A DNA stretch of 64,000 nucleotides from Erysipelotrichaceae bacterium. Its GTDB lineage: Bacteria > Bacillota_I > Bacilli_A > ML615J-28 > CAG-313. Numbering within the stretch: the stretch's first letter is position 1; each line of letters starts with the position of its first letter. The position numbers were made by a program, and so were the translations under genes. The stretch spans positions 62,001 to 126,000 of the forward strand of contig SVBG01000008.1 in the NCBI GenBank assembly GCA_015059015.1. The letters run 5' to 3'. Below, piece after piece: positions 1 through 64,000 of the stretch. The notes beneath the pieces were generated by a model. That model made no database searches and was not told where the DNA came from. It saw nothing but the letters and a program-made list of their open reading frames with translations.

Positions 1-76
1 TGTTGCAACACTTGATGATGCTATTAATAAACCTAAAGAAAGTTTAACTAAATTAATAAAAAAAGATTTTAATTAA
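1..76 (+). CDS. C-terminal tail of an unrecognised protein (cut by the window start)
   Basis: From position 2 the frame reads VATLDDAINKPKESLTKL and ends with IKKDFN and a TAA at 74-76. Only 24 codons are visible, so the family cannot be named. The same tail, differing at one base (28 versus 1108), reappears at 1081-1156 in a longer truncated copy. That second copy shows that the upstream residues probably read PKQLEFVVGSCALEDVAY and so on. No terminator follows this copy. The next gene, a lipoprotein, begins 110 bases later. Confidence 0.6.
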   Translation, partial: VATLDDAINKPKESLTKLIKKDFN

Positions 77-186
77 ATTAATGTATTTAAATTGTACTAT
101 TATATTAGTACCCTAACTATTTTACTTTTAACACGAATATTAAGTTTTTACTTTTAGATAATTATCAAAGGAGGAAAGTTGTTAAA

Positions 187-960
187 TTGAAAAAAATTTT
201 AATAATTTTAATGGTTTCTTGTTCATTATTAATGTTAGAAGGTTGTTTATTATATGGAGAACGAGGGGAAATTACAGTTGGAGATTTAGTGTATAAACAT
301 ATAAAAACAAATTCTGATGAATATTATTGTGTTGTTGGTTTAAGTGAAGAAGGAAAACAAAAAAGTGTTATTACTATTCCGAATATTGTTAATGAATTAA
401 AAGTTAAAAAAATTGGTTTTCTTCGTTCTAAAACTCCTGTAGGATGCATTTCTAGCAATAATTTAGAAATAATTTATATAGAGAAATATTTAGAATTTGC
501 ACACACATATTTTTTTAAAGATTGCCCTAAACTTAAAAAAATTATATGTTTAGAATTTGAAGATAAAGTAAATGAATGTTATGATTATAATCCTCAGTAT
601 ATAATAAATAATCATAACAAAAATAATGAAGAGAGAAAACGATTGCCAGTATATGTTTTTCCATCAAAAGATTATATAGAGGATGAACAAAATATTCTTT
701 ATAGCTATGCAAATATTATATATTATATTGATATAGAAACTGTTTACTATATTGATTTTACTGATAATGGTAAAATTGAAAACTTTCCTAAAAATCCAAT
801 TCGAGAAGGTTATAAATTTATAGGATGGTATAAAGAAATCGAGTGTGTTAATAAATGGAATAATGAAATCGATAATTTAAATGAAATTACTTATTCTAAT
901 GATAAGAAAACTTTAAAATTTTATATAAATAAATTGTATGCAAAATGGGAAAATATTTAA
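187..960 (+). CDS. Putative surface lipoprotein with LRR-like core and one InlB-type B-repeat
   Basis: A 257-residue protein with a basic start and hydrophobic stretch ending in LMLEGC near residue 20, a lipobox-like site whose Glu at -2 is atypical. Residues about 60-115 (ITIPNIVNELKVKKIG and later CPKLKKI) look like a decayed LRR_5/BspA-type leucine-rich repeat. Residues about 185-257 form a Listeria-Bacteroides (InlB B-type, Flg_new) repeat, recognisable by NPIREGYKFIGWYK and the closing LYAKW. These folds are known from secreted surface and adhesion proteins, so a cell-surface role is inferred and the ligand is unknown. The start is a TTG, 12 bases after AAAGGAGG (167-174). It sits alone between two copies of a gene 3' end, which suggests insertion. 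Confidence 0.7.
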   Translation: MKKILIILMVSCSLLMLEGCLLYGERGEITVGDLVYKHIKTNSDEYYCVVGLSEEGKQKSVITIPNIVNELKVKKIGFLRSKTPVGCISSNNLEIIYIEKYLEFAHTYFFKDCPKLKKIICLEFEDKVNECYDYNPQYIINNHNKNNEERKRLPVYVFPSKDYIEDEQNILYSYANIIYYIDIETVYYIDFTDNGKIENFPKNPIREGYKFIGWYKEIECVNKWNNEIDNLNEITYSNDKKTLKFYINKLYAKWENI

Positions 961-967
961 GAGTTAA

Positions 968-1156
968 AAAGAAAATCTAATCTTTGGTTTTATGAGTTAT
1001 AACCCTAAACAATTAGAATTTGTTGTAGGATCTTGTGCATTAGAAGATGTTGCATATACAGTTCATGCAATAGTACCTACTGTTGCAACACTTGATGATG
1101 CTATTAACAAACCTAAAGAAAGTTTAACTAAATTAATAAAAAAAGATTTTAATTAA
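968..1156 (+). pseudogene. Truncated second copy of the upstream gene's 3' end
   Basis: An open frame from 968 (after a TAA at 965-967) to the TAA at 1154-1156 encodes at most about 62 residues, or 54 from the ATG at 992. Its last 24 residues match the tail that opens the window. There is no Shine-Dalgarno sequence before 992 and no promoter, so it is read as a remnant rather than an expressed small gene. The conserved-looking peptide EFVVGSCALEDVAYTVHAIV was not assigned to a family. It is followed closely by an intrinsic terminator, so this copy may mark the original end of the gene before the lipoprotein gene was inserted. Confidence 0.6.
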
Positions 1157-1184
1157 ATATTATAATATGTTTTCTAAAACATAA

Positions 1185-1218
1185 AAAGAACAGTTCATAG
1201 GAATATGAGCTGTTCTTT
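1185..1218 (+). terminator. Intrinsic terminator-like hairpin after the truncated gene copy
   Basis: A 14-bp stem (AAAGAACAGTTCAT with ATGAGCTGTTCTTT, one G-T pair) closes a 6-base loop. The T tract is short. A second 9-bp hairpin, AAAAGTTTA with TAAACTTTT, follows at 1239-1262. Confidence 0.65.
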
Positions 1219-1351
1219 AAAAATTAGCATTTTATTTTAAAAGTTTAGATATGTAAACTTTTATGACATTTAATATTTTAACTGAATTTTAGCATAAATT
1301 TAAGATATTTTCAACATTTTAATCTTAAAAGTGGTATTTATAAAAAGTCAT

Positions 1352-1379
1352 AAAGGTTTACTTTTATAACCTTTTTTAT
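1352..1379 (+). terminator. Hairpin with T-run just ahead of the binding-protein gene
   Basis: AAAGGTT (1352-1358) pairs with AACCTTT (1368-1374) and runs into six T residues. It lies 45 bases before the start at 1423, so it could be a leader attenuator or the end of a transcript from the left. The rest of the 1219-1422 spacer is AT-rich, and no confident promoter was seen in it. Confidence 0.4.
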
Positions 1380-1422
1380 TTAAAAATTTTTTTTAAAAGA
1401 AGCAGAAAGTGAGGTTGTTTAT

Positions 1423-2982
1423 ATGAAAAAAATAATTAAATATAATCTAATATTATTATTATTAATGTTTATTTTAGGCTTAGTTTCATGTGATAAAGAG
1501 TATACGATAACTTGTTTAAATGAAGATGGAAGTGTTTATACAACAGTTGTTGTACAACATAAACAAGGGTTCACTAAGCCTGTTGATCCTATTAAAGAAG
1601 GGTATACGTTTATAGGATGGTTTAATGGTGAGGAAAAATGGAACTATGTTAATTATGAAGTTTGTGCAGATATGACAGTCGTTGCTAAATTTGAAATTAA
1701 TAAATATACTATTACTTTTGAAACTGGTGGAGGTAGTATTGTTTCATCTATTACAAAAGAATATAATAGTTTGATTGATAGTCCATCTAATCCTGTTCGT
1801 GAAGGGTATGAATTTGTTGGTTGGGATAAAGAAATTCCTTCAACTATGCCTGCACAAGATTTAACAATTACTGCAATATGGAAAAAAGATAACATTAAAA
1901 TAGTTGCAATAAGTCCTTTAAGTAGTTATCTTAGTATGTATGGTCAAGCTGTTAAAAATGGTATAGAACTTGCTGTTGAAGAAATTAATGCAAATGGTGG
2001 AGTCAATATTAATGGTGAAATGGTTAAATTAGAAATCAGTCAATATATTGATGATAAAGGTGATTTAGTTACTGCTTCAAATATGTTAGCAAATATGATT
2101 TCACAAAATGAAACTATTGATTTTGTTATTGGTCCAGTGACAAGTAGTACTACTGAATTATTTATTACTAATACTTCTAAGTATGGTATTCCTACTATTA
2201 CTCCTACTGGAACTGCTGATAAACTTACAGTTGGTGATAATTGTGATGAAATAGACGTCCGATACAATCTATTCCGTGCTTGTTTTAATGACTCATATCA
2301 AGGTGAATATATGGCTAAATATGCTTCAAAAGCAGGTAATAAGAAAGCTTATGTGCTATATAATAATGATGATGATTACTCTAAAGGTTTAAAAGATGCA
2401 TTTGTTGAAACTGCACAATCTCTTAATATAGAAGTTGTTACAGGTGCTTATGATAATAATGATCGTGATTTTAATGCTTTTTGGGCTCCAATTATTGAAG
2501 GTGGTTATGACTGTGTTTATGTTCCTGATTATTATGAGAATGCTTATAATATTTTAAAGACTGGTTATGCAAAAGGTTATACTAGTGTATGTTATGGTGG
2601 TGATGGTTGGGATGGACTTATCACACAAATTGGACCAAATGATGATAGTTCATTCTTAGAAAATTGTTTTTATACAAGTCACTATTTTTCAGGATCTCAA
2701 AATTCTACAGTCAAAGCGTTTGTAGAAAAATATAAAGCTAAATATGGTGACAATCCTGCAACATTTGCAACACTTGGTTATGATGCTGTTTATATTGCAA
2801 AACAAGCTATTGAATCTGCAGGTTCTGTAGAATATGATAAAGTGATAGAATCTTTAAATACTTGTACATTTTCTGGATTAGTTACTTCAAGTAGTCCATT
2901 TACTTATAGTAATGGTAATCCACAAAAAGAAGCTTTTATCGTTACCTTTAAAGATGGTAAAGAAGTAGAAGCTGTTAATTAA
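1423..2982 (+). CDS. Orphan LivJ-type substrate-binding lipoprotein with two InlB-type B-repeats
   Basis: A 519-residue protein. The lipoprotein signal ends in the lipobox LVSC (about residues 20-23). Two InlB/Flg_new repeats follow at about 27-92 (IKEGYTFIGWFN) and 93-153 (VREGYEFVGWDK). From about 157 to the end lies a periplasmic-binding-protein type 1 fold of the branched-chain amino acid family (Peripla_BP_6): IVAISPLSSYLSMYGQ, ELAVEEINANGG, VIGPVTSSTT and YDAVYIAKQAIESAG. Family members bind amino acids or related small molecules for ABC importers of the LivHMGF type. No permease or ATPase gene is adjacent, so substrate and partner are unknown. The repeats lie between lipid anchor and binding domain, where they could act as a stalk. 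The ribosome site is weak (GTGAGG). Confidence 0.8.
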   Translation: MKKIIKYNLILLLLMFILGLVSCDKEYTITCLNEDGSVYTTVVVQHKQGFTKPVDPIKEGYTFIGWFNGEEKWNYVNYEVCADMTVVAKFEINKYTITFETGGGSIVSSITKEYNSLIDSPSNPVREGYEFVGWDKEIPSTMPAQDLTITAIWKKDNIKIVAISPLSSYLSMYGQAVKNGIELAVEEINANGGVNINGEMVKLEISQYIDDKGDLVTASNMLANMISQNETIDFVIGPVTSSTTELFITNTSKYGIPTITPTGTADKLTVGDNCDEIDVRYNLFRACFNDSYQGEYMAKYASKAGNKKAYVLYNNDDDYSKGLKDAFVETAQSLNIEVVTGAYDNNDRDFNAFWAPIIEGGYDCVYVPDYYENAYNILKTGYAKGYTSVCYGGDGWDGLITQIGPNDDSSFLENCFYTSHYFSGSQNSTVKAFVEKYKAKYGDNPATFATLGYDAVYIAKQAIESAGSVEYDKVIESLNTCTFSGLVTSSSPFTYSNGNPQKEAFIVTFKDGKEVEAVN

Positions 2983-2996
2983 ATTAATAATAAATA

Positions 2997-3030
2997 CCTT
3001 AACTGTTAAAAAGTTAAGGCATTTTATTTT
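2997..3030 (+). terminator. Intrinsic terminator of the binding-protein gene
   Basis: CCTTAACT (2997-3004) pairs with AGTTAAGG (3012-3019) around a 7-base loop, followed by a T-rich tract. Confidence 0.75.
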
Positions 3031-3054
3031 CTTTAAAAAAATTAAGATAAATGA

Positions 3055-3083
3055 TTGATTTTTTTTAAGATTTGTGGTAAGAT
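3055..3083 (+). promoter_or_regulatory. Promoter of the ftsK-lepB-rbgA-rnhB operon
   Basis: TTGATT at 3055-3060, a 17-bp spacer, and TAAGAT at 3078-3083 with the extended element TGG directly before it. It ends 41 bases ahead of the ftsK start. Confidence 0.6.
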
Positions 3084-3124
3084 AAATAAGAGTAAAAAAA
3101 TATAGAAGAAGGGAGAATCGAAAA

Positions 3125-5044
3125 ATGAAAAATAAAAATAATCGTAAAAAAGAATATTATATTCACCAAATTGTGAGGGATAACCAAACCGAACAAATTG
3201 AGTCTAATGGTAAACCAACAGTTGTAACTAATGTTAAGAATGTTCCTTCATATGCAGAAAATGTTGGATATCATTTAGACCCAAAAAGATATGATTCTCT
3301 TAGAACACATAAACCTAAAAAGGAAATTATAGAGGAAGTAATTGAAGAGGTAGTTGAACCAGTAGTTGTTAATAATCCAGAAGATGATTATTATTCTGCA
3401 ATGGCTGATGAATATATTGAATATGGTGATGATGAAACTATTATTAATGATGTAATTGGTGAAGATGAAATTGAAGAACCAGTTATTGAAGAAGTTGTTG
3501 TTGAAACAAAAGAACCTGTTGCACCTAAAGAAGTTGTTAAGCCTAGTACCCCTAGTCAACCTGTTCAAAAATCAAAAGTAGTTAGAAAGAAGAAATATAT
3601 TGCTCCTAGTTTAGACTTATTAAATCGTGGTACTGAAACTTCTGATAAAGATGTAAAATTAGCAGAAGAACAAAAAGCTAAGATTAATGAAATTTTAGAA
3701 AAATATGGTATTAAAGCACATGTTGCTAAATACATTTTTGGTCCTACTGTTATCATGTATTTAATTGAACTTGAAAGTCTTAGTGAAGATGTAAAATCAA
3801 TTCGTAAAATTGAAGATAATCTTGCGATGTATCTTGCATGTAGTAATATTCGTATTTTAACACCAATTCCAAATATGAAATATGCTGGTATTGAAATACC
3901 AAAACCAAAGGATAGTCGTTCTATTGTGTATTTAAGAGATTTAATTTCAACAAAAGAATTTATTAATAGTAAATATGCATTACCTGTTGCGGTTGGTATG
4001 AATAGTTTTGGTGAAAAGATTTATGCAGATATTGGTGATATGCCACACGGACTATGTGCTGGGGAAACAAAATCTGGTAAGAGTGTATGTTTAAATACAA
4101 TTATTCTTAGTTTAATTTATCATTATTCAGCTGATGATGTTAGAATTATGTTATTAGACCCTAAGACAGTGGAATTTAGTAAATATTCTGATATTCCACA
4201 TCTTGCGATGCCTGTAATTATTGAAAAAGAATATTTTGAACCTGCTGTTATTTGGTTAACAGATGAAATGGAAAGGCGTTATAAGAAACTTAATAAATAT
4301 GGTGCAGTTGAACTTGCTGAATTAAATGAAGAATTAGTTTCTCAAGGGTTACCTAAAGAACCATATATTGTTATGATTATGGATGAGTTTAATGACTGGT
4401 TTATGGATGCATCTAGTATAGTTGATGATTGCATTACTAAACTGATGCAAAAAGCTCGTGCTGCTGGTATTCATATTATTCTTGCTACACAACGACCTAG
4501 TGCAGATGTTATTAAAGGTGCTATTAAAGCAAATATTCCTACTCGTCTTGCCTTTAAAGTATCAAGTTTTGCTGACTCAAGTGTAATTTTGGGCCAATCT
4601 GCTGCTGAAAAACTTGAAGGTAAAGGGGATATGATCTTAAGATATCCTGGAAAAGGTGATATTAGATTACAAGGTGCACTTGTTACAAATAAAGAAATTA
4701 AGAATGTTGTTGAATATTTAAGAGAAAATTATGAAGTAGATTATATTGTAACGCTTGAGGAGTTACAACAATCAAGTGCGTCTCGTGGTCCTGGTAATGG
4801 AAGTTCTGATCCTAGTTTAGGAAGAAATGATGAATTATTTGTTGAAGTATGCTACTTTGTTGTTAGAAATCAAAATGCTTCAGTTAATCAACTTCAAAAA
4901 ATATTCTCAACAAGTTTTAATCGTATGGATAATATGTTTAGAGATATGCAAGCTCTTGGTATTGTATCAGGTACACAACAAGGAACTAAACGTAAAGTTT
5001 TAGTTACTGAACTAGAACTTGAAGAAATTTTAAATAATTTATAA
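3125..5044 (+). CDS. ftsK: FtsK/SpoIIIE-type DNA translocase without membrane domain
   Basis: This hexameric ATPase family pumps chromosomal DNA during division. Residues 1 to about 160 are a charged, Glu/Val-rich linker with no hydrophobic segment, where other FtsK/SpoIIIE proteins carry four membrane helices. The motor follows: Walker A GETKSGKS at 313-320, LLDPKTVEFS, Walker B with D420-E421 (MIMDEFND), and ATQRPSADVI. The C-terminal gamma winged helix (about 570-625, QLQKIFSTSFNRMDNMFRDM) is intact. That domain reads KOPS/SRS-type orienting sites in known FtsK. At 639 residues it is shorter than the usual 750-900. The start follows GAAGGGAG. It is first in an operon with lepB 19 bases downstream. 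Septum anchoring would need another protein, if the missing domain is real and not a lost 5' extension. Confidence 0.88.
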   Translation: MKNKNNRKKEYYIHQIVRDNQTEQIESNGKPTVVTNVKNVPSYAENVGYHLDPKRYDSLRTHKPKKEIIEEVIEEVVEPVVVNNPEDDYYSAMADEYIEYGDDETIINDVIGEDEIEEPVIEEVVVETKEPVAPKEVVKPSTPSQPVQKSKVVRKKKYIAPSLDLLNRGTETSDKDVKLAEEQKAKINEILEKYGIKAHVAKYIFGPTVIMYLIELESLSEDVKSIRKIEDNLAMYLACSNIRILTPIPNMKYAGIEIPKPKDSRSIVYLRDLISTKEFINSKYALPVAVGMNSFGEKIYADIGDMPHGLCAGETKSGKSVCLNTIILSLIYHYSADDVRIMLLDPKTVEFSKYSDIPHLAMPVIIEKEYFEPAVIWLTDEMERRYKKLNKYGAVELAELNEELVSQGLPKEPYIVMIMDEFNDWFMDASSIVDDCITKLMQKARAAGIHIILATQRPSADVIKGAIKANIPTRLAFKVSSFADSSVILGQSAAEKLEGKGDMILRYPGKGDIRLQGALVTNKEIKNVVEYLRENYEVDYIVTLEELQQSSASRGPGNGSSDPSLGRNDELFVEVCYFVVRNQNASVNQLQKIFSTSFNRMDNMFRDMQALGIVSGTQQGTKRKVLVTELELEEILNNL

Positions 5045-5063
5045 TAGATATAAAGGAGTTATT

Positions 5064-5954
5064 ATGAGTAATAAGAGCTATTTAGAAAGATATAATGAAG
5101 AACATAGTAGTGTTATTGCTAGTTTAAATGTTAATAAACGTATTTGTGTTAGGCTATTAGGTTTTTTAATTAGTTCAATTGTATATTTTATTATTTTTCA
5201 AATTAGTAAATATACGGGATTACATGATATTCAAACTCAGTTTTTAAATACTTTTGTTAATTACATAATGACTTGTGCTTATGTATTGTCGTTTTTCTTT
5301 TTAGTGTTTTATATTCTATATATTAGTGTTAAAAGTTTTAAAGAAGCTTTTGATAAAGTTAGATATAAAATAAAAAGAACTTTATTTATTATTTTGGATT
5401 GGCTAGTAATTTTACCTATTTGTGCTACTGTTGCAAGTTTTTGTTTTGCGTTTTTGTTTACATTTGCACAAGTAGAGGGTGATAGTATGTATCCAACTAT
5501 TTATAATGAATCTACTGTTTTTGTTTCTTATTTAGAACCGGTTGAACAATTTGATATAGTTGTTGCGTATATTACTCCTGAAGATAACGTGGTAAGTAGT
5601 ACTGATTATTATATTAAAAGAGTAATTGGGATGCCTGGTGATAGTGTTACTTGGTTGAAAGGTGTGCTTACAATTAATGGCAAAGTTGTTGATGAAACTT
5701 ATTTTGATGATGTTACGAAATTAAAGTTTAAACAAGACTGGAAACCTTTATACGAATTTGGTGGTATGTTTACATATAAAGAAGATGGAATTAAAAAAAC
5801 GACATATGTTATACCTGATGGCTATTATTTTGTAATGGGTGATAATAGAATAAATAGTAATGATTCACGTCATATAGGATTGATTCCTGCAAATAATATT
5901 GAAGGGGTTGTGAAATTTGAAATTACTTCATCTGGAATAGAGAGGGCAGATTAA
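5064..5954 (+). CDS. lepB: Type I signal peptidase
   Basis: This membrane serine protease removes signal peptides from exported proteins (family S26). The 296-residue protein has three hydrophobic segments at about 28-48, 66-88 and 108-132. The catalytic domain follows with nucleophile S141 in GDSMYPT, general base K185 in YYIKRVIGMPGD, and the conserved box GDNRINSNDSRHIG near the end. Bacillus SipS-type enzymes have one membrane segment, so the two extra N-terminal helices make this form longer than usual. It lies 19 bases after ftsK and overlaps rbgA by one base (TAATG), so it is co-transcribed. Substrates probably include the non-lipid secreted protein at 27088-29022. Confidence 0.93.
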   Translation: MSNKSYLERYNEEHSSVIASLNVNKRICVRLLGFLISSIVYFIIFQISKYTGLHDIQTQFLNTFVNYIMTCAYVLSFFFLVFYILYISVKSFKEAFDKVRYKIKRTLFIILDWLVILPICATVASFCFAFLFTFAQVEGDSMYPTIYNESTVFVSYLEPVEQFDIVVAYITPEDNVVSSTDYYIKRVIGMPGDSVTWLKGVLTINGKVVDETYFDDVTKLKFKQDWKPLYEFGGMFTYKEDGIKKTTYVIPDGYYFVMGDNRINSNDSRHIGLIPANNIEGVVKFEITSSGIERAD

Positions 5955-6790
5955 TGGTTCAGTGGTATCCCGGTCATATGGCTAAAGCTTTAAGAGAAAT
6001 GGAAGAAAAGGTAAAACTTGTAGATTTAGTAATGGTTTTACTTGATGCAAGAATTCCTTATTCATCGCTTAATCCTAAACTTAAAGCTATGTTTAATAAT
6101 AAAAAGATATTGTATATTTTTACTAAAGTAGATAAAGCTGATAAATTATTAACTGATAAATGGATTAATTATTATTCTGTTAACGGTAATAAAGCAATTG
6201 CAGTTGACGCAAGAGATAAAAAGACAGTTAAAATTGTAGAACGTGAAGCACTAGAATTATTAAAAGAAAAACGTGCTAAAGATGCTGCTAAGGGTTTAAA
6301 ACCTCGTCCAATTAGAACGATGATTGTAGGTATTCCAAATGTTGGTAAAAGTACTTTAATTAATACTTTATGTGGTAAAAAAGTAGCTGTTGTTGGAGAT
6401 AAACCTGGTGTTACAAAAAGTCAACAATGGACAAGAATTAATCAAACATTAGAACTACTTGATACTCCTGGTGTTTTATGGCCTAAGTTTGATGATGAAA
6501 AAGTTGGTTTTAATCTTGCCATTACAGGCGCAATTAAGGCTGATATTCTTCGTAATGATGATATTTGCATATATTTTCTGGGGCTTCTAAAAACTTATTA
6601 TCCTTATGCTATCAAAAATAGATATAATGTAGAAATTATGGAAGATCTAAATGAAACGTTATTAAAAATTGGTGAATCACTGCATTTCTATTTAGGAAAT
6701 AAAGATGTTGATATTGATAAAACTGCTTTATATGTTTTACAAGAATATAGAAGTGATTACTTAGGAAAGATGACTCTAGATAGGATATAA
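5954..6790 (+). CDS. rbgA: Ribosome biogenesis GTPase RbgA (YlqF)
   Basis: A circularly permuted GTPase needed for late 50S subunit assembly in Bacillus. The permuted motif order is visible: G4 TKVD at 57-60, then G1 GIPNVGKS at 126-133, then G3 DTPG from D170. The N-terminal WYPGHMAKALREM signature is typical. At 278 residues it has family length. The start ATG overlaps the lepB stop by one base, and rnhB follows after one base. The ylqF-rnhB pair is conserved in Firmicutes. Confidence 0.95.
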   Translation: MVQWYPGHMAKALREMEEKVKLVDLVMVLLDARIPYSSLNPKLKAMFNNKKILYIFTKVDKADKLLTDKWINYYSVNGNKAIAVDARDKKTVKIVEREALELLKEKRAKDAAKGLKPRPIRTMIVGIPNVGKSTLINTLCGKKVAVVGDKPGVTKSQQWTRINQTLELLDTPGVLWPKFDDEKVGFNLAITGAIKADILRNDDICIYFLGLLKTYYPYAIKNRYNVEIMEDLNETLLKIGESLHFYLGNKDVDIDKTALYVLQEYRSDYLGKMTLDRI

Positions 6791-6791
6791 T

Positions 6792-7436
6792 ATGAAACAT
6801 TATGATAATCATGAAATAGAAAACAGACTGTATGTTGAAGGATATAGTTTAATTGCAGGAACTGATGAAGTAGGTCGTGGTCCACTTGCGGGACCAGTTG
6901 TTGCAGCATGTGTAATTATGCCTAAAGATTGTTATATTGAAGGAGTAACTGATTCCAAAAAGATTAGTGAAAAAAATCGTAAAATATTAGAAGGTGTTAT
7001 TAAAGAAAAAGCAATTAGTTATCAAGTAGTGTTTATTGAACCTAAAAAAATTGATGAAATAAATATTTATGAAGCAAGTCGTCTTGCGATGACTACTGCA
7101 ATTAATACTTTAGATGTTAAACCTGATTATGTTTTAGCTGATGCAATGCCACTTTTTATTGATATAAAATTGGAAAGTATTATTAAAGGTGATGAAAAAT
7201 CATTCACAATTGGATGTGCTAGTATTCTTGCAAAAGTTGCTAGAGATGAATACATGATAGAACTTGATAAGTTATATCCTGAATATGGTTTCGCAAAACA
7301 TAAAGGTTATCCTACTAAACAACATTTAGAAGCAATTAAACAATATGGTATACTAAATTTACATCATCGTAAGAGTTATGGTCCAGTTCAAGAAGAAGCT
7401 TTAAAAGGAAATTTTTATAAAAAAGAAATAAAATAA
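6792..7436 (+). CDS. rnhB: Ribonuclease HII
   Basis: Cleaves RNA in RNA/DNA hybrids and starts removal of single ribonucleotides misplaced in DNA. The active-site carboxylates are visible: D25 and E26 in GTDEVGRGPLAGP, D117 in VLADAMP and D152 in AKVARDEY. The DSKKISEKNR substrate-binding motif is also present. It is 214 residues, normal for the family. It is the last gene of the ftsK operon, one base after rbgA, and ends at a bidirectional terminator. Confidence 0.96.
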   Translation: MKHYDNHEIENRLYVEGYSLIAGTDEVGRGPLAGPVVAACVIMPKDCYIEGVTDSKKISEKNRKILEGVIKEKAISYQVVFIEPKKIDEINIYEASRLAMTTAINTLDVKPDYVLADAMPLFIDIKLESIIKGDEKSFTIGCASILAKVARDEYMIELDKLYPEYGFAKHKGYPTKQHLEAIKQYGILNLHHRKSYGPVQEEALKGNFYKKEIK

Positions 7437-7460
7437 GCACTTAAAGAAGTGCTTATTTTT
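7431..7460. terminator. Bidirectional intrinsic terminator between convergent genes
   Basis: A perfect 12-bp stem, AAATAAGCACTT (7431-7442) with AAGTGCTTATTT (7447-7458), closes the loop AAAG. It is A-rich on one side and T-rich on the other, so it can serve both rnhB on the plus strand and the XRE gene on the minus strand. It overlaps the last codons of both. Confidence 0.85.
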
Positions 7461-8529
7461 GGTATTTAGATAATAAATCTAAAATTTCTTTAAAAGTATT
7501 TGTTTCTTTAATAAAATCATATTCTGATTTTTTTAGTTCAGATGAAATAATATTAAATAATAGGTAGTTATTAATAGGCCAAGTATTAGGATCATCTTTA
7601 AGGCGATTAACTAAAAAACTTGTATTTAAAATTAACTTATTTTCTTTTTTTAGATTACTACAAATTGTTGCGTGATTTATTGCTTGGTTAATATAGTAAA
7701 TGGTAAGCGTGTTATCTTTAATTCGTGCTTTATCTAATGCACAAATTAAGTAGATATTCATTAGATTATAATGGTATAAGCCAAAGTCGTTATCGTCATA
7801 GATTAATTCTAGTAGATTTTTATATTTTAAAAGAATCTCATCCCAGTGGCCTGTTTCTTTATAAGTAACTGATTGATAGATAAGATGTTCAAACATTGAA
7901 ATAATGTTATATATGTTTTCTTGTTGTGCAATTATTTTAGGTTCTCCTGTTAAGGTGTGTTCTTTAAGTAAATCTTTAGAAAAACTAATATCTGGTAGTT
8001 TATTTAAAATGCTTTTTCCTTTTTCATATTCTTTCATTGATTCATATACTAAAATTAAACTTTGCATTGCGGAATATCGATAATCATCTATAAAACATTT
8101 TTCAATGATATTATTTGCTAGATAAATAATTTTGTTTTGATAGTAGTTTTTTTCTTTAGTATCAAATAATTTTATATAGTATATGTGTAATAATTCATTT
8201 TTTAGTTTAAATGCATATGGATATTGTTTAATTGTTTCTTCTAGAAGTGTTTCACATTCATCTAATTTATTATTTATACTTAAATTGTAGTATTCATCAT
8301 ATATTTTATTAATAGTTTCTTCATTTTTTAGAATATTTACATCTAATAAGTAGTCAACTGTTACATCAAAAATGTTAGCTAAAATGGGAAGAGTAGATAT
8401 ATCAGGTGAGGTGATATTGTTTTCCCATCTTGAAATTGCTTGATAAGATACACCAAGTATTTCTGCTAGGTTTTCTTGTGTTAAATTATTTTGTTTTCTA
8501 AGTGTTTTTATTTTGTTTCCTAGATTCAT
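7453..8529 (-). CDS. XRE-family transcriptional regulator with helical C-terminal domain
   Basis: A 358-residue protein. Residues 1-63 form a clear Cro/CI-type helix-turn-helix (IKTLRKQNNLTQENLAEILGV, SYQAISRWENN). The remaining ~290 residues are helical and TPR-like (EYYNLSINNKLDECETLLEE and similar pairs), resembling the peptide- or partner-sensing C-terminal halves of PlcR/Rgg-like regulators. That likeness is by architecture only. The ATG at 8527-8529 follows a strong AAGGAGGAAT site. It is divergent from topA, and its promoter carries a 20-nt element also found at the ruvA promoter. A 13-bp inverted repeat (TTAGTT C AACTAA, 8600-8612) covers the -35 region and suggests autoregulation. 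Target genes are not known. Confidence 0.82.
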   Translation of the reverse strand: MNLGNKIKTLRKQNNLTQENLAEILGVSYQAISRWENNITSPDISTLPILANIFDVTVDYLLDVNILKNEETINKIYDEYYNLSINNKLDECETLLEETIKQYPYAFKLKNELLHIYYIKLFDTKEKNYYQNKIIYLANNIIEKCFIDDYRYSAMQSLILVYESMKEYEKGKSILNKLPDISFSKDLLKEHTLTGEPKIIAQQENIYNIISMFEHLIYQSVTYKETGHWDEILLKYKNLLELIYDDNDFGLYHYNLMNIYLICALDKARIKDNTLTIYYINQAINHATICSNLKKENKLILNTSFLVNRLKDDPNTWPINNYLLFNIISSELKKSEYDFIKETNTFKEILDLLSKYQK

Positions 8530-8578
8530 ATATTCCTCCTTGTTATTTTTACAACAACAATATACTATAATTATTTAT

Positions 8579-8608
8579 ATTTTACCACAAACTATTTGAT
8601 TAGTTCAA
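8579..8608 (-). promoter_or_regulatory. Promoter of the XRE regulator
   Basis: Read on the minus strand: TTGAAC (8608-8603), an 18-bp spacer, and TAAAAT (8584-8579) with extended TGG. Confidence 0.55.
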
Positions 8609-8613
8609 CTAAA
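8593..8613 (-). promoter_or_regulatory. Candidate operator shared with the ruvA/ruvB intergenic region
   Basis: The plus strand reads TATTTGATTA, G, TTCAACTAAA. The same 20 bases without the central G occur at 14520-14539. In both places the element covers the -35 box and part of the spacer of a minus-strand promoter, eight bases from the -10 box. Here the extra G makes a 13-bp inverted repeat (8600-8612). It may bind the XRE protein encoded next to it, which is an inference. Confidence 0.5.
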
Positions 8614-8726
8614 CAAAACTGAGAAAAATAGTTATTATGTTGTTCTCATAAATAAAATTTTAGGAAAAAGTTGAATAAATAAAGTATTTCTCTTCCTTAT
8701 TATATATAAAAAATTATTTATTTTAT

Positions 8727-8755
8727 TTGACAAGTAAAAAAAATATTTGTATAAT
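8727..8755 (+). promoter_or_regulatory. Consensus promoter of topA
   Basis: Perfect TTGACA (8727-8732), 17-bp spacer, perfect TATAAT (8750-8755). The transcript start would be near 8762, giving a leader of about 26 bases with the ribosome site AGGAAGG at 8775-8781. Confidence 0.85.
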
Positions 8756-8787
8756 CTTTAAGCGAGATTAAGATAGGAAGGTATATT

Positions 8788-10917
8788 ATGAATTTAGTAA
8801 TAGTGGAATCACCAGCTAAGTGTAAGACAATTGGAAACTATTTAGGTAGTGATTATGTTGTTGAATCTAGTATTGGTCATATTCGAGATTTAAGTATAAA
8901 AGGTAAGGGTGGATTTGGTGTAGATATTAATAATAATTTTGCACCTGAATATGTAGTATTAAAAGATAAGGTTGATATTGTTGATAAGTTAAAAGATTTA
9001 GCAAGTAAAGCTGATCATATTTATCTTGCAACTGACCCCGATAGAGAAGGAGAAGCTATTAGTTGGCACTTAAGTGAAGTTTTAGAACAGCCTAAGAAAC
9101 GTGTGTCACGTATTGTATTTAATGAAATTACTAAGAGTGCGATTTTAAAAGCTATTGCGAATGACCGTGATATTGATATGAATCTTGTTCATTCTCAAGA
9201 AACACGTCGTATTTTAGATAGAATTATTGGTTTTAGATTGTCAAGTTTACTTCAACAAAAGATTGGTTCTAAGAGTGCTGGGCGTGTTCAAAGTGTTGCG
9301 TTAAAATTAGTAGTTGATCGTGAAAAAGAAATTGAAGCGTTTAATAGTGAGGAGTATTGGGATATTACTGCTTATTTATTAAAAGAAACTGCTAGTAATT
9401 CTTATCATCTTAAAGCTAAGTTAATTGGTTATCAAGGTGATAAGATTGAAGTTGCTAATGCTGAAGATGCTAAAAGAATTGTTGATTCTTTAGATGATAA
9501 TTTTATTGTTAAAGATATTCAAAAGAAACGTCGTAATCGTTCGTCTAAACCTCCGTTCATTACATCAACTCTTCAACAAGATGCTGGTGTTAAGTTTAAT
9601 TATAATGCAAAAAGAGTAATGGGTATTGCTCAAAAGTTATATGAAGGTATTGAACTTGCTGATGAACGTGTTGGTTTAATTACTTATATGAGAACTGACT
9701 CAATTCGTTTAAGTGATGAATTTGTTGATTCTGCTAAAGAGTTTATTACTGAAAAATATGGTAAAGAATATTATAAAGGTGTTAAAAAATCTAGTACTAA
9801 AGCTAAGAATATTCAAGATGCACATGAAGCTATTCGTCCTACTAGTATTAGAAGAACTCCTGAAAGTGTTAAAAAATATTTATCTCTTGAAGAATTTAAG
9901 ATTTATTCGTTAATTTATAATCGTGCACTTGCATCTTTAATGAGTGATGCTGTGTTAGAAGATACTAAAGTTGAAGTTGTAAATAATGATTATATTTTTG
10001 GCTTAAATGGTGAAATTACTACTTATGATGGTTTCTTACGTGTTTATGAAGAAATGAGTATTGAAGCTAGTGATCCAGAAGCATTAGATGTTTTGCCAGA
10101 TATGACTGTCGGAGAGATTTTAATTCGTGAGAATGTTGAAACTGAACAAAAGTTTACACTTCCTCCATATCGTTATTCTGAAGCAAGACTTATTAGAAAA
10201 ATGGAAGAACTTGGAATTGGTCGTCCTTCTACTTATGCACTTACTATGGAAACTCTTCGTGCAAGAGCTTATGTTACAATGGAAAAGAAAGCTTTTGTTC
10301 CAACTAGTCAAGGTGTTTTAACATCTGAACAATTAGAATTATTTTTTAGTTCAATTATTAATGTTAAATATACAGCTAAGATGGAAAGTGCTCTTGATGA
10401 AATTGCTGAAGGTAAACTTGTTTGGTATAAAGAAATTGGTGATTTCTATAATATGTTTGCACCTCTTATTGAAATCGCAAGAGATAATATGGTTAAGATT
10501 TATCCTAAAAAAACTGATGAGTTTTGTCCTGAGTGTGGATGCCCATTAGTGATTAGACGCGGTCCTTTCGGTGAATTTACGGCTTGTTCTGATTATCCTA
10601 GTTGTAAATATATTAAAAAGACACCTAAACCTGAACCTGTCAAAACCGGAGTTATTTGTCCTGTTTGTGGTGAAGGTGAAATTGTAGAAAGAACAAGTGG
10701 TAGGGGTAGAAGTAAAGGTGCATTATTCTATGCATGTGATCGCTATCCTAAGTGTCGTACAACATATTCTGGTATTCCAAATGGTGAAAAGTGTGAAGTA
10801 TGTGGTGGTGTAATGATTACAACTAGTGATGGCATAAGATGTGGCAATGAAAAGTGTAAGACTGTTATCGCACTTAAAAAAGCATTATTCGAAAAGAAAA
10901 ATAATGATGAAAAGTAA
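8788..10917 (+). CDS. topA: DNA topoisomerase I (type IA)
   Basis: Relaxes negative supercoils by cutting and passing one DNA strand. The 709-residue protein begins with a Toprim domain (LVIVESPAKCKTIGNYLG, TDPDREGEAISWHL). The active-site tyrosine is Y300 in GLITYMRTDS, and the GIGRPSTYA motif follows. The C terminus (about 585-700) holds three zinc-ribbon modules with paired cysteines (CPECGCP, CPVCGEGE, CEVCGG), as in Bacillus TopA. It has its own consensus promoter, is divergent from the XRE regulator and is followed by a candidate small RNA. The ATG is seven bases from AGGAAGG. Confidence 0.97.
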   Translation: MNLVIVESPAKCKTIGNYLGSDYVVESSIGHIRDLSIKGKGGFGVDINNNFAPEYVVLKDKVDIVDKLKDLASKADHIYLATDPDREGEAISWHLSEVLEQPKKRVSRIVFNEITKSAILKAIANDRDIDMNLVHSQETRRILDRIIGFRLSSLLQQKIGSKSAGRVQSVALKLVVDREKEIEAFNSEEYWDITAYLLKETASNSYHLKAKLIGYQGDKIEVANAEDAKRIVDSLDDNFIVKDIQKKRRNRSSKPPFITSTLQQDAGVKFNYNAKRVMGIAQKLYEGIELADERVGLITYMRTDSIRLSDEFVDSAKEFITEKYGKEYYKGVKKSSTKAKNIQDAHEAIRPTSIRRTPESVKKYLSLEEFKIYSLIYNRALASLMSDAVLEDTKVEVVNNDYIFGLNGEITTYDGFLRVYEEMSIEASDPEALDVLPDMTVGEILIRENVETEQKFTLPPYRYSEARLIRKMEELGIGRPSTYALTMETLRARAYVTMEKKAFVPTSQGVLTSEQLELFFSSIINVKYTAKMESALDEIAEGKLVWYKEIGDFYNMFAPLIEIARDNMVKIYPKKTDEFCPECGCPLVIRRGPFGEFTACSDYPSCKYIKKTPKPEPVKTGVICPVCGEGEIVERTSGRGRSKGALFYACDRYPKCRTTYSGIPNGEKCEVCGGVMITTSDGIRCGNEKCKTVIALKKALFEKKNNDEK

Positions 10918-10954
10918 AAAAATGTAGAAAAAATAAAAAAACAAGTGTTTTTTC

Positions 10955-10983
10955 TTGCAATATGTATTTTATTGTGGTATATT
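10955..10983 (+). promoter_or_regulatory. Promoter of the candidate small RNA
   Basis: TTGCAA (10955-10960), 17-bp spacer and TATATT (10978-10983) with extended TGG. The layout matches the promoters of glgB and of the gene at 16675. The start would be near 10990, with no reading frame behind it. Confidence 0.7.
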
Positions 10984-10989
10984 GTTAGT

Positions 10990-11087
10990 GCAAATCACGA
11001 GAGTGATTTGTAACATATCCCCTATATTTTATGTGTGCGCACACATACCCTTCCTGACTAGTGGTCCCCCCCACTAGTCATTTTTTT
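10990..11087 (+). ncRNA. Candidate C-rich trans-acting small RNA between topA and ftsY
   Basis: About 98 nt with no start codon plus ribosome site, placed between its own promoter and a strong terminator. Hairpin 1 (10991-11010) is a perfect 8-bp stem, CAAATCAC with GTGATTTG, capped by a GAGA (GNRA) tetraloop. Hairpin 2 (11031-11046) is a 16-bp perfect palindrome, ATGTGTGCGCACACAT. Hairpin 3 (11055-11080) is a 10-bp stem, TGACTAGTGG with CCACTAGTCA, with a TCCCCC loop and seven T residues. Single-stranded C-rich pieces (ATCCCCTA, ACCCTTCC and the terminator loop) stand out in this AT-rich genome. They resemble the UCCC motifs by which staphylococcal Rsa-type sRNAs and RsaE/RoxS pair with Shine-Dalgarno sites. 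CCTTCCT (11049-11055) is complementary to AGGAAGG, the ribosome site of topA. The SRP RNA signature is absent. Function is inferred only. Confidence 0.72.
11055..11087 (+). terminator. Intrinsic terminator of the small RNA
   Basis: Perfect 10-bp stem (11055-11064 with 11071-11080), loop TCCCCC, then seven T residues (11081-11087). Confidence 0.92.
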
Positions 11088-11101
11088 ATGTTTTTATTCT
11101 C

Positions 11102-11130
11102 TTGAAAAAAAACATAAATTGTTGTATAAT
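11102..11130 (+). promoter_or_regulatory. Promoter of ftsY-ylxM-ffh
   Basis: TTGAAA (11102-11107), 17-bp spacer, TATAAT (11125-11130). Confidence 0.8.
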
Positions 11131-11167
11131 ATATACTAAGTAAAAATATATAAATAAGAGGTTTAAT

Positions 11168-12142
11168 ATGGCTTTTGGATGGTTATTTGGAAGAAATAAA
11201 AAGAAAGATGAAAAAGCAAAAAAATATCAGTTAGGGATGAAAAAAACTAGAACTGGTTTTTTAGGCAAATTAAAAGCAGTATTATCGGGATATAGTCAAA
11301 TTACTGAAGATTTATTTGATGATTTAACTGATGTGTTTATTATGGCAGATATTGGTGTTGAAACAACACTTAATTTTATTGATGCATTAAGAGATGATCC
11401 ACGTGTTGAAGAATGTGAAAGTGCAGAAGAATTACAACCTATTATTGTAGATAAAATGTTTGATCTATATTTAAAAGGGGAAATTGTTAATAATAACTTG
11501 AATATTCAAAAAGATGGGTTAAGTGTTTTTTTATTTGTAGGTGTAAATGGTGTTGGTAAAACAACTACAATTGCTAAAATTGCACATCGTTTAAAAAATG
11601 AAGGTAAAAAAGTTTTACTTGCTGCAGGTGATACATTTAGAGCTGGTGCAGTTGATCAATTAGAAGAATGGGCAAAACGTGTCAATGTTGATATTGTAAT
11701 TAAAAAAGGAGCAACTGACCCTTCAAGTGTAATTTTTGATGCTGTAAAAAGAGCTAAAGAAGGTAATTATGATGTTCTTTTATGTGATACAGCAGGACGA
11801 CTTCAAAATAAAGCTGGTCTCATGGCTGAACTTGCAAAGATGAATAAAGTAATTGAACGTGAAATACCAGGTGCACCTCATGAAACATTACTTGTAATTG
11901 ATGCAACAACTGGACAAAACGGTTTAAGTCAAGCTGAAGCATTTAATGAAGTAACAAATGTTACTGGTGTTATTTTAACTAAACTTGATGGAACATCTAA
12001 GGGTGGAATTGTTCTTGCTATAAGAGATAAATATAATCTACCAATTAAGATGGTTGGTCTTGGTGAAAAGTTAGATGATTTAGAATATTTTGATTTAGAA
12101 GACTATATTATGGGTCTATTTGATGAGGAAGAAGATGAGTGA
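11168..12142 (+). CDS. ftsY: Signal recognition particle receptor FtsY
   Basis: The SRP receptor GTPase docks ribosome-SRP complexes at the membrane through Ffh. Its NG domain shows G1 GVNGVGKT at 125-132, DTFRAGAVDQLEEWA, G3 DTAGRLQNKAGLM and G4 TKLDGTSKGG. At 324 residues the long acidic A domain of E. coli FtsY is absent. In its place is a short basic segment (FGRNKKKDEKAKK), as in many Firmicutes. It is first in the conserved ftsY-ylxM-ffh operon and ends in a TGA that overlaps ylxM. Confidence 0.97.
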   Translation: MAFGWLFGRNKKKDEKAKKYQLGMKKTRTGFLGKLKAVLSGYSQITEDLFDDLTDVFIMADIGVETTLNFIDALRDDPRVEECESAEELQPIIVDKMFDLYLKGEIVNNNLNIQKDGLSVFLFVGVNGVGKTTTIAKIAHRLKNEGKKVLLAAGDTFRAGAVDQLEEWAKRVNVDIVIKKGATDPSSVIFDAVKRAKEGNYDVLLCDTAGRLQNKAGLMAELAKMNKVIEREIPGAPHETLLVIDATTGQNGLSQAEAFNEVTNVTGVILTKLDGTSKGGIVLAIRDKYNLPIKMVGLGEKLDDLEYFDLEDYIMGLFDEEEDE

Positions 12143-12458
12143 GAATATTGATAAGAAAGCTTATTATGCGATTTTATTTGAATATTATAAAGAATTATTA
12201 ACGGATAAACAAGTTGAAACATTTATTTGTTATTATAATGAAGATTATAGTTTAGCTGAAATTGCGGAAGAGTTTAGTGTTAGTCGTAATGCTGTATGGG
12301 ATACTCTTAAGAAAGTAGTAAGCTTATTAGAATATTATGAAGATAAGTTAAAACTTTATAGTAAAGATCAATTATTAAAAAATTACTTAGATGATTTAAA
12401 AAAACATGTCGATGCTGAAGGTAAAATTATAATTAAAAGCATTGAGGAAATGGAGTAG
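12135..12458 (+). CDS. ylxM: YlxM-family SRP-operon helix-turn-helix protein
   Basis: A 107-residue acidic protein with a sigma-70 region-4-like helix-turn-helix (EIAEEFSVSRNAVWDTLKK, about residues 45-65). YlxM/YlxM-like proteins are always found next to ffh. In streptococci they associate with the SRP and modulate its GTPases. The ATG at 12135 is preferred over an in-frame TTG at 12120, because GAGGAAGAAG lies just before 12135. It overlaps the ftsY stop by eight bases and lies four codon-like bases before ffh, so translation of the three genes is probably coupled. Confidence 0.9.
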   Translation: MSENIDKKAYYAILFEYYKELLTDKQVETFICYYNEDYSLAEIAEEFSVSRNAVWDTLKKVVSLLEYYEDKLKLYSKDQLLKNYLDDLKKHVDAEGKIIIKSIEEME

Positions 12459-12461
12459 AGG

Positions 12462-13865
12462 ATGCCTTTAGAAACTTTATCTGATAAGTTACAGATGAGT
12501 TTAAGACGTCTTACAGGACGTGGTAAACTTAATGAAAAAGATATAGATGATGCAATGAGGGAGATTAGAGTAGCTTTACTTGAAGCTGACGTTAATTACC
12601 GTATTGTTAAAAAGTTTATTTCAGAAATTAAGGAAGAAGCACTTGGTGAAAGAGTTATGAAATCTCTTACTCCAGGGGATCAAGTTGTTAAAATTGTTTA
12701 TGAACATTTAGTGGATTTAATGGGAGAAGAAGCAGTTCCAATTAACTTAAAACCTGGTGGTTTAAGTGTTGTGTTAATGTGTGGTTTACAAGGTTCTGGT
12801 AAAACTACTCATGCTGCTAAAATTGCTAATTATTTAAGAAAAAATAATAATTTAAGACCATTATTAATTGCAGCCGATGTATATCGTCCTGCTGCGATTA
12901 ATCAACTTGTTCAACTTGGTAAACAACTTGATATTGAAGTGTTTGAACTTGGGACAATTGTCAAACCACAAGAAATTGTTAGAAAAGGGATTGCTTATGC
13001 AAAAGATACTAGTAAAAATCTAGTTATTATTGATACTGCTGGTCGTCTTCAAATTGATGAAATTTTAATGCAAGAACTTGTTGATATTAAAGATATTGCA
13101 AAACCAGATGAAATTTTATTAACAATTGATGCGATGACAGGTCAAGATGCTGTTAATGTTGCTAGTAGTTTCCATGAAAAACTTGGTGTTACTGGTTGTT
13201 TGTTAACTAAACTTGATTCAGATACTCGTGGGGGTGCGGCACTTTCAATTCGTTATATGACACAAATTCCAATTAAATTTATTGGTGTTGGTGAAAAATT
13301 AGATCAATTAGAAGTATTCCATCCAGATCGTATGGCTAAACGTATTCTTGGTATGGGGGATGTAATTGGTTTAATTGAAAAAGCTACTGCTAATATTGAT
13401 GAAGACGATGCTATGAAAATGGCTGAACGTTTACAAAAAGGAATTTTTACATATAATGATTTCTTAGATCAAATTAAGATGATTAAAAAAATGGGATCAT
13501 TAAAAGGTATTCTCGGAATGATTCCAGGACTTGGATCTAAGTTAAAAGGTATAGATATTGATGATAAACAGTTTATGTATATTGAAGTTGCAATTGGTTC
13601 AATGACTAAAGAGGAAAGAAAAAATCCTGACCTTATTGCAACAAGCTATTCTAGAAAAATGCGTATTGCAAAAGGTTCTGGACGTCCTTATCAAGAAATT
13701 AATAACTTGACTAAACGTTTTGCGGAAATGAAAAAACAAATGCTTGCATTTGCTGGAATGAGTGAAGAAGATATGGAACGTGCTGCACGTAGAGGTGGTG
13801 TTCCAATGAAAGCTCCTAAAGCTAAAAAAGGAAAGGGAAAAAATAAAGGAGGTTTCCGTTTCTAG
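12462..13865 (+). CDS. ffh: Signal recognition particle protein Ffh (SRP54)
   Basis: Binds signal sequences emerging from ribosomes and delivers them to FtsY and the Sec translocon. The 467-residue protein has an N domain, a G domain (GLQGSGKT at 108-115, DTAGRLQID, TKLDSDTRGGAALS) and a Met-rich M domain (about 330-450; MKKMGSLKGILGMIPGLG, RIAKGSGRP). The C terminus is a lysine-rich tail. A partner 4.5S RNA gene was not found in this window. The gene ends inside the stem of its own terminator. Confidence 0.97.
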   Translation: MPLETLSDKLQMSLRRLTGRGKLNEKDIDDAMREIRVALLEADVNYRIVKKFISEIKEEALGERVMKSLTPGDQVVKIVYEHLVDLMGEEAVPINLKPGGLSVVLMCGLQGSGKTTHAAKIANYLRKNNNLRPLLIAADVYRPAAINQLVQLGKQLDIEVFELGTIVKPQEIVRKGIAYAKDTSKNLVIIDTAGRLQIDEILMQELVDIKDIAKPDEILLTIDAMTGQDAVNVASSFHEKLGVTGCLLTKLDSDTRGGAALSIRYMTQIPIKFIGVGEKLDQLEVFHPDRMAKRILGMGDVIGLIEKATANIDEDDAMKMAERLQKGIFTYNDFLDQIKMIKKMGSLKGILGMIPGLGSKLKGIDIDDKQFMYIEVAIGSMTKEERKNPDLIATSYSRKMRIAKGSGRPYQEINNLTKRFAEMKKQMLAFAGMSEEDMERAARRGGVPMKAPKAKKGKGKNKGGFRF

Positions 13866-13883
13866 GAAACCTCTTATTTTTTT
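13849..13883 (+). terminator. Intrinsic terminator of the SRP operon
   Basis: GAGGTTTCC (13849-13857) pairs with GGAAACCTC (13865-13873), followed by a T-rich run. The left arm lies inside the last codons of ffh. Confidence 0.85.
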
Positions 13884-13911
13884 AAAATAAAGTTTTTGAA
13901 AATACAGCTTT

Positions 13912-14475
13912 TTATGAACGTAACATTTTAAGAGCCATTTTTACTGCATCTGATAGTGTAGTATCATGTTCTAATTTAAGGCGTTTTAAGATATTTTTAA
14001 TTTCAGTTGCGTTATATCCAAGTGATTTAAGTGCAAGACCTACTTGCTCAATTCTTTCATCTTGAACAGTTGATTCTTCTTCAAAATTAAGTTTCCCTTT
14101 TAAATCTAGAATGATTTGTTGACTTAGTTTTTGACCTATTCCAGGGAATTTAATGAAAAATTTATGGTCAGCATTTTTAGTAGCAGTAAAAATATCTTGT
14201 GGTGATGCGCTTGCTAGAATGGCTAATGCACCTTTTGGTCCTAGCCCTTTAACACTGATTAGTTTTTCAAATGTTTCTTTTTCCAAACTAGTTGCAAAAC
14301 CATAAAGTTCAATTGCATCTTCACGAACATGGTGATAGATGTATATTATAGTATTTGAATTTATAGTAAACGAATAAGGGTTTGGCACTTTCACGAAATA
14401 ACCAATACCATAGGCTTCTATTGTTATATTAGTTGCTTTAATTTCTGTGATTTCCCCTTTAATGTAACTATACAT
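13912..14475 (-). CDS. ruvA: Holliday junction branch-migration protein RuvA
   Basis: RuvA tetramers hold the Holliday junction and load the RuvB motor. The 187-residue protein has the N-terminal OB domain (MYSYIKGEITEI), two helix-hairpin-helix motifs (LISVKGLGPKGALAIL and FPGIGQKLSQQIILDL) and a C-terminal UBA-like domain (EQVGLALKSLGYNATEI). The ATG at 14475 follows AGGAGGC. Unlike the usual ruvA-ruvB operon, it is transcribed away from ruvB across an 88-base gap. ruvC is not in the window. Confidence 0.96.
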   Translation of the reverse strand: MYSYIKGEITEIKATNITIEAYGIGYFVKVPNPYSFTINSNTIIYIYHHVREDAIELYGFATSLEKETFEKLISVKGLGPKGALAILASASPQDIFTATKNADHKFFIKFPGIGQKLSQQIILDLKGKLNFEEESTVQDERIEQVGLALKSLGYNATEIKNILKRLKLEHDTTLSDAVKMALKMLRS

Positions 14476-14505
14476 ATTGTGCCTCCTAAATAATTTATTA
14501 ATATG

Positions 14506-14534
14506 ATTATATCATAATTTATTTGATTATTCAA
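14506..14534 (-). promoter_or_regulatory. Promoter of ruvA
   Basis: Read on the minus strand: TTGAAT (14534-14529), 17-bp spacer, TATAAT (14511-14506), extended TGA. A 15-bp palindrome, TATGAT-TAT-ATCATA (14502-14516), overlaps the -10 box. Confidence 0.75.
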
Positions 14535-14539
14535 CTAAA
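14520..14539 (-). promoter_or_regulatory. Candidate operator shared with the XRE/topA intergenic region
   Basis: TATTTGATTA then TTCAACTAAA. It is identical to 8593-8613 except that it lacks one central G, and it has the same position relative to the -10 box of a minus-strand promoter. It does not resemble the Bacillus LexA box (GAAC-N4-GTTC). Confidence 0.5.
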
Positions 14540-14563
14540 AAAAGTAAAAGAAAGGAGTCTTTC

Positions 14564-15562
14564 ATGAGTAATATTGTAGATAAAAAAATGATTGAAGGTG
14601 ATGAAATTGAATCATCACTTAGACCACTTAAACTTGTTGAATATGTTGGTCAATCTGAAATAAAAGAAATGTTAAAGATTTATATTACTACTGCTAGATT
14701 GCGTGAAGAGCCACTTGATCATGTTTTGTTATTTGGTCCTCCAGGACTTGGTAAAACTACACTTGCACATATTATTGCAAATGAAATGGGAAGTGGTATT
14801 AAGGTTACAACTGGACCGGCATTAACTCGTCCTGGGGATCTTGCAGCAATATTAAATGAACTTGAACCTGGTGATATATTATTTATTGATGAAATTCATA
14901 GACTTCCTAAAGTTATGGAAGAAATGTTATATTCCGCAATGGAAGACTTTGTTATTGATATAGTAATGGGAAAAGATTCAGGAGCATCAACTCTTCGTAT
15001 GAACTTGCCACCTTTTACTTTAGTTGGTGCAACAACACGTTTTGGTGATTTAACTGCTCCGATGCGTGATCGTTTTGGTATTATTCATGCTCTTCATTAT
15101 TATGATTCTAGTGAACTATCTACTATTATTAAAAGAACATCTAGAATTTTAGATTATCCTATTAATGATGATGCAACATTAGAACTTGCTAAAAGAAGTA
15201 GAGGAACTCCTCGTATTGCTAATAGATTATTTAGAAGAATTCGTGATTTTGCCCAATATGAAAATAAAGATATTATCGATAAAAGTGTTACTACTTATGC
15301 CCTTGATAAGTTAAATATTGATTCAGCTGGTCTTGATATTACTGACAGAAAGTATTTGGAGGGCTTAATTAATCGATTTAAGGGTGGACCAGTTGGATTA
15401 GAAGCTCTTGCTGCATCTATTTCTGAAGAAACTGTTACTCTTGAAGATGTGAATGAACCATATCTATTACAAGAAGGTTTTATTATAAGAACTCATAGAG
15501 GTCGTGTTGCAACTGATAAAGCATACCAACATTTAGGTATTAACCGAGGAGGTTTATTTTGA
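14564..15562 (+). CDS. ruvB: Holliday junction helicase motor RuvB
   Basis: A hexameric AAA+ motor that drives branch migration with RuvA. Visible motifs: Walker A GPPGLGKT at 58-65, Walker [10 protein letters not shown], sensor 1 [18 protein letters not shown], sensor 2 GTPRIANRL, and the C-terminal winged helix ending in [17 protein letters not shown]. The length of 332 residues is normal. Its TGA stop overlaps the TTG start of queA by three bases (TTGA). The ruvB-queA order is common in Bacilli. A clear plus-strand promoter was not recognised in the gap shared with ruvA. Confidence 0.97.
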
Positions 15563-16584
15563 AAGTAGAAGATTTTAATTATGATTTACCAGAGGAGTTA
15601 ATTGCTCAAACTCCACTTAAAGATAGAACGTCTTCAAGACTTTTAGTATTAGATAGAAAAACTGGTGATATTAGTCATGTTAAGTTTGCAAATATCATTG
15701 ATTATTTAGATGAAACTGATGTTTTAGTGTTAAATGATACTAAAGTGTTACCTTCTAGGATTTATGGAAATAAAGTTGATACTAATGCTTATATTGAGTT
15801 ATTATTATTAAAAGAAAAAAGTGAAAATATATGGGAAGCTCTTGTTAGACCTGCAAGAAGAGTTCATGTTGGAACGATGGTTAGTTTTAATAATGGAGAG
15901 TTAAAAGCAGAATGTATAAGCGAAGGCGTTGATGGAATGCGTGAATTTAAAATGATTTATGATGGGATTTTTTTGGAAATTCTTGAAAATATTGGAACAA
16001 TGCCACTTCCACCTTATATTCACGAAAAGTTAGAAGATGGAAATCGTTATCAAACGGTTTATGCAAAAGAATATGGTAGTGCTGCTGCACCTACTGCTGG
16101 GCTTCATTTTACGAAAGAATTATTGCAAAAGATTAAAGATAAAGGCATACAAATAGAATATGTAACTTTAAATGTTGGACTTGGTACATTCAGACCTGTA
16201 TCGGTTGATAAAATTGAAGATCATCATATGCATACAGAAAAATATCGTATGACTAAAGATGTTGCTGATAGATTAAATGAAGCTAAAAAACTTGGTAAAC
16301 GTATTATTTCAGTTGGAACTACAAGTACTAGAACGTTAGAAAGTATTTATTCAAAATATGGTGAATTTAGAGAATGCTATGAAGATACAAATATCTTTAT
16401 TTATCCAGGATATGAGTGGAAAGCTGTTAATGCGTTAATTACTAATTTTCACTTACCTAAATCTACTTTAATAATGTTAGTGTCAAGTTTAGCAGGAATT
16501 GATAATATTATGCATGCTTATAATGTTGCTGTAGAGGAAAAATATCGTTTCTTTAGCTTTGGTGATGCAATGTTTATTAAATAG
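15559..16584 (+). CDS. queA: S-adenosylmethionine:tRNA ribosyltransferase-isomerase
   Basis: Transfers and isomerises the ribosyl group of SAM onto preQ1-modified tRNA to make epoxyqueuosine in the tRNA anticodon wobble position. The 341-residue sequence carries family signatures: [60 protein letters not shown] and TTSTRTLES. The TTG start is chosen because GAGGAGG (15546-15552) sits correctly inside the end of ruvB. No other queuosine gene is visible here, so preQ1 may be salvaged or made elsewhere. Confidence 0.96.
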
Positions 16585-16598
16585 CTTATACGAATTAT

Positions 16599-16627
16599 TT
16601 GCAAATATTTTAAAAATTTGTTATAAT
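16599..16627 (+). promoter_or_regulatory. Promoter of the membrane protein gene at 16675
   Basis: TTGCAA (16599-16604), 17-bp spacer, TATAAT (16622-16627). Confidence 0.75.
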
Positions 16628-16674
16628 AAGAATATGAATTATTTGATTTTTAAAATCATTAAGGAGAAATAAAA

Positions 16675-17640
16675 ATGAGATTATATAATGATGTAGAAGA
16701 AACTAGTAAAGTAATAGTTGTAGAAGATTATTCAACTTTTAAAGGTTTATTAAAATGTAAATATTTGTACTATTTATTAATAGCTTATACAGCATATGCT
16801 GTTATTAATGCTGCTTTATCATTTATTGAAGGTAGTTATTTAATGGCAATTATTAATATTTTAGTCCATGGTTCTATTTGTGCAAGCTTATGGGTATTTA
16901 GAAAAGCAAATGCTGAAAATAATGATGAAAAACTAAATTTAAAAGGTTCTAAATTATATTTAATCGCACATGCTATTAAATATTTAATCGTATTTATTTT
17001 CTTAGTGTTAGGGTTAATTTTTATAATTTTCTCATGGACTGAGGCTGGTAATGTTGCAAAACAAGAATTAGTTAAAGCACAATCTCAAACTTCATCTGAG
17101 GCCATTGCTCTTGCTAAAGCTGCTAGAGCAAAAGTGTTCTGGAGTTATTTAGGATATGTAGTTCTTTATATTGCATTTACTGTGTTTACATTAGTTTATT
17201 ATAAAGCGGTTATGGCACCTGTTGATGCATTTGCAAAATATAATGAAAAAGGAACTCATTTTTGGAATGAACTTAAATTTTTAGCTATTATTTTATTTGT
17301 TACTGCATTCTTAAACGTTGTTCTTGGTTTATTTGGTGCACTTGGCATACTTGATAAACTATGTGAAATGATGATTAATAATGGTGTTAATACTGTTTCA
17401 ATGGCTACTGGCGGTTTAGGATGGTTTGCGTTTATTTCAAGAGTATTATTTGCAGCTATTTGTGTATGTTTAGGTTTATTACTATTAAAAGGATATAAGG
17501 TTTTAGAAACTACTGAAACTTCTCATGAGGAAGTTGTTGAATTAGAAGAAGAAACAACTGCACCTAATGAAGTAGATGATGAACAAAGTCCTGAACAACC
17601 TGAAGACGTTGTTGATGAAGTTGTAGAACAAGTTCAATAA
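16675..17640 (+). CDS. Uncharacterised multi-pass membrane protein with acidic tail
   Basis: The family is not recognised. The 321-residue protein shows about six hydrophobic segments (roughly 28-48, 52-72, 98-120, 152-175, 200-228 and 246-270). A short charged loop rich in Ala, Lys and Gln lies around 125-150. The last ~45 residues are strongly acidic (EEVVELEEETTAPNEVDDEQ) and probably cytoplasmic. It forms its own unit, with a clear promoter before it and a terminator after it. It lies between queA and the glycogen operon, without functional hints from either neighbour. Confidence 0.75.
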   Translation: MRLYNDVEETSKVIVVEDYSTFKGLLKCKYLYYLLIAYTAYAVINAALSFIEGSYLMAIINILVHGSICASLWVFRKANAENNDEKLNLKGSKLYLIAHAIKYLIVFIFLVLGLIFIIFSWTEAGNVAKQELVKAQSQTSSEAIALAKAARAKVFWSYLGYVVLYIAFTVFTLVYYKAVMAPVDAFAKYNEKGTHFWNELKFLAIILFVTAFLNVVLGLFGALGILDKLCEMMINNGVNTVSMATGGLGWFAFISRVLFAAICVCLGLLLLKGYKVLETTETSHEEVVELEEETTAPNEVDDEQSPEQPEDVVDEVVEQVQ

Positions 17641-17649
17641 AAAATTAAG

Positions 17650-17678
17650 AGTTTATACTTTTGTATAAACTTTTTTTT
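17650..17678 (+). terminator. Intrinsic terminator of the membrane protein gene
   Basis: AGTTTATAC (17650-17658), loop TTTT, GTATAAACT (17663-17671), then T residues to 17678. Confidence 0.85.
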
Positions 17679-17752
17679 GTTTATTTATAGGAAAAAATCA
17701 AAAAGTAAAAAAAGAAATTTATATGTGTTTATAATTTTTCTTTTTGAAAACT

Positions 17753-17781
17753 TTGCAATAATTTTAATTATATGGTATAAT
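17753..17781 (+). promoter_or_regulatory. Promoter of the glycogen operon
   Basis: TTGCAA (17753-17758), 17-bp spacer, TATAAT (17776-17781) with extended TGG. The predicted start near 17788 lies after the alternative upstream ATG of glgB and so supports the 17808 start. Confidence 0.8.
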
Positions 17782-17807
17782 AAATAATGGAATGGAGGGT
17801 AAAATTT

Positions 17808-19640
17808 ATGAATGATTTGGCTCTATATTACTTTCATCAGGGGACTACTATAAAAGCTTATGAATTACTTGGAGCTCACTACACTAAAAAAGAAACAAGA
17901 TTTTGTGTTTGGGCGCCTAATGCTGTAAGCGTTAGTGTAGTTGGGGAGTTTAATGACTGGGATGTTAACAAAAACCAAATGTGTAAAATTACAAATGAAG
18001 GTTTATACGAAACTACAATTAAAAATGTTAAAGAGTTTGATTGTTATCAATATGCCATAAAAACAAAAAAGGGGAATATAATTTATAAGAGTGATCCGTA
18101 TGCTTATCATAGTGAACTTAGACCTTATAAAGCATCTAAAGTTTATGATTTAGGTGGATATAAGTTTAATGATGAAGAGTGGATGAAAAATAGACATGTT
18201 AATCAAGGTTATAACAAACCACTTAATATTTATGAAGTACATCTTGGTTCTTGGAAAAGATATAAAGATGGAAATGTATTTAATTATGCAAGTATAGCAG
18301 AAGAACTTGCGTTATATGCAAAAGAAATGGGATATACTCATGTAGAAGTTATGCCTATTTCTGAATTTCCCTATGATCCATCGTGGGGTTATCAAGTTAC
18401 TGGATATTATTCTGTTACTGCTAGATATGGAACACCAAAAGACTTTATGAAGTTTGTTGATATTATGCATCAACATGGAGTTGGTGTAATACTTGACTGG
18501 GTACCAGGACATTTTACAAAGGATAGCCATGGTTTAATTGAATTTGATGGAGAGTGTTTATATGAACCATCAAATCCGTTTAAAAAAGAAAATCCTTCTT
18601 GGGGAACAAGACATTTTGATTATGGAAGATGTGAAATTCAAAGTTTTTTAGTTTCTAATGCTGTTTATTGGTGCGATAAATATCATATTGATGGCCTTAG
18701 AACTGATGCGGTGTCATCAATGTTATATTTAGATTACTGTCGTAAGGATGGTGAGTGGGAGAAAAATAGTTTTGGTACTAATATTAATTTAGAAGCTGTT
18801 GCATTTATTAAGAAGTTTAATGATTCTTTAAAGAAGTTTGATTCTTCTATTTTATCAATTGCGGAAGAATCAACGGCATTTCCTAAAATTACAGTACCAA
18901 CACAGTATGATGGACTTGGATTTGATTATAAATGGAATATGGGTTGGATGAATGATACATTAAGATACTTAAAATTAGATCCATATTTTAGAGGAGACAA
19001 TAGTAATTTAATCACATTCCAACTGACTTATATTTTTAGTGAACGTTATATTTTAGCTTTATCACATGACGAAGTAGTTCATCTGAAAAAAGCTATGATC
19101 GATAAAGTTCCAGGGCAATATGATCAAAAGTTTGCAGGGTTAAAAGCTTATTTTACTTATATGATGACTCATCCTGGTAAAAAACTAAATTTTATGGGTA
19201 ATGAAATAGGTCAATTTAGAGAATGGGATGAAAATAGAGAATTAGATTGGAGCGTTCTACAATATGAACGTCACCAAACTTTACAAAATTATATTAAGGT
19301 TTTACAACAACTATATCTAAATCATTCATCTTTATATGATGATACGAGATATTGGGATGGGTTTGAATGGGTAGTTGTTAATGATAATGAACACAGTGTA
19401 TTTGCGTACAAGAGAAAATCACAGGATGAAACACTTTTAGTTATCTTAAACTTTGCATATAATGAATGGATTAATTATACATTTGATGTTGAAAATGGTG
19501 ATTATGAAGTTATATTATGCAGTGAGGATCTTAAGTATTCTGGTTCTAAAAATTTAGAAGGGAAGACTTATCATTCGGATGGTAAACTTACAATAGATTT
19601 ACCATATAATTCGGGAATTATTTTAAGAAAGGGAAGATAA
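17808..19640 (+). CDS. glgB: 1,4-alpha-glucan (glycogen) branching enzyme
   Basis: Makes alpha-1,6 branches in glycogen. The 610-residue protein has an N-terminal CBM48 domain ([21 protein letters not shown]) and a GH13 catalytic barrel. Visible are [23 protein letters not shown], nucleophile D300 in [11 protein letters not shown], acid/base Glu in IAEEST and the ALSHDE motif. A C-terminal beta domain follows. An in-frame ATG at 17787 was rejected, because GGAGGG (17794-17799) precedes 17808 and the promoter would start transcription at about 17788. It is first in glgBCDAP and glgC begins one base after its stop. Confidence 0.95.
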
Positions 19641-19641
19641 T

Positions 19642-20832
19642 ATGTATAATCATAAAAAATGTGTTGCTATGCTACTTGCTGGTGGTCAAGGAAGTAGATT
19701 AAAAGCACTTACTACAAAGGTTGCAAAACCAGCTGTGTCTTTTGGCGCAAAATATCGTATCATTGACTTTACTTTATCAAACTGTGTTAATTCAGGCATT
19801 GATACTGTAGGTGTACTTACTCAATATCAACCACTTATTCTAAATGAATATATTGGTAATGGTCAACCATGGGATTTAGACCGTACTTTTGGTGGTGTTC
19901 ATGTACTACCTCCATATCAAGCTAAAAACTCTATGGAATGGTATAAAGGTACTGCTAATGCAATTTACCAAAATATTAATTTTATTGAAAACTATCATCC
20001 AGATCACGTTTTAATTTTATCTGGTGACCATATTTATAAAATGGATTATCAAAAAATGTTAGAAGATCATATTAAAAATGATGCTGACTGTACAATTGCT
20101 GTTTTAGAAGTATCGCTTGAAGAAGCAAGTCGTTTTGGTATTATGAATACTGATGAGAACAATCGTATCGTTGAATTTGAAGAAAAACCTGCTAAACCAA
20201 AGAGTACAAAAGCATCAATGGGTATTTATATTTTTAAACGTGAAAAATTATTTAGTTATTTAAGAAGTGATGCGTTAGATCCTGCGTCTAGCAATGACTT
20301 TGGTAAAAACATTATTCCTAATATGCTTAATGCTGGTGAAAAGATGATGGCATATCCTTTTAAAGGTTATTGGAAAGACGTTGGTACTATTTCATCTTTA
20401 TGGGAAGCTAACCAAGATTTATTAGGTGAAGCACCTGAATTTGATATTTACGATTCACAATGGAAGATTTATTCAAGAAATATGGGGATTGAACCTCAAT
20501 TTATTGCAGATGGTGCAGTAGTTTCTAATAGTTTAATTACAAGTGGTGCTAAGATTTATGGTACGGTTATTAATAGTGTTATTGGCGCTAGTGTTGTAGT
20601 TGAAAAGGGTGCTGTTGTTAAAGATAGTGTTATTTTTGCTGATAGTGTTATTTCTTCAGGTGCAACTGTTAATTATAGCATTTTAGATGAAGAAGTTGTA
20701 ATTGGTGAAGAATGTGTTGTTGGTAGTCCTAAAGGTGATGGTGTTGAAATTGCTGTTGTTGGACGTGGTTGTGTTGTTACAAGTAAGAGTGTTGTAACTG
20801 CAGGTGCAAACATTGAAAAGGAGGATAAATAA
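19642..20832 (+). CDS. glgC: Glucose-1-phosphate adenylyltransferase, catalytic subunit
   Basis: Makes ADP-glucose from ATP and glucose-1-phosphate, the committed step of glycogen synthesis. The 396-residue protein has the nucleotide-binding motif [15 protein letters not shown], the [19 protein letters not shown] substrate segment, [11 protein letters not shown], and [20 protein letters not shown] left-handed beta-helix C terminus follows. It is paired with glgD three bases downstream, as in Bacillus-type heteromeric enzymes. Confidence 0.96.
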
Positions 20833-20834
20833 TT

Positions 20835-21950
20835 ATGAGTGCTGTAGGTATTATTTTCTCAAATATTCATAATGAAACAATTGATGAATTAACTAGAAAA
20901 AGAACTAGTGCGTCTATTCCATTTGGTGGACGTTATCGTTTAATTGACTTCGCTTTATCTAACTTTGTTAATGCAGATGTTACAAGTGTGGGTGTTTTAA
21001 CACAAAAGAACTATCAATCTTTAATGGACCATTTAGGTTCAGGTAAAGATTGGGACTTATCACGTAAAAATGGTGGTTTAATAATTTTTCCTCCATATAG
21101 TTCTCATAGAAGTGATTTCTTATATGAAAATAGATTTGAAGCTTTAATGAGTGTTAATGGTTATATTGAAAGACGCCATGAAGATTATGTTATTTTAACT
21201 GACTGTGATAATGTTAATGTAATTGATTATCAAGATGTTTTAAAACAACATGAAAATAGTGGTGCTGATATTACAATTGTTTATCGTAACCAAGAAGTTA
21301 CAAGTGATTTATCTGATCATATGACTATTGAATGTAATGATGAAGGTCGTGTTGTAAAAGCTACATTAAGAGCTAAAGTTGGTGAAGTGGCTAACGTTGC
21401 TGTGAATGTATGGGTGATTAATAGAAGACTTTTACACGGATTACTTGTTGATGCTGCTACAACTGGTGCAAAGAGTTTCCATCGTGATGTTTTATTTGCA
21501 AATGTTAGATCACTTAAGATTTATGGTTATAATTACCAAGGTATTTATATGCATATGAACTCTATGGAAAACTATTATAAAGGTAATATGTTATTACTTA
21601 CTGATAGTGTTCGTAATGAATTATTTGGTAATCCTGATAAACGTATTTATACTAAAGTTCGTGACTCTGCTCCAACTCGTTATGGTGATACTGCAATTGT
21701 ACAAAATAGTTTTATTGCAGATGGTTGTGAAATTGAAGGAACAGTTATTAATTCAGTATTATTCCGTGGTGTTAAAGTTGCGAAAGGAACTGTTGTTAAA
21801 AACTCTATTCTAATGCAAGATACATCTGTTGGTGCAAATTGTAATATTGACCATGTAATTACTGATAAAAATGTTTCAATTCGTGACCGTAACAATTTAA
21901 TGGGTTGTGAAAAAGTACCTTATTATTTAGGTAAATACGCAACTGTTTAA
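20835..21950 (+). CDS. glgD: GlgD, regulatory-type ADP-glucose pyrophosphorylase subunit
   Basis: A 371-residue paralogue of GlgC. It keeps the fold (SIPFGGRYRLIDFALSNFVN, VGVLTQKNYQSL) but lacks the GGQGSRL nucleotide-binding loop, reading VGIIFSNIHNETIDE at that place. In GlgC/GlgD pairs of Firmicutes this subunit raises activity without being the main catalyst. The C-terminal beta-helix repeats are present. It lies between glgC and glgA with small gaps, so stoichiometric expression is likely. Confidence 0.93.
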   Translation: MSAVGIIFSNIHNETIDELTRKRTSASIPFGGRYRLIDFALSNFVNADVTSVGVLTQKNYQSLMDHLGSGKDWDLSRKNGGLIIFPPYSSHRSDFLYENRFEALMSVNGYIERRHEDYVILTDCDNVNVIDYQDVLKQHENSGADITIVYRNQEVTSDLSDHMTIECNDEGRVVKATLRAKVGEVANVAVNVWVINRRLLHGLLVDAATTGAKSFHRDVLFANVRSLKIYGYNYQGIYMHMNSMENYYKGNMLLLTDSVRNELFGNPDKRIYTKVRDSAPTRYGDTAIVQNSFIADGCEIEGTVINSVLFRGVKVAKGTVVKNSILMQDTSVGANCNIDHVITDKNVSIRDRNNLMGCEKVPYYLGKYATV

Positions 21951-21992
21951 AATAATAGTTATTGGTTATAATATATTTAGTGGAGGAATCTT

Positions 21993-23435
21993 ATGATTGA
22001 AAATAAAAAAATTGCTTTTGTTGCTTCTGAATGTCAACCATTCTTTACTTCAGGTGGCCTAGGAGATGTTATCGGTAGTCTTCCTAAGAAAATTGCAAAA
22101 CTTGATAAAGGAATTTGGGAAGTAACTGTATTTTTACCACTTTATAGTAATATTTCTAAAGCTTATGCAAATAAACTTGTATACTATGGGCAAATGTATG
22201 TAAGTCTTTCTTGGCGTAAACAATATTGTGGTATTTATAAATACGAAGAAGCAGGAGTAACTTATTATTTCATTGATAATGAATATTACTTTAAACGTGA
22301 AAAATTCTATGGATACTTTGATGATGCAGAAAGATTTGCGTTTTTTAGTAAAGCAGTTATTGATGTAATGTTACATATTAATGAAGTTCCTGATATTATT
22401 CATTGTCATGACTGGCAAACAGGACTACTTCCAGTGTATTTAAGAACATTATATTATCATCATGAGGCATTTAAAAATGTAAAACGTATTTTTACAATTC
22501 ATAATATTGAATATCAAGGCAAATATTCAAATGATTCAGACATTATTGAAGATGTATTTGGCATTAATTCAAATGATGCTTATTTACTAGAATATAATGG
22601 ATGTCTAAATATTATGAAAGGTGCAATTGAATGTTCTAATATCGTTTCTACAGTTAGTCCAAGTTATGCAGAAGAAATTAAAACACCTGAATATGCACAT
22701 GGACTAGAAGGCGAAATTATTCGTGCTGCAGAAGAAGGTAAACTTTGTGGTATCTTAAATGGTATTGATACTACTTTCTATAATCCTAAACGTGATAAAG
22801 CTTTATTTAAAACTTTTGATAAAACTAATCTTGATGGTAAAAAAGAAAATAAAGTTGAACTTCAAAAAATGTTAGGTTTACCTGTTGTTAATGTACCTAT
22901 TGTTGGTATGGTTTCAAGACTTGTAGCTCATAAAGGGTTAGATATCTTAAAAAATGCATTTAATGATTTAATGCAATTAGATGTTCAACTTGTTGTAATT
23001 GGTACAGGTGATGCATACTATGAAGGTTTCTTAAAAGATATGGAAAGTAAGTATGCTAATAAAGTTAAAGTTATTTTAGCATTTAATCAAGATTTAGCAC
23101 GTAAGATTTATGCATCTAGTGATTTATTCTTAATGCCTTCTAAATCTGAACCTTGTGGTTTATCTCAAATGATTGCATCTCGTTATGGTGCAATTCCAAT
23201 GGTTAGAGAAACTGGTGGATTAAAAGACAGTATTAAGAACTTTAATGAAAAAGGTGGAAATGGTTATACATTTGCAGGACTTGAAGCAAATGCTTTAGTT
23301 GAAATGGTAGGGCGTGCTGTAAGTGATTATAATAGTGAAAAATGGAACGAGTTAGTTGAAAAAGTAATGGACGTTGATTTTAGTTGGAAAGTTTCTGCTA
23401 AATCATACGTTAAAATGTATAAAAAAGTTTTATAA
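21993..23435 (+). CDS. glgA: Glycogen synthase (ADP-glucose dependent, GT5)
   Basis: Extends alpha-1,4-glucan chains from ADP-glucose. The 480-residue GT5 protein has the N-terminal substrate loop SGGLGDVIGSLPK (KTGGL in many relatives, TSGGL here), HCHDWQTGLLPVYL, FTIHNIEYQG and GILNGIDTTFYNP. The C-terminal catalytic signature is MPSKSEPCGLSQM. The ribosome site GTGGAGG precedes the ATG. A 10-bp hairpin separates it from glgP. Confidence 0.96.
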   Translation: MIENKKIAFVASECQPFFTSGGLGDVIGSLPKKIAKLDKGIWEVTVFLPLYSNISKAYANKLVYYGQMYVSLSWRKQYCGIYKYEEAGVTYYFIDNEYYFKREKFYGYFDDAERFAFFSKAVIDVMLHINEVPDIIHCHDWQTGLLPVYLRTLYYHHEAFKNVKRIFTIHNIEYQGKYSNDSDIIEDVFGINSNDAYLLEYNGCLNIMKGAIECSNIVSTVSPSYAEEIKTPEYAHGLEGEIIRAAEEGKLCGILNGIDTTFYNPKRDKALFKTFDKTNLDGKKENKVELQKMLGLPVVNVPIVGMVSRLVAHKGLDILKNAFNDLMQLDVQLVVIGTGDAYYEGFLKDMESKYANKVKVILAFNQDLARKIYASSDLFLMPSKSEPCGLSQMIASRYGAIPMVRETGGLKDSIKNFNEKGGNGYTFAGLEANALVEMVGRAVSDYNSEKWNELVEKVMDVDFSWKVSAKSYVKMYKKVL

Positions 23436-23438
23436 TAG

Positions 23439-23473
23439 ATAAACATAATTACTTGATACATATTTATGTTTAT
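23439..23473 (+). promoter_or_regulatory. Intercistronic hairpin between glgA and glgP
   Basis: ATAAACATAA (23439-23448) pairs with TTATGTTTAT (23464-23473) around a 15-base loop. It ends two bases before the glgP ribosome site and has no T-run, so it is more likely an RNA-stability or translation element than a terminator. Confidence 0.45.
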
Positions 23474-23487
23474 TTGAGGAGGAAAAT

Positions 23488-25911
23488 GTGGCGTCTAAGA
23501 ATAGTGTCAATATAATTAAACAAAATATCGAAGAAAAACTAACTCGTTATTTCGGGGTAGTACCAGCTGATGCAACGCAAGATCAATTATACAAAGCTGT
23601 TAGTATGACTGTTGTTGATATGTTATTAGAACAAAAAAGACAGTTTAATGCTAAGATGAAAGAACAAAATTTAAAACGTGTTTATTATCTTTGTATGGAG
23701 TTCTTAGTTGGTAGAAGCTTAAAAACAAACTTATATAATTTAGGACTTGTAGAAGATTATAGAAGTGTCTTAAATGAATATAATGTTGATTTAAATGAAT
23801 TATATGAAATGGAACCTGATGCAGGGCTTGGTAATGGTGGCTTAGGGCGTCTTGCTGCTTGTTTTATGGATAGTTTAGCTGCACTTAATTATCCTGCAAT
23901 GGGATTTTCATTAAGATATGAATATGGTTTATTTAAACAAAAAATAGTTGATGGATGGCAAACTGAAATGCCTGATGTTTGGCTACCAGGTGGAGAAGTT
24001 TGGCTTACACCAAGAAGCGATAGAGTGCTAAAGGTTCGTTTTGGTGGTTGGATTAGTCAACATGAAGAAAATGGGCATTTAGTAACTGATTATCATGATG
24101 ATACTGTTATTGAGGCAATGCCATATGATCTATTAATCTCTGGTGGTGGTAGTAAGATTGTGTCAACACTTCGTTTATGGAAAGCACGTAGTGTTAATAC
24201 ATTTGATATGAAATCATTTAGCCAAGGTGATTATACAAAAGCAATGGAAAAGAATAATGATGCGGAAGTTATTACTAAAGTATTGTATCCTTCTGATGAT
24301 CATACACAAGGTAAGACATTAAGACTTAAACAACAATATTTCTTAGTAAGTGCATCTATTCAAAATATTATTAATGACCATTTAAAACGTTTTAAAGACA
24401 TTAGAACACTTCCAGAAAAAGCTGCAATTCATATTAATGATACGCATCCTGCACTTTGTGTTCCTGAACTTATGCGTATTTTAATGGATGATTTATATCT
24501 TGGTTGGGATGAAGCTTGGGATATCGTAACAAGAACTGTTGCATATACTAACCATACTGTAATGGCTGAAGCACTTGAAACTTGGAATGAAGATTTGCTT
24601 CATAGAATATTACCTAGAATTTATCAAATCATTCTTGAAATAAATAGACGTTTTATGGCTGATGTTTGGAATTTATATCCAGGACAATGGGAAAGAATTA
24701 ATAAGTTATCATTAATTGGTGATAACCATGTTAGAATGGCTAACTTAAGTGTTCATGCAAGTCATACTGTTAATGGTGTATCAGCACTGCATAGTGATAT
24801 TATTAAACGTAGTATTTTTAAAGAATTCCATACGCTAACACCTGAAAAGTTTACAAATGTTACTAACGGTATTGCTCACAGAAGATGGTTACATCAATCA
24901 AATCCAAGATTATCAACATTACTTGATGAAACAATTGGTCATGGTTGGTATAGTGATGCAAGTGATTTAAAGAAATTTAGAGTTTATGAAAATGATGAAA
25001 AAGTTTTAAATGAACTTGCAGAAATTAAATATCAAAATAAGGTTGATTTTGCTAATCGTTTATACAAAAAACAAGGTGTATTAATTGATCCTAAGACAAG
25101 ATTTGATGTACAAGTTAAACGTCTTCATGCATATAAGAGACAACTGTTAAATGTTCTTAAGATTATTAACTTATATAATATTTTAGTAGAAAATCCAAAT
25201 GCTGATATTACACCACAAACTTATATCTTTGGTGCAAAAGCAGCTCCTGGATATTATCATGCTAAAGAAGTAATTGAACTTATTAACTATATTGCAAAAG
25301 ATATTTCAATGCATCCAGAAATTAAAGCAAAATTAAATGTAGCATTTATTGAAGATTATTGTGTTTCTACTGCAGAATGCTTAATGCCTGCATCTGAAAT
25401 TAGTGAACAAATTTCGCTTGCTGGTAAAGAAGCTAGTGGTACTGGTAATATGAAATTTATGATTAATGGTGCTGTTACATTTGGTACAATGGATGGAGCA
25501 AATGTTGAAATTTGTGATTCAGTTGGAAACGATAATATCTTTATCTTTGGTATGAGCACTAAAGAAGTTGATGATTTATGGGCTAGAGGATATAATTCAA
25601 CATATTATTACAATAATAATATGGAACTTCGTAAAATTATTGATCGCTTAAAGAAAGGCTTTGCAGGAAAGAGTTTCGAAAATATTGCAACTTATCTTTT
25701 AACATCTGGCGGTATTGCAGACCAATATATGTGTCTTGCAGATTATGAAAATTATTTTGAAGTTTATAAACAAATGGATAAAGTTTATAAAAACAAACTT
25801 CAATTCCAAAAAATGTCACTTGTTAATATATCTGAAGCAGGTAGATTTGCTGCTGATAGAAGTATTGAGGATTACGCAAGAGATATTTGGCATTTAAAGA
25901 AATTAAAGTAG
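23488..25911 (+). CDS. glgP: Glycogen/alpha-glucan phosphorylase
   Basis: Releases glucose-1-phosphate from glycogen ends, using pyridoxal phosphate. The 807-residue GT35 protein shows YLCMEFLVGRSLKTNLYNLG, EPDAGLGNGGLGRLAACFMDS, HINDTHPAL, FDVQVKRLHAYKRQLLN and the PLP-lysine segment EASGTGNMKFMINGA. It starts at GTG, six bases after GAGGAGG (23476-23482). It is last in the glycogen operon, so synthesis and breakdown enzymes are made together and flux must be set by allostery or by hairpin-tuned expression. Confidence 0.96.
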   Translation: MASKNSVNIIKQNIEEKLTRYFGVVPADATQDQLYKAVSMTVVDMLLEQKRQFNAKMKEQNLKRVYYLCMEFLVGRSLKTNLYNLGLVEDYRSVLNEYNVDLNELYEMEPDAGLGNGGLGRLAACFMDSLAALNYPAMGFSLRYEYGLFKQKIVDGWQTEMPDVWLPGGEVWLTPRSDRVLKVRFGGWISQHEENGHLVTDYHDDTVIEAMPYDLLISGGGSKIVSTLRLWKARSVNTFDMKSFSQGDYTKAMEKNNDAEVITKVLYPSDDHTQGKTLRLKQQYFLVSASIQNIINDHLKRFKDIRTLPEKAAIHINDTHPALCVPELMRILMDDLYLGWDEAWDIVTRTVAYTNHTVMAEALETWNEDLLHRILPRIYQIILEINRRFMADVWNLYPGQWERINKLSLIGDNHVRMANLSVHASHTVNGVSALHSDIIKRSIFKEFHTLTPEKFTNVTNGIAHRRWLHQSNPRLSTLLDETIGHGWYSDASDLKKFRVYENDEKVLNELAEIKYQNKVDFANRLYKKQGVLIDPKTRFDVQVKRLHAYKRQLLNVLKIINLYNILVENPNADITPQTYIFGAKAAPGYYHAKEVIELINYIAKDISMHPEIKAKLNVAFIEDYCVSTAECLMPASEISEQISLAGKEASGTGNMKFMINGAVTFGTMDGANVEICDSVGNDNIFIFGMSTKEVDDLWARGYNSTYYYNNNMELRKIIDRLKKGFAGKSFENIATYLLTSGGIADQYMCLADYENYFEVYKQMDKVYKNKLQFQKMSLVNISEAGRFAADRSIEDYARDIWHLKKLK

Positions 25912-25929
25912 AAATTAGTACTAAAAAAT

Positions 25930-25958
25930 TTGACTAAATGCTCAAATTAGTGTATAAT
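25930..25958 (+). promoter_or_regulatory. Promoter of pfkA
   Basis: TTGACT (25930-25935), 17-bp spacer, TATAAT (25953-25958). Confidence 0.8.
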
Positions 25959-26006
25959 ATCTTGAGAATTTATCAAAACTAGTGACTTAAGTGGAGGACT
26001 AAAATT

Positions 26007-26975
26007 ATGGCAAAGGTAAATAAAATAGCAATTTTAACATCAGGTGGTGATGCTCCAGGGATGAATGCAGCAATTCGTGCAGTTGTACGTTCTGCTTTAT
26101 CACATGGGTTAGAGGTATATGCTGTATACGAAGGATATGCTGGATTAATTGAAAACAATATCCATAAGATGGATCGTTCATCAGTTTCAAATATTATTAA
26201 TCGCGGTGGTACAATTTTAGGAACTGCTAGACTTCCTGAATTTGCAGATGATGAAGTAGCAATGAAAGGTGTTGAAAACCTAAAAAAACTTGGTATTGAT
26301 TGTTTAGTTGCGATTGGTGGCGATGGTACTTATCGTGGTGTTTTAAAACTTCATAATTTTGGAATTAACTGTATCGGTATTCCTGGTACAATTGATAATG
26401 ATATTGCATCTACTGAATTTACAATTGGTTTTGATACTGCTGTTAATACTGCTGTTGATGCAATTGATAAACTACGTGATACTTGTAACTCGCATCATAG
26501 ATGTTCTGTTATTGAAGTTATGGGACGTTATTGTGGAGATATTGCTTATGCTGCTGGTGTTGCTAGTGGAGCTGATTTAATTATTACTTCTGAAACTGGT
26601 TATGATGAAGAAGAAGTAATGAAGTTTATTGAAAAAGCTCAAGAAGAAAATAAACATCGTTTATTAATTGTTATTACTGAAAAAGTTACTAATGTTGCTG
26701 CTCTTGCTAATCGTATTAAAACTGAAACAGGTTTTGATTCTCGTGCAACAATTCTTGGACATATCCAAAGAGGTGGTAACCCATCACCATTTGATAGAGT
26801 GCTTGCTACTCGTTTAGGTGATGCTGCAGTTGATAAACTAATGGAAGGCGAATCTGGAGTTTGTATTGGAGTATTCAATAACGAAATCGTTTGTACACCT
26901 ATTCCAGAAGCATTAGAAATGAAAAAGAATATTTTCAGAAAATACGCTATTGATACAAACAATAGTGTAAGATAA
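26007..26975 (+). CDS. pfkA: ATP-dependent 6-phosphofructokinase
   Basis: Commits fructose-6-phosphate to glycolysis. The 322-residue sequence has ILTSGGDAPGMNAAIRAVVRSAL, GGDGTYRG (ATP site), PGTIDNDI with catalytic D130, RCSVIEVMGRYCGDIA and GHIQRGGNPSPFDR. The GGDGTxxG form fits the ATP-using and not the PPi-using group. It has its own promoter and terminator directly after glgP. This position puts the entry of glycogen-derived hexose phosphate into glycolysis next to the glycogen genes. Confidence 0.97.
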   Translation: MAKVNKIAILTSGGDAPGMNAAIRAVVRSALSHGLEVYAVYEGYAGLIENNIHKMDRSSVSNIINRGGTILGTARLPEFADDEVAMKGVENLKKLGIDCLVAIGGDGTYRGVLKLHNFGINCIGIPGTIDNDIASTEFTIGFDTAVNTAVDAIDKLRDTCNSHHRCSVIEVMGRYCGDIAYAAGVASGADLIITSETGYDEEEVMKFIEKAQEENKHRLLIVITEKVTNVAALANRIKTETGFDSRATILGHIQRGGNPSPFDRVLATRLGDAAVDKLMEGESGVCIGVFNNEIVCTPIPEALEMKKNIFRKYAIDTNNSVR

Positions 26976-26997
26976 TTATATATATTGAATTAAAATA

Positions 26998-27029
26998 GAC
27001 TAAAAGATGAATTTCTTTTAGTCTTTTTT
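26998..27029 (+). terminator. Intrinsic terminator of pfkA
   Basis: GACTAAAAGA (26998-27007) pairs with TCTTTTAGTC (27014-27023), followed by six T residues. Confidence 0.9.
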
Positions 27030-27087
27030 CGTGTCATTTTTCATATAATATAAGTTATACTTTTACATACGGGTAAAGAGGTGTAAA

Positions 27088-29022
27088 ATGAAAAAAGTAA
27101 TTTATGTGATGATATTTGTTTTAATTATTTGTTTATATAAGATTGATGTTTCTGCAAATTCTAAAATAGATTTGTGTGTTGTATATGAAAAAGAATCATA
27201 TGAAAAAGGTGATGTTGTAAAGGTGTCTTTTGATTTACCGAAGTTTTCTAACCTTTTTGAAGTAATTATTAGAGTTAATTATAACGAATTTGTTATTAAA
27301 CCAATAATATACAATAATGAATATTTTAAGTTGAATAATCATTCTATCTTTGATGAATTTGTTGTTAATAAAAAAATAAATGAAAATACTCTTTATGCTG
27401 AACTTATGAAGAGTGATGCAAGTGATGGGTATTATTCTAGTTATAAGAATAATTTATGTATTTTAGAGTTTAATGCCCTTTCTCATATTGATAATATTAA
27501 AGATTATTTTAATAGTGATAATATTCAAGTATTTTTGTTTGATATAAATCATTCGTTAATTGATTATGATATAAAACAAATTAAATTACTTGATGCAGGG
27601 TTTAATCATACTAGTTATGATGTGGAAGTTTATGGGGAAGAAGTATTGCTTGATGATATATTTTATGTAAATAATAGAAATAGTGATGAATTTATTATAT
27701 TAGAGGAAAAGAAAATTGATTATAGCACGTTAGGTAGTCAAATTCTTCAACTTGGTGTATTTGATAAAGTTACTGGAAAGTATTTGACTTACAGTACGAT
27801 TATTAATGTTTTAGATAAGGAATCTCCCATTATAGAAAGTGAAGATCATTTTTATATTAATGATGAAATAATAGATAGTATTAATTTTGTAGATTATATT
27901 AATGTAAGTGATAATTATGATCAAAATGTGAGTATATTAGTTAATTATTATAATAAGGAATATGAAAGTATTAGCTCATATAATGATGCGTTAATGTATT
28001 TAAAAAATAATTTAATGATTTATATTGGTTTTGTGGCGGTTGATGGATCAATGAATAAAAGTGATGAGAAAATAGTGATGTTTGATTTGGTTGATACTGT
28101 AAGTCCTATCATAAATGTAAGTGATATTAATGTTATTGATACAACTCTTGATTCTTTTGATGTTTTAGAATATATTAGTGTTACTGACAATTTAGATAAA
28201 AGTCCTAATGTGATATTAACTTTTTATAATGCTAGTTTAGAACTAGTGGATAATTATAAAGATTATTTAACTATTAATGAATGTTGTTATATGGATGTGT
28301 ATGGAGTAGATAGTTTTAATAATATTAGTGATAAAAAAAGAGTAAAGATTAGCTTAATTGATACGACACCTCCTAAGTTGGAATATGTTGAAGAATCTTT
28401 TGTTAATGATTATGAAGTTAATAATTTTGATTTTAATAATTTAATTAAAGTTATTGATAACGATGAAAGAAAATGTAGTATTAGTTGTGATTATATAGTA
28501 GATGATGTAGTAATTGGAGATGTAGGTGAATTTAGGAGTTATTTAGTCCAAGGTAAAAAGTGTTATATAAAATATTATGTTTATGATTATAGTTTAAATT
28601 ATAATAGTTGTATTATTAAGGTAATGGTTAAAGATACACTTGCACCTGTGATTAGTGTTAATGTTGAAAATGATGGAATTTATAAAAGTTTAGATGAAAT
28701 AATTTATGAAATAGTGGATAATATAAGTAGTAATTTAAATATAACAATATTACTTGATGGAGAAGTTTATAATGGTGGAAAAGTAGAAGAAGGAAGCCAT
28801 ATATTATTAGTAGAAGCAATGGATGAATCTGGTAACAAAATAACTGAAGAATATAGTTTTGTTGTTAGTAATAAAAGTTTTGTGGGTAATTTAATTGATG
28901 GAAATATTAAATTACATAGTAGTATAATTATTATTGTTATAATTATTTTATCAATTGTAATTGTGCTTTTAAAATATCGTTTTAACTGTCGATTAAAGAC
29001 TATTAATAAAGAAAGTGAGTAA
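27088..29022 (+). CDS. Large membrane-anchored surface protein with four Ig-like repeats
   Basis: A 644-residue protein of unknown function. A signal peptide covers about 1-24 (VIYVMIFVLIICLYKIDVSA). Residues about 28-170 look like a cohesin-type beta domain (YEKGDVVKVSFDLPKFSNLFEV). Four repeats of about 90 residues begin with a D-x-x-x-P motif: DKESPII at 243, DTVSPII at 336, DTTPPKL at 425 and DTLAPVI at 516. They resemble bacterial Ig-like/HYR-type modules. The C terminus has a membrane helix (about 610-632) and a short basic tail, so the protein stays in the membrane with its domains outside. There is no LPXTG motif. It lies next to another surface lipoprotein gene, and a role in adhesion or envelope structure is inferred. 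Confidence 0.72.
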   Translation: MKKVIYVMIFVLIICLYKIDVSANSKIDLCVVYEKESYEKGDVVKVSFDLPKFSNLFEVIIRVNYNEFVIKPIIYNNEYFKLNNHSIFDEFVVNKKINENTLYAELMKSDASDGYYSSYKNNLCILEFNALSHIDNIKDYFNSDNIQVFLFDINHSLIDYDIKQIKLLDAGFNHTSYDVEVYGEEVLLDDIFYVNNRNSDEFIILEEKKIDYSTLGSQILQLGVFDKVTGKYLTYSTIINVLDKESPIIESEDHFYINDEIIDSINFVDYINVSDNYDQNVSILVNYYNKEYESISSYNDALMYLKNNLMIYIGFVAVDGSMNKSDEKIVMFDLVDTVSPIINVSDINVIDTTLDSFDVLEYISVTDNLDKSPNVILTFYNASLELVDNYKDYLTINECCYMDVYGVDSFNNISDKKRVKISLIDTTPPKLEYVEESFVNDYEVNNFDFNNLIKVIDNDERKCSISCDYIVDDVVIGDVGEFRSYLVQGKKCYIKYYVYDYSLNYNSCIIKVMVKDTLAPVISVNVENDGIYKSLDEIIYEIVDNISSNLNITILLDGEVYNGGKVEEGSHILLVEAMDESGNKITEEYSFVVSNKSFVGNLIDGNIKLHSSIIIIVIIILSIVIVLLKYRFNCRLKTINKESE

Positions 29023-29063
29023 AATTAAATATTATTAAAATTAAACCATTACTATATTATTTA

Positions 29064-29072
29064 TGATATAAT
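29064..29072 (+). promoter_or_regulatory. Extended -10 promoter of the lipoprotein gene at 29093
   Basis: TGATATAAT, a consensus extended -10. No good -35 box lies 17 bp upstream. It is 20 bases before the start codon, so the leader is very short. Confidence 0.5.
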
Positions 29073-29092
29073 AGTAAAAAAGAGGTGAAATT

Positions 29093-31411
29093 GTGAGAAG
29101 AATAGCTGTTATATTTGTTGTGTTTTTTATGCTTTTTTTAGTTGTTGGATGTCGTAATAAAGGATGCGGTAAAAATACAGGTGTAAAAGAATATGATTTA
29201 ACTAATATTTCATTTAGTGATGTAAATGTTATTTATGATGGAGAAGAACATAGTGTTTTATTAGATGGTGATTTACCTGAAGGATTAGAGGTTGAATATC
29301 AAAATAATAAATTAACTAATGTGGGTTCTACTTCTGCCACTGCTACAATTAAAGAAAAAGAAACACAAGAAGTTTTAAAAGTTTTAACTGCTACAATTAC
29401 TATTAGTAAAAGAAGAGTTGTAATAAAGGTTAATGATCTTTATTATAAGTCAAATGAATTAGTTACAAAAGATGAATACCAAATAATAGAAGGTAGTATT
29501 CTAGATAGCGATTATAGTAAATTAAATTTATATGTAGATTTTATGGTAGGATTTACAGACCGTTTTGCAATTACATACTATGGTGCAGCTTTTTTAAAAT
29601 ATGATCCAAATCCAAATTATGATATTATTTCATATAATGGTAATGTTACATTCCATAATCTAATTCCTTCTTTTAGCGACTTGATTGCTTTTAATGAAAA
29701 ATCATATGATGAAGATTATTGGAAACAAGAAATTGTATCTAATTTTGAAAGCTATGAACAGATAATTTCACGTGTAAATGAATATGATATTAATAATCCT
29801 GCGTATATTGCTCCTTGGATTCTTGATGGGATTGATGAACATGATGTTACTAATGAAGAACGTGTTACATATGGGCGTTATTATGAAGAACATTTGTTCA
29901 TTACTAAAGATATTTATAACCAATATAATTTTTATTCTAATTTAAAAAAAGAATATGATAATATTAAAGATTGGGTTGATGTGTTGTCTAACAATCCTGA
30001 TTATGATGTGTGGGATTGGATAGAATATCGATTTGATTATACTGAAAGTGATGTTGTTGAAAATTATGAATATGGTGATTTAGATGTATTAGATAAAAAT
30101 TCAGATAGACATAGATATATTGAAATTGATGAATTTCAAAGTGCACTTGACTATTTATTGTATTGTTGTTGTGATATAACTTATGATGAGCTTGTAAAGA
30201 TTTTAAAAACAAAAAAAGATTATGATGAAATTTATTTTGCACTAAAAAAGACATGTAAAATTGTTGAAGATGAATATGGTAATTTGGTTAATAATGCAAT
30301 AGAGTTTCAAAAATACTATTATGATGGATCATTGTGTTATTTAATTTCTAAAGATACAGAATTATATAAAGAAATTTGTGAATTAGATTTAGATTATTAT
30401 AATAGTGTGACTGAAAACTATAATTATTTTAAAGCATTGTTTGAATTGAGAAATATGCATAGTAATGAATTAGTAAGCTTTGAAGAATATATAGAAAAAA
30501 CACTTCTTGGTTATGGGGGTCTTGCAACTGATTATCCAAATAAACCAATTCTTACTTCTACAAATGATAAAGGCAATATAGTTGAATTATATTTAAGTTA
30601 TTCAAGTACAACATTTAAATTGATTGAAAAAGATAAGAATGGTATTATTATTAATAGTTTAGATTTAGATTATCAAACAACTATATTACTTTTGCAATAT
30701 AGAACTCCTAATAGTGGTGAATTGGAATATACATTTGATAGTTACCGTATGTCAGTAAGTAATAGTAATAATTATGATGATCAATTAGTACCAAATTATT
30801 CTATTTATATAGAAAAAGATGAATTAGGAAATGGGACTAAAATAATAGTGTCTTATACAATGAAAGATCGTACAATTGATTATACGTATTTTCCAAAATA
30901 TATTTCTAAAGATAAAATGGATGAATATTTAGAAAGAAACAAAAAGTTAGTTGAAAATGGTACAACAACATCAAGTGGTGAGCCTATAATTGATATTAAA
31001 ACTAATAATCAGTTATTCACAGAATTTTGTAAAACTGATAACTCATATTATAAATTAGTGCCTTCTATGATTAATAAAAATGGTAATGAAATTAAAAATC
31101 CAGATAATAAATTTGGTTTTGACTATTATGAATTAAATATGTATCATCAAAATATGTCAATTGTCGTACGTGATTGTCTGTATAAATGCTTGTATGAATA
31201 TTCTGGATATACAAAAGAAGATTTAAATGCGGATAATATCATGTTTAATTATAAAAATGATATATATAAGCCAGTTTATAGTGTTGCTGTAGAATATGAA
31301 CTGGTAAATGGTGTGTTATATATGAGTATTCCAAAAAATTCGATTTCTATTGATGAAATTTGTTCGCTTTATAAGATTGTGCTATTACCATATATTTCAA
31401 CAAAAGAATAA
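29093..31411 (+). CDS. Large lipoprotein with an MBG-like domain, function unknown
   Basis: A 772-residue protein starting at GTG, with GAGGTGA just upstream. The signal peptide ends in the lipobox LVVGC near residue 20. Residues about 40-105 (VNVIYDGEEHSVLLDGDLPEG, NVGSTSATATI) form an MBG-type beta repeat, known from bacterial surface proteins. The remaining ~650 residues are rich in Asp, Asn, Tyr and Glu, with no family recognised. Two CC pairs (YCCCDITYDE region) lie near residue 360. It is probably displayed on the outer face of the membrane. It follows the Ig-like surface protein by 70 bases but has its own -10 element. Confidence 0.7.
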   Translation: MRRIAVIFVVFFMLFLVVGCRNKGCGKNTGVKEYDLTNISFSDVNVIYDGEEHSVLLDGDLPEGLEVEYQNNKLTNVGSTSATATIKEKETQEVLKVLTATITISKRRVVIKVNDLYYKSNELVTKDEYQIIEGSILDSDYSKLNLYVDFMVGFTDRFAITYYGAAFLKYDPNPNYDIISYNGNVTFHNLIPSFSDLIAFNEKSYDEDYWKQEIVSNFESYEQIISRVNEYDINNPAYIAPWILDGIDEHDVTNEERVTYGRYYEEHLFITKDIYNQYNFYSNLKKEYDNIKDWVDVLSNNPDYDVWDWIEYRFDYTESDVVENYEYGDLDVLDKNSDRHRYIEIDEFQSALDYLLYCCCDITYDELVKILKTKKDYDEIYFALKKTCKIVEDEYGNLVNNAIEFQKYYYDGSLCYLISKDTELYKEICELDLDYYNSVTENYNYFKALFELRNMHSNELVSFEEYIEKTLLGYGGLATDYPNKPILTSTNDKGNIVELYLSYSSTTFKLIEKDKNGIIINSLDLDYQTTILLLQYRTPNSGELEYTFDSYRMSVSNSNNYDDQLVPNYSIYIEKDELGNGTKIIVSYTMKDRTIDYTYFPKYISKDKMDEYLERNKKLVENGTTTSSGEPIIDIKTNNQLFTEFCKTDNSYYKLVPSMINKNGNEIKNPDNKFGFDYYELNMYHQNMSIVVRDCLYKCLYEYSGYTKEDLNADNIMFNYKNDIYKPVYSVAVEYELVNGVLYMSIPKNSISIDEICSLYKIVLLPYISTKE

Positions 31412-31421
31412 TAAAAAATAT

Positions 31422-31443
31422 AGGAAGCAAATGCTTCCTTTTT
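31422..31443 (+). terminator. Intrinsic terminator after the surface-protein pair
   Basis: AGGAAGC, loop AAAT, GCTTCCT (31433-31439), then T residues. Confidence 0.8.
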
Positions 31444-31492
31444 ATATAGATGTGAAATTTTAATTATTGTTTGTTTCTACTTATCAATTTGC

Positions 31493-31521
31493 TTTAAAAT
31501 AATTGGTATAAGTGGTATAAT
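31493..31521 (+). promoter_or_regulatory. Promoter of metG
   Basis: TTTAAA (31493-31498), 17-bp spacer, TATAAT (31516-31521) with extended TGG. No T-box leader is present between it and the start. Confidence 0.6.
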
Positions 31522-31555
31522 ATATCTACGTATAATTAGAAAAAGAGGTAATAAT

Positions 31556-33493
31556 ATGTGTAGAAAATGTTATGTAACAACTCCAATTTATTATGCAAGT
31601 GGAACACCACAACTTGGAAATAGTTATTCAACTGTTGCTTGTGATGTATTTGCTAGATTTAATAGACTTATGAACCGTGATACATTCTATTTAACAGGTA
31701 TGGATGAACATGGTCAAAAAATAGAAGAAGTTGCAGCTAAAGCAAAAATGGATCCTCAATCTTTTACTGATAAGATTGCAGAAGGGACTAAAGAGGTTTG
31801 GAAAAATTTAAATATTTCATATGATTATTTTATTCGTACAACTGATGATAATCATGTAAAAGCAGTTCAAATGATTTTTGAAAAATTACTTGCTAATAAA
31901 GATATTTATTTAGGTTCATATACAGGTAATTATTGTGTATCTTGTGAAACTTTCTTTACTAAGAGTCAGCTTGCTGAAGGGGATACTTGTCCAGATTGTG
32001 GTAAAGAAACTAAACTTGTATCTGAAGAAAGTTATTTCTTAAATTTAAAGAAGTATTCGGATCGTTTATTAAAATATATTGCAGATAATCCTAATTTTAT
32101 TGTTCCTGAAACAAGAAAAAATGAAGTTGTTTCATTTATTGAATCTGGGTTAGAGGATTTATGTGTTAGTAGAACAACGTTTAAATGGGGTGTACCTGTT
32201 GTTTCTAATCCTAAGCATGTTGTATATGTTTGGATTGATGCTCTTGCAAACTATATTACAGCACTTGGATATGGATCAGATAATGATGCTAATTTTAAAA
32301 AGTATTGGTTAGAAAATAATAATATTTACCATGTTATAGGTAAAGATATTTTAAGATTCCATGCTATATATTGGCCGATTATGTTAATGGCTTTAGATAT
32401 TCCAATTAATTTTCAACTTATTGTTCATGGTTGGATTTTAAATCGTGATGGCAAAATGAGTAAATCTCGTGGTAATGCTGTATATCCTGAGGATTTATAT
32501 AGTCGTTATGGAAGTGACTGTGTTCGTTATTATTTAGCTAAAGAAATGCCACTAGGTAATGATGGACTATTTAGTTATGATCGTTTTATGGAACGTTATA
32601 ATACTGATCTTGCTAATGATTTAGGAAATCTTGTTAGTCGTACTGTAAGTATGATTGAAAAGTATTTTAATGGTGTAATTCCTAGTAGTTACAAAAATAC
32701 TGAATTTGATGCATCCTTACAAGAATGCGCAAATCGTGCAATTACTACAACAATTTCTGAATTTGAAAAATTCGAACTTCAAAATGCTATGAATGCCACA
32801 TGGGAATTAATTAATCGTGCTAATAAGTATGTTGATGAAACTGCTCCTTGGACTTTAGCAAAAGATCCTGCAAACAAGGATTTACTTGCATCTGTAATGT
32901 ATCATTTAGCTGAAAGTATTCGTGTTGCTGCTAATTTAGTTGCTCCTTATTTAGTAGAAACTGCACCTAAGATTTTAGAACAATTAGGTATAAAAGAAGA
33001 ATTATGTCTTGAAAATCTTAAATTTGGGGCTAATTTAGGCGGTATTAAGGTTTGCAAAGGTGAGGCATTATTTAAACGTTTAGATATAAAAGCTGAACTT
33101 AAATTTTATGAAGAAAAACAAAAAGCTGCTTTAGAAGCTTTAAATAAGGCTAAAAAAGAGGAACCTAAGAAAGAACTAATTACAATTGATGATTTTGCTA
33201 AGGTAGAACTTAAAGTAGGAGAAATCTTAGAATCTAAACGTCATGAAAATGCTGAAAAGTTACTTGTTTCTAAAATTAAGATTGGTGATGAAGTAAGACA
33301 AATTGTTTCAGGTATTGCAAAACATTATGATCCTGCAACACTTGTTGGTAGAAAAGTTATTGTTGTTACTAATCTTCAACCTGTTAAAATTAGAGGTGTT
33401 GAATCTAATGGTATGGTTTTATGTGCTGCTGATGGCGACAAGTTAGAACTTATTGAAATTAAAGAAGCTGAAAGCGGAAGTATTGTTCGCTAA
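31556..33493 (+). CDS. metG: Methionyl-tRNA synthetase with altered HIGH motif
   Basis: Charges tRNA-Met with methionine. The 645-residue protein has the class I catalytic fold, a zinc knuckle with C127, C130, C145 and C148 (Bacillus MetRS lacks these cysteines), and the KMSKS loop at 300-304. A C-terminal EMAP/Trbp111-like tRNA-binding domain follows (about 535-645, ITIDDFAKVELKVGEI). Odd point: the HIGH signature reads QLGN at residues 19-22, in YYASGTPQLGNSYST, so both histidines are replaced. HxGN forms are common in class I enzymes, but Gln at the first position is unusual. All other motifs are intact and no second metG is seen, so it is probably active. Confidence 0.95.
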   Translation: MCRKCYVTTPIYYASGTPQLGNSYSTVACDVFARFNRLMNRDTFYLTGMDEHGQKIEEVAAKAKMDPQSFTDKIAEGTKEVWKNLNISYDYFIRTTDDNHVKAVQMIFEKLLANKDIYLGSYTGNYCVSCETFFTKSQLAEGDTCPDCGKETKLVSEESYFLNLKKYSDRLLKYIADNPNFIVPETRKNEVVSFIESGLEDLCVSRTTFKWGVPVVSNPKHVVYVWIDALANYITALGYGSDNDANFKKYWLENNNIYHVIGKDILRFHAIYWPIMLMALDIPINFQLIVHGWILNRDGKMSKSRGNAVYPEDLYSRYGSDCVRYYLAKEMPLGNDGLFSYDRFMERYNTDLANDLGNLVSRTVSMIEKYFNGVIPSSYKNTEFDASLQECANRAITTTISEFEKFELQNAMNATWELINRANKYVDETAPWTLAKDPANKDLLASVMYHLAESIRVAANLVAPYLVETAPKILEQLGIKEELCLENLKFGANLGGIKVCKGEALFKRLDIKAELKFYEEKQKAALEALNKAKKEEPKKELITIDDFAKVELKVGEILESKRHENAEKLLVSKIKIGDEVRQIVSGIAKHYDPATLVGRKVIVVTNLQPVKIRGVESNGMVLCAADGDKLELIEIKEAESGSIVR

Positions 33494-33512
33494 ATAAAAT
33501 AAAGGATTTAAT

Positions 33513-34679
33513 ATGGGTCAAAATATTAATAAAGATATTAAAAATGAAATTCATTTTAAAGAATTATCACAGGCTGAAAAAGAAAAAGTACAATTAAAAA
33601 AGAAAATAAAGGCCTATATTGGTGTTATTTTAGGAACTATTATTTATAGTATTGGTGTTGTATGGATTCTTCGTCTTGGTGGATTTTTCTCTGGTGGAGC
33701 AACAGGTGCTTCACAATTAATTGTTGGGCTTTTTGAAAAATTTAATCCTGGTGCTGATATTACAAAATTTATGTCTAATAACTTAGGGACGTTTATTTTG
33801 CTGATTAATATACCTTTGTTTTTGCTTGGATGGCGTGGTGTTAGTAAACATTTTGTTATTTTAACTGCAGTATCAATTATTTTACAAACTGTTATTATGA
33901 ACCTTTTATCAATGTATACAATTAGTCCGTTTGTACTTTTAGTTCAAGATGGTGCTATTCAAGGTCTTGTTAATGGTTATAATGAAACGACATTAGAAAC
34001 CTATGGTGTTACAAGGGAAATTATGGAGTTTTTAAAAGTTGATAGTACTGATTTAATTGATATTATTAGAAGTGGAAGTTTTAATATTTATAAAAATGAT
34101 TTAGCATATGAGGCACAAAGTTTCTTTAGTGCTCATATGTCAACTGGAACAAGATTGTTACTTGCAGTTATTGGTGGATTTGTATGTGGGCTTGGTGCTG
34201 CTATATGTTTAAAAGCAGGTGGCTCTACTGGTGGTATGGATATTGTTGCGAACTATTTACAAGTTAAAAAACAACTACCATTTACAAAAATTCAAAGTAC
34301 TGTAGATACAGTTATTATTTTATCATCAGTTATTGTTAGTGTGGAAAATGTATTATTTACGCTTGTTAGACTTGTTGTTTATATGACAACAATTGATAGA
34401 GTATATAAAACATATAAAACTAATCGTATTGAAATTGTAACTTCTAAACCAGAAGAGTTACGTGTAGCACTTCTTACATATCTTGGGCATGGTCTTACAA
34501 TTTATCAATGTGTAGGTGGTTTTACTAATAGCCAAAAAGCTACAATTGTTGTATATGCATCTAGTTTTGAAACTCCTTTATATGTAGAAGCAGTAAAAGA
34601 AGTTGATCCGAAAGCATTTATTTCTGTTACAAAAACGTTGATGATTAAAGGAAATTATGTTCAAAAAACTATTAATTAG
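33513..34679 (+). CDS. yitT: YitT-family (DUF161/DUF2179) membrane protein
   Basis: A 388-residue membrane protein of a widespread Firmicutes family with unknown transport or sensing role. The N-terminal membrane part has the signature IYSIGVVWILRLGGFFSGGATGASQLI, with later helices including GGFVCGLGAAICLKAGGSTGGMD. The C-terminal DUF2179 soluble domain is at about 300-388 (RIEIVTSKPEELRVALL, GLTIYQCVGGFTN, DPKAFISV). It is about 90 residues longer than typical members because of an insertion at about 140-210 (NGYNETTLETYGVTREIM). It follows metG by 19 bases and ends in a terminator. Confidence 0.88.
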   Translation: MGQNINKDIKNEIHFKELSQAEKEKVQLKKKIKAYIGVILGTIIYSIGVVWILRLGGFFSGGATGASQLIVGLFEKFNPGADITKFMSNNLGTFILLINIPLFLLGWRGVSKHFVILTAVSIILQTVIMNLLSMYTISPFVLLVQDGAIQGLVNGYNETTLETYGVTREIMEFLKVDSTDLIDIIRSGSFNIYKNDLAYEAQSFFSAHMSTGTRLLLAVIGGFVCGLGAAICLKAGGSTGGMDIVANYLQVKKQLPFTKIQSTVDTVIILSSVIVSVENVLFTLVRLVVYMTTIDRVYKTYKTNRIEIVTSKPEELRVALLTYLGHGLTIYQCVGGFTNSQKATIVVYASSFETPLYVEAVKEVDPKAFISVTKTLMIKGNYVQKTIN

Positions 34680-34683
34680 GATT

Positions 34684-34713
34684 AAAGTAGTCTCTATTTT
34701 GGGACTACTTTTT
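34684..34713 (+). terminator. Intrinsic terminator of metG-yitT
   Basis: AAAGTAGTCTC (34684-34694) pairs with GGGACTACTTT (34701-34711, one wobble pair), then a T tract. Confidence 0.85.
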
Positions 34714-34738
34714 ATTGTAAAATAATAGTGCCATTTCT

Positions 34739-34767
34739 TTGACTTTTCTTTTATATAAGAGTATAAT
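34739..34767 (+). promoter_or_regulatory. Promoter of rplM-rpsI
   Basis: TTGACT (34739-34744), 17-bp spacer, TATAAT (34762-34767). The leader from about 34774 to the start is 80 bases. Confidence 0.85.
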
Positions 34768-34777
34768 ATATACGATA

Positions 34778-34830
34778 CATTAGTCGATGAGACTTTAAAT
34801 CCCACAAAATGCCCTTCAAATGAAGAAAAT
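34778..34830 (+). promoter_or_regulatory. Probable ribosomal protein L13 mRNA leader
   Basis: The leader carries the conserved-looking pieces CGATGAGACTTTAAATCCC and ATGCCCTTC, the latter in a small hairpin (CTTC-AAAT-GAAG, 34814-34825). Its position before rplM and its length fit the L13 leader class of Firmicutes, in which L13 represses its own mRNA. The assignment is by position and recalled motif, without a covariance search. Confidence 0.62.
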
Positions 34831-34854
34831 TAATTTTTATGGAGGAATAAAACA

Positions 34855-35301
34855 ATGCGTTCTACATTTATGAACACAACAGAACAAGCTAGAGCAGATC
34901 GTAAATGGTATGTTATCGATGCGACTGATTTAGTTTTAGGCCGTTTATCTACAGCGGTTGCAACAGTATTAAGAGGAAAACACAAACCAACATTTACTCC
35001 GCATATTGATGGTGGCGATTATGTTATCGTTATTAATGCTGAAAAAGTTGCTTTAACAGGCAATAAATTACAAGACAAAAAATATTATCGTCATAGCCAC
35101 TACGCTGGTGGTTTAAAACAAAGAACTGCTCAAGAAACACTTGATCAATATCCTGAAAAAGTTATTGAATTTGCAGTTAAAGGAATGTTACCAAAAGGTA
35201 AATTAGGTGCAGATATGTACCGTCGTCTTTATGTGTATGCTGGTCCTAATCATGAACAAGCTGCTCAAAAGCCTGAAGCATTCCCATTAGAAGTAAAGTA
35301 G
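34855..35301 (+). CDS. rplM: 50S ribosomal protein L13
   Basis: An early 50S assembly protein of 148 residues. Signatures: [33 protein letters not shown] at the N terminus (positions 18-50), [15 protein letters not shown] and the [14 protein letters not shown] end. It is followed 14 bases later by rpsI, the conserved rplM-rpsI pair. The ribosome site is TGGAGGAAT. Confidence 0.98.
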
Positions 35302-35315
35302 GAGGAGAGTAGAAC

Positions 35316-35708
35316 ATGGCAGTAACACAATATGCAGCAACTGGTCGTCGTAAAAGTTCAGTTGCAAGAGTACGTTTAGTTCCTGGTAACGGTAAATTCG
35401 TTATTAATGGTCGTAATTTTGCTGAATACATTACTTCTGCAGCTATCCGTTTAGACGTTTTACAACCATTAACACTTACTGACACTGGCAGTCAATATGA
35501 TGTTTATGTTAACGTTAACGGTGGTGGTGTGTCTGGACAAGCTGGTGCAATCCGTTTAGGTATTGCTCGTGCATTATTACTAGTAAATCCTGACTTCCGT
35601 GGTCCATTAAAGAAAGCAGGCTTATTAACTCGTGATTCTCGTTCTGTTGAACGTAAGAAATACGGTCTTAAAAAAGCTCGTCGTTCACCACAATTCTCAA
35701 AGCGTTAG
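35316..35708 (+). CDS. rpsI: 30S ribosomal protein S9
   Basis: 130 residues of the S9 family. The protein begins [16 protein letters not shown] and has [19 protein letters not shown]. It ends in the classic basic tail [12 protein letters not shown], which reaches the P-site tRNA. It follows rplM with a GGAGGAG site and is closed by a terminator. Confidence 0.98.
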
Positions 35709-35738
35709 TCATTATTGGCTATTTATGCGATTGTTATT

Positions 35739-35775
35739 TAAGACCACAAACACATGTTTGTGGTCTTATTTAATT
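35739..35775 (+). terminator. Intrinsic terminator of rplM-rpsI
   Basis: A perfect 13-bp stem, TAAGACCACAAAC (35739-35751) with GTTTGTGGTCTTA (35756-35768), around the loop ACAT. Confidence 0.85.
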
Positions 35776-35826
35776 TAAATATTTTGTTAATTTAAGTCGA
35801 TTATTAAAAAAGATAAGGAGATACAT

Positions 35827-37179
35827 ATGTTTGATTCAAAAAATATTAAAATTTATAATTCACTTACTAATCAGTTAGAACAATTCGTTCCGTTAAAAGA
35901 AAATGAAATTTCGATGTATGTATGTGGACCTACGGTGTATAATCATATGCATATCGGTAATGCTCGTCCAGTTATCTTTTTTGATACTGTAAAAAGATTC
36001 TTTAAGTATATTGGTTATAAAGTAACTTATGCGTCTAACTTTACAGATATTGACGATAAGATTATTAAGGCAGCACTTTCTGAAGGTGTAAGTGAAGATG
36101 TTATTACTGAAAGATATATTAAGGCTTTTTTAGATGCCTGTGAGGCTGTAGGATGTGAAATGGATGTTATTCGTCCAAAAGTTACAGAAAATATTCCTGC
36201 TATTTTGGATTTTATTCAAAAACTAGTTGATAATGGTAATGCTTATGTCTCTGGAGATGATGTATATTTTAAAGTAAGTAGTGATCCGAAATATGGTGTT
36301 TTAAGTAATCAAAAATTAGATGAATTAGAACTTGGTGCTAGAATTGATGTAAATGAAGGAAAACTTGATCCACGTGACTTTACATTATGGAAGAAAACTA
36401 GTGATTTAGGTAAAAAATGGGATAGTGATTTTGGTAGTGGTAGACCTGGTTGGCATACTGAATGTGTGGTAATGATTCGTAAAATTTTTGGTGGTTTAAT
36501 TGATATTCATGGTGGCGGAACAGACCTTAGATTCCCACATCATGAGAATGAAATCGCGCAAAATTATTGTTTACATAATGATTATTTAGCTAATTATTGG
36601 GTTCATAATGCAAGACTTGATTTACGTGGTGAAAAGATGAGTAAGTCACTTGGTAATGTTGTTTGGTTAAAAGATATTATTAAAGAGTATCATCCGAATG
36701 CTTTTAGACTTGCGATTCTTGCTAATCATTATCGTCAAGTTATTAATTACCAAGATGATATGATGCGTCAAATGCAAGGTGAATGGGAAAAAATTGAGAA
36801 ATTGTATGTTTCAATATTTAGAAAATTAGAGTTACAAGATGCGCTTAATGATGGATCAGTGCTTGATGTAATGGATGAATTTTTAACAGAAATGGCGTAT
36901 GACTTTAATACTGCAAATGCGATTACTCATATGTATTCGCTTATGAAAAAGATGAATGCTGATGTTAGAAGAAATGATTTAGGTATTGAAATTTTACAAA
37001 GTGAGTTTAAAACATTTAAAGATATGTTATATGTTTTAGGTGTTAAAGTTGATATTAATCCATTATCTGAAGAAGAAAAAATACTTGTAATTGATTGGCA
37101 AAATGCTCGTAAAAATAAGGACTTTGAAAAAGCTGATGAGCTTAGAAATAAGATTAATGAATTAGGAATTAGATTATAA
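35827..37179 (+). CDS. cysS: Cysteinyl-tRNA synthetase
   Basis: Charges tRNA-Cys. The 450-residue protein has the zinc-binding Cys in YVCGPTVYNHMHIGNARP, which also contains the HIGH motif as HIGN. The other zinc ligands are in PGWHTECVVM and DLRFPHHENE, and the KMSKS loop is in GEKMSKSLGN. The C-terminal helical and anticodon domains are complete. It heads the cysS-mrnC-rlmB-sigH cluster, an order conserved in Bacillus apart from the missing rae1 (yacP). Confidence 0.97.
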   Translation: MFDSKNIKIYNSLTNQLEQFVPLKENEISMYVCGPTVYNHMHIGNARPVIFFDTVKRFFKYIGYKVTYASNFTDIDDKIIKAALSEGVSEDVITERYIKAFLDACEAVGCEMDVIRPKVTENIPAILDFIQKLVDNGNAYVSGDDVYFKVSSDPKYGVLSNQKLDELELGARIDVNEGKLDPRDFTLWKKTSDLGKKWDSDFGSGRPGWHTECVVMIRKIFGGLIDIHGGGTDLRFPHHENEIAQNYCLHNDYLANYWVHNARLDLRGEKMSKSLGNVVWLKDIIKEYHPNAFRLAILANHYRQVINYQDDMMRQMQGEWEKIEKLYVSIFRKLELQDALNDGSVLDVMDEFLTEMAYDFNTANAITHMYSLMKKMNADVRRNDLGIEILQSEFKTFKDMLYVLGVKVDINPLSEEEKILVIDWQNARKNKDFEKADELRNKINELGIRL

Positions 37180-37180
37180 A

Positions 37181-37564
37181 ATGAAATATAATTTACTTAA
37201 TGGAGCTAATTTATCTTATATAGGTGATGCTTATTATGAACTAGAAATTAGGAAATATTTAATTAGTAAAAATATTACTAAAAGTAAAGAATTAATTGAT
37301 TTAAGTATTAAATTTGTTAGTGCAAGCGCTCATACGTATATTTTTGAAAATATAAAAGATGAATTAACAGAAGAAGAAATGAATGTTTTTACAAGAGGTC
37401 GTAATGCCACATCTAAAGGTCATCGTAAGAATGTAAATCGTTTAGAACATGCGATTTCAAGCGGATTTGAGGCTGTTATTGGGTTTTTATATTTAAAAGA
37501 AGATTATAATAGATTAGAGTATTTAATTAAAAAATCAATAGAAATAGTGGAAAATAAAAAATGA
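37181..37564 (+). CDS. mrnC: Mini-ribonuclease III
   Basis: A 127-residue RNase III catalytic domain without the double-stranded RNA-binding domain. In Bacillus this enzyme matures 23S rRNA ends. The signature LSYIGDAYYELEIRKYL carries the catalytic Asp and Glu, and FTRGRNATSKGH follows. It starts one base after the cysS stop and overlaps rlmB by four bases (ATGA). Confidence 0.95.
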   Translation: MKYNLLNGANLSYIGDAYYELEIRKYLISKNITKSKELIDLSIKFVSASAHTYIFENIKDELTEEEMNVFTRGRNATSKGHRKNVNRLEHAISSGFEAVIGFLYLKEDYNRLEYLIKKSIEIVENKK

Positions 37565-38268
37565 TTATATATGGTAAAAATACGGTGTTAGAAGCACTTA
37601 AAAATAATAAAGATATTGTTAAACTTTATGTTACTTCTAATAATTTAGATTTAGTTAAAAAATATACAACAAATAAAAAGATTGAAGTTGTTGTGTTAAA
37701 TCCAAGAGAATTTGATAAAATGTTTGATGGAAATCATCAAGGGATAGCGTGTGAAATATGTGAATATTCTTATGTATCCCTTGATCAAATTATCAAAAAA
37801 AATGAAAGTGAAGAAGATGTTGCGCTTGTTATTTTAGATGGGCTTGAAGATCCGCATAATTTAGGTGCTATTTTAAGAACTGCTGATGCAACAGGAATAA
37901 ATGGGGTAATTATTCCTAAAAACAGAAGCGTAAGTTTAAATTCTACGGTTGCAAAAGTATCAACAGGTGCTATAGAACATGTAGACTGCTGTCAAGTTAC
38001 TAATTTAGTTAACGCGATGAATGACTTAAAAAAAGCTGGATATTGGATTATTGGTCTTGAACTAGATGGTAGTATTGATTACCGTAAGCAAGATTATCGT
38101 GGGAAAATAGCTGTTGTTATTGGATCAGAGGGTAAAGGTATATCAAGACTTGTTAAAGAAAATTGTGATTTTAAAGTGTTTATTCCAATGGTTGGTCATG
38201 TGAATTCTTTAAATGCAAGTGTTTCTGCAAGTATCTTATTTTATGAAATATTAAGAAATAGGGGTTAA
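37561..38268 (+). CDS. rlmB: 23S rRNA (guanosine-2'-O-)-methyltransferase, TrmH/RlmB family
   Basis: A SPOUT-class 2'-O-methyltransferase of 235 residues. The N-terminal substrate domain (MIIYGKNTVLEALKNN) is followed by the knotted catalytic domain with LDGLEDPHNLGAILRTADATG, the GSEGKGISRLV cofactor loop and HVNSLNASVSASILFYE. It overlaps mrnC by four bases. sigH starts four bases after its stop. Confidence 0.94.
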   Translation: MIIYGKNTVLEALKNNKDIVKLYVTSNNLDLVKKYTTNKKIEVVVLNPREFDKMFDGNHQGIACEICEYSYVSLDQIIKKNESEEDVALVILDGLEDPHNLGAILRTADATGINGVIIPKNRSVSLNSTVAKVSTGAIEHVDCCQVTNLVNAMNDLKKAGYWIIGLELDGSIDYRKQDYRGKIAVVIGSEGKGISRLVKENCDFKVFIPMVGHVNSLNASVSASILFYEILRNRG

Positions 38269-38272
38269 AAAA

Positions 38273-38815
38273 GTGGAAAAAGGGGATTTTTATAAATATA
38301 ATGATTATGAACTACTTTATTTAGTTAGAACTAATGTTGAAGAAGCAAGGGAAATTTTGTTTTGGAAATATAGTTTTTTAATTAGATCAAGAATTAATCG
38401 TTTAGGTGTTCCTAGAATTTATTGGGATGATTACTATCAAGAGGGGTGCTTGATGCTTCATAAAGCAATTAAAATTTATGATGAAAATAGTAAAAAAAGT
38501 TTTACAAAGTTTTTTGAACTTTTGTTAAATAGAAGAATTCTTACGCTTTTAAGAAAAGATTTGAAAGAATGTGAAATAGAAAAATTTGGAGATTTTGATG
38601 AATATCCCAATTTAATTGAAGATAATAATGTTGCTTATTTATTTGAATCTGTTGAAAATAATCTTTCTGAAATAGAAAAAATAGCGTATGAAAGACTTAT
38701 CATGTGTCATGAAAAAGTAGAGAATGTTGCTAAAGAGTTAGGGATAAATCCAAAAAGTTTATCTAATGCAAAGCAAAGAACACTTAAGAAAATAAAAAAA
38801 GAAATTAATAAATAA
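38273..38815 (+). CDS. sigH: RNA polymerase sigma factor, SigH-like
   Basis: A 180-residue group-3/4 sigma factor. Region 2 contains DDYYQEGCLMLHKAIKIYDE, the core-binding and -10 region. Region 4 (about 145-175, ENVAKELGINPKSLSNAKQRTLKKIKK) is the -35 helix-turn-helix. Start is GTG after AGGGG. It sits exactly where sigH is found in Bacillus (cysS-mrnC-rlmB-...-sigH-rpmG-secE-nusG). Sequence divergence is strong, so orthology rests mainly on synteny. In Bacillus SigH serves competence and early sporulation. No such genes are visible in this window. Confidence 0.85.
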   Translation: MEKGDFYKYNDYELLYLVRTNVEEAREILFWKYSFLIRSRINRLGVPRIYWDDYYQEGCLMLHKAIKIYDENSKKSFTKFFELLLNRRILTLLRKDLKECEIEKFGDFDEYPNLIEDNNVAYLFESVENNLSEIEKIAYERLIMCHEKVENVAKELGINPKSLSNAKQRTLKKIKKEINK

Positions 38816-38824
38816 TTATATCAT

Positions 38825-38853
38825 TTGACAAAAAGTAAATTTTTTGATAAAAT
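38825..38853 (+). promoter_or_regulatory. Promoter of rpmG-secE-nusG
   Basis: TTGACA (38825-38830), 17-bp spacer, TAAAAT (38848-38853) with extended TGA. Confidence 0.85.
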
Positions 38854-38872
38854 TTATAGATAGGTGGTGTCT

Positions 38873-39022
38873 ATGAGAGAAAAAGTAATTTTAGTATGTG
38901 AAATTTGCTTATCCCGTAATTATACAACGAAGAAAAATAAACTTAACACTACTGAACGTATGGAAATTAAAAAGTTCTGTCCTCGTTGTAATAAGCACAC
39001 AATACATAAAGAAACAAAATAA
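38873..39022 (+). CDS. rpmG: 50S ribosomal protein L33
   Basis: A 49-residue protein: [19 protein letters not shown], then a lysine-rich middle and [14 protein letters not shown]. Two CxxC pairs (CEIC and CPRC) show the zinc-binding form of L33, as opposed to the cysteine-free zinc-independent form. The start follows TAGGTGGTG and secE begins 14 bases after the stop. It is the usual small L33 gene ahead of secE in Firmicutes. Confidence 0.95.
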
Positions 39023-39036
39023 AGGAGAAAAAAACA

Positions 39037-39435
39037 ATGGCTGTTAAAGAAGAAAAAAAGAATCGTGTCCTTCAAGCAATTTATCATGAATGGAAATATG
39101 AAAATCTAATTTTAGTTGTTTTAGCATTATTTGCTTTAGAATTAGGTGTATTATTATTAACTGGTGATTTAACTATTTCAGCTAATGCATTCTTAATTGG
39201 TGAATATTGGAAGGTATTTGCTTGGATTTTAGTTGGGTTAGGTGTTATTGCATTATTACTTGCAGTAGCTTCATTCTATCGTCCATCTCTTGCTGAAATT
39301 AAACATGTAACAGGTCTAAAGAGAAAAGAGTTCTTAGTGAATGTTATTACTGTTTTTGTTTTCATTTTAGTTATTGCTGGCTTAATTTTCGCATACGAAT
39401 CCGTGATTACATTAGTAGAAAAAGCATTTAAATAG
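39037..39435 (+). CDS. secE: Preprotein translocase subunit SecE, three-helix form
   Basis: Part of the SecYEG channel. The conserved SecE core is the amphipathic segment SLAEIKHVTGLKRKEF followed by the essential membrane helix NVITVFVFILVIAGLIF (about 98-120). Two further hydrophobic segments precede it (about 24-42 and 58-80). At 132 residues this is the long three-helix layout seen in E. coli, while Bacillus SecE has about 60 residues and one helix. The genomic position between rpmG and nusG fixes the identity. Confidence 0.92.
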   Translation: MAVKEEKKNRVLQAIYHEWKYENLILVVLALFALELGVLLLTGDLTISANAFLIGEYWKVFAWILVGLGVIALLLAVASFYRPSLAEIKHVTGLKRKEFLVNVITVFVFILVIAGLIFAYESVITLVEKAFK

Positions 39436-39447
39436 GAAAAATGGGTT

Positions 39448-40002
39448 ATGGCTGCAGATTTTGAAAATATGCGTGCTTGGTATGTAGTTCAAACATATTC
39501 TGGTATGGAATATGCGGCTAAGAGAAATCTTGATCGTCGTATTGTTTCGATGAATATGGAAAATTATATTTTCCAAGTGTTAATTCCTGAAGAAAAACGC
39601 TATGAAAAGAAAAAGAACGGTGAATTAAAAGAAATCGTTGAAAGAATCTATCCAGGTTATTTATTTGTTGATATGATAGTAACTGATGATTCTTGGTGGG
39701 TTGTTAGAAATACACCAATGGTTTCAGGATTCTTAGGTTCTAGTGGTGGTGGTGCGAAACCTGTTCCACTTCCAAATGATGAAATTATTCCAATCTTAAA
39801 ACAATGTGGTTTAAAACTTGAAATACAAGTTGATTTCAAAGTTGGAGATGTTGTTAATGTTGTATCTGGAACGTTTGCTGGTCAAGAAGCTACTGTTGAG
39901 TCACTTGATGTTGAAAAACAAATTGTTACTGTTTTAGTAGATTTCTTTGGTCGTCAAACTCCACAAGAATTAAGATTTGATGAAATTGAAGTAATAAAGT
40001 AA
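39448..40002 (+). CDS. nusG: Transcription termination/antitermination factor NusG
   Basis: Binds RNA polymerase and the ribosome to couple transcription with translation and tune pausing. The 184-residue protein has the NGN domain (WYVVQTYSGMEYAAKRNLDRR, RIYPGYLFVDM) and a C-terminal KOW domain (about 128-184, FKVGDVVNVVSGTFAGQEATV). It directly follows secE and is closed by a terminator, separating it from the rplK unit by about 1.7 kb of two inserted genes. Confidence 0.97.
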   Translation: MAADFENMRAWYVVQTYSGMEYAAKRNLDRRIVSMNMENYIFQVLIPEEKRYEKKKNGELKEIVERIYPGYLFVDMIVTDDSWWVVRNTPMVSGFLGSSGGGAKPVPLPNDEIIPILKQCGLKLEIQVDFKVGDVVNVVSGTFAGQEATVESLDVEKQIVTVLVDFFGRQTPQELRFDEIEVIK

Positions 40003-40022
40003 GCATTTTGCTTACTTTTTAT
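39996..40022 (+). terminator. Intrinsic terminator of rpmG-secE-nusG
   Basis: AAAGTAAGC (39996-40004), loop ATTTT, GCTTACTTT (40010-40018), then T residues. Confidence 0.85.
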
Positions 40023-40061
40023 TTTTTTATCTACTATTTACTTTTAAAAATATATTAAATA

Positions 40062-40070
40062 TGTTATAAT
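40062..40070 (+). promoter_or_regulatory. Extended -10 promoter of the TerB-like gene
   Basis: TGTTATAAT, 25 bases before the start codon. The -35 position (TTTTAA) is poor. Confidence 0.5.
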
Positions 40071-40095
40071 ATTAGGGACTTTTAAGGAGGAAATT

Positions 40096-40665
40096 ATGCA
40101 AAATATTCCACAAATATATGATATAGCTAAAAATTTATATGATAAAATTATTAAGTTTACGAATAAAATGTTTGTTTTTATGGGTGATGAATATACTGCC
40201 CAAAAAGATGACGTTTTAAAAGAACTTGATCATTTTATTCAAGCGATTTTGTTTAGAGTAGCACTTGCTGATGATAATTTATTAGATATTGAACTTAATT
40301 TTATTAAAGATATTGTTGAAAAAGATGATATGTTTAAGGGCAATGAAATTACACATTTAAGAAATTTAAGTGATGAGAAGAAACAGGAATATATAAAGCA
40401 ATGTAATGAGGTTTTAAGTAATGTTCCTGAATTTGTTAAATTATCCGTTTTATGTGATAAAAAAACTGATGAAATGTTGGAAGTAATAAGTCCAACTTAC
40501 TCTCAAAAAGCGTTTGATTATTTAAAACGTCTTGCTAATTATTTAAAATTTATAGATGGATATGTTGCGGAAGAAGAAGATAAAACTGCAAAATTGGTTT
40601 TAAGTAGTGTTATTTCATACTATAAAAAGAAATATGTAAAATATGCGCCAAGCAGAAAAAAATAA
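40096..40665 (+). CDS. Uncharacterised helical protein, possibly TerB-like
   Basis: A 189-residue soluble, helical protein without a firm family match. Two stretches, VALADDNLLDIELNFIKDI (about 55-75) and IDGYVAEEEDKTAKLVLSSV (about 155-175), have the acidic pattern of TerB/DjlA-type helical domains. This is a weak resemblance. The C terminus is basic (KKKYVKYAPSRKK). It is co-transcribed with a tandem GNAT protein 14 bases downstream, with AAGGAGG before each start. The pair is inserted between nusG and rplK, which are adjacent in Bacillus. Confidence 0.65.
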   Translation: MQNIPQIYDIAKNLYDKIIKFTNKMFVFMGDEYTAQKDDVLKELDHFIQAILFRVALADDNLLDIELNFIKDIVEKDDMFKGNEITHLRNLSDEKKQEYIKQCNEVLSNVPEFVKLSVLCDKKTDEMLEVISPTYSQKAFDYLKRLANYLKFIDGYVAEEEDKTAKLVLSSVISYYKKKYVKYAPSRKK

Positions 40666-40679
40666 AAAGGAGAAAAAAT

Positions 40680-41666
40680 ATGGCTATAATTGTTAAATAT
40701 GAAGAAAAATTCTCTAAACAAATTTATGATTTGTTTATGGATGTTAGAGATGAAGAAGATTTCTTTAAAGAATTTTCTTATGAAGGATTTTGTAATCATT
40801 TATTTAAAAGTAATGCATTTAATGAAGATGGAAGTTTTGTAGCAGTTGAAGGTGATGAAGTTGTAGGTTTTGCGAGCGGTATGGTAAGACCTATGGATGA
40901 TGGAAACGAAAAAGCATCAGCTTATTTACATACTTTCTTTGTAAAAAAAGAAAATAGACGTCAAGGGATTGGTAGTGCTTTATTAAATAAAGTTGAAGAA
41001 TTTGCTAAAGAAAAAGGAAGAAACAGCGTAAGATTTGTATTTGTTGGACAAATTAACTGGCCTTGGTATATTCCAAATACAGATCATCATATGCATCCTG
41101 GTATGCCATGTGTTAGAATTAATAGTGATTTCTATATCTTCTTATATCATCATGGCTATTATGTTAATAGCATTCATGAAGGATTCCATTTACCACTTGC
41201 AGAATATGAAATGCCAAAAAGTGTGGTAGAAAAAATGGAAGAAAATGCTAAACGAGGACTAACTGTTGAATTGTATGATCCAGCTAAACATTATGGTATT
41301 GATGAATTCTGTGAAGTTATTAATAATCCTGGATTTGCTGCATCAATTAAAAATAACTTAAAACGCGAAAAACCTTATCCATTCTTAGTAGCATCTAACA
41401 ATGGTAAAGTTGTTGGTTGGACTGGAGCAATGTATGTTGAAGCAACAGGACGTGGCCACTTAGATGGTATTGTTGTAGATCCGAATGAAAGAAAAGCAGG
41501 CCTTGGTAAGGGGCTATTCTGTAATTTATGTAAACATTTAAAAGAAATGGGTGCAAGTTATATGACATTCTTTACTGGTCTTGATAATCCCGCTAGATTC
41601 ATTTATTTAGGTGCAGGATTTAGAGTTGCACAAAGTTTTGCAGATATGAAGAAGGATTTAAACTAA
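40680..41666 (+). CDS. Tandem GNAT-family N-acetyltransferase
   Basis: A 328-residue protein with two GNAT folds. The first (about 1-115) carries acetyl-CoA motif A FFVKKENRRQGIGSALLNKV. The second (about 175-328) carries VVDPNERKAGLGKGLFCNL. Both have the Q/R-x-x-G-x-G/A loop, so both may bind acetyl-CoA. A His-rich insert (YIPNTDHHMHPGMPCVRI) joins them and may shape the substrate pocket. Tandem GNATs acetylate small amines, peptides or antibiotics, and the substrate cannot be told from this sequence. It is the second gene of a two-gene unit. Confidence 0.85.
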   Translation: MAIIVKYEEKFSKQIYDLFMDVRDEEDFFKEFSYEGFCNHLFKSNAFNEDGSFVAVEGDEVVGFASGMVRPMDDGNEKASAYLHTFFVKKENRRQGIGSALLNKVEEFAKEKGRNSVRFVFVGQINWPWYIPNTDHHMHPGMPCVRINSDFYIFLYHHGYYVNSIHEGFHLPLAEYEMPKSVVEKMEENAKRGLTVELYDPAKHYGIDEFCEVINNPGFAASIKNNLKREKPYPFLVASNNGKVVGWTGAMYVEATGRGHLDGIVVDPNERKAGLGKGLFCNLCKHLKEMGASYMTFFTGLDNPARFIYLGAGFRVAQSFADMKKDLN

Positions 41667-41677
41667 TTATGTAATAT

Positions 41678-41713
41678 AAAGATCTAAATTTATTTGAAAT
41701 TTAGGTCTTTTTT
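41678..41713 (+). terminator. Intrinsic terminator after the GNAT gene
   Basis: A 14-bp stem, AAAGATCTAAATTT (41678-41691) with AAATTTAGGTCTTT (41697-41710, one wobble), then T residues. Confidence 0.88.
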
Positions 41714-41735
41714 GTGTAAAAAAAGAACATTACAT

Positions 41736-41764
41736 TTGACTTTGACAGGAAAATAGTGTAAAAT
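41736..41764 (+). promoter_or_regulatory. Promoter of rplK-rplA-rplJ-rplL
   Basis: TTGACT (41736-41741), 17-bp spacer, TAAAAT (41759-41764). A second TTGACA at 41742-41747 is too close to the -10 box to be used with it. Confidence 0.75.
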
Positions 41765-41810
41765 ATATTCGCGTGCTTTGACGCATATATACTATGAATT
41801 AATTTTTATA

Positions 41811-41848
41811 TGTGTGGGAGAACATCATAGTGTTCATAAACCACATCA
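41811..41848 (+). promoter_or_regulatory. L1-binding-type leader before rplK
   Basis: TGTGG (41813-41817) pairs with CCACA (41841-41845). Inside, an internal loop GAG/CATAAA separates a second stem AACA with TGTT. This mimics the L1 site on 23S rRNA, and such leaders allow free L1 to repress translation of the L11-L1 mRNA. A related element recurs before rplA. Confidence 0.75.
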
Positions 41849-41874
41849 CGGACAATTAAAAGGAGGTGTGTCGC

Positions 41875-42306
41875 GTGGCTAAAGTTAAACAAATTAAAAA
41901 AGTTGTTAAACTTCAAATCGCTGCAGGAAAAGCCAATCCGGCTCCACCAGTTGGTCCAGCTCTTGGGCAAGCAGGTGTAAACATCCAACAATTCTGTAGT
42001 CAATTCAATGATAAGACTGCAAGCATGGCTGGTTACGTAGTACCTGTTGAAATCTATGTTTATGATGACAGAAGTTTCACATTTATTACTAAAACTCCAC
42101 CTGCATCAGACCTTTTAAAGAAGGCTGCTAATGTTCAAAAAGGTTCTGCAAACTCTAAGAAAACTAAGGTTGCTACTATTTCTAGAGCAAAATTATTAGA
42201 AATTGCACAAACTAAGCTACCTGATTTAAATGCATATGATGTAGAAAGTGCTGCTAGAATCATCGAAGGTACTGCAAGACAAATGGGAATCGTTGTAGAA
42301 GACTAA
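41875..42306 (+). CDS. rplK: 50S ribosomal protein L11
   Basis: A 143-residue protein of the GTPase-associated centre. Signatures: [20 protein letters not shown] (positions about 11-30), [14 protein letters not shown] and [16 protein letters not shown]. The GTG at 41875 is chosen as start because it gives the family N terminus MAKVKQIKK and lies eight bases after AGGAGG (41861-41866). An in-frame GTG at 41866 overlaps that ribosome site. Confidence 0.97.
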
Positions 42307-42381
42307 TTCTTTTATAATCAATTTCTGTACAAGATCGATTTGAGTTAAGAAGAATTATTCTTCTTTGTAAAAATCTCTTGT

Positions 42382-42410
42382 TGTGGGAGGAGACTCCGTT
42401 ATAACCACAT
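42382..42410 (+). promoter_or_regulatory. Second L1-binding-type leader before rplA
   Basis: TGTGG (42382-42386) pairs with CCACA (42405-42409), with an inner GGA-GAC-TCC hairpin and the loop GTTATAA. It shares TGTGGGAG...ATAACCACAT with the element before rplK and ends two bases before the TAAGGAGG ribosome site, so bound L1 would block translation. Confidence 0.7.
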
Positions 42411-42427
42411 TAAGGAGGAAATGAAAA

Positions 42428-43120
42428 ATGGCTAAAAGAGGTAAAAAATACCTAGAAGCAGCTAAATTAGTGGATAGTAACAAGAAATATTCATTAGATG
42501 AAGCTGTTGAACTAGTAAAAAAGACTAGTACTGTTAAGTTTGATGCAACTGTTGAAGCTGCATTCAGATTAAATATTGACCCTCGTAAGGCAGAACAAAA
42601 CTTACGTGGAGCTGTATCACTACCTCATGGAACAGGTAAAACTGTTAGAGTATTAGTAATCGCTCGTGGTGCTAAAGCTAAAGAAGCTTTAGATGCTGGT
42701 GCTGATTATGCAGGTGATGCAGAATACCTTGAAAAAATCAAAATGGGTTGGTTCGAATTTGATATGATTATCGCTACTCCAGATATGATGGGTGAACTTG
42801 GTAAACTTGGACGTGTTTTAGGTCCTAAAGGATTAATGCCAAACCCTAAAACTGGTACAGTTACAATGAATATCGAACAAACTGTTAAAGAATTCAAGGC
42901 TGGTAAAGTTGAATATCGTACTGACAAGGTTGGTAATATCCAAGTTCCTGTTGGTAAAGTATCATTTAGTGATGAAGCTTTAAAAGAAAATATTCAAGCT
43001 ATTTACCGTCAATTATTACGTATTAAACCTTCAACTGTTAAAGGTGTTTACGTATTAAGTGCTAATGTTACTTCTACTATGGGTCCAGGCGTTAAAGTTG
43101 ACTCAAGTACAATTGCGTAA
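42428..43120 (+). CDS. rplA: 50S ribosomal protein L1
   Basis: A 230-residue protein of the mobile L1 stalk and, in most bacteria, the translational repressor of its own operon. Signatures: [58 protein letters not shown] and [15 protein letters not shown]. The gap from rplK (121 bases) holds a second L1-type RNA element. Confidence 0.98.
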
Positions 43121-43169
43121 CATTATTTAATAAAATTAATCAAAGTAAAAATTCATAAGTATTATATAA

Positions 43170-43285
43170 AGTCTCTGCCGTAGACAGTAGGAGTGATTGA
43201 AAATAAGACAGTTTCAATTGCTTAAAAGGTACATCCTACCGAGGATAAAAAGGTTTCCTAACTGGCAAGTGTCTTTTAGGAAGAA
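43170..43285 (+). promoter_or_regulatory. Ribosomal protein L10 leader
   Basis: The 185-base rplA-rplJ gap carries the classic pieces of the L10(L12)4-binding leader: CTGCCGTAGACAGTAGGAG (43175-43193) and ATCCTACCGAGG (43233-43244). GTAGGA (43187-43192) pairs with TCCTAC (43234-43239). A further hairpin, TTCCTAA (43255-43261) with TTAGGAA (43276-43282), stands just before the AGGAGG site at 43292. In Bacillus this RNA binds L10-L12 and turns down rplJL. Confidence 0.9.
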
Positions 43286-43305
43286 ATTTTCAGGAGGTGA
43301 AAACA

Positions 43306-43791
43306 ATGAATGAAGCGACTATCGCTAAGAAACAAGAAGAGGTTCTAGCTGTTGTTAATAAAATCAATGGCGCTAGTTCCACATTATTCGTTGATTACCT
43401 AGGATTAACTGTAGCAGAAGTTTCACAACTTCGTGTTAAGTTACATGCTGAAAACTGTGAAATGAAAGTAACAAAAAATAACATTTTAAGACGTGCGGTT
43501 AAAGAAATTGGTTGCACAGGTGTTGAAGAACACTTAGTTGGTCCATGTGCTTATGTTACTGCACCAGATGAAGTTACAGCTGCAAAACTTGTTTATGAAT
43601 TTGCCAAAGAACATGACAAATTAAGCGTTAAAGCTGGTATCGTAAATGGTGAATATATGACTGAAGCTCAAATGGCTGCTCTTGCAAAACTACCAAACAA
43701 ACTTGGTATGGTTTCAATGTTATTATCTGTATTACAAGCTCCAGTTCGTGGACTTGCGGTTGCTCTTAATGCAGTTTCAGAACAAAAGTAA
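43306..43791 (+). CDS. rplJ: 50S ribosomal protein L10
   Basis: A 161-residue base of the L10-L12 stalk. Signatures: ASSTLFVDYLGLTVAEVSQLR, NNILRRAVKEIG and VGPCAYVTAPDEVTAAKLV. The C-terminal helix (MVSMLLSVLQAPVRGLAVAL) binds L12 dimers. The ATG at 43306 is chosen because it lies eight bases from AGGAGG (43292-43297), while the in-frame GTG at 43297 overlaps it. Confidence 0.97.
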   Translation: MNEATIAKKQEEVLAVVNKINGASSTLFVDYLGLTVAEVSQLRVKLHAENCEMKVTKNNILRRAVKEIGCTGVEEHLVGPCAYVTAPDEVTAAKLVYEFAKEHDKLSVKAGIVNGEYMTEAQMAALAKLPNKLGMVSMLLSVLQAPVRGLAVALNAVSEQK

Positions 43792-43832
43792 ATCATTAAT
43801 TTTTAAAATTTAATTTTAGGAGGAAAAACGAA

Positions 43833-44201
43833 ATGGCAAAGTTTAGTGTTGAAGAATTTATCAGTGCTATTAAAGAAATGAGCGTATTAGAATTAAACGA
43901 ATTAGTAAAGGCTATCGAAGAAGAATTTGGTGTAAGTGCTGCTGCTCCAGTTGCTGTTGCAGGTGTTGCTGCTGCTGAAGAACAAGGACCAAGTGAAGTT
44001 GATGTTGTATTAAAATCAGCTGGTGCTAACAAATTAGCAGTTATCAAATTAGTTCGTGAAATTACTGGTTTAGGATTAAAAGAAGCTAAAGATTTAGTTG
44101 ACAACGCTCCAAAAGCTGTTAAAGAAAAGATTGATCCAGAAGAAGCTAAAGCTATCGCTGACAAATTAACAGAAGCTGGCGCTGAAGTTGAAGTTAAATA
44201 A
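43833..44201 (+). CDS. rplL: 50S ribosomal protein L7/L12
   Basis: A 122-residue acidic stalk protein that recruits translation GTPases. The N-terminal dimerisation domain ([21 protein letters not shown]) is followed by an Ala-rich hinge and the C-terminal domain [28 protein letters not shown]. It follows rplJ by 41 bases with AGGAGG and ends the operon. Confidence 0.98.
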
Positions 44202-44228
44202 TTAACTTAAAACTTTATCATAACTAAT

Positions 44229-44258
44229 AAAATCTCTACAATATTTGTAGAGATTTTT
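44229..44258 (+). terminator. Intrinsic terminator of the rplKAJL operon
   Basis: AAATCTCTACAA pairs with TTGTAGAGATTT around a 3-base loop (44229-44256), followed by further T residues. Confidence 0.85.
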
Positions 44259-44272
44259 TACTTTTATATTGT

Positions 44273-44301
44273 TTTACAAATTTGTTAAAATGTGATAAAA
44301 T
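44273..44301 (+). promoter_or_regulatory. Promoter of the methyltransferase gene
   Basis: TTTACA (44273-44278), 17-bp spacer, TAAAAT (44296-44301) with extended TGA. Confidence 0.65.
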
Positions 44302-44333
44302 ATATATAGAAATTAGTTTAAAAAGAGGAAAAA

Positions 44334-44927
44334 ATGGCAAATCAATATTTTGAAAATAATGAAAAATTAGAGAGTGAAATTAGAGAAATTTCATATTATT
44401 TTAAAGGTGTTAAAATATCTTTTTTTGCAGACAATGGTGTTTTTTCTAAAAGTGGAATTGACTTTGGCAGTAATTTACTTTTGAAAACAATTAGTCTTGA
44501 TGGTGCAAAAAATATTTTAGATGTAGGCTGTGGCTATGGAACGATTGGGGTAACGCTTGCTAAATTAAATAGTGATGTTAATGTTTCAATGGTTGATGTT
44601 AATTTACGTGCTATTGGGTTGTGTAATCGTGCTATTGAAAAAAATGGGTTAACAAATGCGTTAGTTTTTGAAAGTAATGTTTATGAAAATGTCATAGATA
44701 AGTATGACTTGATTGTTTCTAATCCACCGATTAGGGCAGGCAAAAGTGTGGTTCATAGCATTATATTAGGTGCATATGATTATTTGGTTGATGGCGGTTC
44801 TATGTGGTGTGTTATTCAGAAAAAACAAGGTGCAGAATCTGCTAAAAAAGTGTTAAAAGAATTATATAAATGTGTTGAAGTTAAAGAAAAAGACAAGGGC
44901 TATGAGATTATAAAAGCTACTAAATAA
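44334..44927 (+). CDS. RsmC-like class I SAM methyltransferase (YbxB type)
   Basis: A 197-residue methyltransferase. SAM-binding motif I is ILDVGCGYGTIGVTLA (about 61-76), and the catalytic motif IV is LIVSNPPIRAGK, of the NPPx type used for base amino-group methylation as in RsmC. RsmC-type enzymes modify 16S rRNA guanines. At about 200 residues it has only the catalytic half of E. coli RsmC. The place between rplL and rpoB is that of Bacillus ybxB. It has its own promoter and terminator. The exact rRNA target is inferred from family only. Confidence 0.9.
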   Translation: MANQYFENNEKLESEIREISYYFKGVKISFFADNGVFSKSGIDFGSNLLLKTISLDGAKNILDVGCGYGTIGVTLAKLNSDVNVSMVDVNLRAIGLCNRAIEKNGLTNALVFESNVYENVIDKYDLIVSNPPIRAGKSVVHSIILGAYDYLVDGGSMWCVIQKKQGAESAKKVLKELYKCVEVKEKDKGYEIIKATK

Positions 44928-44958
44928 GAGAAAAAGTATTAGTTTTTCTCTTATTTTT
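44922..44958 (+). terminator. Intrinsic terminator of the methyltransferase gene
   Basis: A perfect 14-bp stem, AAATAAGAGAAAAA (44922-44935) with TTTTTCTCTTATTT (44943-44956), then T residues. Confidence 0.85.
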
Positions 44959-45009
44959 GTTTTTAAATAAAAAATCCCTATAAAAATTCCTAAAAAAAGT
45001 ATATTTTAC

Positions 45010-45038
45010 TTGACAAAAAATCAGTTGTTTGGTAAAAT
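45010..45038 (+). promoter_or_regulatory. Promoter of rpoB-rpoC
   Basis: TTGACA (45010-45015), 17-bp spacer, TAAAAT (45033-45038) with extended TGG. The ~75-base leader contains a 6-bp hairpin, GGTAAT (45060-45065) with ATTACC (45080-45085). Confidence 0.85.
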
Positions 45039-45122
45039 AAGTAAGATATGATACAATGAGGTAATTTCGTTTTAAAAATATTACCCCTTTGTACTTAGAA
45101 TTTGAAAAAGAGGTGGAGAATT

Positions 45123-48100
45123 TTGAGTTACAAAAATGTTCAGTATGGTAGAAAAAATGTTAGAAGAAACTATGCACGAGTTCAAACTAACATTGAATTA
45201 CCTAATTTAATTGAAGTCCAAACTGAATCTTTTAAATGGTTACTAGGTGAAGGACTTGCAACATTATTTAGAGAACTATCACCAATTAAAGATCATGGTG
45301 ATGGTGAAAAATTTGAGCTAAGCTTTTTAGAACATGAATTTAGTGAACCTAAATATAGTATTGCAGAAGCTAAAATGCATAATGTTAACTATTCACGTCA
45401 ATTATATTGTAAAGTTGCTTTGGAAAATAAAGAAACTGGTGAGTTAAAAGAAGATAAGGTGTTTATGGGTGATTTCCCTGTGATGACACCTACAGGTACT
45501 TTTATTATTCATGGTTCAGAACGTGTAATTGTTACTCAAATTGTTCGTTCTGCTGGTGTATTCTTTTCTAAAGAAGTAGATAAAAAATCTGGTCAAGCAT
45601 TATTTGCAGGTCAAATCATCCCAACTCGTGGTATTTGGATTGAATTTGAAATGGGAAGCAAAGATATTTGGTATGCAAAAATTGATCGTACTAAGAAAAT
45701 TCCTCTAGTAACATTTATTCGTGCATTAGGTGTTCCTGGAAACTCAGATATGATTAGTTTATTCTTCGGTGAAGATTCTGATAAATATCCAATTCCTCAA
45801 AGTTTATTAAGATTCTTTATGAATTCTGCTGAAAAAGACGATTCGTTTGGTGAAGATGGAGCTATTAAAGTTGTTTATGACAATTTAAGACAAGGTGAAA
45901 AAACGTCTCCAGATGCTGCAAGAAAGTTTATTGCAAGCCGCTTATTTGAAGTTCGTAGATATGACCTTGCAAACGTTGGACGTTATAAAATTAACGATAA
46001 GTTAGATGTTGTTAAACGTGCAATTGGTAATAGACTTGCAGATGATTTAATTAATCTTGAAACTGGTGAAATTATTTTAGAAGCTGGTACTGAAATTAGT
46101 CGTAAGGCAATAGTTGAAGTAAATGGTGTAGAACAAGTTATCGATACTGTTGAAATCTTAAACAATAATCGTGAACATTTCCGTAAGACATTTGAATATG
46201 AATTAATGCTTGAAGGTAGTGGTGTTACACTTGAAGTATTAGACGTTATTGTAAAATCTATGGAAGGTGAAGTTAAAGTTAGACTAATTGGTAACGATCA
46301 AAGAGAAGACGCTTGTCATGTTGTTCTTTCTGATATTTTTGCATCAATTTCCTACTTCTTTAACTTACACGTAGGTGTTGGTAGAACAGATGATATCGAC
46401 CACTTAGGTAATAGACGTCTTCGTTTAATTGGTGAATTACTACAAAATGAATTTAGAACTGGTTTTATTAAACTAGAAAAGAATATTCGTGATAAGATGA
46501 GTACTGCTGTTGAAGTTAAGAGTGTTTCTCCTCAAAACTTAATCAACAATCGTCCTCTTGTTGCAACGATTCAAGAATTCTTTGGTACAAGTCAATTATC
46601 ACAATTCATGGATCAAATTAATCCGCTTGCAGAATTAACTCATAAACGTCGTATTTCTGCCTTAGGTAAAGGTGGTATTTCACGTGATAGAGCTGGTTTC
46701 GAAGTGCGTGACGTACATCCATCGCATTATGGTCGTATTTGTCCAGTAGAAACACCAGAAGGTCAAAATATCGGGTTAATTAACTCACTAGCATCATATT
46801 CTCGTGCAAATAAGTTTGGTTTTATTGAAACTCCTTACTTAGTTGTTAAAAATAATAAAAATGATGAAGATTATAAAGCAGGTAGAGTTCCTGCAAAAGT
46901 ATGGATTACAGATGAAATTGTTTATCTAAATGCATACGATGAAGAAAAATATACGATTGCCCAAGCTAACGTTGGTATGGTAACTGATCCTAAGACAAAC
47001 GAAATTTTAATCGTTGATGATAAAGTTATCGCAAGACGTGGTGGGGAATTTACAGAACTTACTAAGATGGATGTTGATTTAGTTGACGTTTCACCTAAAC
47101 AAGTTGTTGCGGTTGGTACTGCTTGTATTCCATTCCTAGAACACGATGATACAACTCGTGCGCTAATGGGTGCAAACATGCAACGTCAAGCAATCCCTCT
47201 ACTTAAACCTGAAGCACCATTTGTTGGTACTGGTATTGAATACAAAGTTGCTCATGATTCAGGTGTTGCATTAATCTGTGATTGTGATGGAACTGTTGTA
47301 TCAGTTGATGGTTTAAAAATTGTAGTTCAAGATAATAATGGTGTAAATCATACATATGATTTATTAAAATATGAACGTTCTAATAACTCAACTTGTGCTA
47401 ACCAACGTCCAATTGTTGAACCTGGTGAAAAGGTAAAAGTTGGTGACATTTTAGCTGATGGTCAATCAATGGAACAAGGTGAACTTGCGCTTGGTCGTAA
47501 TGTTGTTATTGCATTTATGACATGGCATGGTTATAACTTTGAAGATGCTGTTATCATGAGCGAAAGAATGGTTCAAGATGATGTTTATACTTCAATCCAT
47601 ATTGAAGAATATACTTGTGAAGCACGTGATACTAAACTTGGTAAAGAAGTAATTACTCGTGACTTAGAAGGTGAAGCTCATTCATCTGTTCAAAATCTAG
47701 ATGAAAATGGTATCGTTATTTTAGGTTCTGAAGTTAAAGAAGGAGATACTTTGGTTGGTAAACTTACTCCTAAAGGTTTAACTGAACCTAGTCCTGAAGA
47801 ACGTCTTAGTCAAGCATTATTTGCTGATAATTCTAAAGAAGTTAGAATTTCTTCGTTAAAAGTTCCTCATGGTGGTAGCGGTATTGTTAATAAAATTGAA
47901 CGTTTCAATCGTAAGTCTGGTGCAGAATTACCACCAGGAGTAAATGAAGTTGTTCGTGTTTATATTGTTCAAAAACGTAAGATTTCTGAAGGTGACAAGA
48001 TGTCAGGTCGTCATGGTAATAAAGGGGTTATCTCTAATATTGTTCCAATTGAAGATATGCCATTTATGTCAGATGGTACTCCAGTAGATATTATGTTAAA

Positions 48101-48794
48101 TCCACAAGGGGTTCCTTCACGTATGAACATCGGGCAAGTTCTTGAAATTCATTTAGGTATGGCTGCTAAAAAACTTGGTGTTAAAGTAGCAAGCCCAGTA
48201 TTTGATGGTGTTACTAAGAAAGACTTAGTTGAAATTATGAATGAAGCTCGTGAAAAAGATATCCAAGATGGTATGCTTGATTCACGTAATAAACGTGCTA
48301 TTATTGACGAAAACGGTAAGACTTACCTTTATGATGGTCGTACAGGTCGTCAATTTGACCATAAGATTTCAGTTGGTGTAATGTATATGATCAAACTTGC
48401 ACACATGGTTGATGACAAATTACATGCTCGTAGTGAAGGTCCTTATACACTTGTTACTCAACAACCAATGGGTGGTAAGGCACAAAACGGGGGCCAAAGA
48501 TTTGGTGAAATGGAAGTTTGGGCTCTAGAAGCATATGGTGCTGCTCATACATTACAAGAAATGATGACTATTAAGTCAGATGATATTATTGGACGTAATA
48601 AAGTTTATAAAGCTATCGTTGATGGTGATCCAATTCCTGAAGCAGGTGTTCCAGAAGCATTCCGTGCAATGGTTAAAGAACTTCAAGGTCTAGGTTTAAG
48701 TGTTAAGTTAATTGACCAAGATGGAAATGATGTTGTTAACGAAAGTTTAGTAGATCAATTTACAGAGGCACAAGCTAGTAAGCGTGGCCTATAG
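45123..48794 (+). CDS. rpoB: DNA-directed RNA polymerase subunit beta
   Basis: A large catalytic subunit of 1223 residues. Clear family blocks include GDFPVMTPTGTFIIHGSERV, the rifampicin-pocket region FFGTSQLSQFMDQINPLAELTHKRRISALG, YEDAVIMSERM-type sequence (NFEDAVIMSERMV), KMSGRHGNKGVIS and GGKAQNGGQRFGEMEVWALEAYGA. The preferred start is the TTG at 45123, which follows GAGGTGGAGA and gives MSYKNVQYGRKN. An in-frame TTG at 45102 would add seven residues over the ribosome site. The pocket shows the usual sensitive-type residues as far as can be judged by eye. Confidence 0.98.
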   Translation: MSYKNVQYGRKNVRRNYARVQTNIELPNLIEVQTESFKWLLGEGLATLFRELSPIKDHGDGEKFELSFLEHEFSEPKYSIAEAKMHNVNYSRQLYCKVALENKETGELKEDKVFMGDFPVMTPTGTFIIHGSERVIVTQIVRSAGVFFSKEVDKKSGQALFAGQIIPTRGIWIEFEMGSKDIWYAKIDRTKKIPLVTFIRALGVPGNSDMISLFFGEDSDKYPIPQSLLRFFMNSAEKDDSFGEDGAIKVVYDNLRQGEKTSPDAARKFIASRLFEVRRYDLANVGRYKINDKLDVVKRAIGNRLADDLINLETGEIILEAGTEISRKAIVEVNGVEQVIDTVEILNNNREHFRKTFEYELMLEGSGVTLEVLDVIVKSMEGEVKVRLIGNDQREDACHVVLSDIFASISYFFNLHVGVGRTDDIDHLGNRRLRLIGELLQNEFRTGFIKLEKNIRDKMSTAVEVKSVSPQNLINNRPLVATIQEFFGTSQLSQFMDQINPLAELTHKRRISALGKGGISRDRAGFEVRDVHPSHYGRICPVETPEGQNIGLINSLASYSRANKFGFIETPYLVVKNNKNDEDYKAGRVPAKVWITDEIVYLNAYDEEKYTIAQANVGMVTDPKTNEILIVDDKVIARRGGEFTELTKMDVDLVDVSPKQVVAVGTACIPFLEHDDTTRALMGANMQRQAIPLLKPEAPFVGTGIEYKVAHDSGVALICDCDGTVVSVDGLKIVVQDNNGVNHTYDLLKYERSNNSTCANQRPIVEPGEKVKVGDILADGQSMEQGELALGRNVVIAFMTWHGYNFEDAVIMSERMVQDDVYTSIHIEEYTCEARDTKLGKEVITRDLEGEAHSSVQNLDENGIVILGSEVKEGDTLVGKLTPKGLTEPSPEERLSQALFADNSKEVRISSLKVPHGGSGIVNKIERFNRKSGAELPPGVNEVVRVYIVQKRKISEGDKMSGRHGNKGVISNIVPIEDMPFMSDGTPVDIMLNPQGVPSRMNIGQVLEIHLGMAAKKLGVKVASPVFDGVTKKDLVEIMNEAREKDIQDGMLDSRNKRAIIDENGKTYLYDGRTGRQFDHKISVGVMYMIKLAHMVDDKLHARSEGPYTLVTQQPMGGKAQNGGQRFGEMEVWALEAYGAAHTLQEMMTIKSDDIIGRNKVYKAIVDGDPIPEAGVPEAFRAMVKELQGLGLSVKLIDQDGNDVVNESLVDQFTEAQASKRGL

Positions 48795-48819
48795 AAATAT
48801 AAAATAGGAGGAATTCCTT

Positions 48820-51800
48820 TTGAGAAAATATAAATATATGAAAATTGGGATTGCATCGCCTGAAGAAATTGTTTCTTGGGCAAATCCCGAACTTCAAGGA
48901 AAAGAATTTAAATACGATCCTAAGAAAAAAGACAAAGTTACTTATATTGATGATAATGGTGAAACAAAAGAACTTGTCTTAAGAGGTGAAGTTAAGAAAC
49001 ATGAAACCCTAAATTATCGTACTCAAAAGCCAGAACGTGATGGGTTATTCTGTGAAGTAATTTTTGGTCCAACAAAAGATAATCAATGTGCTTGTGGTAA
49101 AACTGCGCGTAAGATTGTTGGTGAACATCGTATTTGTGAAAAATGTGGTGTTGAAATTACTTCTTCAAAAGTTCGTCGTGAACGTATGGGGTATATTGCT
49201 TTAGCGGCTCCAGTTGTTCATACTTGGTATTTAAGAAATTCACCTAGTAAAATTGCTATTTTATTAGAAATGAAAACTAAAGAAGTAGAAGAAATTGTAT
49301 ATTTAGCATCTTATTTAGTAGTAGAAGTTAATGATGATATTACTGAATTATCAGTAGGACAAATTTTAACTGAACAAGAACATGCAATGTATAAACGTCG
49401 TTTCTATGGACGTTATAAAGCAACTACAGGTGCTGAAACAATTAAGTACTTATTAAGTAATCTTAATTTACCACAACTTATGGCAGAAATTCGTTTAGAA
49501 TTAAAAACTGCTACTAAACAAAGAAAAGAAAAATTAATTAAGCGTCTTGAAATTGTTGAAGCATTCATTCAATCAAAAACTAATAAACCTGAATGGATGG
49601 TAATGGATGTTATTCCAGTTATACCACCTGATTTAAGACCTATGGTTCTGCTTGAAGGTGGCAGATTTGCAACTACTGACCTTAATGAATTATATCGTCG
49701 TATTATTAACCGTAATACACGTCTTCGTAAGTTATTTGAACTAGGCGCACCAGACCTTATTACTAAAAACGAAAAGCGTCTTTTACAAGAAGCAGTTGAT
49801 GCGTTAATTGATAACTCAAAACGTAATAAGAAAGTTGCACAAGAAAAGAATCGTCCTTTAAAATCTTTATCAGATATTCTTCGTGGTAAACAAGGTCGTT
49901 TCCGTCAAAACTTACTAGGTAAACGTGTTGACTATTCAGGTCGTTCGGTTATTTGTGTAGGACCATTCTTAAAGATGTACCAATGTGGTATACCTCGTGA
50001 AATGGCTTTAATCTTATTTAAACCATTTATTATTAGCTATTTACGTAAACATCAAATGGTTGATGAAAATCAAGTCGATGCTAATGGTAACCCAATTAGT
50101 GAAGAAAAGAGAGATAAAGCAGGTATCAAACGTGCTAAGGAGTTAATTGAAAAAGGAGCTCCAGAAGCAATGGATGCGCTTGAAAAGATAGTTGTAGAAC
50201 ATCCGGTTTTATTAAACCGTGCTCCTACTCTTCATAGACTTTCAATTCAAGCGTTTGAACCGGTTCTTGTTGAAGGTAAAGCAATTCGTTTACACCCTCT
50301 TTCAACTACAGCTTTTAATGCTGACTTTGACGGTGACCAAATGCCAGTGCATGTACCACTATCAGAAGAAGCACAAGCTGAAGCTAGAATGTTAATGCTT
50401 GCATCTAAAAATATTCTTGCTCCAAAAGATGGTAAACCAGTAGTTACACCATCTCAAGATATGATTATTGGTAACTATTATTTAACAATTGAAAGAAGTC
50501 AACCAGATAGAATTTATAATACTTTTGAAGAATTATATGAAGCTTATGAATATCGAGTATTTGAGTTTGACAACCAAATTATTGTTAATGATGAAGAATT
50601 ATATCGTGATATTGAAGCATTAAATGAAGATGTTAAGGCTGGCCTTGCTCCAAGTGTTGGTAAATTCTTAGTTGTAGGTCGTGAAGGCAAAGCGTTTAAA
50701 GATATATCAGAAGTTGAACATGCTTATGAAAAACATGAAATTGACTTCCATACACGTTTTGTAATGCCAGGTCGTGCAATTGATAAACCATTTGTTAATT
50801 TAGATCCAAATGATCCTAAATATGAAGAAAAGGTTAAACTAAATGAACAATTAAAAGATATGTTTATTGTTACTACATATGGTAAATTAATCTTTAACCA
50901 AGTATTCCCTGAACATTTTGTATACTTTAATGAAACAGACCCAGATAAAGCTTTAAATAACTTAAGAGTTGGAACACCTGAATATTATTTCATTAAACGT
51001 GGAACTAACTATAAAGAAGCTATCTCAAAAATGCCTCTTGGCCAACCTGCGAAGAAAAAGACTTTATCTGCAATTATTTCTGAAGTGTTTAAACAATGTA
51101 AACTTGCTGAAACATCTCTTACACTAGATAAGATGAAGGATTTAGGTTTCTATTATTCAACAATTTCTGGTGTTACTATTTCAGTGTTTGATGTTAGAAT
51201 TCTTGAAAAGAAATATCAACTTATTGCAGAAGCTGATGAACTTGTTAAGAAATATAATAAGTTATATCGCCGTGGTATCATGTTAGACTCAGAACGTAAA
51301 CGTAATGTTATTAAGATTTGGGAATTAACAAAAGAGTCGATTGAAAAAGAAATCAAGAAAGTCATGAAAGAAGAAGCTTCTATTAATGATATCTTCTTAA
51401 TGGCAGATTCTGGTGCCCGTGGTAGTTCATCTAACTTCGTTCAACTTGCTGGTATGCGTGGTCTGATGGCTAAACCGAATGGGGAATCAATGGAAATTCC
51501 AGTAAAAGCCTGCTTCTCTGAAGGTATGTCAATGTCTGACTTCTTCATTTCAACGCATGGTGCTCGTAAGGGTTCTACCGATACAGCGCTTAAGACTGCT
51601 GAATCAGGTTATTTGACTAGACGTTTAGTTGACGTAAGCCAAGATATCACAATTACTGCTGAAGATTGTGGTACTGATAAAGGTTTAGTTATGACTAAAC
51701 TTTATAAGAAGGATGAAAAAGACCCTACATTTGATCCAAAAGGTGATTTATTAGTTGCGTTAAAAGATCGTATTGTTGGTCGTTTTGCTGCAAAACCTGT

Positions 51801-52860
51801 TTATGGTAAAGTTGGTAATAAGAAAGTTCTTCTTGTAAATAAGGGACAATTAATTGATGGTGATATTGCTGATGCAATTGAAAAAGCTGGTATTACTGAA
51901 GTTGAAGTAAGAACTAATCTTACATGTAATTGCCCTGTTGGTGTATGTATTAAGTGTTATGGTTCTGACCTTTCTACTAATGGACTTGTTGAAAAAGGTG
52001 AAGTTGTTGGTATTGTTGCCGCTCAATCTATCGGTGAACCTGGTACTCAGTTAACAATGAGAACGTTCCACTCAGGTGGGGTTGCATCTGGTAGTGATGA
52101 CATCACACAAGGTCTTCCACGTGTACAAGAATTATTTGAAGCACGTGCTCCAAAAGGTCAAGGTATTATTTCTGAAATCAAAGGTGTTGTTGAATCAGTT
52201 GAACTTGTAAAAGATTCACGTTATGAAATTAAGATTCATAGTGATATTCCTGATAATGATAAAGTTTATTTAACTGATGCTGGTAAGAAAGCTGTTGTTA
52301 AAGTTGGAGACCATGTTGAAGCTGGTGATTTAATCAGTGAAGGTACAGTAAATATTAAAGAATTATTAAGAGTATCATCAGTTGATAAGGTTCAAAAATA
52401 CATTTTAAAAGAAATTCAAAAATCTTATCGTACTGCTGCTGCTGTTGAAATTTCAGATAAGCACGTTGAAATTATTGTAAAACAAATGCTACAAAAAGTA
52501 GTGGTCATTGATTCTGGTGAAACTAATCTTTTACCTGGTACACTAATTTCTAAACCTGAATTATATCGTGTATTTAAAGAATGTTGTGAAAATGGAATTC
52601 GTATTCCTGCAGTTAAACCAGTAGTTCTAGGTATTACAAGAGCATCACTAAAGAGTGACTCATTCTTAGCTGCTGCATCATTCCAAGAAACAACACGTGT
52701 TCTTACTGAAGCTGCAATTAGAGGTAAAGTAGACAACTTAGAAGGCTTAAAGGAAAATATCATTATTGGTGGATTAATTCCTGCTGGTACGGGGCTTGTT
52801 GAAAAAGTTGAAATCTCTACTGATGAATCTCTTGAACAATTTGATATTAAGAAATTATAA
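48820..52860 (+). CDS. rpoC: DNA-directed RNA polymerase subunit beta'
   Basis: A catalytic subunit of 1346 residues. The zinc finger [21 protein letters not shown] is near residues 73-95. The active-site Mg-binding motif NADFDGDQM has aspartates at 502, 504 and 506. The second zinc cluster [11 protein letters not shown], the trigger-loop region ([20 protein letters not shown]) and the C-terminal switch ([18 protein letters not shown]) are intact. The start is TTG, eight bases after AGGAGG (48806-48811). It follows rpoB by 25 bases. A zinc-bearing, unsplit beta' of normal Firmicutes type. Confidence 0.98.
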
Positions 52861-52875
52861 AATTGAATAAATTTT

Positions 52876-52906
52876 AAAGCATTGTAATAATTTTACAATG
52901 CTTTTT
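52876..52906 (+). terminator. Intrinsic terminator of rpoBC
   Basis: A 12-bp stem, AAAGCATTGTAA (52876-52887) with TTACAATGCTTT (52893-52904), then T residues. Confidence 0.9.
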
Positions 52907-52936
52907 ATTATGTTACTTTCAAAAAAAAGAAAAATA

Positions 52937-52945
52937 TGTTATAAT
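52937..52945 (+). promoter_or_regulatory. Extended -10 promoter of priA-fmt-pgpA-sdaA-rlmD-aph
   Basis: TGTTATAAT, 21 bases before the priA start. The -35 position (TTTCAA at 52917-52922) is weak. Confidence 0.5.
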
Positions 52946-52966
52946 TATAAAAAAGGAGGGATTATC

Positions 52967-55288
52967 ATGTTTGCAAGTGTAGTAATTAATGTAACAAGTT
53001 CAAGTGTAGATCAAATGTATGAATATCTTGTTCCTAGTGATATTGCTCCTTATATTAATATAGGGGCAAGAGTAAAAGTTGAGTTTGGTCTTGGAAATCG
53101 TCTTGTAATGGGATATGTTTTAGATGTTTATGAGGAACGTAAATTTAAAGGCGAAATTAAGCCTATTATTGAATTATTGGATTTAAAACCTATAATTACA
53201 CCCCTACAATTAAAATTAGCGGAGTATTTAAAAGATGATACGATTTGTCCTCTAATAAGAGTTTTAAATTTAATGATACCAAGTGCACTTAACTTAAAAA
53301 CTTTTAAATATTTAATTGTTAAGAATTCTTCAAATATAGATGCAACACTAGTTGAACTATTTGGTGGGAAAGAAATAATTGAAGTAAATAAAAAATTAGA
53401 TGGATATCATAGTAAAATATTAAAAGAAATAAAAAATGGTAATATTGAAATTAGTTATGAAACTAAACAAATAGTAAAATATAAGTATGTTTCTAAATAT
53501 ACTGTGAATATGAGTAATTATTATAATTATTTAAATACAATTAGAAATCCTTTAAAAGTAGATTTTTTAAATCACTATAAAGATTCTATAATGCTAACAG
53601 AAAATGAAATATTAGATAATTATGAAATTTCTTTGTATATGTTAAAAGATCTTATAAAAAAAGGATTTTTGGATGTAAAAAAAGAACGTACCTTAAGAAT
53701 TAAAACTCACAACGTAGCTGTTAGTGAAATAAATAATTTTGAAGAAAGTGAATTTGTTAAGCCTACTAAAGAAAAGTTCTTAAAAGAATCTAAAATTCCT
53801 TATTTATATATACCATCTTCAAATTCTGAAAAAGAAGATGTATTGTTATCTTTGATAAAAGAAATGATTGCAAGTGAAAAGAACGTTGTAGTTCTTTGTG
53901 CTGATATTTTAAGTAGTGTTAAATATGCTAGTTTAATTAGAAAACATTTAAATTTGAGTGTTGCGTGTATTAATTCGAGAGTTTCATCTGGTGAATATTT
54001 AGATTATTACACGGAGATATTAAATGATAGTTATCAAGTAATTGTTACTACTCCTAAAGGTGCTTTTTTACCATATCAAAATGTTGGAATGTATTTTATG
54101 ATGGATGAAGAAAGTGATAATTATTATAATGATCAAAGTCCAAGATATGACCTCCATAAAGCAATTTATTTTTTAAGTTATACTTCGAATGCTTTATTTA
54201 TTATGGAGTCTATTTCTCCTGCTGTATCTACTTATTGTTATGGATTAAAAGGAATTTATAAAATTGTGGACAATAGTAATGTTTCAGTTAACACTAATGT
54301 TGAAGTTGTAAATATGTTAGATGAATTGAAACAAGGAAATAATACATATTTATCAAAAAGACTTAAAAATGCTTTGATAAAAACTAAACAAAATAATCTA
54401 CAAAGTTTACTCATTGTTAATAATAAAAGCTATAGTAATTATGTATTATGTCCTAGTTGTGGAGATGTTCCTAAATGTCCTAATTGTGAAATTAGTTTAA
54501 ACTATAACGAAAATAAAAATATTTTACTATGTCCTGCTTGTGGATATCGAAAAGATTTTCTTAATAAATGCGAAAAGTGTTTCAATACAACGTTACGTTT
54601 TGGTGGTATTGGGATTGAAAGTGTTAATGAACTTATTAAAAATAATTTTCCAGAATATAAAACTTTATGCATTGTTGATAATAATAATTTTGAAGAATTT
54701 AGTCTTCAAATGAGTTTAATAGAAGATAAAAAGGTAGATGTAATCATAACAACTGAAACTTTTTCAAAAAGTATTGTTAATAATAATATAGAAACTGTAG
54801 GTATTATTAATTTTGATTCTGTTTTGAAAACACCTAGTTATGATGCAGAAAGTAGAGCATATAATTTACTTGTATATAGTAAAGAACATGTTAAGAATAA
54901 TAGTGGCAAGTTAATAGTTCAAACAACACACATTGATTCTAGTCCACTAGTGAATTTTATTACAGGTGATTATAAAGCATTTATGAAAACAGAAATTATG
55001 AATAGAAAGTTAATGCATAATGAACCTTTCTATCATGTCAATAGAATTATAATTAAGACAACATATAATGAAATGTTTAGTGTAGCTAATAATATTAAAA
55101 AAGTATTAAAAGAATTATGTGATAAACTTTATATTATTGGTCCTACATATTCTAAAGGGTATGGTGGTGTTGTATTAATTGTAAAACATAATTATAGTAA
55201 AATTAATGATGTGTATAAAGCAGTGTATGAACGTTATCAAAATAGTCAAACTGTTGTTATATTTGATAAATATCCAAGAAAATTATAG
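52967..55288 (+). CDS. priA: PriA-like primosomal protein with eroded helicase motifs
   Basis: PriA restarts collapsed replication forks. The 773-residue protein keeps the N-terminal 3'-end-binding domain (VVINVTSSSVDQMYEYLVPS) and the eight zinc cysteines between C495 and C538 (CPSC, CPNC, CPAC, CEKC). The ATPase is decayed. Where Walker A should read GxTGSGKT it has PSSNSEKE (283-290). Walker B is DEES (380-383). The ATPS motif became SISPAVS and the RAGR arginine-finger region became YSKEHVKN. Actinobacterial PriA homologues show a similar loss of helicase residues. The reading frame is long and open, so this is a maintained variant. The start is the ATG after AAAGGAGGG; upstream codons to 52898 overlap a terminator. 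Position before fmt matches Bacillus. Confidence 0.88.
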   Translation: MFASVVINVTSSSVDQMYEYLVPSDIAPYINIGARVKVEFGLGNRLVMGYVLDVYEERKFKGEIKPIIELLDLKPIITPLQLKLAEYLKDDTICPLIRVLNLMIPSALNLKTFKYLIVKNSSNIDATLVELFGGKEIIEVNKKLDGYHSKILKEIKNGNIEISYETKQIVKYKYVSKYTVNMSNYYNYLNTIRNPLKVDFLNHYKDSIMLTENEILDNYEISLYMLKDLIKKGFLDVKKERTLRIKTHNVAVSEINNFEESEFVKPTKEKFLKESKIPYLYIPSSNSEKEDVLLSLIKEMIASEKNVVVLCADILSSVKYASLIRKHLNLSVACINSRVSSGEYLDYYTEILNDSYQVIVTTPKGAFLPYQNVGMYFMMDEESDNYYNDQSPRYDLHKAIYFLSYTSNALFIMESISPAVSTYCYGLKGIYKIVDNSNVSVNTNVEVVNMLDELKQGNNTYLSKRLKNALIKTKQNNLQSLLIVNNKSYSNYVLCPSCGDVPKCPNCEISLNYNENKNILLCPACGYRKDFLNKCEKCFNTTLRFGGIGIESVNELIKNNFPEYKTLCIVDNNNFEEFSLQMSLIEDKKVDVIITTETFSKSIVNNNIETVGIINFDSVLKTPSYDAESRAYNLLVYSKEHVKNNSGKLIVQTTHIDSSPLVNFITGDYKAFMKTEIMNRKLMHNEPFYHVNRIIIKTTYNEMFSVANNIKKVLKELCDKLYIIGPTYSKGYGGVVLIVKHNYSKINDVYKAVYERYQNSQTVVIFDKYPRKL

Positions 55289-55296
55289 GTGATAAA

Positions 55297-56211
55297 ATGT
55301 TAAAAATTATTTTTATGGGAACACCTGAGTTTAGTGTTCCAATTTTAGAAGCATTAAATAATAAATATGAAGTTGTTGCGGTTGTTACACAACCTGATAA
55401 AGAAGTTGGACGTCACCGCGTGTTAACGCCAACGCCAGTAAAAAAATATGCCCTTGAACATGGTTTAATGGTCTATCAACCAGAACATATCAAAGAAGAG
55501 TATGAAAGTTTGATTAATTTAGATGCTGATTTGATTGTTACTGCAGCATATGGACAGTTTGTTGGTACAAAATTATTACATAGTCCAAAATATAAATCGA
55601 TTAATTGTCACGCATCGCTTTTACCTAAATATCGTGGTGGAGCCCCTATTCATCAAGCGATTAAAGATGGATGTGATTATACTGGCGTATCAATTATGTA
55701 TATGGAAAAGAAAATGGATGCGGGTGATGTATTAAACACTGTTAAAGTAAAAATAGAAGATACTGATAACTGTGGAACGATGTTTGAAAAGTTAAGCCTT
55801 GCCGCAAGAGATTTACTTATGGAAACTATTCCTTTATTAATAGAAGGTAAAATTAATCCAGTAAAGCAAGATGAAAGTTTAGCTACTTTTGCGTATAACA
55901 TAACTAATGAAGAAAAAGTACTTGACTTTAATAAACCAGCTAGATCTGTGTTTAACCATATAAGAGCATATAATCCAAATCCAATTGCTTATTTTGAATT
56001 AAAAGGTGATCAAATTAAAGTGTTTGATTCAACTCTAGTTGATGAAGTTACAACTGAGGCTCCAGGTACTATTTTATTACATAAGAAAAATAGGTTAATG
56101 ATAGCTTGTGGCGAAGGCACTGTGTTAGAACTTTTAACTATCCAACCAGCTGGTAAAAAAATGATGAATGCTCGAGATTTTATTAATGGTGGATTAAGAA
56201 AATATTTATAG
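55297..56211 (+). CDS. fmt: Methionyl-tRNA formyltransferase
   Basis: Formylates initiator Met-tRNA with 10-formyl-THF. The 304-residue protein has KIIFMGTPEFSVPILEAL, the active-site segment NCHASLLPKYRGGAPIHQAI (with the conserved SLLPKYRG), and the TGVSIMYMEKKMDAGD signature. The C-terminal OB-like domain follows. It lies eight bases after priA. The usual def (peptide deformylase) neighbour is absent here. Confidence 0.97.
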   Translation: MLKIIFMGTPEFSVPILEALNNKYEVVAVVTQPDKEVGRHRVLTPTPVKKYALEHGLMVYQPEHIKEEYESLINLDADLIVTAAYGQFVGTKLLHSPKYKSINCHASLLPKYRGGAPIHQAIKDGCDYTGVSIMYMEKKMDAGDVLNTVKVKIEDTDNCGTMFEKLSLAARDLLMETIPLLIEGKINPVKQDESLATFAYNITNEEKVLDFNKPARSVFNHIRAYNPNPIAYFELKGDQIKVFDSTLVDEVTTEAPGTILLHKKNRLMIACGEGTVLELLTIQPAGKKMMNARDFINGGLRKYL

Positions 56212-56220
56212 GAGAAAATT

Positions 56221-56751
56221 ATGGAACCTAAATTATATTATTCAAGAGATGAAATGAAACGACTTAATATTGAAAAATTAGAAAGTCGTGGAGTAACTGT
56301 ATTAGAAATAGCTGAAATTGCATATAATCAACAACTTAGATATAATAAAGATATTGATATTAATGAATGCATTTTAAGTGTTGAAAAGATTTTATCACTT
56401 CGTGATACATTTCATTTATTACAACTTGGTGCTGAAATTGATAGACTTGCAGAAATGGGGCTATTTGAAGGGCCTATTCAAGATATTATATTTAATGATT
56501 TAGGCGTATTTGGAGTTGATGAGATATTTGGACTTGATATTGCACGACTTTATGGTGCGATTGGTCAAACTAATTTTGGTGATATCGATGTAAATAAACC
56601 TGGTATTGTTAAAGCGTTAAATGAAGAAGGTAAACCTGGAAAACCTAGTTGTCATACTTTTTTAGATGATATTGTAGGTGCAATTGCAGCTGCGGCTGCA
56701 ACTAGAGTTTCACAAATTATTTCTGAAGAAACTGCAAAAGGTGAAAAATAA
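56221..56751 (+). CDS. pgpA: PgpA/YutG-family phosphatidylglycerophosphatase-like protein
   Basis: A 176-residue soluble member of the PgpA family, like Bacillus YutG. Recognisable blocks: LESRGVTVLEIAEIAYNQQ (about 20-38), GLFEGPIQDIIFNDLGVFGVDEI, YGAIGQTNFGDIDVNKPGI and the closing TFLDDIVGAIAAAAATR. E. coli PgpA dephosphorylates phosphatidylglycerophosphate and has membrane helices. This shorter YutG form lacks obvious ones, so enzymatic identity is an inference. Located nine bases after fmt and two before sdaA in the same operon. Confidence 0.82.
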   Translation: MEPKLYYSRDEMKRLNIEKLESRGVTVLEIAEIAYNQQLRYNKDIDINECILSVEKILSLRDTFHLLQLGAEIDRLAEMGLFEGPIQDIIFNDLGVFGVDEIFGLDIARLYGAIGQTNFGDIDVNKPGIVKALNEEGKPGKPSCHTFLDDIVGAIAAAAATRVSQIISEETAKGEK

Positions 56752-56753
56752 AT

Positions 56754-57947
56754 ATGGAGTCGATTAGAAAGTTATATAAAATTGGTAATGGTCCGTCTAG
56801 TTCTCATACTATGGGACCTGCTGTTGCGGCAGAGAAATTTTTAATTGATACTCCTGATGCTGATAGTTATGTAGTAAAACTTTATGGAAGTTTAGCTGCA
56901 ACTGGAAAAGGTCATTTAACTGATGAAATCATCTTAAGAATTTTGGGGAAAGAAAAAACAAAAATTCATTTTAAACCTGAGGTTGTATATAGATATCATC
57001 CTAATGGTGTTAAATTTGAAGCATATAAAAATGGTGAAAGAATAAAAAAATGGCTTGTATTTAGTGTGGGTGGAGGAAGTTTAAAAGAACTTGATGAGTC
57101 TCGTGATGAATTTAGCGATGAAACTTATCCACATAAATCAATGGAAGAAATAATTGAATTTTGTGAAGAAAATAATTTAAATTTTTATCAATATGTTTTA
57201 AAATACGAGGGCAAAGAAATTCTAGATTATTTAAAAGAAATTTTATCATCAATGTTCAATGCAATCAACAGGGGTTTATTTACGAATGGTATTTTACCGG
57301 GTGGATTAAATGTAGAAAGAAAATCTGCTAGTGTATATAGTGAATATTTAAAATATCCATCCCATGAAACACTTGTATATGCTGCTGCACTTGGTGTTGC
57401 GGAGGAAAATGCAAGTGGTGGTGTAATTGTTACAGCACCTACATGTGGTGCATCTGGTGTTGTACCAGCTGTTTTATATGCTGAAAAAATTAGAAATCAT
57501 GTAACAGAAACTAAAATATTGGAATCTTTATGTGTTGCTGGGTTAATTGGTAATTTAGTTAAAACTAATGGATCAATATCTGGTGCTGAAGTAGGGTGCC
57601 AAGGAGAAGTTGGTGTGGCATGTGCAATGGCTGCTGCTGCACTTACTTACATAAAAGGTGGAACATTAAGAGAAATTGAATATTCGGCTGAAATTGGTTT
57701 AGAACATCATTTAGGAATGACTTGTGATCCGATTGATGGATTAGTACAAATTCCTTGTATTGAAAGAAACGCAATGGCAGCAATGCAAGCTTATAATTGT
57801 GCTAACTATGCAATTCTTACAAAAGGTGTTCATAGAATTACTTTTGATGATGCTATTGAAGTAATGGAGCAAACAGGAAGAGATTTACGAGAAGAATACC
57901 GTGAAACTTCAAGAGGTGGTCTTGCGTATAGTAGAAAGAGGAACTAA
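56754..57947 (+). CDS. sdaA: L-serine ammonia-lyase (iron-sulfur, single chain)
   Basis: Deaminates L-serine to pyruvate and ammonia. This 397-residue protein fuses the beta domain (IGNGPSSSHTMGPAVAAEKFL, about 7-27) and the catalytic alpha domain (APTCGASGVVPAVLYAEK, GSISGAEVGCQGEVGVACAMA, CDPIDGLVQIPCIERNAMAA). Cysteines in those three alpha-domain blocks are the expected [4Fe-4S] ligands. Many Bacilli split the enzyme into SdaAA and SdaAB, so the single-chain form, as in E. coli, is notable. It overlaps rlmD by one base. Gives pyruvate from serine in a probably fermentative cell. Confidence 0.93.
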   Translation: MESIRKLYKIGNGPSSSHTMGPAVAAEKFLIDTPDADSYVVKLYGSLAATGKGHLTDEIILRILGKEKTKIHFKPEVVYRYHPNGVKFEAYKNGERIKKWLVFSVGGGSLKELDESRDEFSDETYPHKSMEEIIEFCEENNLNFYQYVLKYEGKEILDYLKEILSSMFNAINRGLFTNGILPGGLNVERKSASVYSEYLKYPSHETLVYAAALGVAEENASGGVIVTAPTCGASGVVPAVLYAEKIRNHVTETKILESLCVAGLIGNLVKTNGSISGAEVGCQGEVGVACAMAAAALTYIKGGTLREIEYSAEIGLEHHLGMTCDPIDGLVQIPCIERNAMAAMQAYNCANYAILTKGVHRITFDDAIEVMEQTGRDLREEYRETSRGGLAYSRKRN

Positions 57948-59386
57948 TGGAAAATAAAGTTATAAAAGAAAAATACATTGAAAAAGGTGGAAGATTTAAA
58001 GTAACTTTTTCAGGATATACTCATGAAGGACTTGCAATTGCTAGAATTGATGGAAAAGATAGAAAAGGTGTAGAATATACTAATTTTCCTTTATTTGTAT
58101 TTGGTGCATTAGATAAGGAACAAGGTTTTGTTGAAATAACAAAAATGTCAAAGACTTACGCTTATGCTACAATGTTGAGACTATTTGATGAAAATCATTC
58201 TCCTTATCGTAATAAACCGATATGTCCTAAATATGCAGAGTGTGGTGGTTGTAATATTATGCATATGTCGTATAAAGGTCAACTGCTTTTTAAAGAACAA
58301 ATGGTTAAGAATACGCTTAAAAAACTTGGTGGTTTTGAAAATTTAAATGTTGAACTTGTAGAAGGAATGTCGAGTCAAAATCTTTATTATCGAAATAAAG
58401 TTCAAGTTCCTGTAGGATGTGTTAAGAGTAAAACGATTTGTGGTTTTTATAAAAGAGAAACACATGATATTATTCCTTTAAATGAATGCTTTATTCAAAC
58501 TGAATATTCTACTGAAATTGTTAAGTTTACAAAGAATGTGCTTTGTGAGTTTGGCACAACAGGTTATAATGAAAAAGTTGATAAAGGTGATTTAAGACAT
58601 ATTTTAGTTAGAAAAAATCATGATGAAAGTGAGTATATGATTGTTTTAATTGTTAAGTCACTAGAATTTATGAAGAAAAATGATTTAAATATAGCAATAG
58701 ATAAAATTATTAAACGTTATCCAAAAGTTGTATCTATAATATTAAATCTTAATGATAAAAAAGGTAACACAATTTTGGGTGAAAAATGTGTTACAGTATA
58801 TGGGAAAGATACAATCACTGATGAGCTTTGTGGGTGTAAGTTTAATATTGGTGCAAAATCTTTCTATCAAGTCAATCATGAACAATGTGAAAAACTTTAT
58901 AGTATTGCGATTGAAAAAGCTAAACTTTCTAGTGATGATGTTGTAATTGATGCATATTGTGGTATTGGTACAATAGGCATTATTGCGTCAAAACATGTAA
59001 AACATGTGTATGGTGTTGAAATAGTTGATGAGGCGATTAAAAATGCAAAAGCTAACGCAAAACTAAATAAAGTTAAGAATATTGAGTTTGTATGTGCAAA
59101 AGCAGAAGAACAGATTGTTAAATGGATGGAAAGAGATATAAGACCTAATGTGATTTTTGTGGATCCACCTAGAAAAGGTTGCGATAAAAAGTTTATTGAT
59201 ACTATTATTTCAATGGAAATTAAAAAAGTTATTTATATTTCTTGTGATCCTTCAACTCTTGCACGTGATGCTAGAATGCTTGTTGATAATGGTTATAAAG
59301 TTAAATTTGTTAAACCAGTTGATCTTTTTCCGCATACTTCTCATATAGAAACAATTATGTGCTTTGAACTAAACAAAGAGGAATAA
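57947..59386 (+). CDS. rlmD: 23S rRNA (uracil-5-)-methyltransferase RlmD/RlmCD family
   Basis: A 479-residue TrmA/RumA-type enzyme. An N-terminal TRAM-like domain (about 10-75) is followed by the Fe-S cysteine cluster CPKYAECGGCNIMHM. The SAM-binding motif is DAYCGIGTIGIIAS. Catalysis uses DPPRKGC and nucleophile C433 in YISCDPSTLARD. Firmicutes relatives methylate U747 and/or U1939 of 23S rRNA (RlmCD in B. subtilis and S. pneumoniae). Which site is used here cannot be told. The start overlaps the sdaA stop (TAATG). Confidence 0.92.
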   Translation: MENKVIKEKYIEKGGRFKVTFSGYTHEGLAIARIDGKDRKGVEYTNFPLFVFGALDKEQGFVEITKMSKTYAYATMLRLFDENHSPYRNKPICPKYAECGGCNIMHMSYKGQLLFKEQMVKNTLKKLGGFENLNVELVEGMSSQNLYYRNKVQVPVGCVKSKTICGFYKRETHDIIPLNECFIQTEYSTEIVKFTKNVLCEFGTTGYNEKVDKGDLRHILVRKNHDESEYMIVLIVKSLEFMKKNDLNIAIDKIIKRYPKVVSIILNLNDKKGNTILGEKCVTVYGKDTITDELCGCKFNIGAKSFYQVNHEQCEKLYSIAIEKAKLSSDDVVIDAYCGIGTIGIIASKHVKHVYGVEIVDEAIKNAKANAKLNKVKNIEFVCAKAEEQIVKWMERDIRPNVIFVDPPRKGCDKKFIDTIISMEIKKVIYISCDPSTLARDARMLVDNGYKVKFVKPVDLFPHTSHIETIMCFELNKEE

Positions 59387-59389
59387 GTA

Positions 59390-60178
59390 ATGAATAATAT
59401 CCCTGATTCTATTAAGAAAATAATTGCTGGGAAGTCATATAAACTAGATAATATTGGGATGTCAGGTTCTAAAATAATTGTTTTTGATGATATGGTTTTA
59501 AAAATTGAAAAATATAGTGAGAATTTTTTAAAAACTATTGAAGTGATGGAATGGCTTAATAATAAAATACCAGTACCAAAAGTAATTTGTTATGAAATAA
59601 AAGATGATTATGGATATTTGCTAATGAGTAAGATAACAGGGAATATGGCTTGTGATGAATTCTTTTTAGAAAATCCTAATGAACTTTTAAAATTGTTGGC
59701 TAGTGCTTTTAGGATGTTATGGAAACTTGATATTTCTGATTGTCCGCGTATTCGTGATATTAATACTGAATTATGCGAAGCAAAATACAGAGTTGAAAAT
59801 GATTTAGTAGATTTAGATAATGTAGAACCAGAAACTTTTGGTATTAATGGATTTGAAAATCCTATGAAACTTTTAAAATGGCTTGAAGAAAATAAACCAA
59901 GTTATGAACCTGTATTTTCTCATGGTGATTTTTGTTTACCAAATATATTTATTGAACGAGAAAAAATTAGTGGATTCATTGATTTAGGAGATGCTGGTGT
60001 TGGGGATAAATGGCGTGATATAGCGTTATGTTATCGTAGCTTAAAAAATAATTTTAATGGTACGTATGGCAATAAAAAATATCTTGATTTTGATCCAAAT
60101 TTATTATTTGAATATTTAGATATTGAACCTGATTATAATAAATTAAAATATTATTTACTATTAGATGAATTGTTTTAA
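59390..60178 (+). CDS. APH(3')-like aminoglycoside phosphotransferase homologue
   Basis: A 262-residue protein-kinase-fold phosphotransferase close in layout to APH(3') enzymes. Conserved blocks: GMSGSKIIVFDDMVLKIEK (nucleotide loop and Lys), WLNNKIPVPKVICYE, the catalytic loop SHGDFCLPNIF with D180, the metal-binding IDLGDAG with D198, KWRDIALCYRSL, and the C-terminal KYYLLLDELF. The 18-residue spacing of the two Asp equals that in APH(3')-IIIa. It is the last gene of a housekeeping operon, three bases after rlmD, with host-like base composition and no mobile element. That fits a resident chromosomal homologue more than a recent acquisition. Actual substrate is unproven. Confidence 0.85.
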   Translation: MNNIPDSIKKIIAGKSYKLDNIGMSGSKIIVFDDMVLKIEKYSENFLKTIEVMEWLNNKIPVPKVICYEIKDDYGYLLMSKITGNMACDEFFLENPNELLKLLASAFRMLWKLDISDCPRIRDINTELCEAKYRVENDLVDLDNVEPETFGINGFENPMKLLKWLEENKPSYEPVFSHGDFCLPNIFIEREKISGFIDLGDAGVGDKWRDIALCYRSLKNNFNGTYGNKKYLDFDPNLLFEYLDIEPDYNKLKYYLLLDELF

Positions 60179-60184
60179 TTTTAT

Positions 60185-60222
60185 AGTTATTTATTGGTGC
60201 TTACTGATAAATAACTTTTTTA
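60185..60222 (+). terminator. Intrinsic terminator of the priA operon
   Basis: A 10-bp stem, AGTTATTTAT (60185-60194) with ATAAATAACT (60207-60216), then T residues. Confidence 0.85.
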
Positions 60223-60259
60223 AAAAATATGCTAATAGATGTTTATTGTTAAAACTGTG

Positions 60260-60268
60260 TGTTATAAT
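60260..60268 (+). promoter_or_regulatory. Extended -10 promoter of the EamA transporter gene
   Basis: TGTTATAAT, about 45 bases before the start. No good -35 box at the usual distance. Confidence 0.45.
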
Positions 60269-60313
60269 TTTAAATAAGAATTTAAAAATGATGAAAATTA
60301 AAAAGGAGAATAA

Positions 60314-61195
60314 ATGAAAGACAAGATTATTTTTATTATTTCAATGTTTATTTTTGGAACAATTGGCATATTTAGAAAATTTATTCCGTTGGATTCGGCT
60401 GTTATTTCGTTTAGTCGAGGAGTAATTGGAACTTTATTTTTAGTTTTGTTTTTGCTTATAAGAAAAGACGAAATTAATTTAAAAGAATTAAAAAAATATA
60501 GTTTGCTGTTAATAGTTTCAGGATGTTTAATAGGAATAAACTGGTTGTTTCTATTTGAATCTTATAAATATACTAGTGTTGCAACATCTACATTGTGTTA
60601 TTACATGGCTCCGATTTTTGTAATGTTTGCATCTCCTTTTGTATTTAAAGAAAAGTTAAATGTTGTAAATATTGTTTGTATGATGCTTGCTTTTATTGGG
60701 ATGGTGTTTGTTTCTGGAGTTTTTGAAACTGGTTTAAATGATAAAAATACAATTATTGGTGTGTTGTATGGGCTTGCCGCTGCCGTCTTTTATGCTATTG
60801 TTGTGATAATAAATAAAAAAATAAAAGTAGAAAATGCTTTTTACAAAACTCTAATTCAACTTTTTTTTAGTGCGATCATTCTTATTCCTTATTTAATTAT
60901 TAACAGATCGTTTGATGGTACTGAGTTAAATTTTAAAGTTTTAATATTAATCTTAATTGTAGGAATTATTCATACTGGAATTGCTTATGTTCTTTATTTT
61001 GGTAGTATGACTAAAGTTAAAACACAATTTATTTCTTTGTTTAGCTATGTTGATCCTGTTGTTGCTATTATTTTATCTGCTATTATTTTAAAAGAACAAA
61101 TGACTTTGTTAGGAATTATTGGTGCGGTTTTAATTCTTGGTGCTTCATTGTTTATGGAAGTTTATGAAGTTAAACAAAAAGTGAAAAGTGAATGA
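60314..61195 (+). CDS. EamA-family (drug/metabolite transporter superfamily) permease
   Basis: A 293-residue membrane protein with about ten hydrophobic helices in two EamA repeats. The first starts at FIISMFIFGTIGIFRKFIPLDS and includes NWLFLFESYKYTSVATSTLCYYMAPIFV. The second starts at IIGVLYGLAAAVFYAIVVII and includes FSYVDPVVAIILSAIIL. DMT proteins export or import metabolites such as amino acids or nucleotides, and the substrate is unknown. It stands alone between terminators and promoters. The start follows AAAGGAG and the stop is TGA. Confidence 0.9.
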   Translation: MKDKIIFIISMFIFGTIGIFRKFIPLDSAVISFSRGVIGTLFLVLFLLIRKDEINLKELKKYSLLLIVSGCLIGINWLFLFESYKYTSVATSTLCYYMAPIFVMFASPFVFKEKLNVVNIVCMMLAFIGMVFVSGVFETGLNDKNTIIGVLYGLAAAVFYAIVVIINKKIKVENAFYKTLIQLFFSAIILIPYLIINRSFDGTELNFKVLILILIVGIIHTGIAYVLYFGSMTKVKTQFISLFSYVDPVVAIILSAIILKEQMTLLGIIGAVLILGASLFMEVYEVKQKVKSE

Positions 61196-61328
61196 ATATA
61201 AATAAAAATGGATTACTATTATATTTTTAATTATTTTATATACAATGTTATTAAAGTTTTTGATTTTTTTTATAAAAAGTAGTAAAATATAATAGTAATA
61301 AATAATGTTAATAAGAAGAGGTGGAATT

Positions 61329-62519
61329 ATGTGGTGTAAAAAAAGACATAAAATTGTTACTGCAATTATTAGACCGATATTTAAACTTCATTTTAAATCT
61401 AAGTACAATCTTAATGTAAAGATATTTAAAGAAATTGATTATCCAACTCTAATTTTATCGAATCATGTGACTTCTTTAGATCCTTTTATTGTTGGTTCTC
61501 ATTTTAAACAACCACTTTATTATATGGCGTCTACTGATTTATTCCAACATTTCTTTTTAGGAAAGTTAATTAAGTTTTTGGTTAATCCGATTCCTAAAAT
61601 GAAGAGTAAAAAAAGTGATTTGACTGCGATTAAATCTTGTATTAAAGTTTCAAAAGAAAATGGAACGATTTGTATTTTTCCTGAAGGGAATCGAACTGTT
61701 ACTGGAAAATTAGGAAATATAGATAAATCGATTGCAAAACTTGCTAAGTCATTAAAATTACCTATTGTGTTATTTAATATTCATGGTGGCTATGGTACTG
61801 AACCTAGATGGGGTAAAGGTGTTAGAAAAGGAAAAATGCATTGTGAAATAAGGAAAATATTATCTTATGAGGATTATAAAGATTTAGAACTTGATGAACT
61901 ATATGATATTATTGTGGAAAATTTATCTGTTGATGATTTGAATTATTATGATAATTATAGATCCTCTAAAAATGCGATGTATTTAGAAAGAGTGTTGTAT
62001 GTTTGTCCTGTCTGTGGTGCTTTTCATTCACTAAAATCTAGAGGTAATGCTGTTGAATGTTGTAACTGTAATTTTCAAGCTACTTATAATAGTGATTTAA
62101 CATTTAAAAGTGAAAATAACAATTTTAAAATTAAAAATGTTTCTGATTGGTATGATTATCAACTAAAAATTGTTAAGCAAATTCGATGTGAAAATAATGA
62201 ATGTATTTATGAAGATGATGTTAATTTAACAATGCCTAGGTTATATAAGAGTAAAAAAAAATTAGGCTATGGTAAAATTAAAATTTTTCCTGATCGATTT
62301 GAAGTGTGTATTGAAAATAAAAAAGAATGTTATATTTTTGAATTCGAAAATATTGAAGCTGTTACATATCTTGGAAAGAAGAAGATGAATATTTATTATA
62401 AGGGCAATACTTATCAAGTGTTTGATAAAGTGGATTCTAATTTCTTAAAGTATGTTCATATGTTTTACATTTTAAAAAGTAAAGAAGAAGAAAAAAATGA
62501 TGTTTTTGTTGGACTTTAA
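61329..62519 (+). CDS. PlsC-type acyltransferase with C-terminal zinc ribbon and beta domain
   Basis: A 396-residue protein. Residues about 1-215 are a 1-acylglycerol-3-phosphate acyltransferase domain with the catalytic NHVTSLD (H46, D51) and the IFPEGNRTVTGKLG glycerol-phosphate motif. A four-cysteine zinc ribbon follows (about 223-243, CPVCGAFH and CCNCNF). The end is a beta-rich segment, GYGKIKIFPDRFEV and FENIEAVTYLGKKKMNIYYK, reminiscent of GRAM/PH-like folds. Classical PlsC is about 200-250 residues and lacks these parts. It probably makes phosphatidic acid or acylates another membrane lipid. The ATG at 61329 after AGAGGTGGA is chosen over 61305. A TATAAT at 61288-61293 may be its -10 box. 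Confidence 0.85.
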   Translation: MWCKKRHKIVTAIIRPIFKLHFKSKYNLNVKIFKEIDYPTLILSNHVTSLDPFIVGSHFKQPLYYMASTDLFQHFFLGKLIKFLVNPIPKMKSKKSDLTAIKSCIKVSKENGTICIFPEGNRTVTGKLGNIDKSIAKLAKSLKLPIVLFNIHGGYGTEPRWGKGVRKGKMHCEIRKILSYEDYKDLELDELYDIIVENLSVDDLNYYDNYRSSKNAMYLERVLYVCPVCGAFHSLKSRGNAVECCNCNFQATYNSDLTFKSENNNFKIKNVSDWYDYQLKIVKQIRCENNECIYEDDVNLTMPRLYKSKKKLGYGKIKIFPDRFEVCIENKKECYIFEFENIEAVTYLGKKKMNIYYKGNTYQVFDKVDSNFLKYVHMFYILKSKEEEKNDVFVGL

Positions 62520-62669
62520 TTTTCTGTGATTTGATATTATGATATAGTATAGGAAGTATTCTCTTAGCAAAAAATTAAAAATTTAATAATAAAACATCTA
62601 ATTAAACTAAATAATGTTATTTTTATATTGTTTTTTATATGTTTTTTATTTTTTACAAAAACGTTTTTT

Positions 62670-62705
62670 AAAACTCTATCTATTTTTTTGAGGTAGAGTT
62701 TTTTT
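62670..62705 (+). terminator. Intrinsic terminator with a second competing 3' arm
   Basis: AAAACTCTATC (62670-62680) pairs with GGTAGAGTTTT (62692-62702, one wobble pair), followed by T residues. A second copy of the 3' arm, GATAGAGTTTT (62714-62724), also with a T-run, matches the same left arm perfectly. The spacer 62520-62669 is AT-rich with no other clear signal. Confidence 0.7.
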
Positions 62706-62728
62706 CTTTTTTTGATAGAGTTTTTTGC

Positions 62729-62756
62729 TTGATATTTGAAAAAAATTTGTTATAAT
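62729..62756 (+). promoter_or_regulatory. Promoter of the exchanger gene
   Basis: TTGATA (62729-62734), 16-bp spacer, TATAAT (62751-62756) with extended TGT. Confidence 0.65.
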
Positions 62757-62760
62757 ATAA

Positions 62761-62790
62761 AAAATGTATATAATAAAAATGTATATAATA
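62761..62790 (+). repeat. Perfect 15-bp tandem duplication in a 5' leader
   Basis: The unit AAAATGTATATAATA occurs twice without a gap between the promoter and the AAGGAAGG ribosome site of the exchanger gene. Each unit holds a possible TATAAT-like sequence. Confidence 0.85.
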
Positions 62791-62804
62791 AGGAAGGAAA
62801 AATT

Positions 62805-63800
62805 ATGTTTGTTTCTATTTTACCAACTACATCTAATGTTTGGCTAGCAGTAGTATTGTTGATTGTAGGTATTGTTTTTATAATTAAAGGTGGCGATTTT
62901 TTTGTTGATGCTGCTGTTTGGGTAGCGGAAGTTTTAAAAATGCCTAAATTCTTAATAGGAGCAACAATAGTTAGTATTGCGACTACTTTACCTGAAATGA
63001 TTGTTTCAATTATTGCTGTAACTGGAGGAAATTATGCTATTTCGATTGGTAATGCTGTTGGAAGCGTTACGGCTAATACGGGGTTAATTTTGGCTATCAG
63101 TGCAATTTTTATTGGTGGAGTTATTGAAAGAAGAGATTTTGGGATTAAATCTATTTTGATTATTGCTTCGACATTAATAATATTTATTTTTGGATTAACT
63201 GGATCATTCGGTATTTTACCAAGTGTATTGTTGCTTATTATTTTAATTTATTATATGTATGAAACAGCAGTGTGTGCTAAAAACAGTTCTAATATTGTAG
63301 AAAAAAATGATGCAACTGATCGAGTTAAGGTTAAGACTAAAACTTTAATCATAAATATTATTAAATTTATTGTAGGAGCTGCAGGAATAATTTTAGGTGC
63401 GGATTTATTAGTTGAAAATGCTAAATTATTGGCTTCATCTATAGGAATTAGTGATGGTATAATTGCGATAACTATTGTAGCGATTGGAACAAGTTTGCCA
63501 GAATTAATTACTACAGTTACTTCAATCGTTAAAAAGCAAGGTGATCTTGGTGTTGGTAATATAATTGGTGCTAATATTATAGATTTAGTGCTTATTTTAC
63601 CCGTGTGCTCGTTTATAAGTAAAGGTCAATTGATTATTGAACCACAAAGCATGTATTTAGATATTCCAGCTTGTTTATTAATATCTCTTGTAGCAGTTGT
63701 TCCAACTTTAATATATAAAAAATTTACTAAAATTCAAGGAGCTCTTTTATTAATTTTATATATTACCTATATTATTCTTGCTGCAACTATGAATTTTTAA
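62805..63800 (+). CDS. Calcium/sodium (CaCA family) antiporter, YrbG-like
   Basis: A 331-residue membrane protein with the two inverted alpha repeats of cation/Ca2+ exchangers: GATIVSIATTLPEMIVSIIA (about 68-87) and AIGTSLPELITTVTSI (second half). The acidic residues in TTLPE and TSLPE bind the cations. About ten membrane helices are seen. Family members exchange Ca2+ for Na+ or H+. The ATG at 62805 after AAGGAAGG is used; the frame is open upstream to 62736, but that stretch covers the promoter and the tandem repeat. It is a single-gene unit with a terminator. Confidence 0.92.
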   Translation: MFVSILPTTSNVWLAVVLLIVGIVFIIKGGDFFVDAAVWVAEVLKMPKFLIGATIVSIATTLPEMIVSIIAVTGGNYAISIGNAVGSVTANTGLILAISAIFIGGVIERRDFGIKSILIIASTLIIFIFGLTGSFGILPSVLLLIILIYYMYETAVCAKNSSNIVEKNDATDRVKVKTKTLIINIIKFIVGAAGIILGADLLVENAKLLASSIGISDGIIAITIVAIGTSLPELITTVTSIVKKQGDLGVGNIIGANIIDLVLILPVCSFISKGQLIIEPQSMYLDIPACLLISLVAVVPTLIYKKFTKIQGALLLILYITYIILAATMNF

Positions 63801-63816
63801 ATAATTATTGTTAGTT

Positions 63817-63852
63817 AAATATAAGGAATCATAAAAATTCCTTATATTTTAT
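63817..63852 (+). terminator. Intrinsic terminator of the exchanger gene
   Basis: A 13-bp stem, AAATATAAGGAAT (63817-63829) with ATTCCTTATATTT (63837-63849), then T residues. Confidence 0.85.
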
Positions 63853-63874
63853 TAATTTTTTGTGAGCATCTTGT

Positions 63875-63903
63875 TTGCAATGACTTTTGAAATATGATAT
63901 ACT
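63875..63903 (+). promoter_or_regulatory. Promoter of a transcript leaving the window
   Basis: TTGCAA (63875-63880), 17-bp spacer, TATACT (63898-63903) with extended TGA. At least 90 bases downstream contain no start codon with a ribosome site. A small hairpin, TTGTG (63914-63918) with CACAA (63924-63928), opens the leader, and another TTGACT begins at 63989. Confidence 0.65.
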
Positions 63904-64000
63904 ATTTAAGGTTTTGTGAGAGGCACAACATTTGCTGTAAAATATTAATGTTAAAAAACAAAAATTTTGTAAAAAAGTGCATTAAACTTGACTAAGAATA

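Follow-up and report, generated by a model that had tools for sequence, protein, structure and literature searches.

The stretch of DNA analysed here (64 kb, referred to as the window) carries, in the gap between topA and ftsY, a predicted small RNA (sRNA) gene made up of three hairpins, the last of them a terminator, and two C-rich linkers, motif 1 and motif 2 (Table 1). The gene is present as a single copy in its own genome. Both the promoter with an extended -10 and the terminator stem of 10 pairs followed by T7, on which the original prediction was built, are present in the sequence, and C runs are as rare as it had claimed, as only 8 runs of at least four C occur on the + strand of the 64 kb, two of them within the sRNA. 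Two of its structural statements held in part: the GNRA-capped hairpin is there, but the GNRA cap is confined to the window's species and its neighbours while the stem itself is conserved, and the proposed 16-bp palindrome is a 16-nt palindrome, again specific to the species and its neighbours, whose stem has 6-7 bp and not 16 bp. Within the window's genus, the loop of hairpin 3 exposes a C run. The MFE of the sRNA is -33.8 kcal/mol versus -12.4 +/- 2.45 kcal/mol for shuffled sequences (z -8.7; 0/200 shuffles). Promoter-like matches in the window numbered 7 versus 6.2 expected by chance, and terminator-like matches 2 versus 0.6. Since single matches of either kind are common by chance, the proof of the sRNA unit is comparative and comes from 97 homologs.

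Table 1. Features of the sRNA locus in the window and of predicted target and sponge loci elsewhere
Feature	Position	Strand	Description
topA	8788..10917	+	upstream neighbour of the sRNA
sRNA promoter	10955..10983	+	TTGCAA (10955-10960), 17-nt spacer, TATATT (10978-10983), extended -10 TG
sRNA gene	10985..11087	+	predicted transcript of ~98-103 nt
Hairpin 1	10990..11012	+	arms CAAATCAC / GTGATTTG, loop GAGA; loops of relatives differ
Motif 1, unpaired linker	11013..11027	+	ACATATCCCCTATAT; predicted main seed
Hairpin 2	11031..11046	+	ATGTGTGCGCACACAT, 16-nt palindrome, 6-7 bp stem
Motif 2, C-rich linker	11043..11054	+	ACATACCCTTCC; overlaps part of the 3' arm of hairpin 2
Terminator hairpin 3 and T7 tract	11055..11087	+	stem TGACTAGTGG...CCACTAGTCA, 10 pairs
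Separate ftsY promoter	11102..11130	+	TTGAAA-17-TATAAT, 3' of the sRNA terminator
ftsY	11168..12142	+	downstream neighbour of the sRNA
Toxin-like peptide loci	G000 C3:3376, 36930, 37397, 129069; C7:102773, 106164, 107859, 108255; C10:37409, 123849		outside the window
Candidate G-rich sponge	G000 C3:217633 (L224); G004 C8:28929 (L390)		~90 nt

BLAST detected the sRNA in just two genomes (92% and 84%), both from the window's genus, where the C-rich linkers are identical while the two arms of hairpin 1 differ in sequence. Because nucleotide similarity did not lead beyond the genus, we turned to synteny and covariance models, and further homologs were obtained from the topA-ftsY gap of relatives. 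A covariance model built from three sequences (R1) found more homologs in the family, its successor R2 recovered the sRNA in a second family of the order (eight genomes), and R3 detected homologs in 78/395 sampled genomes of the class, with E down to 1e-13. These belong to eight families (f1, 10 genomes; f2, 13; f10, 19; f13, 30; f8, f15, f21 and f22 together, 6), and the strict filters applied to the 395 genomes make 78 a lower bound. The range of the sRNA, which the original prediction had put too low, is the whole class together with mobile elements. The near relatives of the window's species that carry it are MAGs of gut Bacilli/Firmicutes (goat, water deer). One host genome (G129) is presumably that of Acholeplasma laidlawii PG-8A; its homolog has the -10 box at 352,869-352,874, which puts the predicted start at about 352,880 on the + strand. 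Two others, G087 and G137, are Xianfuyuplasma coldseepsis zrk13 (PMC8397711) and Hujiaoplasma nucleasis zrk29 (PMC10470597), respectively. X. coldseepsis zrk13 (CP048914) has three copies, at 1345908-1346008 (+), 413314-413414 (-) and 83812-83911 (+). In one sister genus, the covariance model search left 4/5 genomes without a copy, indicating that the RNA can be lost, which speaks against a strictly essential role. One genome (G027, locus L133) shows two copies about 450 nt apart, at 1501-1613 and 2057-2132. A search of the literature, supplementary files aside, returned no published description of the sRNA.

The original prediction had staked itself beforehand on the hairpins being found in relatives, and there the stems are conserved. 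Among nine family homologs, 92.7% of cells are paired with two-sided changes at 23/24 pairs (0/500 shuffles), and the alignment of 97 homologs gives 94.8% paired cells, two-sided changes at 22/22 modelled pairs and 573 two-sided cells versus 134 +/- 10 in shuffles; these alignments were fitted to the covariance model, so that the pair counts lean towards structure, a bias that the size of the margin makes unimportant. When the partner was slid by 1-3 columns as a control on the 97 homologs, pairing fell to 31-43%. Compensatory changes occur at modelled pairs of hairpin 1 and at 6/6 pairs of hairpin 2, where 99.5% of cells are paired. Between the stems, the two linkers are near-invariant across the 97 homologs: the class consensus of motif 1 is CUUAUCCC[C/U]UACAU (as DNA, ACTTATCCC[CT]TACAT, with ATCCC[CT]T in 94/97), and that of motif 2 is ACAUCCCCUUCC (as DNA, ACATCCCCTTCC, with CCCCTT in 86/97). 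A promoter, called at 8 or more of 12 matches with the -10 immediately before hairpin 1, stands at the expected place in 94/97 homologs versus 8/97 control windows, and a U tract closes the 3' end in 88/97. In Izemoplasma-type homologs (e.g., L161 2001-2103), we also observed a second potential hairpin (CCCTTTTTATAGGG, then a T run) past the terminator, and the true 3' end of this type may lie ~20 nt further.

The gene lies downstream of topA at 56/96 loci, 54 of these within 195 nt, and upstream of ftsY at 47/96, with both neighbours present at 44/96. Elsewhere the surroundings change: many f10 genomes have the sRNA followed by a peroxiredoxin-like gene or an ABC transporter, and its neighbour in f2 is a lipoprotein, an SGNH-hydrolase-like gene or a pseudouridine-synthase-like gene (names assigned by eye). 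Family f13 carries a second chromosomal copy, 3' of a ~640-aa protein family (L162, L146, L193, L197, L150, L172, L194, L196). Several of these second copies adjoin an Hsp20-like or small membrane protein. These neighbourhoods point to an ancient gene of the class that has paralogs; conserved in it are the gene order, both C-rich linkers and the stems.

Copies were also found 3' of large serine recombinase genes at ten loci (L127, L128, L130, L132, L156, L166-L169, L182), four of which are IMG/VR contigs. Where the recombinase gene is intact, the sRNA lies 35-44 nt past it, and the intact cases have two recombinases in tandem (Pfam Resolvase and Recombinase). Several of these loci adjoin the 3' ends of tRNA-Leu, tRNA-Cys or tmRNA, and one mobile sRNA sequence type is common to two host families. 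From this repeated position beside serine recombinases we conclude that copies are carried by integrating elements or prophages, at the element border. GenBank phage records gave no match to the sRNA.

Predicted targets were sought in the window's genome (G000), which was read in stretches covering about 95% of it, 72 kb of C9 (N) and ~18 kb being left out. The second-best covariance model hits in G000 and G003 (L112 and L114), tried as sRNA copies, were rejected because they are actually the antisense strand of peptide leaders, and these matches led us to the target leaders. G000 contains 14 occurrences of AGGGGATATG, the complement of motif 1, and this word ranks first of 230 GGGG-keeping permutations (permutation mean 1.4); the 13-mer AGGGGATATGTTA is present 5 times versus a permutation mean of 0.08. 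The enrichment is owed to a single exact 10-mer and, for the most part, to a single family of paralogous genes. Eleven of the 14 occurrences are in short-peptide leaders, one is in a ~90-nt unit, one is coding and one is the sRNA itself; apart from the last two, all are intergenic leaders. Across the genome, a duplex scan with a cut-off of -18 kcal/mol gave 30 sites compared with 10-29 for flank-shuffled versions of motif 1, no excess, and we therefore do not claim a large regulon.

The peptide genes occupy ten loci, one apparently degenerate, and encode hydrophobic peptides of 31-47 aa (mostly ~31) with K/R tails, for example MSDLIRLITEIIRLVSILLKFLCSIIKNKRK. Searches against Pfam and NCBIfam placed them in no family above cut-off, with one sub-threshold hit to DUF5316. 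In each of their leaders, a G-rich site lies just 5' of CUCUUCUUC, which is able to close the Shine-Dalgarno sequence (SD) AGAAGGAGG, and most leaders have a second G-rich site close to the SD. Short upstream ORFs are also seen at the peptide loci. For motif 1 with these leaders, predicted duplex energies are about -19 to -25 kcal/mol; the gain on co-folding is -11 to -17.5 kcal/mol versus about -5 kcal/mol for shuffled leaders, the best of 20 shuffled leaders equalling 2/9 peptide leaders and the sponge candidate. Downstream of the peptide gene we noted by eye a converging unit with GAAGAAGAG, a promoter-like sequence of its own and a shared terminator. Convergent type I toxin-antitoxin loci are known from the Fst/par and TxpA/RatA types, and the predicted targets resemble them in their ~31-aa hydrophobic K/R-tailed peptides, sequestered SD, seemingly convergent antisense unit and shared terminator. 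They differ in that the sRNA, encoded far from the peptide genes, would add a second input in trans. Judged by these features, the peptide loci look like type I toxin-antitoxin loci with an extra trans-encoded RNA input. Only G000 and G003 showed leaders of these peptides with a motif 1 site, which therefore cannot be the class-wide target. As possible sites beyond this genus, AGGGGATAWG in the family's other genera and TAAGGGATAAG in Izemoplasma-type genomes were rejected, matches to the former being mostly in coding sequence and those to the latter mostly the sRNA genes themselves.

Over 178 nt, the G000 and G004 copies of the ~90-nt unit are 94% identical. Besides a promoter-like start and a terminator, the unit contains two G-rich sites to which motif 1 is complementary. 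By analogy with RosA, which together with RsaI represents the known sponges of RsaE/RoxS systems (PMC8216469), it is a candidate sponge for the sRNA.

Its place between topA and ftsY, with topA 34-195 nt upstream at nearly all topA-linked loci, could suggest that the sRNA is a transcribed terminator or leader of this region without trans function. We consider this highly improbable, as 94/97 homologs have their own promoter, the sRNA terminator (11055-11087) precedes a separate ftsY promoter, downstream genes differ among homologs and the same promoter-hairpin-terminator unit recurs on mobile elements and at loci unrelated to this one; this recurrence identifies it as a gene and not as a topA or ftsY leader. 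A relation to RsaE/RoxS, which is under the control of ResDE/SrrAB and Rex, deserves more weight. Both are ~100 nt long and have a terminator hairpin and several UCCC(C)U motifs, UCCCCU seeds among them. The RsaE seed UCCCCU is known to pair with AGGGGA ribosome-binding sites, e.g., that of lrgA (PMC6435200); for the sRNA described here, pairing with G-rich leaders or ribosome-binding sites is predicted and a G-rich sponge is possible. The Rfam RsaE model aligns end to end, below threshold, so that the sRNA could be a distant orthologue of the Staphylococcus and Bacillus RNA, diverged beyond that model. This is nevertheless unlikely. Rfam 15, searched with the window and the homologs at gathering and permissive thresholds, gave no family above threshold, whether ribosomal leader or other known RNA. 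The RsaE model (RF01820) reached 13.7 bits in the window and 22.1 in L108, the best homolog tested, against a gathering score of 79, and it passed its cut-off in 0/395 class genomes, whereas the same model detects the B. subtilis control. Equal or higher scores came from sRNA71 (RF03534, Staphylococcus; 25.4 bits in the window, gathering 50) and FsrA (RF02273; 24.2 bits in L118, gathering 80), weak matches that stem from the C-rich linker and hairpins, and the fold of sRNA71 differs by its long 5' stem. In RoxS, CCCCUUUGUU is duplicated in C-rich regions 1 and 3 (PMC4409812), a duplication present in 0/97 homologs. RsaE carries C motif 1 in the loop of stem 1 and two further motifs together in the linker that joins its two stems (PMC6435200), whereas the sRNA described here has three covarying stems, with stem 2 flanked on both sides by a C-rich linker, and the topA-ftsY neighbourhood. 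On these sequence comparisons it is a new sRNA family, RsaE/RoxS-like in its predicted mode of action, with membership in RsaE/RoxS unsupported by the tests. The original proposal of a new C-rich sRNA of RsaE/RoxS-like layout belonging to no known family agrees with the compensatory stems, invariant linkers, own promoter and sub-threshold Rfam scores.

The near-invariance of the linkers across the class, although mRNA targets should drift, would also fit linkers that bind a protein, such as an RNA chaperone or a KH/CSD-type protein, the RNA then regulating or titrating that protein without pairing to mRNA. We judge this improbable, given that the linkers are complementary to a G-rich site that is over-represented and located in leaders and that RsaE-like sRNAs likewise keep C-rich seeds between genera. 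Taken together, the locus almost certainly encodes a stand-alone conserved RNA. As in trans-acting C-rich sRNAs, the gene stands alone with its own promoter and terminator and has conserved seeds, predicted to be single-stranded, between covarying stems. We infer that it is transcribed, and action through C-rich base pairing is quite probable. The full reading, a ~100-nt regulatory RNA that is transcribed on its own, belongs to a non-Rfam family and pairs in trans with G-rich leaders through its C-rich linkers, is only a little less so.

According to this pairing model, the three covarying hairpins would keep motif 1 (ACUUAUCCC[C/U]UACAU) and motif 2 (ACAUCCCCUUCC) single-stranded. That the C-rich linkers are unpaired points to a role as antisense seeds directed at G-rich leaders, of the kind demonstrated for RsaE/RoxS (PMC4409812; PMC6435200), and these seeds would act in trans on G-rich stretches of mRNA leaders, at or near ribosome-binding sites, changing translation or stability of the mRNA in the RsaE/RoxS manner. 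The mRNAs with AAGGGGAU-type leaders are the predicted targets; in the window's species, the best are the leaders of the multicopy ~31-aa hydrophobic, lysine-ended type-I-toxin-like peptides. Motif 1 would pair there with AGGGGAUAUG or AAGGGGAUGUG, immediately 5' of the anti-Shine-Dalgarno arm that closes the ribosome-binding site. As this site is next to the SD and not in it, both repression, by locking the SD hairpin, and activation, by preventing it, are possible, and we lean slightly towards repression of the peptide genes. The short G-rich RNA encoded elsewhere in the genome may titrate the sRNA. For control of toxin-like peptides by the sRNA in the window's genus, we see a roughly even chance.

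In the lineage of gut Bacilli and of Acholeplasma- and Izemoplasma-type bacteria, transcription factors are few and little is known of post-transcriptional control. To our knowledge, few trans-acting sRNAs are kept beyond a genus or family. RsaE has been described as the sole sRNA besides 6S RNA common to S. aureus and B. subtilis (PMC4409812), and the range of the sRNA presented here, from gut Bacilli to Acholeplasma-type and Izemoplasma-type bacteria, is comparable or wider. Our analysis provides a covariance model, invariant seeds, a first set of predicted targets and cultured host species, and reveals copies of a host regulatory RNA on mobile elements. As a tentative wider picture, which we hold to be possible but less likely than not, this ancient sRNA of eight families, including Acholeplasma- and Izemoplasma-type bacteria, may be a core post-transcriptional hub whose integrase-side copies let temperate elements manipulate the host network, while toxin-like genes would have evolved leaders under its control, with the G-rich sponge as its counterpart.
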